Source: Paramacrobiotus metropolitanus
Taxonomy: Eukaryota > Tardigrada > Eutardigrada > Parachela > Macrobiotidae
Direction of reading: 5' to 3'
DNA length: 64,000 nucleotides
Assembly (NCBI RefSeq): GCF_019649055.1
Contig: NW_026570241.1
Span: 124,001-188,000 of the forward strand
Shown here: positions 1 through 64,000 of the stretch, one piece after another
Layout: every line of letters starts with the position of its first letter
Position numbering within the stretch: position 1 is the stretch's first letter
The notes under the pieces: model-generated
Databases searched by the model: none
What the model was told of the DNA's origin: nothing
What the model saw: only the letters and a program-made list of their open reading frames with translations
Position numbers and translations under genes: made by a program

Positions 1-761
1 TAATTAGAGCAAAGCAAAGTGTTTTGTGCTCGTGATCATACTTCATGCATCAGTTTCGTGGAACACTTTACTTTTGAACCCTTTATAGATTCGGTGACAC
101 GGTAAATACTGCGTCCAGGATGTGTACTTCTGGAATGCCAAATCGCACCCAAGTCAGCCACTTCACTGCCGCTTTGCTGAAGGAAATGAACCGGTTCGAT
201 ATGGAATACCGAGGAATCATTTCCATCAAGGGCAAACAGCATATGGAAACCTATTGGCTAAACGGTCTTCTTAAACAATCTGTCAATGCTTGCATACAAC
301 CCGTGTCAATAATGTCGTGTAAGTAACAATGGGAAGTTCGATGTCTAGTGCGAGGGGCGATGCCCCGTTGCAGCAGTGGACACTGGACAATACAACAATC
401 AATGTATAGTCTGATAGAAAAGCCAGTCCAATAGCAATGTAATTTAGAAGCCATCACTATAATCAGAGGAAGACCCAAAAAATAAATATATAAAAACTCA
501 TCCAAGAAATTTGGGCAAGTTTATTATTGCTCGAATGGTAACGACGTGTAATGTGGGACATTGGCTGCTGTTTCACTGGTCACTGGATAACAAAACAGTC
601 TTTACGTTAAAGCGCCGATCAATATCGTCATAGCTAGTAATCTTGGAGATTACCACTATCCGCATACTGCATTATAACTGGAAGTACCGTGGATACACCT
701 GCATAAACTTAGCCGGCGTGCACAATCGGTACTTGAAAGTTTACGCTTCCGTAACATCTTC
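1..761. other. No gene recognised
   Basis: Only short open frames on both strands without recognisable domains or convincing splice structure. Mixed-composition DNA upstream of the GPCR gene, probably intergenic and promoter sequence. Confidence 0.5.
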
Positions 762-923
762 TTGTGGATGATGGAGTCCTGTGTAAATATTGAGACGATA
801 AAGCTCTACCCGCTTAGACACAGCATGACGACAGAAAAGCCCAAGGTTATTCTGCAGGTATGCACCCATCCAGATCTAAAGGCGGTTCACCACATTTTCT
901 CCTTTTTTTCCGTGTTATTCATA

Positions 924-1901
924 ATGATGGATAGTAATACGTCCAACATTATTTCTTCGGAGAACGTTTCTTTGCAATTGATGAAAAATTCAACAGCTGT
1001 GCCCAGTGTGGCCAGATCTGTCGCTTTCGCGGTTTTTTCTTTTATTCCGTTAGTACTCAACTTATTGTTAATAATAGTATTTTTTCTTCGTCGTAATTTA
1101 TGGACACCATTTGACACGTATTTCATAGGACTATTATCATCAAACATAGCCTTCCACGCAATGATTGGCCCGTTGAATACCCTCAATGAACTTTACCCCA
1201 GACTGTTCGTCAGCGTATCTGGTTGCATGTTGTACGTTTATGCCATCGCAGTGATTTCAGCCATTCAAATGTTTACGCATGCCACAATTGCCCTGAACCG
1301 AATCTGGGCGCTGTGGTTTCCCATATCCTTCCATCGATTTCACGATCTGCGAAAAGCGTGGCTGTTGAATTCTGCGGTATGGTTATTGGCCCACATAATT
1401 GGACTTCCCGGCACAGTTATCGATGTTTTAATTAATCGTCGACCGACGCAGATCGGCAACTGCTTTAGCGATCAGTTTACGGCGGCGGATGTCTCCAACG
1501 CAACAATCGGCGAGTTGTACGCTATTGTCTCCTTTATTGTTATAATGGTTTCGTGCCCGTTGATTTTATGGAAACAACGGATGCGGCGTTTATGGAAAAG
1601 GAAGTTGATTGTACGATCGCAAGTTGGTTCGACATCCACAAATCACGTGACCGCAAGCCAGTCTGCTATGGAGCAGCAGACGCGCCTCCTGATAATTATC
1701 ATGATGATGAGTATTCTGATATTCTGGGGGCCTTATGTGGCTTATTTTGGGTATCAGATGGTAGTGCAACATATTTATGAAAATGTCGATGGGGTGGTGG
1801 CTGTCTTGTTTAATTGCCAAGCGATTGCCGATCCGATCCTCCTGTTGTGGGCTCTGCCGTTGTGGCGGCAGGCTGTTAAAGCGATAATTTGCCGGCATTA
1901 A
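924..1901 (+). CDS. Class A (rhodopsin-like) G-protein coupled receptor
   Basis: Single uninterrupted frame with seven hydrophobic segments, as in rhodopsin-family receptors of the plasma membrane. I place the start at the ATG at 924. This gives a short extracellular N-terminus with N-glycosylation sequons (NTS, NVS, NST) before the first membrane segment. The same frame is open from an ATG at 762, which would add 54 residues. Seen features: a Trp-rich end to the second segment region, a long third segment ending in NRIWALW where DRY is usual, a basic third intracellular loop, a sixth segment containing FWGPY, and a seventh ending in DPILLLWALP in place of NPxxY. The ligand cannot be predicted; invertebrate peptide or orphan receptors often show such degenerate motifs. 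An intronless coding region is unusual among its neighbours. Confidence 0.8.
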   Translation: MMDSNTSNIISSENVSLQLMKNSTAVPSVARSVAFAVFSFIPLVLNLLLIIVFFLRRNLWTPFDTYFIGLLSSNIAFHAMIGPLNTLNELYPRLFVSVSGCMLYVYAIAVISAIQMFTHATIALNRIWALWFPISFHRFHDLRKAWLLNSAVWLLAHIIGLPGTVIDVLINRRPTQIGNCFSDQFTAADVSNATIGELYAIVSFIVIMVSCPLILWKQRMRRLWKRKLIVRSQVGSTSTNHVTASQSAMEQQTRLLIIIMMMSILIFWGPYVAYFGYQMVVQHIYENVDGVVAVLFNCQAIADPILLLWALPLWRQAVKAIICRH

Positions 1902-3037
1902 ACAGTTGTAATATTCTACTTTAGTCTTTTTTGTGGCTACTGTATTCAAGACAAATAATTGTTACAATTGCTAAATTCTGAATCTTGGACATGTTCCGTA
2001 TTTGCTGTAGCAAATCACCGAGTTTATTGCGATCTACTGTCCTTGACTTCTTGGCACCACATTAAACCTTGGTAAAACAACTAACCGCTGGAAAACAGCT
2101 ATTGCTCAGATTCAGACATTCGGGTATCTTCCAACGCCTATGTAGGTTTTTTAACATACGAGCTCATCTATGTACTTAATCATCGATGCAAAGGCAGTGG
2201 AGTGTCCGTGATGCCTTGTTCGTCACCGACAGATTAGCCTTCATCATCGAAGTTCACACTCAAGCTCAAATATTTCGAGCTGTTGTTATTGAACTTATTG
2301 TTATTTCTTTCCCAGTAGATAATCTACTACTGGAGCATATTGCGCATACTGCTTGATTTGTTCTGAAAACTTCTATTAATTTTAAAACTGCAGTAAAGTT
2401 ATGTTTTAAAAAGCAGCTGTCAAATGTAAGTTTTGAGGCAGCTAAATTCTCGATTTATTAAAGACACTCGTAAGAATCTGCTGCAGGAATAAATCAATCA
2501 CAAGTAAAACCACGTACAAATACACGTATTTAGCTGCACACGTATGAAACCAAATCACTCAAGTACACGCATAGGCAATACTCTGCTGTTTTTTTCTGTG
2601 CTGTCTATAGACATACCGTGATGTATTAACCAGCATTACGAAAAGTCAGACATCTTTCTCTGTTGGCACTTGCAAGTTGTGGCAGACAATAGCATGATAT
2701 TCACATGATTACGGTAAAGTATACGTAAAGCATGATATGTTCCGACTGCCGGGTAACGAGTTTGCTGACTTGCTTGGCATATTCCTTATATCTATATCCG
2801 CAAGCTGACTGTGCAGCACTGTCATTATGACGTGCAATCGCAACAGCCGCGTGATGAACGGCGTCAGATCGTAATCGACGTTAATTACCGAGCTATTCTG
2901 GCTCCCAGGTTTTTAGTGGAAACGATAAACTATCTTCTTCGCATACATTTGCTCCCGACAGTCGCCGCCGCCGGATTCGGATTCCCATACGTGAAAATAC
3001 ATCAGGCTTCAGACGGTTGGTCTTATACATAGCAGTG
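1902..3037. other. Intergenic, no gene recognised
   Basis: AT-rich sequence between the GPCR and tetraspanin 1 with only short, unrelated open frames. A frame open from 2885 to 3037 joins tetraspanin 1 but contains no ATG before 3038. It could hold an upstream exon or 5' UTR of that gene. Confidence 0.4.
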
Positions 3038-4641
3038 ATGGCACCCGAAGCGTACAAGGCTGGATTTACCAGTACGCAGTTTATCAAATGGCTCCTCGTC
3101 ATCTGCAACACTTGTCATTTTGTAAGCGCCACGCTAGTAAATTGTCCAAAAATCAAAATGTATATGATTACATGAGTGTAATATTATTACGTCAACCACT
3201 TCATCTGTATTTGCGAAAGTCAGGGACTTGCGTCATGAATCATTTAAACCAGTTGGTGTTATTACAAAGTAGATATTGGGACTGGGTCTGATTGGAGCTG
3301 GCGTAGTCACTCAGGAGGCATACAAAAATTACATTTCCTTCCTGAATTTTGGCTACCGGTGGACGGCGGATTTAAATATATTGGTTGGAATCGTTGTCAG
3401 TGTAGTATCATTCCTGGGATGCTGCAGTGTATGGAAAAGACATCTGTATCGTGTCACCACTGTAAGTCAGCGTAAAAAAGGCCACTGGCCAGTAGTGTTC
3501 CGGCCTTTCAACGGGCATCTAACTCACTAATCTTGCCGTAAAGCCCTGAAATTAGAGCAGACCTTGCTTTTCTCTATGACGAATACTATGTCAAACTTTT
3601 ATTGTAGTATAATTTGGCGTTTTCAATCGTCTCGGGGTGTTTGTTCGCGCTGGTAATTTCCGGAGTCATCGCGGCATATATACAACGGAATAACGTAAGG
3701 CTTTTTTCCTGTACAAGTGTAATAAATGAAACTATAATACTGACCAGTGAGATGTACTTTTTGTACAGCAGTGTGTACAGATAGTTGCACAGTTGCCGAT
3801 TTTTCTTAGCATACAATCATACTAAAAATCATATCATCAAAAAAATATATGAACTGTTTTTTGATTTTCTAGAAGTTTATGTGTAGAAAAACATTTAAAT
3901 CCAAAAAAATCGTATCATATCTTGCAGTTATGCATTAATGCGTGTCGCATTGCAGATTCAGACGTACCTTACGGCATGTGTGGCCGATTCCATGAACAGC
4001 ACCGATCCCCAAGTTGCCAATTTATGGGCCCACACGCAAGAAACGGTACTCAGATGGCAATCGTACCACCATTTATGATTTATATTGTGTATTTGCTTGC
4101 TATTTATAGTTACATTGCTGCGGAGCCAGGGGTTATAGAGACTGGATTTACCTCAACAACGAAATCCCACGTTCCTGTTGCAACCTGGGGAAAACAGTTT
4201 CTATTTTAATTAATGGCACTTGTAATTTAAACTGGAAGAGCCCAGAATATGTAGGCTGTTATCCACTGCCGGCCGATAAGAATTGCCCAATTTATGTGGG
4301 GGGATGCGCCAATAGAATTCGATTTGAAGCCGAAGAACACATGAGAGTGGTAGCCGCCGTGGGATTAACTGTTGCTTCTATTCAGGTATACTTCTATAAT
4401 TATATAAACACGCATATTAGACGCGTATGTTTCTTACGAAAGTTCGTATTAATCGAATAATCCTATTTTATTGCAGATTGCATGTATGACGTTATCATAC
4501 ATTTGGGCTAAACGAGAGCGAAGCGAATATCAGGAGTTAGACACTGCGGGAAAGAATGCACACATTTTCCACATCGTTCCGATTTCAGGGCATTCGAAAA
4601 GTTTTTCTGTCAAAATTAACCATGGCACAGATAAGTATTGA
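3038..4641 (+). CDS. Tetraspanin 1, six exons
   Basis: Four-pass membrane scaffold protein of the tetraspanin family. Exons read 3038-3121, 3273-3461, 3608-3694, 3956-4045, 4110-4385 and 4477-4641, all joined in phase 0 with GT-AG introns, giving about 296 residues. The first segment follows FTSTQFIKWLL. The second exon ends in FLGCC, the usual end of segment 2. Exon 5 begins LHCCGARGYRDW, the large-loop CCG motif followed by paired cysteines (PRSCC, NGTC, GCYP, GGC). The last exon carries segment 4 and a cytoplasmic tail. It is closely related to tetraspanin 2 at 10-13 kb with the same exon boundaries, so the two are duplicates. The start is uncertain: the ATG at 3038 aligns with an internal Val of the paralogue, so an upstream 5' exon may exist. 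Confidence 0.82.
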
Positions 4642-4680
4642 TAGGAACACCGACTGAGTGGCAGTTCTGTTGTTGACCTG

Positions 4681-4744
4681 CCAATAGATTGCTATTCCAA
4701 CTGTTTTGGTGTCCAATAGATTGCTGTTCCAACTGTTTTGGTGT
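4681..4744. repeat. Two tandem copies of a 32-bp unit
   Basis: Units 4681-4712 and 4713-4744 both read CCAATAGATTGC.. to ..CTGTTTTGGTGT and differ at one base (A/G at unit position 14). They lie in the 3' flank of tetraspanin 1, just before the inverted repeat. Confidence 0.9.
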
Positions 4745-4782
4745 GGGTTCTTTTTTGAACTTTGTCATTAAATGTGTAAAAG

Positions 4783-4922
4783 TATGGCGAACAGCACAAA
4801 TTCTAGCCATTTTGCTTTCCCATAGACTTAAGCACTGATTGCAAGCCAAACGGTTATGCGCACAGATCCTATGCTGTGCCTACGAGAAAGCAAAATGGCT
4901 AGAATTTGTGCTGTTCGCCATA
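4783..4922. repeat. Inverted repeat, 37-bp perfect arms, 66-bp spacer
   Basis: Arm 4783-4819 (TATGGCGAACAGCACAAA..) is the exact reverse complement of 4886-4922 (..TTTGTGCTGTTCGCCATA). The 140-bp whole could fold into a long hairpin. It resembles a miniature inverted-repeat element, but no target-site duplication is obvious. Confidence 0.85.
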
Positions 4923-6252
4923 AACAGCCACAGGTTTAGTATCAAAAGTTTAAAATTTTTTCACACCTTTGATATGCAACTAGTATAGCTACACTTTGAT
5001 ATTCACGGAGCGCAGCGTCTGAAATAGTGATCAGCGTCAAGTTTTAGTGGTGGCGTGTCGTTGTGAGGTTATTTTGAACCGCGGACCGACTGATCGGTTC
5101 AACCTCTTTTTGTCGTACATTGTACTACACTCCGTAGTACGGTATAATAAAGTGCGCCAATTTTCTAGACCATTTTATCCCTTATGTTATAAATACCACC
5201 TACTATTCTGCAATATGCTGCCTTCTACGGCCTTTTTGAGGTAGCGATTGAGCCTAGCGGTAGTTAAAGGAAAGGCAGCAGCCGTTTTGGGGATAATGAG
5301 TGCACGTCCTAAGATGGCAAAGGATTCTAACGATTTTGGGTGTTTTTTTAATGTTTAAAATTCTATCATTTCAAGTAGAGTAAACATGCGCAAGCGTGTT
5401 GATCTCTGCAGTGGCTGTAGCCGAATAAAAGTTATATTTTTGTGTACTGACAAGTGAGTATGCGATCACTGCAAATTGTATTTCAAGATGTTCACTGATA
5501 CTATTTCTGTCTTTTTTGAGTTTAAAAACGATTTTCGTATCACAGAGACGTCCAGAATGAAGAATGTGCCAAGTGCCGCACCAAAAGATTGCGAACGCCT
5601 CAAGGCAGGTTTACCTGACTCCGTCAATCCAACGTTAAGGATCTGCTGCACCAATGTCGTACAATTTGACTATAGACAAGTCTAGTTAGTACTCTACGCA
5701 CAGTAGACGATATTACATGTATCTCGTATACTGCAGCACGCAAACACAAGAGCATAACGGAGAAAACTTTGCTTTGACAGGCATATATTGCCACTCATAC
5801 AAATTCAGAAGTAAAAATTAATTAGCTATTGCAGCGCAGCATTGCATTCTCAGTTTAAAGAATGTGAATTATTACCGATGAAGCCAGTACGTACTCGTGT
5901 TGCAACAAAATAGACAAAACTGTTCATCTAACCAAAACCTTGTCAACATGCCCCGAAATTCTGAAACAACTGACTCGTTAATAGTCGTTATGTAACAAAA
6001 AAGCACACCAAAACCCTGGATAAGTCCTAAAATAGGATGCCAAAGTCCCGGTTTATTATTGGAAGAAAAAATCGATTGCGTAAAAGGTCAACTTCGTCCA
6101 AGTGCTAATATCCATATTTCGCAAATCAACGTCATTCCAGGTCCGTGCACTGCCATCCGTGTGAAAACCACTGTAACTGCGGAAATGTGACAATTTAAAA
6201 TACTGTACCTATCAGAAAGTCCGCAGATCCATAAGCACTTGTCACAGTTAAC

Positions 6253-8296
6253 TTACAAATTAAGGAGGTCTCGAACACCAACCCAGCCATTCGGATATGC
6301 TACCGTCTGCACCCAGTGGTGATGGATTATGCGGACTTTCTCGTAAACTACTGCACTGACCGGTGGACTAGCAATTTCCGCTGCAATCAAAAGGCGTTGA
6401 CATATCCGAGAATTTCTATCTGAGGCAGAAAACCACAACAGCGGGACGGTAACTTCCAAACCCCAGCCCATTTCCCAGGGTCTCGTACGGTGAAAAAATC
6501 TTCCTGCTTGGGCTAAAATCCGCTTAATAGTGTAGTTCATTATAAAAATCTTCTTGCAAATCATTCGCAGAGTGGATAAACTGCAACGGCGCCAGTTATC
6601 TTTATACGGTGCAGAGATTGGCCGCTGTGTAGATTGATATTGCCAATCGTAACCAGAAAAATTGTTCTCAATCTGCCCATGAGCATCTTTGACGATTAAC
6701 AAAGGCAGGAAGACGTTTCTGGCTTGTAATAAATCCATGGTTGTGTCCGCGATATTATTGAGGTATTCCAAGCCAGAGCAATTAACGAATGCAAGGCAAG
6801 TGGTGCGATCAGTGACCCTTTCATTCAACCAGCATGTCAGTTTGTACATGTATTCCTTTCTGTGCCAGTATTCAACAAAGTATACTAGCTGAGCGTCGAT
6901 TATCACAGTATGACTAACAGCCGGGCGCTTTAGCACAAGGTGCCATAATATACAGACTCTACAAAGAAAATACACAATTATATTACTTATTAAGGTCTTA
7001 ATTTCGAAAGTCAACGTTTATCTTTTTCATACGAACTGGTGTAATTAGAATTTTTAGTGCTTACCGTTTAGCTGTTGTCTGGGAGTGAACATCAAGATTT
7101 AAAACTATCTCAGACGCAATATTGTAGGATAAATCATGCAGGTTCAAGTCGGTACAAGAACATCGCGAATCTACAGACCCAAATAATAATATGCATTATA
7201 TGCACTGGTTAAACAGCGACCATGATGGATTTCAGTACAAGTACATACTCGTAGTATGAGCATGGAAACGGAAACGGCAACGTAGAAAAATAACGTCTCT
7301 GACGTATATGACTTCGTATGCTCACGGTAGGTAAACAATACTACTGTACTTGCCTAGAAAAATTCTACTTACACGGTTCAGTCAACTAAAAATTTGTACC
7401 TGTGACGCATGCAAGGAGCCCTTTAATGGCACAGCTTGGTATGTCGGCGGCCGTCGTATCCTGCTGATCGCACGTGGTGAGTACTTTTCGAATACTCGTG
7501 CCAAAGTTTCTTCCGTCAAAACCACTTTCTTGTTAGGATCAACAGTAAGAACCTGGGGACAGACGAATATAAGTGCTCCTACCGCATTCGACGGCTAACT
7601 TGGTAACCTTATTATATCAGCTCGCATAAAAAACCGATCAATAATGCGCCGGCACTCTGACATGCCGTGCCACGGCATTTCAGGTGCATCCGCTGTAAGA
7701 TGTTGCATCTTTGCAGCAATTATTAAACACTCCTGCACTTCTTTCAGATTAAGAAATTTCGGCAAACAAGCATGCTGTAAGGGCACCACGAATTTCTTGT
7801 ATACTAATCCGCTGTCACTTTGAAAAAATGATCGATCCTTGTCACCAGGAAGTTTGTCAACCAACTGCCACGGATGTGCCGGAAAACGACACCCAGAACT
7901 GTGATCGTTGGAATTTAGAATATCCAAGCTAATGTAAATCAAACCGAGCTCAGCAGTCGGCAACAGGATTTTAGCCGGACGAAATATATGCGGTCCATTG
8001 GCGTCGTCTCGTACAGCCACATAGACAGGACAGCTGCCATGATCGCGTACTTCGTCATCGATAGCATAAGCGTCCCGAAGCTGATGCGTCCGGTTCCAGA
8101 TATGGTTGGAACGGATCCAGGAAGACCGTTCCGTCACGGAATCAAAATTAACAAACACCTGGTCCCCATTAATGTCCTGGATGTATCCTAGCCACCATGT
8201 GTCTTTTTCCCGCTGGACCATCACAATGTTCCGATGGTTATACTCGCAGGCATTCGCCTGGAGACGACGAAAAGGATATCTGACTATGGTATTCAT
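6253..8296 (-). CDS. F-box/LRR-family-like protein (lineage-restricted family), interrupted
   Basis: Coding signal on the minus strand in three blocks: 7400-8296, 7065-7170 and 6253-6958. Block 1 starts at an ATG and reads about 233 residues, including a Tudor/PWWP-like stretch (WWLGYIQDINGDQVFVNF) that parallels the N-terminus of the F-box gene at 41.6-43.8 kb. A TAG at 7595-7597 then interrupts a frame that stays open to a splice donor at 7399. Block 2 (LHDLSYNIASEIVLNL) joins block 3 in phase through GTAAGC and TTTGTAG. Block 3 is a long leucine-rich-like C-terminal region. The phase between blocks 1 and 2 does not match. The gene is either a decaying member of the family, two separate genes, or affected by assembly indels. 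Function is unknown; F-box relatives recruit substrates to SCF ubiquitin ligases, but I do not see a clear F-box here. Confidence 0.5.
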
Positions 8297-9963
8297 GCTT
8301 ACGTAGTTTTCGGAACTGATCAGTGGTAAACATTGGTAATGTCTTTCAAGTCAATCTTAAAAATTTCAAGCTAAATTTCTCTTGTATTTGCGCTGACCTT
8401 TTAGAGCGTCTTATGTACTGAAGCATTAATACTACTGTTGCATTTGGTTTGCTACCGATCAGGTTGTAACGAGGTCAGACAACGCATAAGACACAAATGG
8501 ATGCGGGCAATGGATCATGATCAGATCCTGTTTCCGTTTCTTGTGTCCACAGTACAACATCGTTCATATTCTGAGCGCATTCTTTCTAAAGGCAAAATAT
8601 TTTACAGAAGCAACATACATTTCGTATGGGCCAAAATTTTAGAACAAGTTCCATAACAATATTAACATAGTGACGAATTAGCTTTGTCATCTTCGGCATG
8701 CAGATCAGTATTTTGCTTAACCTGGGTGAAATTCTTAAAGCAGTGTATTTTATTAAAATTTAAAAAAGCCATGCGTAAGCCCCTTTTTTAAAATTAAAAT
8801 ATCAAACATTATGAAAGTACTCAATGATTCGACCTACATACGCAAATAACTGTTGGATTATGGCTATCATTTCTCGTAAATTTATTGCACTAACGACCAA
8901 AGTCAGAAAGGGACCGCTTTGGGGCACAACAAGTACTTAAATCGTTGTTATCGTACGAATGACGTACATACTTTTGCGCGCCGATGGTGACGCGCGCAAT
9001 ACGGTATTAAAAAAAGATGCGACAGTAAAATTAAAAAATACCGTACAGTGGCGTACATCTAGAATGTCTACAGTGCAGTGTGTAACATCGCTGACTTTTT
9101 TTGACATCGGTACAAGCATGTCAGTTTAACATGTTCTGTATAGTTTATTAATAATAATTAACTGGAATAAAATAAAAAGTATAAGGCAGTTGATTTTTCC
9201 ATAAACCTTCTAAAAATCCGGTCAGGGATTTTTCCGGCAGCGGATTAACCGACGAACCGAGCAGCACTAGTACAACTTCATATCAATAAAGGGGTTATGG
9301 ATACCGCTATTAAATCATTCATCTTTTGTTCATCTTTTGTAAACCTATCATGAAACATACAAAATGCCTTTACAAGTTTAAGCGTATGTAGTAACACAGC
9401 AGCAAAGAATCGTACGATATTTTTTGCTTTTCTGTGTACTTGATCCACCTGTTGAGTATCGACCAGCTGTTTGAGTGTTCTTCCGTCTGAATCGTCGTAT
9501 CTTTGGTCATTTCAGTTGTAAAGTAGCGCAAAATGAGCATTCTCTCAACATTGAAATGCCAGCCCAACGCCTTGGGCAAATTTGCTTATGTCTGCTGCAC
9601 TTACTCCAACTGTTGATACTGTTAAACACGGCGGCACTAAACCTGTTTGCTCGACTATAGGCATGCCGTCTCGTAGGTAGGATACAGCAGAAATCACATC
9701 GCATCTGCCACCGCTGCCGACTTGCTTGGGCATTTTTTGCTGATCCGGCAAGCCGACGCGTGTGCGCTACCGTTATCGTACAAATCACAGCTGTAATACT
9801 GGTAATAAAACTATTGGGTCGCGGATCAACCGATTGCGGCAAGCGTGTCGTGGTACATTGTCTTGTACGCTATCGCGTTATCGACGTTTTTACGGGGTAA
9901 TCCGGGTTCCGGTAGTGGTTTTGGAGTGGCACCGATCTGCACGGGCATTCCGCTGCCACACAC
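8297..9963. other. Intergenic, no gene recognised
   Basis: Mostly AT-rich. From about 9370 to 9840 the minus strand has overlapping open frames with protein-like composition but no recognisable domain. These may be remnants of an older insertion. Confidence 0.35.
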
Positions 9964-12900
9964 ATGCTCAATCCAGATACCGACGAATTCGAGGTCAACC
10001 CCTTCAAAAAGCCCCAGCCCCAGGGACGTTTGGAATTCTACGTGGCACCCATAGCGCACAAGATGGGATTCACTAGTACGCAGTTTATCAAATGGCTCCT
10101 GGTCATCTTCAACATCCTTTTCTTCGTAAGTGCGAAGTTATAATCAATATCGTACGTTCGAGTACTTATTTCTGTGTATACATCACTATTTTGCGTAACG
10201 TTGCCGACGTTTTAAATTTCAAAATGTATACAAATATTTATATATACCGTATACAAAAATTTGAGTGTGTCATATATCTTCGCCATAAAAATCTGACGAA
10301 AGGCACCAAAATTTGTTTGCTCTTTACAAAACTGTGGATGGCTGAATAACTTAATTATGACGATCGATCTTAATATTATATTTTTAACGTTGCTTTTAAT
10401 GACATTCAGAGCCAATAATTTATTATTGAAATTTAATATTTTGGTGATTGGTCTACGTAACAATAACACTTGTTAAAACATCGTGCCTAGTACTCAACTC
10501 CTTCCAACTCTTTTCGAATAATGTCATCCTTTACAGTGAGTGAATCTCTTTTCCGCACACGCGGTACTTATTAAATGTGCTGATACAAAGGAATTGCAGT
10601 ATCCATATTTTAAAAATTTAAATTCAAATTCTCGAACGGGTCGGGATTGTAAGCACATGTCTATTACTGAAATTTGTTTTTTATTACATTTAGATACTGG
10701 GATTAGCTCTGATTGGAGCGGGGGCCGTCGCTCGGGTGGCGTACAAGAACTACATAACCTTCCTGGACCAGGGATACGCGTCGGTGCCGGGCTTTATGAT
10801 ATTCGTTGGGATCGTCATTAGTGTCGTGTCTTTCCTGGGATGCTGCGGTGCCATGAAAAGCCATCTGTGTTTTATCGTCACGGTAAGTAATAAGCAGCTG
10901 AAGACGGCCATAAACTCAAGATTTATTAAAAGTTTCCACCGTCGCTAAAACGTTTTTGCTGATAGTAAGGCACTATGTATCTTATCCAACACCGCATAAG
11001 TTATTGGAGTAATGCAGATAAATAAAAGCTTCATGATATTTTCAGTTCTCAATATTCTTGGGAGTCCTGTTTATTCTCGAGATTTCTGGAGCCATCGCAG
11101 CCTATGTGGAGCGCAATGAGGTAGGTACAGCAGAAGAATATTTCGGTTTTTCAATATAGAATGTTTAAAACTTTCCTGTTGTCTACCAACTCAAAAATGT
11201 CATCATTATACTGCTGAGTGTGGGCAGGCAGAAGTCAAACTCTGCAAACTAACTTTTCACTAAAAATCGTTTATCGATATGTAATTTTTCCATAAAACTA
11301 ATTGGTTTTTTGATAAACCGTGGTTGCCATTAACAATTCGTCAGTACACCGAAATTATTGTATGTCTCTTGACATACAGCAGCATCTACTGTACAAAGAT
11401 AAAGACCGCAAATGGCAGTTTTGGTTTTGTGCGTAATAAAGTTATTTGTGTTCGGGACATAGTAATGTGCCCTTCAACTCAATATACCGCTCTAAATTAT
11501 GTAGCTGCTAAAGATGGAATTACAGTAAAGGGCCGGGCTAACGGCTATAATATCGGTGCCTGTAAAATTATGCATTCAAATGCTTCTATTCTACAGATCC
11601 AAAGTTACCTTACGGGATTTATGACCGAGTCCATTAACAATAATACCAATCCCCAGGATATAAATTTATGGTACCACACCCAGTCAACGGTATTTGGATG
11701 GCAACTATACACCCCTTTGTTATAACTTTTAATTCGTAATTTTTTTTATTTAGTTGCATTGCTGTGGAGCCACCAGTTATGAGGACTGGGTTAATCGCAG
11801 ACATCAAATCCCAAGTTCCTGTTGCAACATAGAAAGGATAAATTTGAATGGAACTTGTAATCTGGACTGGAACAGCGTCGCATATAATGGGTGTAAGCCA
11901 CCGCCCACGGATAACAATTGTCCGATTTACACTAAGGGATGCGCTAATAAACTTCGAACGGAAGTTGAAGACCACATGGGAGCCGTAGCCGGCGTCGGGC
12001 TGGCTATTGCTTTTATTCAGGTATAGCAAAATTCGCCAAACAGTAAAAGCAGAGTTTCCATACTAGAACAAATATATATGTACAAGTATACAATATTTAT
12101 ATATACTTCTATATATCTATATATAAAATCTTTTTTTTTATTTGGAACTTGTACAAGCAGATGCCATTTACACTTAAACTCAAGTAACGTATAGCTAGAA
12201 CAAATAAAACAACTCTTCTAGCTCTTTCGAACAACAAACAGTTCCCAGAACAGAAGCGGCATTTCCGCGCTGAATTTCGACACTGATACGCTGCCACAAA
12301 AATTCGGTAGCACGCGCTTCTCCTGTTTGTTCTTTTATGCGTCTACCAACTTCATTTATGAACTGACGGGTACTGGCGCCGCAACTTCCCATAGTTTCCA
12401 AAGACACGGGTTGGAAAGAATAACGATCGGTCAGTTCCGCATAATTTCCTCTTTTTTTCGTTCTTCTGCACCCTCTGCTGCCGATCCCGCAACTTCTGAT
12501 GAGCCGGCAATGTACGATATAGCGAATGTGTCGCATACTGTCACATCCCAAATCAAAGGAAGGCCATTCTTCCAAGGGAAAAGAGATAAACCGTCCGGCC
12601 GCTTCCCATTTGTCATACTTAATCCCGGTGGCTCCAAAATAGTAGGGACTTTTGCTGATCCCAAGCTGCGCTGTATGAGGCAGTTCAGGCTTGCATGACG
12701 CCTGAATCTCCCCTGACTTTTCAGACATGACAAACCGTGCAAGCCTTGGAATATATATAAAATATAATTTTGTATCGGTCCTTCCATACTAGTACAAATA
12801 CATCACGGGCTCTCAAAGGATAATCAAGCCCTGTACTTGCTACCGTCGCCTGGCTGGAATATTACGCTATGGCTTGCTTGTACCATCAAAATAATAAAAG

Positions 12901-13119
12901 AATTCGCTGACATAATCTTGCGTAATAAACTTATTAAAGACAGTTGTTATTACACAGAAATAAATAATATTTTTAAATTCATTCTGTGAGCCTATTACAG
13001 ACGCCTTATTTAACCGCAAATTCCTCCTAAATGAATGAAATTTTGTTTTGCAGATTGTGGGAATGGCATTATCGTGTATCTTGGCCAAGCGAATACGAAA
13101 CGGATACACTTACGCTTGA
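9964..13119 (+). CDS. Tetraspanin 2, six exons
   Basis: Paralogue of tetraspanin 1 with the same exon plan: 9964-10125, 10694-10882, 11046-11120, 11597-11689, 11754-12020 and 13054-13119, all phase 0. The chosen ATG at 9964 gives a 33-residue cytoplasmic N-terminus rich in Pro, Lys and Gln before the FTSTQFIKWLL segment. A Met at 10063 is an alternative. Segment 2 ends FLGCCGAMKSH. Exon 5 starts LHCCGATSYEDW and carries the loop cysteines (SSCC, GTC, GCKPPP, GCANK). The C-terminal tail is short (ILAKRIRNGYTYA), unlike the longer tail of paralogue 1. Intron 5 is about 1.03 kb against 91 bp in paralogue 1 and contains an antisense retroelement fragment. Tetraspanins organise membrane microdomains with integrins and receptors; the specific partner is unknown. 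Confidence 0.85.
12195..12728 (-). mobile_element. Retroelement-derived protein fragment in intron 5 of tetraspanin 2
   Basis: A 177-residue frame antisense to the host gene, lying wholly inside its intron. The C-terminal half contains PVSLETMGSCGASTRQFI and later FLWQRISVEIQRGNAASVLGT. This resembles a conserved block at the C-terminal end of reverse-transcriptase-type element proteins in marine and other invertebrates. I recognise the pattern but cannot name the clade. No reverse transcriptase catalytic motif and no ends of the element are visible, so this is a truncated relic. It accounts for the tenfold longer intron compared with tetraspanin 1. Confidence 0.5.
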
Positions 13120-13722
13120 ATTATTTGTTTGTCTCAAACATATCAGGATGCGATACATTCTTTTACTTTTTTAGTCCATTACGCTTGTAGGCATATAGTG
13201 TTGCGATGGTCTTTTGCTTGTTCTTTGCTTCCTATTTGAGAAATTGGATCGGATATGGAATCCTAAAATGCAGCTGCGTTGCCACACTGGTCAAGTGTGC
13301 CAAAAGATAATTAGTTATGATAATTCTTGTGCGTATGATATACAAATTATTTGTTCTTTATTCGCCTAGGAAATTGTTTAATGTGTCAAAATACATAAGT
13401 GAAGATTTCCATAAGCATACTCGAATATGAGATAATGATGGTTTTATGCAACCTTTGAAATAATAATAATTGGCTATCTTACTTATCTACTTCCTAACAA
13501 AAATATCGGAAGCGTAGCGTATCGACGGCCATCATTATCAATATACCCATCAGATAAAATTACGTTTTGGCACCGCACAAAATTATAACAGTTATCGCAA
13601 ACGTTATACACGAAGCCAGGCATCTCAACTTTATTTGTAATAGCTGCTATAAGTGCAGCAATCACAAAATCCAATTACAATACCAAAATAATTTCCTGAT
13701 ACACCGATACAGTATTCAAAAA
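13120..13722. other. Intergenic and 5' flank of sorbosone dehydrogenase A
   Basis: No separate gene seen. The frame of the downstream gene is open from 13567 but reads as leader without signal-peptide character before the ATG at 13723. Confidence 0.5.
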
Positions 13723-15428
13723 ATGGCGAAGTACAACGCAATTGCATTGTTCACATGCCTGTGCCTTTGCGTTACTATTTGTTGGGCAGATAACCAAACC
13801 ACGATTTTAACTGGCCAAGCGGCTTTCGGAGATTACCACAACGACGCCCCCGGAGTGCGACGGAAGATCACTCCCGCTGACCTTCCCGCCCCCAGCGAAG
13901 ACCGCTCCAATCGTTCCTCCATTGCTCCCCGTCCGGAAGGGGCGTTGCCCAAAGTCCCACCGGGATTTGTTGTCGAGCATCTGGCCAGCCTATCATTTCC
14001 GCGTTTATTACGCACCGCGCCCAATGGCGACGTCTTTGTATCGGAAGGCAACCGACAAAAGATCACTATCTTACGCCGTAATGATTCATCTGGCCAGGTG
14101 ACTAATTTTACGTACGCGACAGCGGAGAACGGGATCAACATGCCGTTTGGAATTGCGTTCCACCCTCCCGGAGATACGCCCACTCATGTGTACATCGCCA
14201 ATCAGGAGAGTATTATCCGGTTTAACTATTCAAATGGAGATACAGCGGCCGTGGGTCAGGCGGAAGTAGTGGTGACGGGTATTCCCGGGCGGGGTCACTG
14301 GACGCGAGATATTGCCTTTTCTAAAGACGGCCAGGCGATGTTCGTTGCGGTGGGATCCTTGAGTAATGCCCAGGAGAGACCACAGGATAACGAGACAGAC
14401 CGGGCAATGGTCTTGAAGTTTAACGTTGACGGCACCGGAAAGACCCAATTCGCCACAGGTAATTGTATGCTACTTTCTGCTTATGATTTGTATTTATGTA
14501 GTACTTTGAACATAGTCGTACTTCAGCGTGCTTAGTTTTTATAACAAAAAAACTACAAACTTGTTAATAGTATTTACTCGACCTTTACATTATGATATGA
14601 TACAACCGGAAATATAAAGGTATATAAATGCGACACGTAATTTTGGCCATGTAAAAATGTGATAGGAGATTACGGTAATACATCGAAAGACGGTAACTGT
14701 CAGCAATGTATCTGTAAATCATCATAATACAGCGTAAAATATTTATTGTAAAACTTCATTCTACAGGAATTCGCAATCCAGTCACTATTGCGTTCCATCC
14801 CGACACTAATGTTCTATGGACCTCCGTCAACGAGCGAGACCGACTGGGCGATAACCTTGTACCGGACTACATCACGCGCGTCAACGAAAATGAATTTTAT
14901 GGTTGGCCCTGGTACTACATCGGCAACAATACTGATCCACGCCACGCGGGGAAAATCCCAGCCAACGTGTCCACAGTATCCATTCCGGATGTCCTTATCC
15001 AAGCCCACAGTGCGTCCCTGCAGATGACCTTCTACACCGGTAGCTCATTTCCCGCGGAGTACAAAAACGATATCTTTGCGGCCCAGCATGGTTCGTGGAA
15101 TCGCCAAAGTCGGACCGGCTATAAGGTCATCCGCGTGCTGGAAGAAAACGGTGTGCCGAACGGGATCTACGAGGATTTTATGACCAGTTTCGTCACGGAT
15201 GCCGGTGAAGTATGGGGTCGACCGGTCGGCGTGACCGTAGCCAAAGATGGGTCGCTGTGGGTCTCGGACGACGGATCGAATTCAGTGTGGAGAGTATGGT
15301 ACAATAGGACTGTTGATGATACTACCACGACAACCGGTAGCCCGGGTGGAAACGCCGCATCACATTTTGGTTGTCATTTTGTTTCGATGTTTATTCTCTT
15401 TGCCATTGCCTGCTGGAAATGTGTGTAG
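13723..15428 (+). CDS. Secreted L-sorbosone/pyranose dehydrogenase-like protein A (PQQ-type beta-propeller)
   Basis: Exons 13723-14458 and 14767-15428, joined in phase 1 (ACA-G|GTAATT...CTACAG|GA-ATT), give 465 residues. The Met at 13723 starts a clear signal peptide (IALFTCLCLCVTICWA). The body matches bacterial and fungal sorbosone dehydrogenases: FPRLLRTAPNGDVFVSE, PFGIAFHP, GHWTRDIAFSKDGQAMFVAV, RNPVTIAFHPD, VNERDRLGDNLVPDY, FYGWPWYYIG, AAQHGSWNR and a terminal LWVSDDGSNSVWRVWY. A Thr-rich linker and a hydrophobic end suggest a GPI-anchor signal, so the enzyme is probably at the cell surface. Family members oxidise sugars or aldehydes using pyrroloquinoline quinone, which animals do not make. 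A tandem paralogue follows, sharing the intron position exactly. Horizontal origin followed by intron gain and duplication is my inference. Confidence 0.85.
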
Positions 15429-15945
15429 ACTGTCATTTCTTTGGTTCTTTAACAGATCATAACGAAGACCAGATGGCGAGTTTTGTTATGCGGCACAACT
15501 ATTTCGTACATGGCAACAGAATTAATTCGCATGAAATACCGGGTACTCTACTTCTAAAAACCGAAGATAAAATTAATGATATTTTATGGGCCAGCTTGTA
15601 CTTACAGCAGTACCATAAGAAATTATATAATGTTATCGCTCTCCTTTCCGCATGTCCGATCGGAAGATACAACACAGAAAAGCAGAATATATAGGTTAAA
15701 GCACAATAACTGCAATCTGGAATACGATAAAGAAACCTTTGCTAAGAACTGTTTTCGAGCTTAGACTGGATGGATAACATTCATCAAGCTTGATAAGGAG
15801 ACTGTGACTATACAAAGCCGCATCAACTGATCAGCTAAAACTCTCCGCTATTAATTACAGTTATAAACCGCCTCTGCATATATCTGGTTGTGCAACATCC
15901 TTCAAAAATTTAATACTTACTGACGATTAAATCAACAACCGTAAA
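15429..15945. other. Spacer between the sorbosone dehydrogenase paralogues
   Basis: 3' flank of copy A and 5' flank of copy B. A short open frame to 15694 lacks any recognisable domain. Confidence 0.5.
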
Positions 15946-17710
15946 ATGCACAAATTTTTAATTTTATGCGCTGCCGTCGTGCAGCTGTACAGATATGTCG
16001 CAGCCGGTCAAAACGTTTTAACCGGTTCGGCAGCATTCGGCGACTACCGTAACGATGCACCCGGTGTGCGGCGCAAGATCACCCCGGCTGACCTCCCACC
16101 ACCGGCACCGTCCGACGAATTCAACCAGACTCGGATTGTTGCTCGTCCTGCTAATGAACTCCCAAAAGTCCCTGCAAACTTTGCCGTGGAACTGCTCATC
16201 ACCGATTTACGGCAACCGCGGCTCCTGCGTACCGCACCCAACGGCGACGTCTTTGTGTCGGAGGGCGTAGCCAACCAGATCAGCATCTTGCGACGGAACG
16301 ACAGTGGGCACGTCGACCGGTTTATTTATGCTACCCGCGAGCAGGGACTGGATCAACCGTTTGGTATCGCTTTCCATCCTCATGGCGATAATCCGACGCA
16401 TGTGTATATCGCCAATACTGGGAGTATTGTGCGGTTTAGTTATAAAAACGGCGATACCGTGGCGCAGGCAGCAGCTGAGGTGGTGACCGACCAGATTCCG
16501 AAAGAAGGTCATTGGACCAGGGATATTATTTTTTCCCCGGATGGGCAGAGTATGTTTGTTGCGGTTGGTTCGTTCAGCAATGTTCAAGCCAATCCTACTG
16601 ACAACGAAGTCGATCGGGCGATGATTTTGAAGTTTAACCTTGATGGAACCGGAAAAACCCAATTTGCAACAGGTGAAATATTTGGAAATTCGTAAAATAT
16701 TCGTAACAACCTTTCATCAACACAATAATCTAGAATATACACGAAGTAAAAATAATAAGCACTTTCTTAACATCAGGCAATAACAGCGCTCTCGCTATTT
16801 AATGCAATGAAGCTGATGATTACAATTAATACGTGCTTGTATACGTATATCTGGGCAGATCCTATCACGAATTTCCCCAATTACCGTATGTTTTAATGTT
16901 ATTTATTAGTCTTATCAGTTTTGTCTGATCAGTCTACTTATAAATAATTTTTATCTTTCCCGGTAACATTAAAATATGACATCTTTGTATCTACTTTTAC
17001 TTATTGGCGTTAATATTAGCGTTAGATGCTCTGTGGATTTAATAAACATATTTTTACTATTCCATTAATCACACGACAAAAACTTTGCAGGCATTCGAAA
17101 TCCGGTCACCATTGCCAGTCACCCAGATACCGGCGTTCTATGGACATCAGTGAACGAGAGAGACGGCCTAGGCGATAACATTGTCCCGGATTACATTACC
17201 CGTGTAAACGCTAATCAGTTCTACGGTTGGCCGTGGTACTATATCGGCAACAACACCGATCCGCGTCACGCCGGCAAAGTCCCCGAAAATGTGCCCAGTG
17301 TATCCATTCCGGAGGTGTTGATCCAAGCGCACAGTGCCTCCTTGCAGATGGCGTTTTATACCGGCAATCATTTCCCGGCGGAATACAAGAACGACGTCTT
17401 TGCTGCCCAACACGGCTCCTGGAACCGGCTGAACCGGACGGGATACAAGGTCATTCGGGTGCTGGAAGAGAACGGTGCGCCCAGTGGCGTCTACGAAGAT
17501 TTCATGACCGGCTTTGTGTCGGCGTCCGGTGAGGTGTATGGTACGCCGGTAGGCGTGGCTGTCGCTAAGGATGGATCGTTGTGGGTGTCGGACGATGGAT
17601 CAAATTCAGTGTGGAGAGTGTGGTACACTGATTCGGGAGCCGAAATGCACATAAGCAGCTTGTTTTTAATGGTGTTTGCATTCGCTCTTGCACTCTTTGT
17701 GCGCATGTAA
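15946..17710 (+). CDS. Secreted L-sorbosone/pyranose dehydrogenase-like protein B (PQQ-type beta-propeller)
   Basis: Exons 15946-16672 and 17091-17710 join in phase 1 at the same codon as copy A (..FATG|IRNP..), giving 448 residues. The N-terminus is a signal peptide (FLILCAAVVQLYRYVAA). Conserved family blocks are all intact: RRKITPADLPPP, QPRLLRTAPNGDVFVSE, PFGIAFHPHGDNPTHVYIAN, VNERDGLGDNIVPDYITR, FYGWPWYYIGNNTDPRHAGK, AAQHGSWNR, VGVAVAKDGSLWVSDDGSN. The end is hydrophobic (SLFLMVFAFALALFVRM), again GPI-signal-like and without the Thr-rich linker of copy A. AATAAA lies about 10 bp past the stop. VNERDGLGDN is closer to the bacterial consensus than the VNERDRLGDN of copy A. Both copies look functional, with no frame lesions, unlike many other genes in this window. 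Confidence 0.87.
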
Positions 17711-18016
17711 TTCACACAAATAAACGCCGAAACTAAACCATGCGATTGTTTTGAATATGACCTGATTAAATAAAACCTACATATATCCATATTTAATTTA
17801 TTTACCCCCTGCGAACCAACGTTAATAAAGAGAATTAGATCTTAGCAATGTTAGCAACATTTGATTTAACATGTCAAAGTTAAACCCACATCGTTGTAGC
17901 CATTAATTAATTAAATGCATTAAATCATACTTCAACGGCAAAAAACTGGAACGAGTTGAATAGAACTCATACAAAACGGTTCATTATCATATGTACAAAC
18001 ACAATCTAACGGTTTA

Positions 18017-19550
18017 TTACGTAAGTGTATAATTAGACGTGGTATTACAAATCTGTGATTTTCCTTCGCGCCCGGTCAGTTCACGAGCCAGGAAAAGATA
18101 CGTGGCTAGCACACCGATAACCTGCAACGTGCAAAGTCATCAGAATAAATACGAGTAAACAAAATTAGTGCGACGATAACGTTCCCAAGCTGACCGTCAC
18201 AACGAAGTTGGTATCCAGGTCAAATATGTTCCAAGCCGTGAATTTCACATCGCTCTGCTTCATCCTTCGGATTGTTTCGTAAATTTGCCACGAATTATAA
18301 TCTTCCTTTGACGTACGCGCTTGCAGAATCCGGTCGAAAACCGGACCGATCGAATGAACCTTGTAAAAACAGAAATTGTAATAATGTTATAAGTTTAATC
18401 ACCTTTGTATGAGCACTTATAAGTGCAATTTATTTTCAATTTTTTTCTAATAAAAGTTGGTTGCCTGTACTCGAAGTCGTTGAAAATGTTTTTCCCACAG
18501 TTAATAGCAGCTTTTAAACCTTGCAGTTATTTTTATTTACACAAGTACCTGATTTTTAACAGAACATGCTATCACCAGTAAACCAAAACACATCATAAAA
18601 CTACCCATCGCTGCCACAGAGCAAGAGAGCAAATTCACCAGATCATTTTGAAAAAGGGAACCGAGTTTTGCCGGGGCGCCGCCAATCAGCATATTTATCA
18701 TAATTATCAATGCCAGCAAATTGGAACACAGGGCCACCAGAAACGGTGCCGCAAAGATGCCATCCAAACGTGCCACAAACTGGGAAAGCTGAAAATGGCG
18801 TTGCAGTTGCTCTTTCAGTTCCACCGTGAACTGCGCCTTAGAAAGGTCACCGTTTTTATGCTGCTCAAACAGCTCTCCAGTTTGTATTCGCACATCGCGA
18901 AATCCCTGTGCAATACTGAGCCCATAAAACGCGAACGCTTGACAATACTGTACTAGTACAGTTACGGACAAATGAATGGGGATGAAAAGCAGTACAATGA
19001 TAGAAACAGGAGCGGGAATTAACACACCGAACATGTCATCATAGTGATTAAACTCTTCAATACAGCGTAGTATGGTTAAGACTATGTAAAAAACAGAAAT
19101 TAATATCATGGCGAGAGCCGAGCAAACACACGGTCTCCTAACGTGTACTTTATATTGGTGTTGAGATATCGCGTGCTTTGACAAATAAAGCCGAATTTCT
19201 TCGTTGACCGGCATAAGGGAATGCGAACGCGCGCGGAACAAGTAACCGATGATACAACCAGAGAGTAAAAATAAGCCGATTGTGGACGCTACAAGCAGTT
19301 GCGACATTTTTGTTGACTGCTCACTTGCTGGTTCCTGGATGTACAAGTAGAAACACACAATGACACCTAATAACATGTACGCGGACGAGATGAAGAAGCT
19401 TATGGAGGAAAGTTTCGACGTTTCGTAACCGTTGATACCACCACCGTCTTGATACCGGTACATGCCGCTTAAACGCAAACCAGCAAATACAAACTTGGAA
19501 AAGCGTTCATACCACAGATTCTTCGTTTGTACAGTGCCAGAAACTTCCAT
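18017..19550 (-). CDS. Gustatory-like 7TM chemoreceptor 1
   Basis: Three exons on the minus strand: 18549-19550, 18195-18359 and 18017-18121, joined in phase 0. The first exon encodes about six membrane segments. The 165-bp second exon encodes VHSIGPVFDRILQARTSKED and ends FDLDTNFVVT. The last exon gives the final hydrophobic segment VIGVLATYLFLARELTGREG. This is the plan of the invertebrate gustatory receptor (7tm_7) superfamily, with the conserved C-terminal segment and phase-0 introns near the end. The frame is open to an ATG at 19649, but the Met at 19550 aligns with the starts of the other copies. Related copies lie at 33.9-35.4, 50.8-52.2 and 53.1-54.5 kb, with a fragment at 40.8-41.4 kb. 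Such receptors are ligand-gated cation channels in insects; the ligand here is unknown. Confidence 0.75.
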
Positions 19551-21135
19551 TTTATAACGTATAAAAATATTATTAATTTCGGTAGGATGCGTTGAACTGC
19601 TAGCAGATAAAAATTTATTGCGGAAATGCTCTTTGAGAAGTTGATGCATGTAGAAATGTTTTAGAAACTTTTACTACGGGTTTATGAGCAGGGACAGTAA
19701 TAAGTGGAATAGCAATGTATCGATCTCCGAGGAACGAAGATGAGTTATTGCTCCCGCACCATTTATTTCTGTATGGTGTGTACTTAGAGCGGGAGAAGTG
19801 TGGTGTTAGTCGATGCAAGTGGACCACTGACACCTCATCAACAACATAGTGGCAATGTTGCTAAAAATTGCCGCTACTGTGTCTATTCACAATTAGCAAA
19901 GCTCCCCAAAGGTTTTCGACCTTTCGCTTACTCAGCACTCAAGAAAACAGAATGGTATAAGACCGTAAGCGAATATACTACTTCAGGCATTTCGAACACT
20001 AACTTCGGTACTTTATAAACTGCGGGGATTAAAAAATTCCATCTTTGGTCACTCTTGCACGCATAAAATTATAAGCACACGTATGTAATTGTTGTAATAC
20101 ACATCTTATGGCTGAAGTCCGGCAGTAAGTATGCCCCCGTTGCAGTCACTCGATAGACGCACGCACTCAGTAAGCACGCATCTTTGTAGATTAACTGATT
20201 TTCGAATAAAGAAATTTTCGAAATGTCCTTTAAAGATGGTTTGGCTAATTAGTGATCTTTCACTTTTTTGATTAGAGTCGCCCAGCGCAGGCTTTTTTGC
20301 TATGTGGAAGGGCTGTTGCCAATTAAAAACATATCTTTCACTGTGTTAATGGCATGTGGCGAACTTTGCAGAGACTTTTAATTATTTCTCCTTAGATGTT
20401 CACTGTTGTTTACAACTGCCCCTTCTGTGCGAGGTAACAACTCTCAACAAGTCTCGATACACGGCAGCCATCCCGATTAACAAAATGTAAATGCCTTTCG
20501 GAATTCAGTTATAAACTCATCCACCAGTAGTCATCGGATAGGGTGGCCCTTTATATGACTGGTATACTTGTATTGTACAGCAAGTCGCAATAATTATTAG
20601 ATAAACTGAGGCGTTCTGCCGGCTCTGGTATTACGACAAGCCATTAGACTCATAAAAAGTTAAATGCATATTAGACTCGTACTATGGCAATGAAAACATT
20701 AAATGCTATAAATCATTTCATTTATTCCTCCAATATGGCAAACATTGTTATTCTGAATATTCTCGTAATAGCTAATTATTATCATGCCCGGAGGTCTCAA
20801 AACGTGTATCTAAAAAAAGAAAAAACCATACCTTATAAGTAAGAGCACATGCAGTGCTTTTCAAATGTTCCATACTTATGATGTTTTTATTAACACTGCA
20901 AATCCTATCGTGGATGTACGAGTAAATTAATTTGAGTTGTCATTCAACTTGTCAAGCTAACGTGTTTAACCTTGGGATGAATGCAGTCGCGGAGGGTCTC
21001 AGATGGGCAATTTGCGATGGCTTTGTCTGACTTCCCGTCTAAGAACAGCTTGCTGCAATATCAGCCTTCAAATTGCATGTACCATAGTCGGTAAAGTGTC
21101 AAATTTATGAGTTACAGAAATCATCTTTGTCCGTA
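19551..21135. other. Intergenic, no gene recognised
   Basis: Divergent spacer between gustatory-like receptor 1 (-) and the lipocalin-like gene (+), likely holding both promoters. Only short frames without domains. Confidence 0.45.
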
Positions 21136-23072
21136 ATGTTGTTCGCATTTGCTGTTTTCTTCTTAGGTAAGCAAAATTCCGTAATTCCCATATCTACACC
21201 TTTTCTTTTGTTTACTGCGTAGATTCCCAGATATTCTCTCCTAAAGTTGGCCATGTAATTTTATGTATCCGTATAGCGTACACAGCCGCATATTCCGCAC
21301 AACAATGTTCACCGGCTCTTCCGATTTCCGTGCAGGGGATGGGAGGATATGCTCCTAACCAGGTATTTAAAAATTCAAGCATTGTTAATTTTTGTATTGT
21401 AAACGGTAGCTGCGAGTCAAGCCAGTTTGAAAAATCTTAATTTAGGCCGATGGCATATGGTACGTGTACAGAAGAATTGGCGGGAATTATTCCAGTGCAG
21501 CACAAATACAAATCACCAGCGTAGCGCCCTACTCTGACCCTGTCACCGGTCAACCGGCGATGTTACAGTGGTGGCAAATCTTCTCCGATTTGCCGGGCAC
21601 CTTGCCCTGCACGTTCCAGTTCTTTACGGGAGCATACTCCAATCAAGGACTACAGATTGGCGATCTCGGTGGCGTCAATGATAATTATATCATGCGTAAG
21701 CTTGTTGGTGGTACAAAGATACGTATATAAAAGTATATACATAAAAGTAAGTGGCACAAATTTCGTAATTATTTTGCAAGTCCAACGACTTTCGTAGTTC
21801 TGTACCATGACTATCAGAATCTGATGATAAGTTATGGCTGTGATCGTGCCCAGGCGGACGGTGTCCAGTGCGCCGCGTCCGCAATCATCGCTCAGACGCG
21901 AAAGCGACCAGACCAGCTGTCGGCGGCGGAGAGTGATAATTTTGACAGTATTATTAACTCTGTTTTCTCAAAATACTGCGTTACGGTGGAGAATATACCG
22001 AAGGAAACCTATGGGTCAAAGGGAACTTGCACGGCCATTGACCCACCGCTTTGTATTACCCAGGATATCCAAGGAATGAAGTTAACCATTGCAAAGCCGA
22101 CAAGTAACTGACGTTTCCGACACAATGCCATTATTTTTTTCGTACCAAAGACATTTTTAATAAGTTCCTGCACGCTTTAATAAAACTATAAACAGGTTCA
22201 CCGGCGACAGCCAGTTCACCGAACTACGGAAGATCTTCTACGCCTTCAGGGCGCAAATGGCCGAATTCCATGCCGTCCCAGGGCCAGATAGACCTAAACC
22301 TGGTAATGAAATCAAATATTTTTCATGGCAAAAACAATTTTGTTTGTTCTTTAGCAAAGCATTTGTTACGTAATTTCAGTACGTCTGATTTGTGCAACAG
22401 ATTAACGGAAAATATTACTTTTATCGACGCCTGTTTGCGCCCGAAATAGATCCAGTAAATCAAGTAGGGTAGTCATTCTGCATGATGTGGGACTGTCCAC
22501 CACACCTCTGGTTAATTCTTCGACCCATACCTACGGGGTGGAATATTCCAATTATGTGAGCGCAAACTCCTCCCAGTGTGTCAACGCCTTCTTTGTTGGA
22601 AAAGCCCAAGAAACAGGCCTCGTGAAGGGCCTGATCATTCCGTACACCGTCAAGGATACTCTGGGTAATCTTTGGTGACACGCCATTAAATAATCAATGC
22701 AATTAAAGCATCCGTTCTTACTTCTCCACGATGGTGGTATATGTTGACTCAACACAGTTCCTTATGTACGGATGTGAAGCGCAGAACCTCCAAACCGGCA
22801 TTTGCGATGCACCAATTGCCGCGCATTTTATTCGAACAAATCCGTTGCAGCTGTCCCAGTCTGATAAAGATGCCCTTGATGCTCTGGAGGATCACTTCCA
22901 TGGCAAGTATGGATGCAACGCAGCGAAAGATGTACCGTTGATTCAGTGGACTGCGGACAAACCGCTCTGCGCAATGGCTCCGCCACCTGGCTGCATGCAG
23001 AAGCATATAACCGGATATCAGCAAGTTCTAGCAGCTCTTAATGCCGGCTCGACACCTTCTTATACGTATTAG
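21136..23072 (+). CDS. Secreted protein with two lipocalin-like domains
   Basis: Exons by splice sites and phase: 21136-21166 (signal peptide MLFAFAVFFL), 21286-21362, 21446-21695, 21781-22103, 22196-22302, 22401-about 22674 and 22709-23072. Domain 1 begins ADGIWYVYRR and domain 2 INGKYYFYRR, matching the lipocalin GxW-type first strand. Domain 1 later has SPTTFVVLYHDYQNLMISYGC, aligned with TMVVYVDSTQFLMYGC in domain 2, and both end in paired-Cys regions (TAIDPPLC; CAMAPPPGC). Domain 1 runs into domain 2 through a donor in ACA-A|GTAACT and a Ser/Pro/Thr-rich linker, so this is one tandem-domain gene. Two problems exist: exon 3 to exon 4 is off by one in phase, and domain 2 changes frame at about 22465-22470. 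Lipocalins bind small hydrophobic ligands; the ligand here is unknown. Confidence 0.6.
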
Positions 23073-23843
23073 TGGGCATAATTTTTAACGCTGGTCTAAT
23101 TTTGGTGTTTCTAATGCTGGCTGAACTCCGGACGGTCTTTTCGGTGTACATTATGTTCTTGTCATTCTCCAACGTCGTACTCGGTGTTGTAACACATTTG
23201 GGAAATCACCTAGCTTCCACAGGAGATGCATTTTACTGCTTCTTCGTGAACTGGGTACCTCGGTTAAGTGCCTAAAATACTCGTATAATACGAGTACATG
23301 GTAGACTCGGTTTATGAAGGTGGTTTATTTGATCGCCCTAATGCATTTTTGAAAAACCGACACTGTCCGGACGCGTTTAGAAGACGTGCTTTCTGATTAT
23401 AGGAGTGGTTATTGTTGATTTTACGTGAGACACTGGCATATGCACTGGTGTATGCAATTTATTTTGTTCGTGGTAATAAAGATCTACTATATTATACTAC
23501 AGAATCTAACTACTGTATACTGGTAGAGTTGAATCTTGGTACGCGTTCTGAACATTATTGGTATTTTTTGTCAGTCTGAAAGCTTACCATGCATCACGAC
23601 ATTCTTAATCTTTTAAACAATTATTATCCATTAGTAAAACTAACATTAATGACTAACATTACTGCTGTTGACTGAAAATTTTCTTTAGAATTTCAATGGA
23701 ATATGATTTAAAGTCTAGGAACTTATTGCAGGAAGTCTAGGAAATTATTAACCGCTTTAGGCTTGCGCAAAAGACATTCTTGGGCGTGTATTTGCAGGCG
23801 TTAGTTTAGTTGCTTTATGGATTATAGGCAATATAATGCAAAC
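23073..23843. other. Spacer between convergent genes
   Basis: 3' flanks of the lipocalin-like gene (+) and the guanylyl cyclase gene (-). AT-rich with no recognisable gene. A short frame at 23072-23275 is hydrophobic but unsupported. Confidence 0.5.
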
Positions 23844-26800
23844 TTATTCACTGTCAGAATCGCTGGAAAGATCGGAGGTATCAGCTTTCTTGGGATGCGA
23901 CTTCTTATCATCTCGACGGGAAGAATGTTTAGATCTAATGTCATGCGATGGATCCTCGCTGCTCCTAGACGAACTGGCAGAAGCCGATTGACGTTTCTCG
24001 CTCACGTCTTCTGCGGAATCACTAGAAATACTGGGCTTCCGTTTACGTTGTGTGCTAGAGCGCTTTGATCCCTTATGACGCGCATTGTTTTCTTCCCGGC
24101 GATTGCGCTCAGCTCTCAAAGCGATTTTCCGCTTATCCGGTGACCGGCTTCCAGATCCATTAGACTGGTCGGAATAACGTCGAGGTGATTGCTTATTTTT
24201 TACCTCTTTGGTGCTCTTATTCCCATTTCTTACTTCTTTTTTTGTCGTAGACTTGGCGTTTGTAGCTTTCCCGGATTCCGGACTCGTTTTCCTTCTGGAT
24301 TGGCTACGTTTGGACATGCGCTTCTTACTACTCGGGGGGTCTACAGATGGCGACCGCCGAAATTTACGGTTTCGGGAACCGTTTGATGCTTCCTCGCCCG
24401 ATAGATCATGGCTTCTTTTGCTTCGCGTTCCGTTGTTCTGTGCCGGGGATTTGGTTTTGCGTTCATGGTGGCTGTTATCCCGCCGACTTTTGTTTGCACG
24501 TTTCCTTGAGTCTTTTTCGTCGTCGGATAGCTGTGACGTTTTCGACGGCGATCGCTGGACTCTTCGCTGGGAAAGGTTTTGCTTATCGGAACCATCTCGT
24601 CTGCTTCTATGCGCAGTGGATCGTCCATGGTTAGAAATGTTGCGCTGGTATTCGGCATCCCCTTCTGTATTATAGATTGGAGGCAATTTCGACTGCTTTT
24701 TGGGATAATCGCTTTCCTTCGTATCTTTCAGAGACTTATCTCGAATCAGTTCTTTTTTGGGGAACTGGTTCAGACTGGATTTTCTTTCTTTGACACGAGC
24801 TTCTTTCTCACGGACTTCGTCGTCTCGTTTCCGGGAACTCGCACCCGCTTCTGCGGCTTCGTAATCGGCCTCTGGATTCTTTTCCAAACGTTTTTTGTCT
24901 CCACTAGCTGCTGCATCTGATTTACTCTTTCCATTCGACTGGTTAGGGCTTTTGCTATGATCTGCTTCTTGTTGAATGTCAAGTTTTGATGACCCAACGT
25001 TGAATGCAAAACTCGGCAGAAATCCGGATTTTTCTCTGCCGGTGTTCACCGGCGATTGCTGTGCAGAACTTACCTGACTTCGTGCGGAAAGTAACAACAA
25101 GTTCTCCATTGGTACAAACTTTTGTCTGATCCTGCTTCCGTCCGACTGCTGATCTGCTTTGGTGCGAGTAGACGACAGTACACTGGACTGGTCTAGCGGA
25201 TGTTTAATGTGATTTTCACTTTGGTTATCCTTAGCTCTGCTTGCAGTACGTTTAATCGGTGCGGCATATTTCTCTTCAGATTCCTGGGAATCACTAGCGT
25301 TATTCATTTGTGACAAATTGGAAGTAGATCGTGACACGGAATACGGTTTTACACCGTACTTGCTTTTATCTGTTGTGAGCAATGTGGACTGCGGGTCTCT
25401 TGCTAGCAGTTGCTTTTCTTGGGATTCATCACGTTGTTTCCTTCCAGCCTGCTTTGCAGCCACTGAAGATTTTCTTCGCTGGGATTCTTTATGTGTCACT
25501 TTCTTCTGCGGTTTTTCTTGACTGCTTTTTATTTCTATCGATATTTCGCTCCCCGACGGATTATTTTGCATATACGATATCCTTCGCTCCGGTTCGTTAG
25601 CGGGCTTTGCTTTTTGACTGGCTTTTTCATGCTTGTGTGTATCCCGTTGGCCGGATCCAGATTCTTTGTGACCTTTTTTCTTTTTGGAAGTCGATCTTTT
25701 CTCAGAACGATCTTGCTCTGGTGAGAGATTTCTGTGACTGTGACTCTCTTGATCGTTTACCTTTGACCGTGACCTTTGGTTGGAAGTGTCCCTATTAGGC
25801 GAAGACTGCTTCCGAGATTTGCGCTTGTGTTGATCCTCTTCTGTATCGTAATCGCTCTTTTCATGCTCTTGCAAAAGCCAGTAGCATTTCTGTGGACCTT
25901 TACCCTGCAAGCAGAATACACTCAAATGGGGCTTTTCTGGATTTTAACTGCCAGGCGGGCGGGTACTTTGATCTCGATTACGCCTCTGCTCTGGAACCGA
26001 AATTCTGGACTATGCACTTCTAGATGATCTTTAGCGGTAGAGCTGAACTGGATTCTGAGCGCTGCAACGACGACAAGACGTTTCGATAAATCGAATGGCT
26101 GACAGGACAAAACTCCTTGCACTTTTGTTTTACCTTTCCCGGTGCTTACCATCCGTGATGCAAAATTAACAGCGTCACCAAATCTGCGCATAAAAGACTT
26201 AATTATCAGTAAAACGATATTCACTAATAATTTTCAACCTTCTTTCGCCGTAAAGTTCGGAAGTTAAAAGTTGATACAAGCTTATTTTTATCGAAGCACA
26301 CTGTGGATTACTTTGACAGTTTAGCTGTAACAGTACTTTATATTCTTTCACTCACAAACAATATCGAGGCATTCGGTTGCCCACTACTCCGGCCACACAT
26401 GACCCAGTATGGCACCCGATTTTCAGCAGTAGGATATTTTTTGAACGAGGACGGTGTTTTATCTTAAAAGCTTGCGCTTGTTGCATCATTTCCAATGATA
26501 ACTCAGCAATCTGCCTGGAATGCTCGTTGTTATTTCGCGCTGGGATACCGCTGGCAATCTGCAAGATATCACATAATAATTATACTTCTATACTCAGTAC
26601 TCTTGTGCCCAGCACAAGCTAAAAAGTTTCCACTATCGCACAAAGTTTAACGAGATTGCTACTTAAGCGCTGCGGGCCCGGATCTACTTAGCATTAAAAG
26701 ATTTTATGGCTATCGAGTGCTTTCATCGATTAAAATACATATTGCGGTCCGTGACGGGTCAATTACAATAAATTTTAGACGAAGCCACCCTCCGCCTATT

Positions 26801-29800
26801 CGTAGAAACACGGTTACTGATCATAAATCAGTCAATGCAGCAAATGCATATCAAGCAATATATTGGCATGAGTCAGCTAACTTACCATCGATAAGGTATG
26901 CATCGATAAATTTTGTTATGCTTGTTATACCATTAATTTTAATTTTACATAATTCACTTTTTCGAAAACCAGATGCTGTTTGCACAAAAAGCAGTTTGCG
27001 GCTTCTAGCCAACATCTCATATGTTAAAGGGTACAATCACCGTACAGGCACCTAAAAGGCTACAGAAGAATTCGAAGTAAGATTCTGAACAGCCGCCTTA
27101 CCATGTACGTATCAGCAATTGTTTCCACTTTGTAAACGTCGAACTGCTGCAGAATAGCGTCAAACATGGTGTATATTTCGTTTAAGAGACCAACCATCTG
27201 AAGAGGAGTGCTCGCAGCGGTAATTACTCCAAAATCTTCGATAGCGGTAAATCCCAGTGTCGCTTGACTGAAGAATTCGGGATCCGTCTTCGTACCTCGC
27301 ACCAGACTTGTGGCAACATGCCTATTTACGCAAGCATCTCGAGAAATGAATTCGCCATTACCCAAAACGTCGATCAGAATTTATAACATACTCGGGTAAG
27401 ATCTGAAAGAGCAGCTGCTCAGCTTTGCGCTTCTCCTCTAGTATTGCTTCCTGTGCCCGCTGAATGCGTTGTTCCAGATCTTCCGCATGCGCTGCCAAGC
27501 GTTTAGTAAGAGCATCCACAAAATTATCATCCCTCTCGAATCCAGGCACCGATTTCAAGTAGCTGTTGATGTACTCGATTGTCGGCCGAGCGGACGGTCG
27601 GTCGTCCCAGCAACGCTCCACAAGTGAACGAACCGGTGACAATAATGCCGATGCGGGTATTTTCGGTCGAAATGGAATGACGCTCTGTCGGCAGACGCGA
27701 TCGATTATATCTGTAACACAAAAGTCGGAAAGCGAAGTTATTAAGTGTATCTTCGGCAGAAATATTCGGTTTTTTGTGAATTTTGCTACTTACCATGCTG
27801 AAGTATTTTTACTTATATTAGCTGAAACTTTCCTGGAGCGGTATACAATAGACTATATACTTTCGCCTGAGTATGGCTACAGTAGCCTTTGTGGCCTGCT
27901 GATGGATTTATTATGAAGAAAGTACAATCTGACTAAATGAGGAGGCTACGGTCTATGTTAAAAGCCTGCGAACAGCCTTTTTTGCCCGCTGAGGCTGATT
28001 GATCAATGCAGCCTCTCTGCTGTGACTATAAATAGACCGAAGACAGAGGATTTCAGTGCTACTAAAAAGCGCAAGCTGAATGCTGCCTCGCTGTATCGAT
28101 CGATCGGCACATGTGCGTGTGAGTGGGTTAATCCGCTCGCATTCACTTACACACGTATGAGTGTGGCCGTCTGTGCGCGCACGAGCTGTACAAACCGGTT
28201 TTCGCTGTCTTCGCTAGAACGCACACCCTAAACCCGTAGCTTCCTTTCTTGCTCGCATTGTATCAAGCTTGTAAAAACTAGTCGACATAGTACAATACAT
28301 TTTCCAAGCAAACCAGTTTCCTTAATAGCGCGATGATCGATCTGTATAGTATCTGGACAGTTATTATGATCAGTATTTCTCTTTGATCGCATGGCTTTGC
28401 GCAAGTTAAGGACTAACAGGAGAGATGCCTATGTACTGGTCGATTGCCTGACCTTTTGCTGTGAATCGATCCACATCCAGCTCATTTTGGAAAGGCGCAA
28501 TTTCGCACATAATCTCGATAAATATATGCCCGTACGCATAAATATCTCCTTCCTTCGATCCTTTGTACACATTCGGTGAACGCAGCTGTTCCGGGGCAAA
28601 AGTAAAGAATTTTTTATGATCGGGTGTATCATGGAAGAAATCAGGTTGCTGTCGATGGAATAGATCCAAGCGGCAGTATGCAACTTTAGTCACGAATCGA
28701 TTATCCATTAGGGCGTTATGACTCGACAGTTCGCCGTGGAATTGCACACCGGAATTATGCAGATACATCAGTGCCTGAAAAACATTTTCGCATTTAAAAT
28801 TACGAAATTACGGTACTTAATCAGCAAGTACTGCGAGTCTCACACTGGTTAAATCCGAAAGCGCCGAACTTTTCAACGATGACTCAAACCGGATGGATTC
28901 GCCTTGTATAATGTCGCTCAAGCTTCCCCGATGAGCGACCTCACAAAGCAGCCCGACTTCGTTATCCATTGGATAGATTCCAAAGAATCTGGCAACGTTC
29001 GCCGAATACGTTTGTTTGATCTGAAGTACGCAGTGTTATAAATAAATTTATGTAATACATGCTGGCGCTCCCAATGCGTTACTTTTCTAATAAGATTCTC
29101 CTGTGACGAACTCGGTGAGAATTTTTTATGAACAGCCACCCGGCGCACCCACACTGGTCTCTGTTTGTACATGGCCACATTCTCCGATTCTAGTAGACTT
29201 CCGGTTAAACTAAAGCTGTTAGTAGCAGTTTTGCGGCTGGCTTTCATTGTGGTTTGGTGGCTGCTAATGCTTTGGTTAAGCGACATAGTTGATTTCTGCA
29301 AAACTCTAGTATAGTGAACCAGTACTCGTGGTTTTTCTGTATTGACTGCGTCTGTGGCTAATAATAATTTACTCCAATTTTTTCGCTTTCACTAAAAATA
29401 TTAAAGATAAAAGAACCTTACTGCACGTGAATAGGTGGAACCGGCAGTGGCGTTGTTTTTTGTGAAGACGATTTCTTCAGGCAGAACAAACCATCGTCGC
29501 TCATCGGTGTCTTTGTCAAAAATTCCGCTGCGCCTATATTGGATTGACAATGCCATTGCAGCCACCTGTTGCTAGTGCTGTTTATAGTTACGATGCGTTT
29601 ACTTGGCAATGTAGTAAAAAATCGCACCAACCACAGCCAAGGCCACCAATATTCCGATCACCGTCCCCGTCACCTCACCCGACGCTAAGATAACAGAGAG
29701 AGTAAAGGTTCGATTGAGTAACCAAAAGCGGTTTGAGAAAGGTTATTCAACATACAAGCAGCACAACTGTTATCAATGCCACCGAATCCACAGGGCGGAG

Positions 29801-32606
29801 TATTGGGTGGAGCGGAATTCCGGTAGGCCCATGTAACGGCAGTTCCCGGCACCGGCGACAAAGTCCGGTTGATTGTATCGTAGGAGAAAATTTCCTGAAA
29901 AAACCTTCGCTATTATTTGAAATGTAAAAGTGTAACTTGGATGCTTCCAAGTGCATCTTACCCTAAAATCATATGTGGTATGGTTCATTGAAACAATGAC
30001 GTAGGTGTAGAGAAGTCGATCACCGAACCGCATGGAAAAGTTGCCGATAACGGATGGTATTTCTCTGGGATCGAAAGCCCCATCCATGATTTGATCGCCA
30101 TCGTTATCGTCTAGGACGTCTCCCTCGTTAATGGTTTCGTTTATGAGCTACAAGCGACCTCGTCAATAAGCAATAAAACAGAGGAAATTGACTGTTTTAT
30201 AGACTTTTTTTTATACAAAAATTGACGTGCCATCGCATCATAAATATTTGACCTTCATTCATATTGATAACCAATAACGGCAAAAATAAAAGAGTGTACC
30301 TGTCCCGTCAAAAGTACGATGGTGTGTTGCAAAGCAGTGAACATGGATACCTTTACACAAATTATAACGGTGTTCAGGAATGAAGATTTTCGGTTAGCCA
30401 CAAGTTGTAAATGTCGCCAAGTAGTAACAGTAAATAGTTTTATAGTGTTTAACACTCGGCGAATTAAATGCAGTATTTAAGTAGGCTTACCGATTCCGTG
30501 GTTTCGTATTTGTATCCGTAGTTTTTGTACGCACGGTATTTAACTTCGATTTCAAAATCCTCGTAATCGGGGCTGCGCATTGGCCGAACAGCGAGAAAAT
30601 ATAGTGACTTAAAAGCGTTTTTTGCTTCCTAAAATAGAATTACCATGTGGACTTGTTGTTGCAGCTTTTCATTAATTTTCTGAGATTGGTGTACGCTTAC
30701 GTCATCCTTCTCGTCGTGAAACTGCCAACGATAGTAGCCGTACAGAGGATGCTCAAACGGGTAGGCGGTGATGTACACCTAATTGTCACAGAAAAGAAAT
30801 CAGTGTCACAAATTAGAGTACTGATTCTGTACTTTGCTTACGTATTGAAGTACTTTTACTCAAAAAGAAGCTTAAAGACGAATGATAGTGCTAGTTCACT
30901 TACGTAATCGCCCTGTGCCATGCCCATCCGATATGCCGTAATCTGGAAAAACATTGACATGCAGCGTGTTCGGGAATAATGGAAAGCTTACATGATAGAG
31001 AGAGAAGATGGTGTGATTTAACGGAAATATGTCGTGGTGCGAAAGATATCTAGGACTTACTAAAATATCACGTGTGGTATTTCCATGCGCAATTATCACA
31101 ATAACTGCAAAGATTAAGAGAATACGAGTATTGCCCTGCACTATCATCCTTTGTGACATTAGTGACATTATCTTCCATTAAACGTTTCACGTTCATGATT
31201 CCGTAATAGTGCAATCGGCTTAATTCTTTTATATGGAGTTTTGCCTTTGATATTGTATGCAATGTTCTCCTACTTATGGAATGTGAATTACTTTCAGACA
31301 GGCATTACTTATGCGTTACTTTCAGACAGGTTTGAAAGTTTTTTTAATGAAATCGGCATCCCTGATTATGACAATACAATTAATACAAGTAATACAGATT
31401 AGAGAACGCACCTCTAGAGTTCTTGGATGCGGCCAACAGCGGGGCCCGGAAGTCAACACCTTTTTCGAGCATATTGAAGCGGTAGGAGACGATATTGGAA
31501 CTGGGAATTGTCTGCATGCCAGCTTCAAAGCCATCGCAAGCCAGTTGCTCAAAGTTCTCCAGCGCTGGATTGGTATCACAGAACAGTGAAATATCTTTAT
31601 ACTTATACCGGCGCAAAAACTGCAGCAAAACCTCCGTCAGGTCTTTCTGGTGGTAAGTTAATAGTCGCAGCAGTGTGGGAAATCGCTTAATATTGTTCAG
31701 GATATCGTCTGAACCGCCACTGGAAACAGTAAAAGCGGTTGAAAATAAACCAACGCAGTAGAATTACCGTAGAATTAGACTGAGTACCTTGAAATTAGTG
31801 GCATATTCAACTCTGTAAAATGACAAATATATTACCGGAAACTGTATAACTATCAAATACAGCGCAACATCTAATACATATTACATAGTACTCGTGGCAT
31901 GTATATCAATCCATACCTAAGCATGTTTTTAGTAGATGTTGTTAAAACGGGTGATTTGTTATTGCAAACCGATAATTACGCTATAGCTACTAACCTCTAG
32001 CGACATCTCCAAGTAAGACAAGAGATCCACTGCAAGCTAAAAAAAGGTATGACTTCTGACACACTATTACCGAAAACCATAAAGCGTGATAGAGGTGGAT
32101 AATAATCTTGTTGGTGGTGCTGTTGTTGAATGCAATGATAGAAAGTAATACTACATAATGGCATCCAACGTAAGTGTTTGACAATTTGCGAGTAGGTACT
32201 TATGCCCAGGATACATTATATTTTGGTATTGTAGCGCCTATTAACTGTGTACACAGTCCTACTCCTGAAAGCTGGTACCGTTTCCGATGAAGATATTCAA
32301 GTGTGTCATATCGTCCCACATCGCGCTGCCAACGGGATCCTTCATGATATAATAAGATACCAAATTCACGACATTGGCATCCATATCAGCGCATGTTTTC
32401 ATCCAGGTGGGAGACAGATTCCTTTTATGGAAAGTGAATCTCGGGTATAACTTGCTCAGTTGTTCAATCGCAATATCCACTGCCGGACCATAGTAGTTGT
32501 AGCTGTACGCCAGCGAAGAGTATGACATACATGTCAAAAAGGTTACGTTAAAAGCTTCGGTTAAATTAGCAATAGACAAAGCAAAGCAAAAATATAGAAC
32601 TTTCAT
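23844..32606 (-). CDS. Receptor guanylyl cyclase with ~675-residue Ser/Arg/Lys-rich C-terminal tail, 22 exons
   Basis: Exons (minus): 32263-32606, 31995-32029, 31788-31812, 31412-31719, 31061-31104, 30904-30942, 30701-30778, 30491-30628, 30300-30350, 29962-30147, 29756-29894, 29603-29684, 29422-29565, 29083-29295, 28844-29020, 28453-28774, 27392-27710, 27102-27321, 26356-26558, 26134-26183, 25967-26061, 23844-25904. Order: signal peptide, ANF-receptor ectodomain (AASKNSR|VIVIIAHGNTTRD, AYRMGMAQGDY, CGFGGIDNSC), one membrane segment (GTVIGILVALAVVGAIFYY), kinase-homology domain (EVAHRGSLSDII, FTFAPEQLRSP, RCWDDRPSARPTIEYI), coiled linker, then cyclase domain (DVYKVETIADTYM, MPRYCLFGDAVNFASRM, GKGPQKCYWLL). 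It makes cGMP from GTP in relatives, but the first metal Asp is replaced by Ala (FTAIEDF). The last exon runs on into an SR/RS, Lys- and Glu-rich disordered tail. All joins are in phase except exon 12 to 13, where two in-frame stops lie within 36 bp. Confidence 0.85.
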
Positions 32607-33867
32607 CACACTTTCGTGACGATTGAAAAACTGGAAGAAACAAGAAAACAATCACACTTTTTTGACCAGCAAGAACATAAAGTATTCGTACAGACTGTAT
32701 TACAACAGTAAAGAGTACAATCCCTTTCTTCAACGAGTTGAACGCATGAGGCTGGTTTCCGGTATCGTAAATCGGCGTAAAGTTTTATTCAGCGAATGGA
32801 AGTATGCGACGGAAATTTTCAGCACAGTGTATCACGAAAACGTTTGGTCTACGCCAATGTTACGGTAGTCATTACGGAATGATTTGAACAAAGAAGCAAG
32901 CAGCACTTTGCGTGCCACCGGCTTGCACTGGAATATAAATTTTGCAGATCATTTTGTCCCTGTCAATCGTAAACGGCTCATGCGTTTGGTCTATGCTGCA
33001 GCACCTTAACTCTGGAAAGTAGGAGCATAGAATATACATAAATTTGAGTAGGCATGCATATGCACCGATATCATGGTTTGGGATATGTGGGAGGATCTAC
33101 GGAATGGATCAAAAGCCGTGCATATTCATTAAATTTTCATTAATCCGCCAAAGGCCGTAAGCGGAGCTGTGAGGGTATCAATATTTTACATTGGTATAAT
33201 ATTTATCATGACATTGTCTGGTGTCTATTGACTCCCAATAAGCTTGCATTTGTATGATCCGAAACGGCAGCGATTACTGCGCCTGTCTGAATAGGATCCT
33301 CAACAATCGACGGCAGATGTACTTTGTATGTACTACGAGTACAATACATACGAGCGATGTTAATATACAGTATTTTATTGATGATTCCGCAACATTGCGG
33401 TATTCAGCAGTCGGAAACTATCGTATTGGTACTTGACCTGTTTGCTGCTGTGGTAGCGATATTATGACCCTTGAATTAACTGCAGTCAATACTGAAATGC
33501 GATTGCCTCTCTTATTAGGCTCTTTAAAGGTAAATCGATCAAAAACAGCTGAAGGTTGAACCCGCTTTTGTTTGAAATGCGGACACTAAAAAACGATTAA
33601 TGGTTAGCTTCCCGTGAATTAATGAGGTATCAGCAGGCGTACTTCACAAATTGCTTGTGTTGTACGCCGTAGCCTATTCACTACACAAAAAGCTTAATAA
33701 GAATAATTTTTTGAAGATAATAAAGTCTTGGACGAAGCATTGAACATAATAATGTATCACTGCGTGGTGCGCCATAATGTACCCAGAAAACTCACAAAAA
33801 AACCCAAGAGGAATTTTTTCCGAATTTTCGTTTTTGACGACAAATTGTCCGTACTGGTGCGTTTTAT
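32607..33867. other. Intergenic, no gene recognised
   Basis: 5' flank of the guanylyl cyclase and 3' flank of gustatory-like receptor 2, both on the minus strand. AT-rich, with no recognisable coding signal. Confidence 0.45.
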
Positions 33868-35351
33868 TTAAAGGGAGACTTTGGAATAATTTCCCGGAGA
33901 GCCACATGAGCTGTTGCCTGCCTTGTCATCGCTCCCGGTAATGTCCCGTAATAACACGAAATAAGTAACCACTATGCCGGTGAGCTGCAAATAAATGGAT
34001 CATGCAAAGAAAAGGATATCGTACACATGAACGGCACAGTATCAATGGGCAGGCTTCAGTGCAAATCAAATTCGACGAATTTAAGAATTTCGAGAACCAA
34101 CTCACCGTTACTACAAAGTCACTGTCAATCCCTATGAGGTACCACATTGTGAAGCGCACGGGTACTTCTTGAAGTCTTCGAACAGAATCACGCAGCAGCG
34201 AAGCTGGGTAAAAGTCCTCTTTCTCTCGCAGCTCCAGAATATCCAGGAAAACCGGGGCAATGGAATGCGCCTGTCATACCGTTAATCCGATTCTTTATCA
34301 TAGTAATTATAGTAAAATGTTTTCATCACGTTAAACGATCGATATTTTAGTTTTACTTTACCTGACTCTTTGTATAGCTTGCAATAATTACCGGAGTAAT
34401 GAATATTGCAAGGTTTCCAATAGCCGCTAAGGCAAAGTAGAGCATATTGGCTAAATTGGAATTATATAGGAAACCGTATGCAACCGGTGCATCGGCAGCA
34501 ATTACATGTGTCAGTACAACAAAGGCCACCGCATTGGCAAACAGTTCCACCAAAAACAGAGGCGCAAAGACTTTGTCGAGTCTTGAAATAAATTTTGACA
34601 ACCGAAGGTGTCGAACACGGCAGAGTGTCAGATTGTCTGCGAATTCAGTCACGGAAGCAACTCCATCACGGTACTGCCGAAATATTTCTTCCACTTGACA
34701 CCGAATTTGGCTGAATGCGACTCCAAGTATTAAGCAATAAAAGCAGAAGGTTACGGAGAATAAAAGACCAATAGTGGCACAAAGTGACAACGGTAGTGTC
34801 TGCAGTACGATAATGCCCACATATGCCGGTATCAGAACACCAAAAAGGTTTTCATTCTGGTTTAGCACACCAACGCACCGCAGATATATTATGGGATAAA
34901 GCGCAAATCCGAAGATTAAGTACCCAATGGCGAAGAAAAATAAAGCGCGCTTTACCGTTCTTGGACTCGTCGGGCTTTCCGTTAAGTGCAAGTTTAAGTC
35001 ATTGTTGATAGCATGGAGTTGCGGTGACATAATGCGAAATAGAATCAATACCGATAGCCCACATACTTGGAATGTGAGGAACACGAAAGCAATCAGCGTT
35101 AATGTTGTTTGGCTTGACCGATTTTCAGGAATTGCTTGAAAGTAGGAATAAATACAGACAGTAATCCCCAAAATTGCGCTTGAAGTCACTACCAAAAAGC
35201 CGAGCCAAGACAAGAGGAACGGTTTTCTTCCCTCGCCCGCATGCACTCCCCATATAGTTAAAATTTTTGCCAAATAGCCGTAATAACGCTGAAACCAGCT
35301 GGTTTTTTGCATTTCCGACATGATTCCTAATTCTGTATAAGAAGAAGACAT
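33868..35351 (-). CDS. Gustatory-like 7TM chemoreceptor 2
   Basis: Exons 34362-35351, 34106-34270 and 33868-33984 on the minus strand, joined in phase 0 through CAG|GTAAAG, GACAG|GCG, ACG|GTGAGT and GCAG|CTC. Exon 1 encodes a short N-terminus and about six membrane segments, including LFGVLIPAYVGIIVL and LSKFISRLDKVFAPLFLVEL, which align with receptor 1. Exon 2 is exactly 165 bp, as in receptor 1 and receptor 4, and ends IGIDSDFVVT. Exon 3 gives LTGIVVTYFVLLRDITGSDD and a short hydrophilic tail. No frame lesion is seen, so this copy looks functional. Members of the invertebrate gustatory receptor superfamily act in contact chemosensation at sensory-neuron membranes. Orthology to a named receptor cannot be judged by eye. 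Confidence 0.78.
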
Positions 35352-37089
35352 GGATGATATTAGTGCACACTGAACACTGAACAGAAATAATTTTTCCGTA
35401 GTTGCTGGGCGAATATTTTTGGTTTAACAATATACTGGTCGCTGTTCAAATAAAGCGTGAAATTTGTTTTAACGGCCCATCCTTATGCAATCCTTCTATG
35501 GGCTCTGGGGATCCAAAGCTTGTTTGCCGACTGATTTGCATGTTACGGTACTACACTTATCTTCACTGTTTATGAATTTAGGCTCCGGTTTTGGAGAGAT
35601 CAAGAATTTCGAAGTTTGTGGTCGAGAACATGTATCTGGTGATTTTTAGTACTGTTGCTTTAAATACATGGAATAATATTTCAGCTATTCGTGCTTCTGG
35701 TTCCCGCGCCCGTATACAGTACAAACAGTAAAGTACTGTTTGCCCTTACCTACTTATAAAAGAAAGAGTACTGTTGTCAGTAGTTGCAAAGTCTGCCGGC
35801 AAAATCTTTGAAGACAAGAACACAATAAATGGGTATATGTAAGGGCGTAGCCGGTTGTTGCGGATGTACATTTTTCGACTTCTGTTAAGAGCAATTGTTA
35901 AAGAGAACGGAAAGTGGGATTCATCGGATACACATATATGGTAAATGACCACAAAAATTATATGGGAGTACCGTAATACTATGAAGTGTAGCGTTGAAAC
36001 AGCTCATGTTACAAAAATACAAACTGAAGCGTTACTGCGTTTATCGGCTGTATTTTTATCAAGGATTAAGCTGCCTAATCACCATTCAAAGCGCAGACAA
36101 TGTAGGAACGTTTTCCGAATTAGTTGCACCGCTTCCCTGATACTTCCTGATACTTTTTTTGCATCCGTTTCACCATAGTTGTTTACACAGTAACTCGAAC
36201 AGCAAGTCCGTTCAGTTGTCCTCTTCCAGGGATTACTTACAAATTATATTTGGTACACCTTCGAAGGACTCTCGTCTGCGTCCCGTTCTAATCAGCGGAC
36301 CTGGCGGGGCTACGTGACCGAGTTGTATGGTTATTTCTTGGTCTGAATACTTTATTCAAGAGGCTTTGGAGTAGTTTAAACTCATGAACTGCACAGACTA
36401 AGTAAACGACGAATAGTTCGGACCGAACTGTTCGGTCAAAGTCCAGTAGCACATGTTAAATCCGAGATCGTGTCGCGAAGGTAGTTTGGTCTGAGACACT
36501 GGAATTCTCTCGAGTGGGTGTACCGTTGTGGTTGGTCTGTATATAAATAATGATTATTATAAGATAGATAGAAGATAGTAGACCTTCAGTGGTACCAGTA
36601 CTAGCAGTCTAGCAGATGCAGGCCTTCAAGACTGAGAGACTACATGTATGTTGAAAATTACACTGGCAAGAAAATGCTGTCAGATGGCTATGTTGCGTAT
36701 TTGCAAGCTACTGTAAGTACAGATCTGAGCTACATTTTGCATGTTCCACTCTCAGCGCACCCCTGCGTTCTAAAAAGTTTGCTTATTGTTGCTTTGCAAT
36801 TTTATGTGCTTTAATAGAAGTGTAACGAATTTTTTACTTTGATTCGAAACTGCAAAACCATCATTTGCTAAGATGTCCAGTGTGGAGGAAGTCGGAAGAC
36901 AAACCACAACTTCAGGTTCCGTCACCTTCTGTATCTTGTTAAAAACAATGTATCGATATACGTAATCATTTGAAAGACGCATATAAAGACATACTTCTAT
37001 AACTTATACGCCTTGATAAGAAAATATATAAAGACTCGCACGTCACAAGTCTCACAACCATTCTGATGCATAAATTTGCATTAATCACC
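35352..37089. other. Intergenic, no gene recognised
   Basis: Spacer between divergent genes, receptor 2 (-) and kelch gene 1 (+). Only short frames without recognisable domains. Confidence 0.45.
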
Positions 37090-39762
37090 ATGTTGCCCAA
37101 CATTTGCCCATCACTACCTCGGACTGAGTCTTTTCAGAATCTGGCACGGATTCCTCTAAGAATGCCCGATTGCGGCAGACCATTAGTGAAGGGTTTCTCC
37201 GCGTACTGGAAGATCTGAAATCCACGAGAACTCTGTGCGATGTTGTTCTGAAAGGATCAGAGAATGGCGCCGATGGCATTCCGTGCCACCGTGTGGTCCT
37301 TTGCGCACACAGCAGTTATTTTCGCACAATGTTCACATCTGAGTGGAAGGAGAAGTTCCAGTCAGAGATCCAGCTGAAGAATATTCCCGGTGGCACGCTG
37401 AGCGAGTGAGTAACTGAGTATTAATAGCCATCAAAATGCCAGTAGATGGTGTGGTCTACACAGACTGCGCCATCCAGCGATGATTCAGGCACCCTTGAAC
37501 TGCTTTTGTGTATGAGTGCAGGCTGATACATTTTGCTTACACAATGGAAATCCGCATTGACGAAGAAAATGTCCAGCACGTCCTGACCGCAGCATTATTT
37601 CTGGATATTGTCCCAGTGGCAAAAATGTGTTGGGATTTTCTGGAACATCACTTAGATACCTCCAACTGTCTGATGGTTCACTGTTTGGCGGAAAAGCACA
37701 AAAATCCTGGCCTGGCAGAGAAAGCTAAAGCCTTGGTCCTTCGCCGATTTTTTCACGTTTCGCAGAGCGCAGATTTTTTATTGGTCAACGCGCAGAAGGT
37801 AATCGATCGCTTTTCTGAATGTGCAGAATGGATCTGTAGGTCTGTGCGTTAAAGCGTCTGCAGGCCCGTCCTTAGCTAGGGGAGGGGAAAGGTAGATGGT
37901 ACTGAGCCTTGTACAAACCAGAGGATATTCTGTTTTGGATGTCTTTAGATAGTCGAGCTGGTTGCATCGGATGCATTGCATGTGGAGAAGGAGGACGAAG
38001 TGCTTCAAGCTGTCAAGCGTTGGTTTGATCACGATCCGGCTGGACGAAAAGCTCACTTTTCGGATATTTTGCAATTTATTCGAGTGACCTTTCTCGATCC
38101 TAAGTGTCTCGAGGAGTATTTCTTGGCTCTTTTAAATGGCTTCATTACGACCCCGGTTGCCGAATCGTCAGTTCGTTCCGGCACCATCATGGAATTTCCG
38201 GGTCGAAGTGGGGAAGCAGTAGCGTCCCGATGTCGACCGAGAGTATCATATGGTTAGACTCTTAGAGAGGTCTTGTTGCTTTTGATTTCAATAGTTCACA
38301 TATTCCAGAATCTGTCTTTTGGCTACTAAGGTTTGCCCAAACTGATTGTATGCATTGGCGGTATTGATATGAACGACGAATGTCTGGACGAAGTGGCTGT
38401 TTTCTGTCCCTCGATGTCGGCAATAAGCTGCCTCAAGCGACTGCCGGAAGCCATCGCACGCAGCGGTGTAGCGGTATTGAGCGAAAACTCAATTTATTCA
38501 TGTGGTGGTTTGTATCGTTCAGACGACCGGGAAGTCCGGGATGTCATTAAGTTAGTCTGGCGATACGACTCAACCAACAATGAGTGGGAGGAAGTGGCGC
38601 CATTGCAAGTTCCACGTTCATGCCATGGTACTGCGGTTCTCAACGACCGCATTTATGTTGCCGGAGGAAGTTACTTTGATGATAATGGTGATTTGACCAA
38701 GTTATCTTCGGTGGAATGCTTCGATCCACAGACAAACAGCTGGCAATTTGTTGCTGCCTTACCGGTTGCTTTAGACGATGTTACCATGGTAGGCTTCAAA
38801 GATCGGCTGTATGTATTTGGAGGAGATTCAGGGGAGTCGGAGGCTGTAGTAAGACTAAGCAATAAAGTGTTCTGCTACGACCCCGTGGTAAACGCCTGGA
38901 GTGAACTGGCCGATATGCCGACTGCTCGACGGTGGTGCTCTGCTTGCGTCAGTCCGAGCGGACTGATTTACGTAATGGGTATGGAAAGGCAAAATTGTCG
39001 CCAACGGAAATTCAGTAATTTTTGCTGGTTAGGTGGGGATGTTGGTAAACCGGACATAAGTGTACGTTGCACAGAAGCCTACGATCCAACGGCTAATAAA
39101 TGGCTAAAAAGAGGTTAGTATTTGTGATTCAGGACTCAAAAATACTCTTGAACTGCATTGGCAGCGTGAAGCATTCTAACGTTTTGGCTGATAGCCGGCG
39201 TAAATAACAAATATTTCTGCAGTCAGTAATAGTTAGTATTTCTGCACTTTCTCTACTTCTACTTGATCAATGCTATGGTATTAATACTTTGGTAATTACT
39301 AATAATTTTGCCACCCCAATGGAAAAAAATAAAAAAATTCAACTAGGTTTACACTTTACAGCTGCATGCTTTAGGTGATATGATCGAAAAGCGCAGTACG
39401 CATGGATGTGCGCTTGTGGACGGCAAGATCTACGTTCTCGGTGGCATTAGCATGTGTACAGATACCAGCTCGATCGAGTTCTACGACGAAGCTACGGACA
39501 AGTGGACCTTCCATGAAGCGCGACTGCCAAAAGCAAAGAGTGATTTTGGCTGTGCGGTGATAACGTTAAAGAGAGGTAGATTTTGAGCGGCATAATACCG
39601 CCATTTTGAATGCCGGCGCTTTATACATGTCTGGCACTCGCCATTCGCCCAACAAATTTTGACCTACTTAGTGACGGAATATGACACAAGGAGGGTGTCC
39701 CGCAAATATGATTCTGCTCTTTTGTTTTCTCAGGTATGCATTTAATCGATTCGCGCGAGTAA
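37090..39762 (+). CDS. BTB-kelch (KLHL-type) protein 1
   Basis: Exons 37090-37405 (BTB), 37522-37798, 37949-38252 (BACK), 38331-39113 and 39375-39575 (kelch), plus a likely terminal exon 39734-39762 (MHLIDSRE then stop). BTB reads TRTLCDVVLKGS, CHRVVLCAHSSYFRTMFTSEW; BACK reads EKEDEVLQAVKRWFDHDP; kelch repeats carry GG pairs such as YVAGGSYF, YVFGGDSG and YVLGGISM. Relatives are substrate adaptors of Cullin-3 ubiquitin ligases. Compared with paralogue 2, the first exon is one base short at about 37129-37134 (GAGTCTTTTCAG). The ATG at 37090 is therefore out of frame with the BTB domain, and no other in-frame ATG precedes it. Either the start has been lost, an upstream exon supplies it, or the base is an assembly error. 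If exon 5 is not spliced at 39575, the frame ends at 39586. Confidence 0.75.
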
Positions 39763-40784
39763 GCGATTCCGACGGCTGAACTGTTGGATGGGTCTACAAA
39801 GCATTGAGAATCTCCAGGCGGGGAGGATTATGTCGATAACAATGAATAATTTTGTCTTGATTTTCATGCTGTCGCCATTCCAGTAGCGAATCTACAACTT
39901 TTTTTACGGGTGGCCGGCGAACCCTTTATGAAACTTTATTATAACAAAATGCGATTTGTATCAGTTTTTGTCTTCTAACTTTGGATTAAAGAATCTCGTT
40001 CATAAATTTTGTTTACGTTCGGAAGTCATCTCATTGCAGACCATAGGTGTCCTTAACGTGCTTGGCGGACGGGTTTAGAAATTCTGGGGTAAAATTAAAG
40101 GCCCTTCTGTGGTAGAATGTTGGATATTCTAAAGATATACTACTCGTATTAGGCATATTTCTATTTATGGATGCGGAGTACCATATATTCATAAGGATAT
40201 GCCTTATCCGAACCGTTTGTTGGCGCACGAATACGGATAGTGATTAAAAAAACTTGGTTTCTCGGGTGAGAAAGCGAACGTTACCGAAGCACATGCAACT
40301 GAACGGCACCACGTATGATGTAATGGCTTAACGTCATCGCGCAACGGGAAATAGTTCCTCAAGGTCGAACGAAAAAGTGATTGGTCAAAAACATGACATC
40401 AGTCTTTCATATCAGAGGCAGCGGTGGCGGTTATTCTCAATAGGCGGCTGAAATACATTCAGGATATCGTTCGTAACTTGGTACGCGCATTCGAACTGTG
40501 CATGTACAATAACACTAATTAACATTTACATTAACATATATAAATATACTCGTTCTCCTACGTGACACAACATAAATGTGAGAGCCTGATTGTCCGGCTG
40601 GTCGATGGCCGTCACTGTGCCCAGTGCAGTTGCTGGAATGACCAAAGTGTCGCACGTCAGTGTTTCCGGGCCAGATTCAGCCAAAAAGATACGAGTTTAT
40701 CTGGGCCTTGATTAATGTTAATTTCAATACATTTTAGCTCATCAGCCATCACTGGAGCAAAGAAGAGCTATTAGACAGAGCCGC
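39763..40784. other. 3' flank of kelch gene 1, no further gene
   Basis: Part of the duplicated block. Partial similarity to the 3' flank of kelch gene 2 can be followed by eye. No independent coding signal. Confidence 0.45.
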
Positions 40785-41365
40785 GCATGAACAGGTACAC
40801 ACTTTTTCGTCGCGTCAGGTCAGTTCGCGCAACAGCACTAATGCTGCACTATATACGTGATGACCATTCCCGCCATCTCCCGAACAAAATCGGCGAACAA
40901 ATGTTTATTAGCCGTGCTGTCTTATTCAAAACAGTTGAAATTACCGTAACAATAAAATCCGTATTAATACTCAAAATCTTCGAAACAGTGAATCGGATCG
41001 GTCTTTCATGCAGTCTTCGTATAGCGTCAATTAACTGCCACGCATCATAGCCCTCCCTTTCTCTTCGATATTCCAAAATAGTGAGGAAGATGTCGACAAT
41101 AGTACCGTGCGCCTATGACCAGTGCGTTAAATTATGACTAGGACTATGTATCTATGTATAATGTATCTGTGGTGTATTCTGTATATATACGTATAGACAC
41201 CTGAATGTTAATATAGATATAACTGGTCATTGTTAAAGGCACCCTAACGACTACGGGTTGGAAACTTCCAAGCGCCGGCGTAACGAAACCGATTATATTG
41301 ATCCAGTCATAACGAAAGAGGTATCCGAACCAGAACCACGCACTTATTTAAATACTACACAGTAG
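40785..41365 (-). pseudogene. Gustatory-like receptor fragment (pseudogene)
   Basis: Minus strand. Contains the end of exon 1 (FGYLFRYDWINIIGFVTPAL), a 168-bp exon 2 at 40945-41112 (YDAWQLIDAIRRLHERPIRF, ending INTDFIVT) and a damaged exon 3. Exon 3 carries an 11-bp insertion after ITYIV and a TGA just after the conserved LRELT. Everything upstream of about 41365 is missing, so this is a truncated duplicate of the receptor at 50.8-52.2 kb. Confidence 0.75.
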
Positions 41366-41610
41366 TACAGGTATTAATCACCAAAAACGCATTCATCACA
41401 GTTAAAGCTTACCAGTTAATAACAAAATCAAATAGATTACAGTTAAGTAACAACGGTTAAAAAAAGAAAAGTGACCACAACACTACTATTGTATACGAGT
41501 TAGATACACAAATCAGTGATGTTTCGTGGGAAGCGCATGGAAGGCTCCAGCCCACGTTTCGGCAAACTCTCGTTCACAGCGGCCTAGAATGTGCGAGAAT
41601 GGCTTTCATG

Positions 41611-43769
41611 TCAACCTGTACCCCTCACCGAGGTATATTTCTGAATAAGTAACTGCAGGGCACTCCGAGACAGCTTCTCCAAACGCAAATCTTTCAAGCC
41701 GTCCACGCACCACTTTTCTCGCGGTAATGCAACCACGGACGGGGATCGAGGGTGTGCGTCGCACACAATATCTGCAACGACAAAAGTGTGATCGCACTTG
41801 TTCCTGCTTTGTTCGCCGCTAATTATGCTGCTGGTCGTACTTTGCAAGCGCTTTGGATATTCTTATCATCCGATGCTGTTATTTCCATTGCCAACCACTT
41901 GGACAACCCTCGTAACTGCTCCAAATTCGGTTCTGGCAAACCCATCTCGAACAATTCCCACATAGCACTTTCACAGCATTGACCGACAACTGCACCGTGA
42001 TAATGCGAGTGCTAGCAGAACGGTGGTAGCCCATAATATTGGGCAGGTTGGCGTCAGTCAACCGGACACTGGAATCGATCCACTGGATCGCGTTGCACGG
42101 CAGACTGCAGCATGCCGCGGCGAAGTCATCGAGAAAAACATCATAATATTCAAGGTTTTGCTCGTCAGTTGCTGCAGTGTTGGGATAATGTAACATACAT
42201 TCGCTGGAATTGTTCGTGTACCGGGTGCCGATGAAGAACTTGCAATGTAATCCCACCAAATGGATCGTTTCCAGTCGTACTGATGGATCCTGCTGGGCAA
42301 CATGGTGTATCATGTCGAACACTTTCAACAGCTCCTGTTCGTTCACGGAACGCCAACGGCAGTCCACAATGATGCGTTTTGTGGACGCACTCAAGCACGT
42401 GAAAATCGGCGACAGCATGACGTAGCTTAGCCGATCAAAATTCTGCAGCGTTTTGTTTCCACAGGGCGTAACAATAATACAGGCAGTCAACAAGGAGGAA
42501 GCCAAGATTTCCATCCACGCAAAACAAACAGCACGCAAACATGTTTGCGTTATAGTGTCCAGACAGGAAAACACTTCCAGCCACAATTCCTGCGGCATTT
42601 CATTAAGAACGTTCGGGGTCTCCGTTTCCGAGGATGACCAATGCGGAATGGCAGTCACACGCAGAAGACGAGCAATTAGCGCTGCAAGAAAATCCTCACT
42701 AGTCTTTGCCTTCTTCTGCAAAAGCATGCCACTGTAACATACCACAAATAGTAATGTGTTTCTACCGATAATTTAAGAAGACTAAAAACTTTAACGGTGG
42801 TATTATTGCCGGTATATAGGAACTCTATTTTATTGAATCGTACCCGGTAGGAAAACAGCTGGAAATTATTCCAGAGAATGGCAGATAAAAGCAGGAAAAA
42901 CAGAATAAATGATGCTGAGAAAATAGAGATTTAAACAGAATTAATATTAGAAAAATAACAGAAAGGAGAAGAATCGCGTGAACGGAATATGCAACAGGTA
43001 CGATTTTTGAATTCTTACCAAGGCCGAGAGACGAAGTATTGGTCCTCCTTCTGACGGATGGCAACGTCGTATACACCACAGATGTCCATCAATAACATCC
43101 ACCAGAGAAATCGGCCACGTGCCGACGACACCATAAAACCATGAATCATTATCAAGGTACTGGCGCAGTTCATCCGCTTGGATCCAGGAGAATTGCTGCG
43201 GCAACAACACGCTGTACTTGGCTAACATCCCTTTTCTTACGCGTTGAGGCGGAGTACGCGGCTGCTTGCTTAAAGGATCTGAAGTGTGATACCACGGAGG
43301 GAACATGGGTGGTTCGGACCGATGTTCGGGCCGTTCAGCTGCGGCCCAACAACTCTTCGGCACTCTCCAGCGGATCCGCTCGATGGGAACGATATCCGTC
43401 CGCGTCTGCTCATTGCCCCAACGAACGACAGCCACATCGTACGAGAGATACCATTGACCACGAGCGACATCCACCATTTCTGCTGGAAACCACGTCCACG
43501 GTAAGCTTGGAGCCTCGCATCAACACTTCAACGGGGATGCTGGCGTACCGACCGCCGCAAACGTTGGCGACATCCTCGCCGGCAAGCCACCTTGAACCTT
43601 CGGAAAGGAAAACATCGCTATCAAAGGGATAAAACTGGCGCCGTCTGCCCGCACAGAGGAAGTCGACGAAGAACCCGTTGTCAGCCACATCCACGACGCG
43701 TCCGTAGCGAGTTATACCGTCGGTGTCCAGGACGTCAACGCTGTTCGGTTGATAGATTCCGCCAGACAT
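41611..43769 (-). CDS. F-box / leucine-rich protein with Tudor-like N-terminus, frame-disrupted
   Basis: Minus strand. The first exon runs from the ATG at 43769 to the donor at 43019 and begins VDVLDTDGITRYGRVVDVAD NGFFVDF (read with a space), a Tudor/PWWP-like barrel. The frame must shift once at about 43491-43499 to continue as WFPAEMVDVARGQWYLSYDV. The second exon, from 42715, joins in phase 0 and carries an F-box (EMPQELWLEVFSCLD) and leucine-rich-like sequence. Near 41985 coding continues in another frame (CCESAMWELFEMGLPEPNLE), ending at a donor at about 41835. A last block, 41611-41785, reads LKDLRLEKLSRSALQLLIQK. F-box proteins link substrates to Skp1-Cullin-1 ligases. Family members with this N-terminal module are unfamiliar outside this lineage. 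The frame shifts may mean pseudogene or assembly indels. Confidence 0.6.
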
Positions 43770-44679
43770 GGGTGGGCGAGAAAGAAGGAAGGATAGTGGC
43801 GCTTGACGAAGGGAGTTGACGAGAGATGATGTTACGACAGAACGGGATGCAAATGGTGCTATCCTCCGCAGTTGGGCAGATCAGGGTACACAATCACCAA
43901 AACCGGGAAACGAGAACTAGAAACTTAACGGGAACTAAAAAATTAATAAAAAAAAACAACAAGAACCAAAAAAACGCAAACAAACTGAGGCTGACGTCAG
44001 TCAAGAGCAGTCTGTGGACGTCTTGTAGACGGTAGACTCGGACTCGTACATACAACACGTACTGTACTCGTACTTTCGGAAGTGTGCACGCGATATACTG
44101 TGTAGGTTGTGTGAAGTGTGAAGTACGTTGTCCATTGTGCAGATATTCGTACAGTGCACTGCGTAGTGCGTACTTCACTCAGCTGCACTGACAAGCGCCC
44201 TAGCGCGTGGCTGCCTGGGAAGCTTGGCCGTTGCAATTGAAAACACGATGCATGGTGGTAGTATGCGACAGGGCAACCAGGTCTTTCATGAGGTTCACTG
44301 CGTGTTTCTTTTAATTGTTCTTTTGTGTTTATTTTAATTGTTTGTAAGAAATGAAAAAGCAAAAATTGAAACAGCAAATACAAGGGAGCGGAAGAGGAAT
44401 GGAAGGCATCCGCACCGTATATTAGTGGCACTACGAGACTACGAGCCTACGACAGAGTAGTCAATGCATACCGCACTGTTTGCATTTCCTCTCTTATTTC
44501 TGCCGTAGTTTCTACCCGCCGCGAAATCTTGTTCGTTTACCAAGAAGTCAACAATAGCGTATTATGATGACTGTTTTCAGTTCGTTTAGTAGCTACTTAC
44601 ATTTTGTCTGTCCGTCATAAAGTTTTGTTATAAACTTTCACGACTCTCAACCATTCAGCTGCAGCCTGCATTTATCACC

Positions 44680-47600
44680 ATGTTGCCCAACGTGAGCCCA
44701 TCAATGTCTCGGATTGAGCCCCTCTCAGAATCTGGCGCAGATTCCTCTAAGAATGCCCGTTTGAAACACACCATCAGTGAAGGGTTTCTCCGTGAGTTAT
44801 ACGATTTGAAATCCACTGGCACACTGTGTGATGTGGTTTTGAAAGGATCGGAGGAAAGCGCAGCTGGCATTCCATGCCACCGTGTGGTCCTTTGCGCACA
44901 CAGCAGTTATTTTCGCACCATGTTCACGTCGGAGTGGAAGGAGAAGTACCAGGCAGAGGTCCAGCTGAAGAACATTCCCGGCGGCCCGCTGAGCGAGTAA
45001 GGGTTTGGTAGACACTGAAAGGCAGTTGATGTGTGTAATGCATGCACGATGCAGGTACCTTGGAGGCTTGGACATATGCCCCTTACCTATGCCCCGACAG
45101 CCTTTTGGCTTTTTAAAATCGTTGTGCGAAGCAGGTGCGCGCTCGATTTCCGTGCCGAAGCTGTCGTCAGAGCCCGCTACCCACGGGTGTTGCGCCAGAT
45201 TTTTTTCTCACTCACTTTAGTTAGTAGTTTTATTTCGCAATATTTATTTCCGAAATATCAGTTTGCATCCTACTTTTGTACTGTACATATTGTCATTTTC
45301 ATTCTTTCCTAATAGTTGGAGGTTGCCCTGAATGTTTATTACAACCTGAAATGGACTATCGTTTATCGTCTTACTGAAATTATCGCTGTGCCGAGGGAAC
45401 AGCTGTGGCAGAGATTTGCTCTACATGCAGTTTGTTACACGATCGGCTATCCGACTGCCACAAAGATACGCGGGACTTTACTGACTGTGCACTGCGCCAC
45501 TTTCATGTGGAATGGATTCCAACAAGGCACCGTGATATGCTCAGGATGAGCGTCGATTTCTCCATGTCGCCTATGCAACTGATATGAAAAGGTTAGGAAT
45601 GGCGAACTGTGAAGGTGGGCAGTTGATACAACCTGATGGTAGCTCACCTGTTTATGTGAAAACTTTTTTTGTTCCTATACTGTATTTGAGTTCTTTTTGG
45701 AAGTACTGTACAAGTTACATCATGCGAAGGCTATACTGGTCAATAAATATAGCTTTTTGCGTTATTTTCAGATACTCGGTGATTGTTCAATTGCTCAACT
45801 TGTACTCCCCGTGATGCTCGTATGAATTGGACTGCCAGAATCATCATGATGGACACATGTGCTGAACCAGTGCTCGGCAAAAACCCAATATCCCAAAGTT
45901 CTGCAAGCGCCTCGCACACCGCGGAGGTTTTATATGTGCTTTCCTAATTTGCACTCCGTCAAAATTTTTAGAACAACTTCGAGTTAAACCATTAACAGTA
46001 CCTGAATTCACCACATTAAATATTCAATTTTTGCACAGGAACCAGTTCAGTTACCATTTGTTTTGTTAACAGACAACTTATCGTGGCACGAAAAACTGCT
46101 TCTACACCGATCTCCGTCTACTAAATTCAGATACGCTAAATCAGTTATCAATGTGGTCCTGCGAAGACTCGGAACGGATTTGGAAGCCATGCAAAATCTC
46201 TTTATTGCTGTTACTTGTGGCGATACCGATAAGACTTGCTGTGTCGGCCTCAGAGGTTGCTCCAGTATTCGAGTAATCCGCTTTTCATTTTTGTACTTAA
46301 ATAAAACATTTTTAAAAATGAATGAAATCAGTTTTTTAACAAAAACATGGCAGAAGGTTGATTGCATTAAGATTTTGTTTTTTGCAGGTATCTGGGCGGG
46401 ATATGCCGATTAATCACGCAGTTGTCAGGTCATTCCGAGGAGCGAAGTTAAAAAATCTTCTGCCAATTGAAACGTGCTCTTTGGAAGAAGGCGAAATCTG
46501 CATCAATCCATACCACTATTACGAAGCCGCACCGGAGCGATGTCCAAGGATTGACGGTGGTACCCTTTGCGTTGTTTATGGATGCAGCAACCGGCCGAAC
46601 AAAGTTGCGGATATTTCGTTTTTTAAAGTTCCTAACAAGAGCGAAGACCAGCGCTATCGGGCATTCTTTGCCTTCTACGGCAGAAAAGACCTCGAAAAGA
46701 CGGGATTTCTAAAACATCACCGCATCTGCAGTCAGCATTTCCGTACAGACGACATTATTTGGACCTGATTGACGCCAAGATTATCCCTCTCTGCTGTGCC
46801 TACGGAACGGCCGGGATCGTCAAATCCGACTAAAATCATTCAACCTCCGCGCCGGCTGCTGAATCGACTGGCCGAAAATGAGCACCAACAGTTTTTCTCC
46901 TCAAAATTTTTCATGAAGTTGAAGAGCGCTGAATGTGATTCCGTAATCAACGAATGTGGATTCACTGTCTTGCAACGCTCTGACAACGACATTCTACTTG
47001 GGAAAATTTCTGTTATCGCGTCCACCCCGGAAACCGTTAATTATGATACCGTACTTGTGCGAATAGTGCCAGATGCAGCGCCAGCGTTTTTTATTAACGG
47101 TGTTCCGGTTGGTGACGAGTTGACAGATTATAATGGAAATGATGCAGTATCGAATGAGCGTTCGCTAAAGAAACTTCTGACATTTCGTTTTACGGATGTG
47201 AATGCTGTAACTCATACATAAATGTCGAATACATTCTTTTGCGCAAAACGTTTAATCTGTTGCTGAACAACTATGTTAATAATAAGCGTGACGATCTTTT
47301 TGATTTGAAATTTGGGAAGAAGCGGCCGGCAAAGATGTCTGAACAACCGGCGAAATTGGCAAAACTGAAGCAAAATAAAATAAAAAAACCTGAACGAATT
47401 ATGCCACAAAAAGGGAAAAACTTGAAAAGCACGCTAACTTCATGGAGACTGTAAAATGGATTCCATGCGCAGATAAATACTTCCGATTTATGGCGGCTAA
47501 GAAGTTCGGTCAGCGAAGGAGAAATGTTGTCTCCACTGCAGCGTTACACTAAAATTTTGCTTTAATAAATTGCATAAATAAAATGAATTAAAATTGAGTG

Positions 47601-49831
47601 CAGTCAAGTGAAAAGCAAGATTTTCGAATCTGGCGCAACACCCGTGGGTAGCGGGCTCTGACGACAGCTTCGGCACGGAAATCGAGCGCGCACCTGCTTC
47701 GCACAACGATTTTAAAAAGCCAAAAAGCTGTCGGGGCATAGGTAAGGGGCATATCTTGGACTGCTCTTGTCACTCTGCTCTGCAAAATTTACCAGTCTTG
47801 TGTTTGTTTCAGGCTGGTAAATTTTGCTTACACGATGGAAATCAGTATTCACGAACAGAATGTCCACAACGTCCTAACTGCAGCAATTTTCCTGGATATC
47901 ATCCCAGTGGCAAAAATGTGTTGGGAGTTCGTGGAAGATCACTTGGATGCCTCCAGCTGTTTGATGATTCACTGTCTGGCGGAAAAGCACAAAAATGGCG
48001 ACCTGACAGAGAAAGCTAAAGCCATGGTCCTTCGCCACTTCGTTCCCGTTTCACAGAGCGCAGATTTTTTACTGATAGACGCGCAGAAGGTAGTCATCAA
48101 TTAGTCGATCGCTTTTCCGGTTATGCAATCTGTATGTACAAAACTTGAACAAAACGCAGACTGCTGGTCGATGTATCATGTATGCGTTATCATGTTAGTG
48201 AGCCCATACAGAACAGCCAAACGACCGGCACGCATGGTATAACGAACCAGAAGAATACTCCCTTTTGGTTTCCTTTAGGTAGTCGAGCTGGTCGCATCGG
48301 ATGCACTGCATGTGGAGAAGGAGGACGAAGTGCTTCAAGCTGTCAAGCGTTGGTTTGATCACGATCCGGCTGGACGAAAAGCTCACTTTTCGGATATTCT
48401 GCAATTTATTCGGGTGACCTTTCTCGGTCCTCAATGTCTTGATGAGTATTTCTTGGCTCTGCTGAATAGCTTCATTACGACACCAGGCGCCGAATCGTCA
48501 GTTCGTTCCGGCAACATCAGTGAATTTCCGGGTCGAAGTGGAGAAGCAGCAGCTTCCCGATGTCGACCTAGAACATCATATGGTTCGAGATGCCTACGTT
48601 GCTTTCAATTTCTATATAGCACAGCTCCAAAAATCTGTCTGTTGATTTCTCAGGTTTGCCTAAAGTTATTGTATGCATTGGTGGCATTGATTAAGACGAG
48701 AATCATTTGGACGAAGTTCATATTTTCAGCCCCTCAATGTCGACAATAAGCTGTCTCAAACGACTGCCGATAGGTGTCGGACGCAGCGGTATAGCTGTAT
48801 TGGACGGAAACTTAGTCTATGCATGTGGAGGAATGTATATTACAGAAGACCTGGACACCCTGGACGTCACAGAGTTAGTCTGGCGATACAATCCAACCAC
48901 CAATGAGTGGCAGGAAGTAGCGCCAGTGCAAGTGCGGCGCTCGTGCCACGGTGTGGCGGCGCTCAACGGTCGCATTTATGCCGCAGGAGGATGTCATCTG
49001 GATGTTAATGATGAATTTACCAAGTTATCTTCGGTGGAATGCTTCGATCCACAGACAAACAGCTGGCAATTTGTGGCGGCCTTACCGGTTGCTCTGGACG
49101 ATGTTGCTATGGTAGCATTCAAGGACCGGCTGTATTTATTCGGAGGGGATTCAGGAGAGTCGGAGGCGGTACCAAGACTAAGCAATAAATTGTTCTGCTA
49201 CGACCCCGTATTGAACGCCTGGAGTGAGCTCGCCGATATGCCGACTGCTCGACGGTGGTGCTCTGCTTGTATCAGTCCGAGCGGACTGATTTACCTAATG
49301 GGTACGGAAAACCATAGGCCTATCACCTCTAAAATTTTATTTCATTATTTGTTAGGTGGAGATGTCGGTGAACCGGAGAAATGTGTGCGCTGTACAGAAG
49401 CCTACGATCCAGCGACTAATAAATGGCTGAAGAGGGGTTAATTAAGACTAACATTATTTAAGACCTGTGCTACGATTTACGTAATCCTGGTGGGTGTTTA
49501 ACTGTAAAGTATCCTTTTAGGAGATATGATCGAAAATCGTAGTACGTTTGCAAGCGCTTTTGTGGATGGGAAGATGTATGTTCTCGGGGGCTGCGTTAAT
49601 TATACGAGCGATTGTAGTAGCTCAGTTGAGTGGTACGACGAAGCTACGAACACATGGACCCTGCATGAAATCCGACTGCCAAAGGCAAAGAGTGGTTCTG
49701 GTTGCGCGGTCTTAACACTGAAGAGAGGTAGATTTTCCAGTGTCACTACATGTACAATGTCACCGTTTTTAATGCAGAACCTGACTCACCTAATAAAATT
49801 GCTGACTTTATTATTTAAATTGGTAAATTAA
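44680..49831 (+). CDS. BTB-kelch (KLHL-type) protein 2, kelch domain interrupted by a stop
   Basis: Exons 44680-44996 (BTB, intact start MLPNVSPSMS), 47813-48089, 48279-48582 (BACK), 48654-49436 and 49521-49831 (kelch). Splice phases match paralogue 1 throughout. BTB: TGTLCDVVLKGSEESAAG, CHRVVLCAHSSYFRTMFTSE. Kelch repeats: YACGGMYI, YAAGGCHL, YLFGGDSG, YVLGGCVN. A TAA at 48692-48694 falls where paralogue 1 has Met (GGID*DEN against GGIDMND), early in the first kelch blade. The protein would then be a BTB-BACK stub, or the gene is a pseudogene, or a base is wrong. A terminal exon conserved with paralogue 1 (MHLLDSRD) is visible at about 50026-50052, but its acceptor has lost a base. Intron 1 is 2.8 kb, against 116 bp in paralogue 1, because of a transposon. 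Confidence 0.7.
45074..45201 (+). repeat. Left terminal inverted repeat
   Basis: 128 bp, starts ATATGCCCCTTACCTATGCC and ends GTTGCGCCAGATT. Pairs with 47627-47754. Confidence 0.92.
46073..46768 (+). CDS. MH1 (SMAD DNA-binding)-THAP zinc-finger fusion protein encoded by the transposon
   Basis: Two exons: 46073-46272 and 46388-46768, joined in phase 0 (ATTCGA|GTAATC...TTTGCAG|GTATCT); upstream exons are not resolved. Exon 1 gives AKSVINVVLRRLGTDLEAMQ and DKTCCVGLRGCSSIR. Exon 2 continues VSGRDMPINHAVV, IETCSLEEGEICINPYHYYE. This matches the SMAD MH1 domain, and all four zinc ligands (Cys, Cys, Cys, and His of NPYHY) are in place. About ten residues later a THAP domain starts: LCVVYGCSNRP, ISFFKVP, HRICSQHF, the C2CH set. 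A TGA at 46766-46768 ends this frame inside the THAP domain. The same frame stays open directly after it and contains the AVPT motif that normally closes THAP. Predicted role: sequence-specific DNA binding, either to transposon ends or to host SMAD-type sites. No MH2 domain is seen. Confidence 0.8.
46769..47221 (+). CDS. In-frame continuation of the MH1-THAP protein after the TGA
   Basis: 150 codons in the same frame immediately after the TGA at 46766-46768. It begins LTPRLSLSAVPTERPG, where AVPT fits the C-terminal THAP motif, so the block belongs to the same ancestral protein. The rest (NRLAENEHQQFFSSKFFMK, later ISVIASTPETVNYDTVLVRI) matches no family I know. It could be translated by readthrough or splicing, or be the dead 3' part of an inactivated gene. 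A lysine-rich frame (47239-47454) follows in another frame, near the right inverted repeat. Confidence 0.5.
   Translation: MTPRLSLSAVPTERPGSSNPTKIIQPPRRLLNRLAENEHQQFFSSKFFMKLKSAECDSVINECGFTVLQRSDNDILLGKISVIASTPETVNYDTVLVRIVPDAAPAFFINGVPVGDELTDYNGNDAVSNERSLKKLLTFRFTDVNAVTHT
47627..47754 (-). repeat. Right terminal inverted repeat
   Basis: 128 bp, reverse complement of 45074-45201. Followed directly by CTTGGAC, the target-site duplication. Confidence 0.92.
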
Positions 49832-50764
49832 TAATAAATTAACAGTTTATTGTGCTAGAACGCTAACCAGATTTGTACGGAGAAAAAGAATACCTTTTGT
49901 ATTCATCAGCCTAAAGGCATTGTGTAGGAAAAACCGCAGATTCTGTATTGAACCGCTACAAGCTGCCAAAAGCCTACCACTAACGAACCACTTTAAATAA
50001 TGTATTTTGTTGTATATTTCCAAGTATGCATTTGCTCGATTCCCGCGATTAAGTGGTTTGACTTCTGAATTGATAAAAGGGTCTACAAATATGCGGATGT
50101 CCAGACGGAGAGGTTTATGTTGACTATAACAATCCTGCCATGATTTTTGTGTTTTTTTTATATTGCCCTTCTGCGGTAGAGTTTTCGATGTTACTTACAA
50201 TAATACAAAGTATGTTATATTGTGCCAAGTGCAGATAAGAATTTAGGTATTTAACCGAACCAGTTATTTGGCGTTCAAATACGGATTGCTATTAAAACTG
50301 ACAATGACAATCTCGGATGAGAAGGAGCGAAAGGGACAGGAAGAAACACAAGCACTAAACGGCATCGCGTATCGTGTACCGATTTGACGTACTCGCGCAG
50401 CAGGACATCATGATCTTTATTCGACATAATTCATACCAAAAAGGAAAAAATACCAGCAGGAAAGCAGATCGTTGACGATCGCGAATAACTTTGAGCCATT
50501 CCAGGGACCATTATCCAGATTCTAGTGAAATAAATCGTACGTGTACCGGCTGTTTAAGCGCACTCTTAAGCCCCAGTTTGCACTTTGCACAACATAAGTG
50601 AGGTTGCTCGCTGCCGTCAACGATTCTCAGGAAAAGTGCTGCAAGAGCAAAGTGTCATTCATATGTGTATACCGTACACTTCCTGTTCGATTCCATCCAA
50701 AAGAGATAGCCTGGGCGTTGTGCAATGTAAATTTAAATCCATTATTCAGTAACTCATCAGTAAA
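49832..50764. other. 3' flank of kelch gene 2
   Basis: Homologous to the 3' flank of kelch gene 1 in the duplicated block. Contains the conserved terminal-exon remnant near 50026-50052. No other gene. Confidence 0.5.
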
Positions 50765-52151
50765 TCACGCGCGCAAAGTAGAACCATTAACGAGAACTCC
50801 GCAGGAGCAGCTGCACACTTTTTCGCCGCGTCCCGTCAATTCCCGCAGCAGCACTATGTATGTACGTAATGACCATTCCCACCATCTGTCAAACAAAACC
50901 GACGAGCAAATATTCATTAACCGTGCTGTCTTTCTTAAAACTGTTGAACTTACCGTAACAATAAAATCCGTATTAATACTCAAAATCTTCGAAACAGTGA
51001 ATCGGATCGGTCTTTCATGCAGTCTTCGTATAGTGTCAGTTAACTGCCACGCATCACAGCCCTCCCTTTCTCTTCGATATTCCAAAAATCAAAATAGTGA
51101 GGAAGATGTCGACAATACCGTGCGCCTATGGCCAGTGCATTGAATTATGACTACAGTAGTACTTATCAATAATTAAACTATGTATATCTGTGGTGTAGAG
51201 GTACAGTACCTGAATGTTAGTACAACTGGCCATTATTAAAGGCACCAGCACAACTATAAAACTTCCAAGCGCCGGCGTAACGGAACCGATTATATTGATC
51301 CAGTCATAACGAAAAAGGTATCCGAATGAGAAAGACGCATTGCCGGTTACAATATGTATCATCACCACTAAAGCAACGATGTTCCCGGCCAATCCTATAA
51401 AAAAAAACCGGTGAAAACACGCCGTCCAGTTAAACAACGATATTTACGCAGGTGTCTTTCCCGGCACCTTCTCAAATCTTTCTTGAATTCTGCTACAGTT
51501 ATAACACCTTCGCTGTATTGTCGAAATTGTTCATCTAGAAATCGACTGATTTTGCCGAAAGCCAAACTCAGTGTGATGCTATAGAAAGAAAACACAACAG
51601 AAACCAGGACCATGATACTGCCCGCAAAAGTCAAGGGAACAAACGCAACGAAGAAAGGCGCTGGCATGGAGACATCAAAGAGTTTCGCATGTTTATCGGA
51701 TGCAATGAGTAAACGTACTATAGCGGATAATTAAATACTGTAGCGTAAACAGCAGCCAATGCCCTGAACCAGGAGAATGTCTGCTTCAAGCGTTTCGAAG
51801 ACATTCAGTAACTCGACAAAATAATAAGATCCAAGATTTTTGTCAATTGTAACAAGCGCCTTCGAACGTCTCCGAAAATAACACAGAATAAAGCTCCCGC
51901 TGGAGTTAAAGGTTACAAACATCGAAACGATTACTAAAGAGGTTTTGTTTGATTTCCTTCGAGTGGTTTTTGGAGATATATGTCAGTTGCTCCTGCTATG
52001 CCAGTAAGCAAACACGCCAAGGAGAATATGTAGAATAACCGTGATGATTTCGATGAAGCTTTTCGACGTCCAGCGCGCAATCCCAGTAAGCACAATGCAC
52101 GGGAAAGATAGCATGAGTAACGAATGAAACGTTGTTAGCTGTATCTGCCAT
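50765..52151 (-). pseudogene. Gustatory-like receptor 3 (pseudogene)
   Basis: Full-length relative of receptor 4 with several frame lesions. The start (ATG at 52151, MADTANNV) aligns with MAVANDV of receptor 4. Frame changes then lead to FRYSCYLSRALCLLGLRAGR, and again at about 51930 to KTSLVIVSMFVTF. A middle block (51395-51667) has VFSFYSITLSLAFGKISRFL. Exon 2 has a 7-bp insertion (ATTTTTG) at about 51090. Exon 3 has a 4-bp insertion (CATA) in ITYIVLLREL. These lesions differ from those in the 40.8-41.4 kb fragment. Conserved end: RELTGRGEKVCSC. Confidence 0.8.
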
Positions 52152-53102
52152 CGCGATCAGCGTAAACGATTTACTGCAACGGTAAGAGCTATGAACACAA
52201 TTTTGCACTTTCGGTTTTTTAACGTGGATATTTGTATGCTACATGCTTCAGGTTTTGACTGTTTACGGTTATTGCTGATTTACTGGTAAAGTATAAGAGG
52301 TTTGCACTTTGCACAGTTACTTAAAACAGTTCAATTAGGTACTTAGTTAGATAGAAAATGTGTCAGCGCACTGACACTACTTCTACGAACGGAAGAGAAC
52401 CCGTGCGTGGGCACGCATTCGTATAAGCGGTGACGCTTAATCCTCTGTGATCGTTGGTTTGATAATATGATTGCTACATATAAAAGCTTGTACTTTAAAA
52501 GCTGTTTCATCAGTTTTAAATTTCCCTGTGCGTTAACATCAACACAGACTCGAACAGTATCAGTGTTGTTTACAAGATCGCGCCGTGAGCGCTTAAAATT
52601 TATTGAAGCTTGTAGTTGATTCCCAGTTTTCCATCATTTGATATTACGTACGTTTTGCCGGTTTTGGCAATAAATATCGCAGCTTGCATGGAAACGTTTC
52701 AGGAATAATTGTTTTACTTAATGTGTAAAGCACAGCGTGAAACTGAAGCGACGTATTTTCCAGCTTTGGTAGTTCGCTGTTTAACTGAAAGCAATGCGCC
52801 CAAAAATCCGCAAACTAGCAGTATTGCATAGTTCCAGGCAAAGTACATTATATAACGCAGTACAGTACAGACAGTACAGCACTGCACACTGCAAATTTAA
52901 AAGAGCACCATTCAAAATTCAGTAGACCCTGACATCTGCTAGCACCGAACGAAGCTGGAACATGAAATTTTCGTTTCCGAGCTCAGTATTGTCGTTCTAG
53001 CATGGCTATCCTTGGGTTAAACCTGTCTCCCATCGGTCCAGGTGTATACGCCCTTAACCGTCTCCATCCTTGCGAAGCCGCGATACATAATTATTCATCT
53101 CA
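52152..53102. other. Intergenic, no gene recognised
   Basis: Spacer between two tandem receptor copies on the minus strand, containing the presumed promoter of copy 3 and the 3' flank of copy 4. No coding signal. Confidence 0.45.
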
Positions 53103-54504
53103 TCACAGGCGCCAAGCCAAAGATGCATTGACCGGAAATCCTCTCCATTGACAGCTGCATACTCTCTCATCGCGCCCGGTCAACTCGCGCAAAAGCACAA
53201 TATACGTAATGACCATTCCCAACATCTGCCAAGGGAAGAGTTAAGTACGCGTTGGGATCACTGTTTTTTCTACTGCCTCAAACCGTACTAGTAGTAGTTT
53301 CTTACTTACTGTTACTATAAAATCTGTGTTTATGCCTAAAAGCTTCCAGACGGTGAACCGGACCGGCTTTTCACGCAGTCTCTGTATAGTGTCGTTTAAC
53401 TGCCACGCATCGTATTCGTCTTTTTCCGCCCGTCGTTCCAGAATAATGGCGAAGATGTCGACAATAGATCGCGCCTATTTTATTAATATTTATAAAGGTA
53501 TGTTCTAGTACAGCAGTGCTGTGTACGGTGATAGCAACTGACGCACCTGAATATGAGTATAGCTGGCAATTATTAAGGGTATCAGTACAGCGATGAAACT
53601 TCCAACTGCCGCCATTATGAAATACATAACATTGACCCAATCATAACGAAAAAGATACCCGAAGTTAAAAGACGAACTACCGGTAACAGTGTGCGTGAGA
53701 ACCACTAGGGCTACGCTGTTACCGGCCAATCCAATAAGGAACACCGGCGAAAAAACATTATCCAGTTGGAAAAACAAAATCTGACAATTCTAAATGTCTT
53801 TCCCGGCAACTTCGTAGATCTTTCTTGAGTTCTGTGACTGCTATAATCCCTTCGCAATACTGTCGAAACTGCTCTTCCACTAATCGACTGATCTTACTGA
53901 AAGCCAAACCCAGTGTGATACCATAAAAAGAGAATACGATAGACACGACGATCATAATATATGCCGTAAAAGTGAGCGGAATGAGTTGGAAAAACATGAT
54001 AAAGACAGGAGCCGGCATGAACACGCCAACGAGAATTGCTTGCTGGTCAGACACATTCAACAAGCGCATAACCAGCGCATACGTAAATACTATTGCGTAA
54101 ACTGCCGCCACTGCATGGAAGCAGAAGAAGGCTTGTTTTAAGGGTTTTGCAGACATTCGGTGGCTGGATAAATACAAGCCAATAGTTTTGTCAATAATAT
54201 TTAAGGATTTCGAGGCTGTCCGAAAAAAGCAGAGAATGAGAATTCCACTAAGCTTAAAGGTCATAAACATGAGGACAATCACCAGAGAGGTTTTGTCGGA
54301 TTTTTCTCGGGCTGCTTCTTGTAGGTAGGTGTCAAGGCCTGCTGCAATGCCAGTTAGCATGGTTGTTAAGGATAATGTATACGACGACCATGACGCGATC
54401 GATGATCCTCTTCGATGGCCAGCGCGTAGTCCCAGAAAGCATAATATACGGGAAAAGCAGCGAGCGTAACGTTTAAACCAGTTAACATCATTTGCGACGG
54501 CCAT
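53103..54504 (-). CDS. Gustatory-like 7TM chemoreceptor 4 (one homopolymer frameshift)
   Basis: Exons 53547-54504, 53310-53474 and 53103-53225 on the minus strand. Exon 1 encodes SRILCFLGLRAGHRRG, FMPAPVFIMFF, FSFYGITLGLAFSKISRLVE and RSCRERHLELSDF. Here a run of five T (four expected) at about 53768-53773 shifts the frame; the other frame continues FQLDNVFSPVFLIGLAGN and ends SYTHIQ at the donor GTGCGT. Exon 2 is 165 bp, as in the intact copies (EYDAWQLNDTIQRLREKPVR; GINTDFIVT). Exon 3 gives MLGMVITYIVLLRELTGRDE. With one T removed the gene is complete, so the lesion may be an assembly error or a recent mutation. The long frame starts at 54564, but the Met at 54504 aligns with copies 1 and 3. 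Confidence 0.72.
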
Positions 54505-56206
54505 TGTAGTAAGTAATCCTACAGCTACTGGTTGTGCCAAGTTTCGGGGCAAGTTAATTTGCAAAATTCGCGCAGATCCAGTTTTATGATAAACAATATT
54601 CGTACTTCGTAGTATGAAATATTATTCAGCTGCTTCTCTGACAGTGAAAGGAAAATGTAGCAATTCCTCGCAGTTCACTGTGGAAATGACGACTTCAGTC
54701 TTGGCTTCACAGTGGAAGTCATACACACGCACATAATAACAATATTCCGCCACCGAGTAATTTTGTGTCAATGACACGCTTGGTGTGCATATGAAAGCTG
54801 GCTCATCAATTTGAAATTAGCTCGCGCGTATGAATAAACAAACACTCCGACAATACGGTTATTGTTGTTCGCAGGATCGCATTTTGATCGCGTGCAATGT
54901 GTTGATCGATTTTTGTAGTAGATCCCTGGTGATCCGAATACATTTAAATGCCTCCATTTATTCCCTGATTGTGTATCAGCGTCAAATGAAAACGTACGAA
55001 CAAATGGCTGTAGAAGGTCTTTCCATAATAAATTTAGAAAAAACTGCATCTAAAAAATTGAAAATAAGCACGCAAACACAGCGTGGCTGCAGATTACGCG
55101 TTTACTGGCACAGTATACGAAACCTCTGTACTGTACGAGTCTTCCCGGCTTGATTAACGCTAATACTGCGTGGGTTTGCTTTGTCGACTGTTAATGTCAT
55201 GATCTACGGAGCGCTGCCCTTTTGTGCATTATAATATTATTGTAAATATATAATCCATTTCGGTTAGATTGCTGTGCTCCAAAATACAAAGTTTGCAACA
55301 AAAGTCCGCGTTTTGGTTTCGCGGAAACATCTTGCTAAATCATGATAACGAGTGTTAATGTAAGTAATCAAAATTGCTTAAAAGCAAATGGAGATTTACC
55401 TGATCGACAACCACATAAAATAACCTTTTATGAACTGGTATTATAAAAGGTTGATTGTGCGGTACTCGGCTAGGTACTGTATGTATAATTGAAATTAAAC
55501 ACGGCATTGCACTCGTCACACGTTTGATAGTGAGCTTTCGGCTGGGGCCCGACTCGGTAAAATAATTCCACTAATTCCATCCCATCCAGCGCCCACTAAT
55601 TTAATAGTTTTCAGTGCGTGAATTACAAATTTTGATAGTTTCTGTAAATAAATCCAAACTGAAAACGCAACTTGGACCAGAGCTCGTTGAGCTAACCAAT
55701 GGTAAGTATAGTACCGCTGTGTGCATATGCACCGATATATGGTGCGATTTTGCTTCAAAGCTGCAACCAGTTCTCCCATACAGTTTGAACTGATGATCAT
55801 AAAGATCCATATCACAGTACTGCAACTGGTTTATCGTTTCTCAAATAATGGTATACACCGGCAGTAAAAAGAGCAAAGTCTTGTTCGCAGCAACTCGGAC
55901 TTTTATAACTCCGTAAAAACGTACTCTGTATGTGCCCAAACATCTCGCATAATCGTACACATAGCAGTACTTAGCATACCGGTAGCACAAACGATTCTAT
56001 GTATTGTTATCATAATAACGGCCTAATCATGTTTACATGATAACCATTTTGACAGAAAGATCGCAGCTCTTAACAATGGGTTATCAAATCGTTGTTCAAA
56101 ACTGATTAGAGAAACGAACATCTGATGGCTTCGCAGACTTGCGGATTAGTAGCAGCAAAGCTTGTAGGCAGATCCCCATAGCACGTGAACTTGAAACTCG
56201 AAGAAA
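54505..56206. other. Intergenic, no gene recognised
   Basis: 5' flank of receptor 4 and promoter side of the TauD-like gene. Short frames only, none with a recognisable domain. Confidence 0.45.
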
Positions 56207-57284
56207 ATGTCGTCCCCTCTGAAAATCCGCCAGTTGACACCGGCCGTCGGAGCCGTTATTGAAGGAGTCGATCTTACCAAAGAAATAACACCCAAGACCA
56301 AAGCCGAGATCGAGAAGGTAAGCCTTTAGTCAAATGTAGCGTAGTGTGGCATTTAAAAAAGTGTTTTGTTTTTATTTTAGGCTTTGGTCAAACATGGCGT
56401 CATTTTCTTCGAGAACCAACAGGCTCTGACCCCGGAAAAGCAGCGCAACTTTGCCCGTCTGTTCGGTGAACTTCACATCCATCCGTTCTATCCACCGGCT
56501 TCCAAAGAAGTCCCGGAGCTTATTGTCTTGGATACCAACACCAAGAACCCTCCGGACAGCAACAACTGGCATACGGATGTGACCTTTATCCCCACACCTC
56601 CTTTGGGCTGTGTTTTGCGTGCGGTGATGCTGCCGCCCTGTGGCGGTGACACATGCTGGGCGTCAACAGCGGCGGCGTACAAAGCTCTGTCGCCACCTAT
56701 GCGCGAATTTGTGGACAAACTGACGGTGGTCCATGATTTCGTTAAGGGCTTCCCGGCAGATCGCTGGACGGATCCCGAAGAAGCAAGAAAGACCATCGCG
56801 GTAAAGCTTACTTTCGTAATTTATTGTACCCTCAGTTCGGTACAATGCCAAGTGCTTTGTTACGCTTAGACCTTAGTTCCTTTTTTTCTGTAAAAAGCTG
56901 TTAGATTGCTTATAATAAATTCGCAAAATTTAGATACTTGTAATAATCCCCAATTTGCAGGCAAACCCACCCACAACGCATCCTTTGGTTCGAGTTCATC
57001 CCGTAAGCGGAGAGAAAGGTCTGTTTTGCGGTGACTTTTCCAGCCGAATTAATAACCTTTCCAAGGAAGAGAGCGAGGTCATCCTGAACTACCTTAACGC
57101 TTTCGTTTCAAAGCCGGAATTCATTGTGCGCTGGCACTGGAAGGAAGGGGATGTGGCTTTCTGGGATAACCGTCTGACGCAACACTACGCCGTGGCGGAC
57201 TATTTGCCCAACCGGCGCATAATGCACCGTGCCACTATTCTGGGTGATCGACCATACGGCCCGGCTCTGCCTAAACACGAATAA
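56207..57284 (+). CDS. TauD/TfdA-type 2-oxoglutarate/Fe(II)-dependent dioxygenase
   Basis: Exons 56207-56317, 56381-56800 and 56961-57284, all phase 0, give 284 residues, the usual length of bacterial taurine dioxygenase. The start [23 protein letters not shown] (read with a space) is typical of the family. Iron ligands are visible as His and Asp in NNWHTDVTF and the distal His in [12 protein letters not shown]; the 2-oxoglutarate-binding Arg follows in [32 protein letters not shown] and EGDVAFWDN are further family blocks. The reaction is oxidative release of sulfite from taurine or a similar hydroxylation; the substrate cannot be fixed from sequence. No targeting signal is seen, so it is probably cytosolic. 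The bacterial-type protein with spliceosomal introns suggests an old horizontal acquisition, although TauD-like genes also occur in fungi and some animals. Confidence 0.87.
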
Positions 57285-58130
57285 GAAAGTGTTTAAAGAG
57301 TTGCAGGAGCGCTACAGGCAGCTGTTGTGACCACCTATTTAGCTGTGCTTTTAATGATATTAATTCATCAGACTTTACATCCACGATCCAACCATCTGCC
57401 GTGTTCTCTGATCGATAATGTTAGATCAATCCTCGCAAAATGCAAAATGCTTGAAAAAAACTTGAAAAAACGAAATCTATCCGTGTTAAATGTGAATCCT
57501 TAAGATATAACATGAATTTTAAAACACCTAAACATGTAAAACAGCTTGTTAGACGATCGTTGACGACGATTTAAGCACCAAAATGTTCGCCGGACGTCTC
57601 ACACGTCCGGACGTTTTGGACGGTAAATACGCTTCTCTAAACGCAACTACTTACTACTACTAGTATTTTGGTACTTTCGAAGCGCAACCAAGTACATGCT
57701 GTAGCACTTACCAGTTACCATACAAACTTCTCATTGTTATTGAACGTATTGTTGCTTAGCAGTGGAACTACGAGCAAAACTTTAAACCGAAGAAATCAAA
57801 ATTACGCGCCGTGCAGGGACCTAAACATATGGCTGCAAATGCAATCATGTTTTCATAATTACAGTAAGTTTCAGTAGGTTTTTATGCATGCCAGAGTATT
57901 ATATTTATCCTACACAGCACTGCAGAGTTAAGTATTTATTGTAACAAGGTAGCCTCGCGCATTCGCGCTCGGCACTTAAGTACTGGAAATTATGAATATT
58001 TTCAAATGAGACATAAGCACACAGGAAATTGTAAAAATTTTGGATAATTGGGAAGGTATGGAAAATGTGATTTATTTAAGACTAAGATTGAAATCGTATA
58101 TACGCTTTTGTAGTCGTATTTCATAAGACG
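57285..58130. other. Intergenic, no gene recognised
   Basis: 3' flank of the dioxygenase gene. A small GC-rich hairpin (CGGACGTCTCACACGTCCG) lies near 57592-57610. Confidence 0.5.
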
Positions 58131-59275
58131 TAATAACGTTCTAAGGTTTAATTTTTTACGTTCGGACGTTCTGACCTTCTAACGTTCTAAAGTTCTGACG
58201 TTCTGAATTTCCGACGTTCTGACGTTTTTAATTTTTCACGTTCTGACTTCCTGACCTTCTGACGGTCTAACGTTCTGATATTCTGACGTTCTAACGTTCT
58301 GATATTCTGACGTTCTGAATTTCTGACGTTTTAAATTTTTCACATTCTGACATTTTGATATTCTGACGTTCTAACGTTCTGACTTTCTAAAGTTCTGACG
58401 TTCTGATATTCTGACATTCTGAATTTCTGACGTTCTGACGTTTTTAATTTTTCACGTTCTGACTTTCTGACCTTCTGACGTTCTAACGTTCTAATATTCG
58501 GACGTTGTAACGTTCTGATATTCTGACATTCTGAATTTCTGACGTTCTGACGTTTTGAATTTTCACGTTCTGACTTTCTGACCTTCTGACGTTCTAACGT
58601 TCTGATATTCTGACGTTCTAACGTTCTGATATTCTGACATTCTGAATTTCTGACGTTCTGACGTTTTTAATTTTTCACGTTCTGACTTTCTGACCTTCTG
58701 ACGTTCTAACGTTCTAATATTCGGACGTTGTAACGTTCTGATATTCTGACATTCTGAATTTCTGACGTTCTGACGTTTTTAATTTTTCACGTTCTGACTT
58801 TCTGACCTTCTGACGTTCTAACGTTCTGATATTCTGACGTTCTAACGTTCTGACATTCTGACGTTCTAACGTTCTGACATTCTGAATTTCTGACGTTCTG
58901 ACGTTTTTAATTTTTCACGTTCTGACTTTCTGACCTTCTGACGTTCTAACGTTCTAATATTCGGACGTTGTAACGTTCTAATATTCTGACATTCTGAATT
59001 TCTGACGTTCTGACGCTTTTAATTTTTCACGTTCTGACTTTCAGACCTTCTGACGTTCTAACGTTCTGATATTCTGACGTTCTAACGTTCTGACATTTTG
59101 GATTTCTGACGTTCTGACGTTTTTAATTTTTCACGTTCTGACATTCTGACCTTCTGACGTTCTAACGTTCTGATATTCTGACGTTCTAAATTTCTGACGT
59201 TTTTGATTTTTCACGTTCGGATTACCTGACGTTCTGTTTTTTGACGTTCTGACTTCTGATGTTTTTACGTTGTGA
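58131..59275. repeat. Minisatellite: 8-bp unit TTCTGACG in a ~112-bp higher-order repeat
   Basis: The stretch reads as successive 8-mers such as TTCTGACG, TTCTAACG, TTCTGATA, TTCTGACA, TTCTGAAT, TTTTTAAT and TTTTCACG. The marker 8-mer TTCTGAAT followed by TTCTGACG starts at 58417, 58529, 58640, 58752, 58880 and 58992. The spacing is 112, 111, 112, 128 and 112 bp, so 14 units form a higher-order block, occasionally 16. Strong strand asymmetry: T-rich on the plus strand. Confidence 0.93.
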
Positions 59276-60011
59276 CGTATAGGTACTGTATAAGCGACAT
59301 ACTGGGCGATGTACCTTTTATGGACGTTTGGGTACTAATTTATTGCTCACATACCTCGTAACAATTATTATCTATACTAAAAAGGAAGTATTAATATGTA
59401 TCCGCTATAGTCTCCGTGGTTACAGTCATCATGTTAAGTACGAGTACTTACTTTGTATTGCTGTGCAGACTGCAGTAGTGAATACTTCTTCGAGTGCTCT
59501 TTACGTTTCCTATACTTAAGACCTGGTGGAACCATCTTCTGACCACTGGTTAATTAAAAAAAACAAAAATCTATTGGCACACCTATGGAAAATATGGAAT
59601 TTTTTAAGACCAAGCTGGACTAAAACTGACCACGCGTTGACGAGTCTATAAAAACGGCGCATAAATACGTTTTGGTCGGTAAGATTGTATGAATATAAAG
59701 ATAACAATAATTATTATCCGTATCTCTCTGACATTTGCACGAAACAGTGGCTCGATGCTTTGTACTGTACAAGTCCTCGACTTCAAGACTTTCTTGTAGA
59801 TTCCTTGTTAACTTAGATTTCTGTTCTAAATAAACTAAACTTTAAGTGGTAGTATTTGACGATTAGCAGTATCCGCTTTGCACCATATGCAGTTTGGTTT
59901 CCTTTTCCGCCGTATAATATCAACTTGATATTGAACACAGCTTATACACTGTGCTGCGTAAGACATACGAGGTATTCTGTGGTGATCCGTAAGGTCAGTT
60001 CTTGCAATTTG
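59276..60011. other. Intergenic, no gene recognised
   Basis: Between the minisatellite and the cysteine-rich membrane protein gene. AT-rich, with short frames only. Confidence 0.45.
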
Positions 60012-62526
60012 ATGAAGGGGATTGTCCGAAGGTTATCTAATTTTGACTTTCTCACTGCTTTGTGGTGCAGTTTCAAGTTATTATGTTTTCTGATAGCCTG
60101 GCCTCAGCTACAAGGTATGGTTTTACTTAATTACAACAATTAAATTAATAAATTAATAAATTAAATAATAATTAATAATTAAATTATTCAACTGACTATT
60201 TTGGCTCCCGGGGTAGACGAAATAAACGTGGGCTCACACATCTGGTGTAACGTGTAAAAACGGTAAACAAGTGGTAACGGTTTGATTAAAAAAGCAATAC
60301 ATAATTAATTCAGACATACGAACGAAGAAAAAGTACACAAAGATACATAGAAGTATACATTATTGTAGCATGGTAAATAAATTGTCCAATTAACAATTGT
60401 ACATAACTTCAGACTCTCAGATATCTCAGACTCTCTCAGCCACAGCGTCGCTACTTTTCACGGCCATTTTATCGGCAAACTACTAATAATTACAGAAAAG
60501 CCAAAAAAGTGAGATTTCGCTCGTAATCACGACGATTAATTCGTATTACAATACGTATTAATCTTCGTGGTAAATAAGATTAATTAATTAGTGATTATTA
60601 GTAATTATTTTTTTATTAATTAGTTTTTTTAAGCTTTTGCTGAACGTTAATTAGCGTTCAGCAAAAGCTTGGTTTGTCTTTTCACAAACCGGTTTAGTTC
60701 CAAAGTTGCATAACTTGCATTAGCATGCCCGTTCAAGCCTTACAGTATATCCAGCCGAACTAGCAGTGCCTTCGCTTTGGTGGAGTATTTTGTGTTTCAT
60801 GACTGTTGCGTTTGCTAGCGTATTCACAAAGAACGTACATTTTTATTTCCGAAAGAACGAAGAAAAAACTGTCGCACGAGCTATGCAGAGCCGGATGGCT
60901 GTTTGACTGTTGTTTAAATCGTATCCGACTACCCATAAAGCAGTCACATAGCACTCTAAATCCCCATGATCGAAATTAATCCGGGTGGTTTTAATTTCAT
61001 GGCAGGCGTCAAATCGCTCCAATGTCAGGTGTGCAATTTCCTCGAGAATCCGTCCGATTGGTGTACCTCAAAGAAAAATACCACGTCGATCACCTGCAAT
61101 GCCACCGCCGGAGTGACGACGTGTCATCTCGGAACTGGCATTCGAGCCGGACTGGTCCCGGGCAATCCAGCAGAATATGGTAACCAGTTGCGTCAATGTT
61201 CTACCCTACGTTTAGGTCTTACGCAAAAATGTTTTAGTAGTATTAACTGTTCGCAACAAAAGGGGGTCTGACGCGACAAACGTTGTACGTACTAGTGACT
61301 ACAAAATGGTGAAGATATCAAACTTGCAACAGGACATCTTTACGAAATACTGCACCGTACAAATTAAATTACAATATTTTTAACTGATGTCATATATCTA
61401 TATACAGTGACAATGGACCACGGTCACTATTTTTGTCGCTTCGTTTGTAACATCAAGTGTCACCCGAATGCTCGTCAATTTTTTCTGTCCATAGTGCCCG
61501 GAGTGACAAGAGATTGCTCCCTGGATGCGAAACTTGATAACGAACTGTGGAAAACCATGGCGAAAGGCCAGAAGATGGTTTGCACTGACGTGAAGCAGGA
61601 TTATATACCGGGTCCTAGTGGTGTGCCTTTAATCGACCGGAAGTGCATCTGCACAGAAGACAACTGCAATAAGATCGGATGGGACGAAATTATGCAACAA
61701 CCCGCTCTACCGGTACAACAAATTCCAATTGACTTCCGGTATATTTTTTCGATCATTCTAGTCATCGTGTGCTAGTATATACCTATGTAGGCCAATTACA
61801 CCCCAAATGACAAGCCACAACCGAGTCAAATCGCCAATTATTCATTGGCCGCTTTGCAAACCATTCTCAAAGCGAACGCGACGTCGGGTGACAGTGGGAA
61901 TGTCAACGCCGACGCAAGCACAACAGCGTTCGCCAAAGGAAACGATACGGCCACCAATACCACGGCGCCCGGCACCACTGCTAAAGATGCTGGTAAGTGA
62001 GTAGTGACAGACGTAACACTTCCAGCTTTTTTTCTGCTCTTTATTCGTTGTTGCATTTTTCGGTTCCCAAATCACAAAAGTAAATATAGAAATACGGTGG
62101 TATATATTTTTCTTTTAAGTTTTATTTTCTCTGCAGCTGGTAGCGGAACCAACATGGGATTAATTGCTGGAATTGCCATCGGAGTGGTATGCAAAATTTA
62201 AAATACGTATTTATTACCTATGTGCAGTGATGTCGTTAGCGCCAGAACATTACAGTAATTCTGAATTTTAAATGCCATTCTACAAGATCAACAACACCGA
62301 GTTATTTATTACAACAATAAATAGCCAATAGCGCCAACAACCAAATAATGGAACACATACTGTAATATATATGATGTTTTCACAGATTGTCTTGGCCGCG
62401 GTAGCTGGTGGTCTGTTTTACTGGTTCAAAATCCGCAAGCGAAAGGAAAGCACTAGTAGCAGTAGCGGCGCCACCGGAGGCAGCGGCAACAGTCGTGGTA
62501 CCGGCGGAAGTGCTGATGACGACTAA
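60012..62526 (+). CDS. Cysteine-rich (Ly6/three-finger-like) single-pass membrane protein
   Basis: Exons 60012-60114 (signal segment FKLLCFLIAWPQLQ), 61006-61236, 61408-61712, 61791-61992, 62137-62186 and 62386-62526; all phases match. The ectodomain has many cysteines beginning SLQCQVCNF and ending KCICTEDNCNK, the usual close of Ly6/uPAR-type domains. A Thr/Ala/Asn-rich, probably glycosylated stalk follows (NDTATNTTAPGTTAKD), then a membrane helix (MGLIAGIAIGV|IVLAAVAGGLFYW), basic stop-transfer (KIRKRKES) and a Ser/Gly-rich tail. If the donor at 61713 is not used, translation ends at 61775 with a hydrophobic tail (YIFSIILVIVC). That would be a GPI-signal-like alternative end. The first intron is about 0.9 kb. 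The role is unknown; relatives modulate receptors or act in cell adhesion. Confidence 0.7.
60631..60670. repeat. Perfect palindromic hairpin, 16-bp arms
   Basis: AAGCTTTTGCTGAACG at 60631-60646 is the reverse complement of 60655-60670, with an 8-base AT-rich loop. Lies in intron 1 of the cysteine-rich protein gene. Confidence 0.85.
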
Positions 62527-62829
62527 CACCCTGTTCCATGCAAAGGCTGCGAAAGCAACTCGTATCTCTAAACTGTCTGCCAGAGAGTACGTTTGACTTT
62601 TGAAAGTACGCTTGACTGCTTGACCAACACATATGAGGCATTTCTAAGTACAAATATTAAGATGTCGGTTTCGTTGTACTCCAAAAACGTATTTCACAGC
62701 TGTTACGGCCACGAACTCTTAATTTGCCCCGCAATCTTACGGTCGGCGACTGTAAATGTTACACTGAGCTAGACGATAAAAACTTTTAAAAACAGTTTGA
62801 ACATCAATTTTTGAATAAAAGAAATGTTT
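62527..62829. other. Convergent 3' flanks
   Basis: Spacer between the stop of the cysteine-rich protein gene (+) and that of Drp1 (-). Nothing else seen. Confidence 0.6.
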
Positions 62830-63951
62830 CTAGTTCCGGTTTGTCGACAAATCTCTGACTTCACTAATAATCTTGCTGGCTTGGTGTAACGCTTCCAACA
62901 TTGCCATAGTATTGGTGCGCTGCTCCGTCACGTCCTTTGCTTCGTTTAGGATTGCAAATTTATCGGCCATTCCAGCAGAGTATAAATTAGACAGAAGAAT
63001 TTGGTTTAATTCGTCCTGCAAGGATGCAAAACAATAACGGTGAATCTAGCAAATCTCGCTCTCTTTTAAATCGAAATACAAAGAATGAAAGAATGATACT
63101 CTGCCAACCAGACCAGTCATCTTGGGTCAACATTTGAAACGGGTACTTAAAACATGAAAGCTCCAAATATCAAATGTTGCGCGAAACAGTTGTTAGCTGC
63201 ATAAAAGTACCTTCGTTTTCTCGATTAGTGAATGAACTATGGCTTTCGGCACAATGTCGAATATGGTTTTCTGAACAATAGCGTAGTATTTTGTCACCAA
63301 TGTCTGCATCAGTTCAACGTCTTCCATTTCGCGCGGTGGGATGCTGGCTGGGTCGAATTCTTCGCGCTGCAATACTGTGCTTATAACAAGTGATTCGATC
63401 TTGATTTTAAAATTTAGAATATTATCATGATCGCATCTTTGAGATTTTACCATCTATCACGAGAACCGCCAACGTGATTTATAGTGGACGGAGCGAAAGA
63501 TGGCTTGTGCAACCATAATGGTTCTAGTACGTAGAATCTCGCATACCTCGGCCAAGAAGTTGGCTTCTCTGGTACTTCCAGGACCAAGGCTAATTCGGCT
63601 AGCGGACGACTTTTGCCGACCACTTTTTCCGGAAGCCGAAGTCATTGAATCGAAGTATCCAGATTGGCGTACTGGCTTCTTGGGCTTGCTCCGCTGTGGA
63701 CTATCTGGAAGAGATAAAGGTCACCTTCTTGTGCTGCTTGTACGTACCCGTTTGATCAGGGCCTGATTTAAAAATTCAAGAATCATAATAAAGTAGGGAC
63801 CTTCAGTGCGTCAATAGCAGCCTAGCCGCACACAGTGGACAGTACCTTCTTCGTTGTTTCTCTCGGCCCGTGCTGCTGAGCGCTGTTCCAAAAGTGCTTC
63901 CATCTCCTCACAAAAATCAGGATGTTTGGTATTTATGTAGGCCACCTCAAT
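62830..63951 (-). CDS. Drp1: Dynamin-related protein Drp1 (DNM1L type), C-terminal part, runs off the window
   Basis: Minus-strand exons 63846-63951, a 15-bp microexon 63748-63762, 63547-63704, 63211-63366 and 62830-63015; all phases match. The first reads IEVAYINTKHPDF, the signature of the Drp1 stalk. The variable region follows (SPQRSKPKKPVRQSGYFDSM; Ser-rich, basic). Then comes the GTPase effector region, ELMQTLVTKYYAIVQKTIFD IVPKAIVHSL (read with a space) and EALHQASKIISEVRDL, closely like the Drp1 C-terminus. The GTPase domain lies beyond position 64000. Drp1 constricts mitochondria and peroxisomes during fission. The microexon sits in the variable (B-insert) region, where alternative splicing tunes Drp1 in other animals, so it may be alternatively used. 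Confidence 0.85.
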
Positions 63952-64000
63952 CTGAAAGAAATATTTTACCATCAGGATTATCCATGCACTGCTTACACTT

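Follow-up and report, generated by a model that had tools for sequence, protein, structure and literature searches.

A transposon copy within a BTB-Kelch gene

The window, a stretch of 64,000 nucleotides from the genome of the eutardigrade Paramacrobiotus metropolitanus, carries at positions 45074-47754 an element of 2,681 bp with 128-bp terminal inverted repeats (TIRs), flanked by a 7-bp target site duplication (CTTGGAC). Its insertion site, read by eye, is an intron of a BTB-Kelch gene. This region is an internally deleted, defective and non-autonomous copy of a P-superfamily DNA transposon, not a whole gene. The following parts were recognised:

45067-45073 (unstranded): left target site duplication CTTGGAC, 7 bp, identical to 47755-47761
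45074-45201 (+): left TIR, 128 bp, starting ATATGCCCCTTACCTATGCCCC, 99% complementary to 47627-47754
46073-46272 (+): exon with the N-terminal half of MH1 and the first zinc-ligand Cys, in KTCC; Pfam MH1 match in the spliced protein, donor gtaatc at 46273
46273-46387 (+): phase-0 intron within MH1, at the SMAD4 intron position; GT-AG, gtaatc...ttttgcag
46388-46519 (+): C-terminal half of MH1, zinc ligands in ETC, EIC and NPYHY; Pfam MH1 match in the spliced protein, ligand alignment
46568-46804 (+): THAP domain, C2CH, broken by an in-frame TGA at 46766-46768; Pfam THAP match
46769-47214 (+): remnant of the stretch from THAP to the transposase core; 90% amino acid identity to the C370 open frame
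47206-47428 (+): remnant of the transposase C terminus; match to a C370 stretch
47627-47754 (-): right TIR, 128 bp, 99% complementary to 45074-45201
47755-47761 (unstranded): right target site duplication CTTGGAC, 7 bp, identical to the left copy

The second exon (46388-46765, +) carries THAP as well as the C-terminal half of MH1, and the TGA that ends it closes the frame within the C-terminal part of THAP, a region whose frame is open in the relatives C370 and C5. Beyond this codon, 46769-47221 continues the transposase frame seen in intact relatives, with a dN/dS of 0.17 between the window and C370 over the 46769-47214 remnant. The window copy is 91% identical over MH1-THAP to the 5,983-bp C370 relative, compared with which it is short of approximately 0.4 kb of 5' sequence and 2.7 kb of transposase. 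Two stretches of the query (159-1315 and 1307-1529) align to C370 stretches about 2.7 kb apart, and the transposase core of about that length is gone from the window copy at a deletion junction near 47206-47214. The in-frame TGA and the absent transposase core thus make this copy defective. A genome search found 18 ends related to the window TIR. Among neighbouring features read by eye, the BTB-Kelch gene that hosts the transposon extends over 44683-49720 (+), and an F-box-like stretch (QELWLEVFSCLDTITQTCLRAVCFAW) lies in an open frame at 41879-42772 (-).

MH1 and THAP in one protein

The first-pass annotation of this DNA proposed that a SMAD MH1 domain and a THAP zinc finger are joined in a single protein. 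Pfam scores of the spliced window protein lie above the curated cut-offs for both domains (MH1, E 9.4e-9, 35.9 bits, cut-off 25; THAP, E 3.4e-10, 41 bits, cut-off 23.9), which bears this out. The four MH1 zinc ligands that it listed are likewise all present, that of KTCC being the second Cys as judged from the C370 and C5 copies, and the THAP C2CH is intact. In the alignment, the Cys-Cys-Cys-His site is invariant across elements, SMADs and the PRDM-type genes described below. The two domains do lie close together, but about 16 residues, not 10, separate NPYHY from the first THAP Cys, and within 46073-47221 the frame is closed by the TGA inside THAP. Exon models were drawn by eye, and GT-AG sites, frame and conservation suggest that the first MH1 exon is spliced as modelled. 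The fusion itself is independent of splicing, since a single exon carries THAP and the C-terminal half of MH1 in one frame.

A family of mobile elements with two lineages

We searched one genome, a 170-Mb assembly, in which copy counts are lower bounds. A protein search gave relatives on C17, C155, C99, C20, C29, C89 and C1, several of them already present in an earlier set of 24 genomic MH1 matches; relatives in viral contigs were sought and none was found. At least 11 loci, window included, carry MH1 in elements of this lineage. Intact copies encode MH1, THAP and a P-type transposase; in C370 and C5, MH1 is placed ahead of a single long frame that encodes THAP as well as a P-type HTH and a TNP-like RNaseH N-terminal domain. 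The suggestion that an element had captured a host MH1 is borne out by this association of MH1 with THAP and a P-type transposase at no fewer than 11 loci, and the search for further MH1-THAP loci that accompanied it yields at least 10 besides the window in this eutardigrade genome. On C17 we also observed a very large THAP cluster (G000:C17:1208000-1407000) in which single open frames hold several THAPs (at least six in one of 1310 aa near 1348663-1351251), apparently encoding tandem multi-THAP proteins.

The elements fall into two lineages, approximately 30% identical within MH1. Lineage A, to which the window copy belongs, comprises elements in which no C4 finger was found, a nuclear-receptor finger having been sought upstream of the lineage A MH1. 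In lineage B such a finger precedes MH1 (C99, C89, C20, C29, C1:2056284 and C33), and GT-AG sites joining its two halves were verified in C99, C20 and C1. In C99 and C20, respectively, Pfam matches were obtained for zf-C4 (4.8e-10 and 1.3e-11), MH1 (3e-11 and 1.2e-11; 43.9 and 45.1 bits, cut-off 25) and THAP (3.5e-7 and 7.7e-9). The double treble-clef finger has its full set of eight Cys, spaced as in nuclear receptors. In contrast to nuclear receptors, however, the P-box is unusual (CVPCK, CIPCK, CDSCR) and the finger is fused to MH1; no ligand-binding domain was found in the lineage B frames scanned. The C33 locus (L086, G000:C33:875304-880753) is a further lineage B element, which retains the C4 finger and MH1 exon 1, followed by an internal deletion leading to the transposase C terminus.

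Exact 7-bp target duplications flank not only the window copy but also C370 (AGTCAAC), C5 (GTTACGG), C29 (ATATTAC), C99 (CTGTAAC), C89 (GTGTCGC) and a 624-bp derivative on C125 (GTTTGAT); in C20 the match is 6/7. The C20 element (5,716 bp, with 94-bp perfect repeats) is 99% identical to the C29 copy, with different flanks and sites. Furthermore, C89 is an internally deleted version of C99, and numerous short derivatives, roughly 500-550 bp long, are delimited by lineage B ends. Next to the C5 element, nested inverted repeats (L054:1410-2121; 228-nt arms, 79%) possibly represent another short transposon.

These observations weigh on two alternative readings of the loci. That MH1 and THAP are exons of adjacent but separate genes, or a chance match, could be argued from the separate exon of the first half of MH1. 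Yet the other half shares exon and frame with THAP in all copies, the same arrangement recurs at 11 loci or more, and both domains score over their Pfam cut-offs. The conservation of this shared exon already refutes the reading, which we find almost inconceivable. Membership of a host multigene family instead of mobility could be envisaged for loci such as C17, C155 and C1:2056284, which are among those lacking mapped boundaries. Against it stand the long inverted repeats and 7-bp duplications, the nearly identical C20 and C29 copies in different flanks, and the internally deleted copies and short derivatives. For bounded copies it is already refuted, and overall we regard it as extremely improbable.

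The elements belong with P-superfamily transposons (Drosophila P, Galileo, zebrafish THAP9 elements), with which they share THAP, a P-type HTH, a TNP-like RNaseH N-terminal domain, terminal inverted repeats and internally deleted non-autonomous copies. Pfam THAP was matched on the N-terminal side of the transposase in the window, C370, C5, C99 and C20. TNP-like_RNaseH_N reached approximately 1e-8 in C5 and C370, above cut-off, and the Tnp_P_element HTH 1.5e-4 and 4e-4, just below its own cut-off; the Pfam GTP-binding and RNaseH C-terminal models gave no match in the 3' exons tested, and the candidate acidic motifs (ICDVT/ISDQT, SDHGAEN/SDNGAEN, SDPIE) were picked by eye only. The TIRs and 7-bp duplications of bounded copies fit the 7-8 bp of the superfamily, long repeats with 7-bp duplications being Galileo-like (PMC3573991, PMC3688188); in Drosophila P and zebrafish elements the duplications are of 8 bp (PMC7776569). 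What sets the tardigrade elements apart from these transposons is the MH1 that precedes THAP, joined in lineage B by a C4 finger of nuclear-receptor type. The catalytic domains of lineages A and B form one clade (100/99), separate from our controls, MH1-less P-like elements with THAP from the same genome. Thus, one capture of MH1 before the A/B split would suffice.

Origin of the element MH1

Known MH1 domains occur in the SMAD and NFI families of transcription factors. We compared 12 loci from lineages A and B and from the PRDM-type genes; in every one, a GT-AG intron splits MH1 at the same position and in the same phase. An intron at precisely this position (between GRLQ and VAG) is present in the host SMAD4 genes of C2 and C3. 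In the R-SMADs on C4 and C34 the intron lies 9 codons later, in the C14 SMAD it lies earlier, and the C12 SMAD has none. With some 300 possible positions (100 codons, three phases), a chance coincidence of the site is unlikely. Additionally, the A3 profile matches SMAD4 best among solved structures (5nm9/3qsv, approximately 1e-16; R-SMADs, approximately 1e-13). SMAD4 is also the best fold match of the modelled element MH1, a supporting and not an independent result, since the alignment contained host SMADs and the C5 intron is translated in frame within the model. In the MH1 tree, a 100/99 branch separates elements and PRDM-type genes from all SMADs. (C3 also carries clustered SAHS genes, a eutardigrade hallmark.)

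Given the common intron position and phase together with the best match, we infer that MH1 was taken as genomic DNA from a SMAD4-type gene, either directly or through a host MH1-THAP-PRDM gene. The element domain resembles that of SMAD4 in fold, in its four zinc ligands, in top sequence match and in intron position and phase. In contrast, it is attached to a transposase, the Arg81, Gln83 and Lys88 contacts are replaced, and the hairpin loop is partly deleted. No MH2 domain was found in the long element frames, where Pfam scans showed THAP and transposase.

Host MH1-THAP-PRDM genes

A second MH1-THAP association exists outside transposons. Two paralogous host-like genes encode, on one strand, MH1 followed by THAP, a PRDM2-type PR/SET domain and C2H2 fingers:

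G000:C12:1810500-1818353 (-), L077/L021: C12 PRDM-type gene, from the domain order on one strand
G000:C166:64100-72033 (-), L078/L024: C166 PRDM-type gene, from the domain order on one strand

Their PR domains score 1.2e-21 (C12) and 4.3e-18 (C166), and THAP is a Pfam match in C12 and was recognised by eye in C166. Order, strand and the existence of two paralogs suggest that each locus is a single gene. Both may be the host-side counterpart of the element fusion. Host-transposase fusion genes likewise join host regulatory and transposase-type DNA-binding domains; here, however, a still-mobile transposon bears the host domains.

Could the transposons then have taken a ready-made MH1-THAP unit from a host MH1-THAP-PR/SET-C2H2 gene, or a host gene have fused with the MH1-THAP of a transposon? 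In both C12 and C166, THAP comes after an MH1 that has the same intron, and this MH1 groups with that of the elements (100/99 from SMADs; with lineage A, 93/91). But in the THAP tree their THAPs are distant from those of the elements, the spacing between the two domains is much longer, and constraining the elements to one clade was not rejected (AU p 0.08), so that we judge such an exchange possible but on the whole unlikely. A different source altogether would be a zinc fold of separate origin, for instance one left over from a His-Me finger endonuclease; it is suggested by the common ancestry that MH1 is thought to have with His-Me finger nucleases. Kolobok-type elements bearing such an endonuclease are known (PMC9587614). 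Since the element MH1 matches SMAD4 best, has its intron at the SMAD4 position and phase, and carries CINPYHY and FRW motifs, we find this origin very hard to credit. A P-superfamily cut-and-paste transposon with a SMAD4-type MH1, captured intron included and placed ahead of THAP, of which the window holds a defective copy, is the explanation that we consider highly probable.

Selection and DNA specificity of the captured domain

Between C20 and C1:2056284, dN/dS is 0.20 for MH1 and 0.19 for THAP; between the window and C370 the values are 0.36 and 0.12. These ratios indicate purifying selection on the element MH1. In R-SMADs and SMAD4 the base contacts Arg81, Gln83 and Lys88 are strictly conserved (PMC5727232). 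The corresponding residues are S/R/D in the window (lineage A) and S/K/E in C99 (lineage B), and GTCT, GGCGC and GGCCG show no excess in the element terminal repeats. The first-pass annotation had envisaged binding to SMAD-type GTCT or GC sites; with the base contacts replaced in both lineages and element ends without SMAD sites, such specificity finds no support. MH1 has thus been retained, though probably not for SMAD-type sequence, and its predicted role is most likely that of an added binding module of the transposase, which may read element ends, targets or a partner protein.

The architecture proposed for lineage A is MH1, THAP, linker/HTH and an RNaseH-type catalytic domain, and for lineage B a nuclear-receptor C4 finger, MH1, THAP, linker and an RNaseH-type domain. 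In this scheme MH1, with the C4 finger in lineage B, would give the transposase an additional, zinc-stabilised binding module, and together with THAP it might recognise the element ends or contribute to the choice of target site, its specificity presumably having shifted away from that of SMADs.

Implications

Our literature search, of partial coverage, returned no report that describes MH1 together with THAP or a transposase with a nuclear-receptor finger. The best-known traffic runs from transposase to host transcription factor. These elements show that a transposon can acquire the DNA-binding domain of a host transcription factor as genomic DNA and retain it under selection. In a broader and rather doubtful scenario, this transposon lineage repeatedly took domains of host signalling transcription factors (the SMAD4 MH1, the nuclear-receptor finger), reads host regulatory DNA or chromatin for insertion, and returned MH1-THAP to PRDM-type genes. 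In which direction domains were exchanged, and for what role, can be tested with lineages A and B, the nuclear-receptor finger and the MH1-THAP-PRDM genes, and a captured MH1 devoid of the SMAD base contacts would offer a natural test of how MH1 specificity changes.
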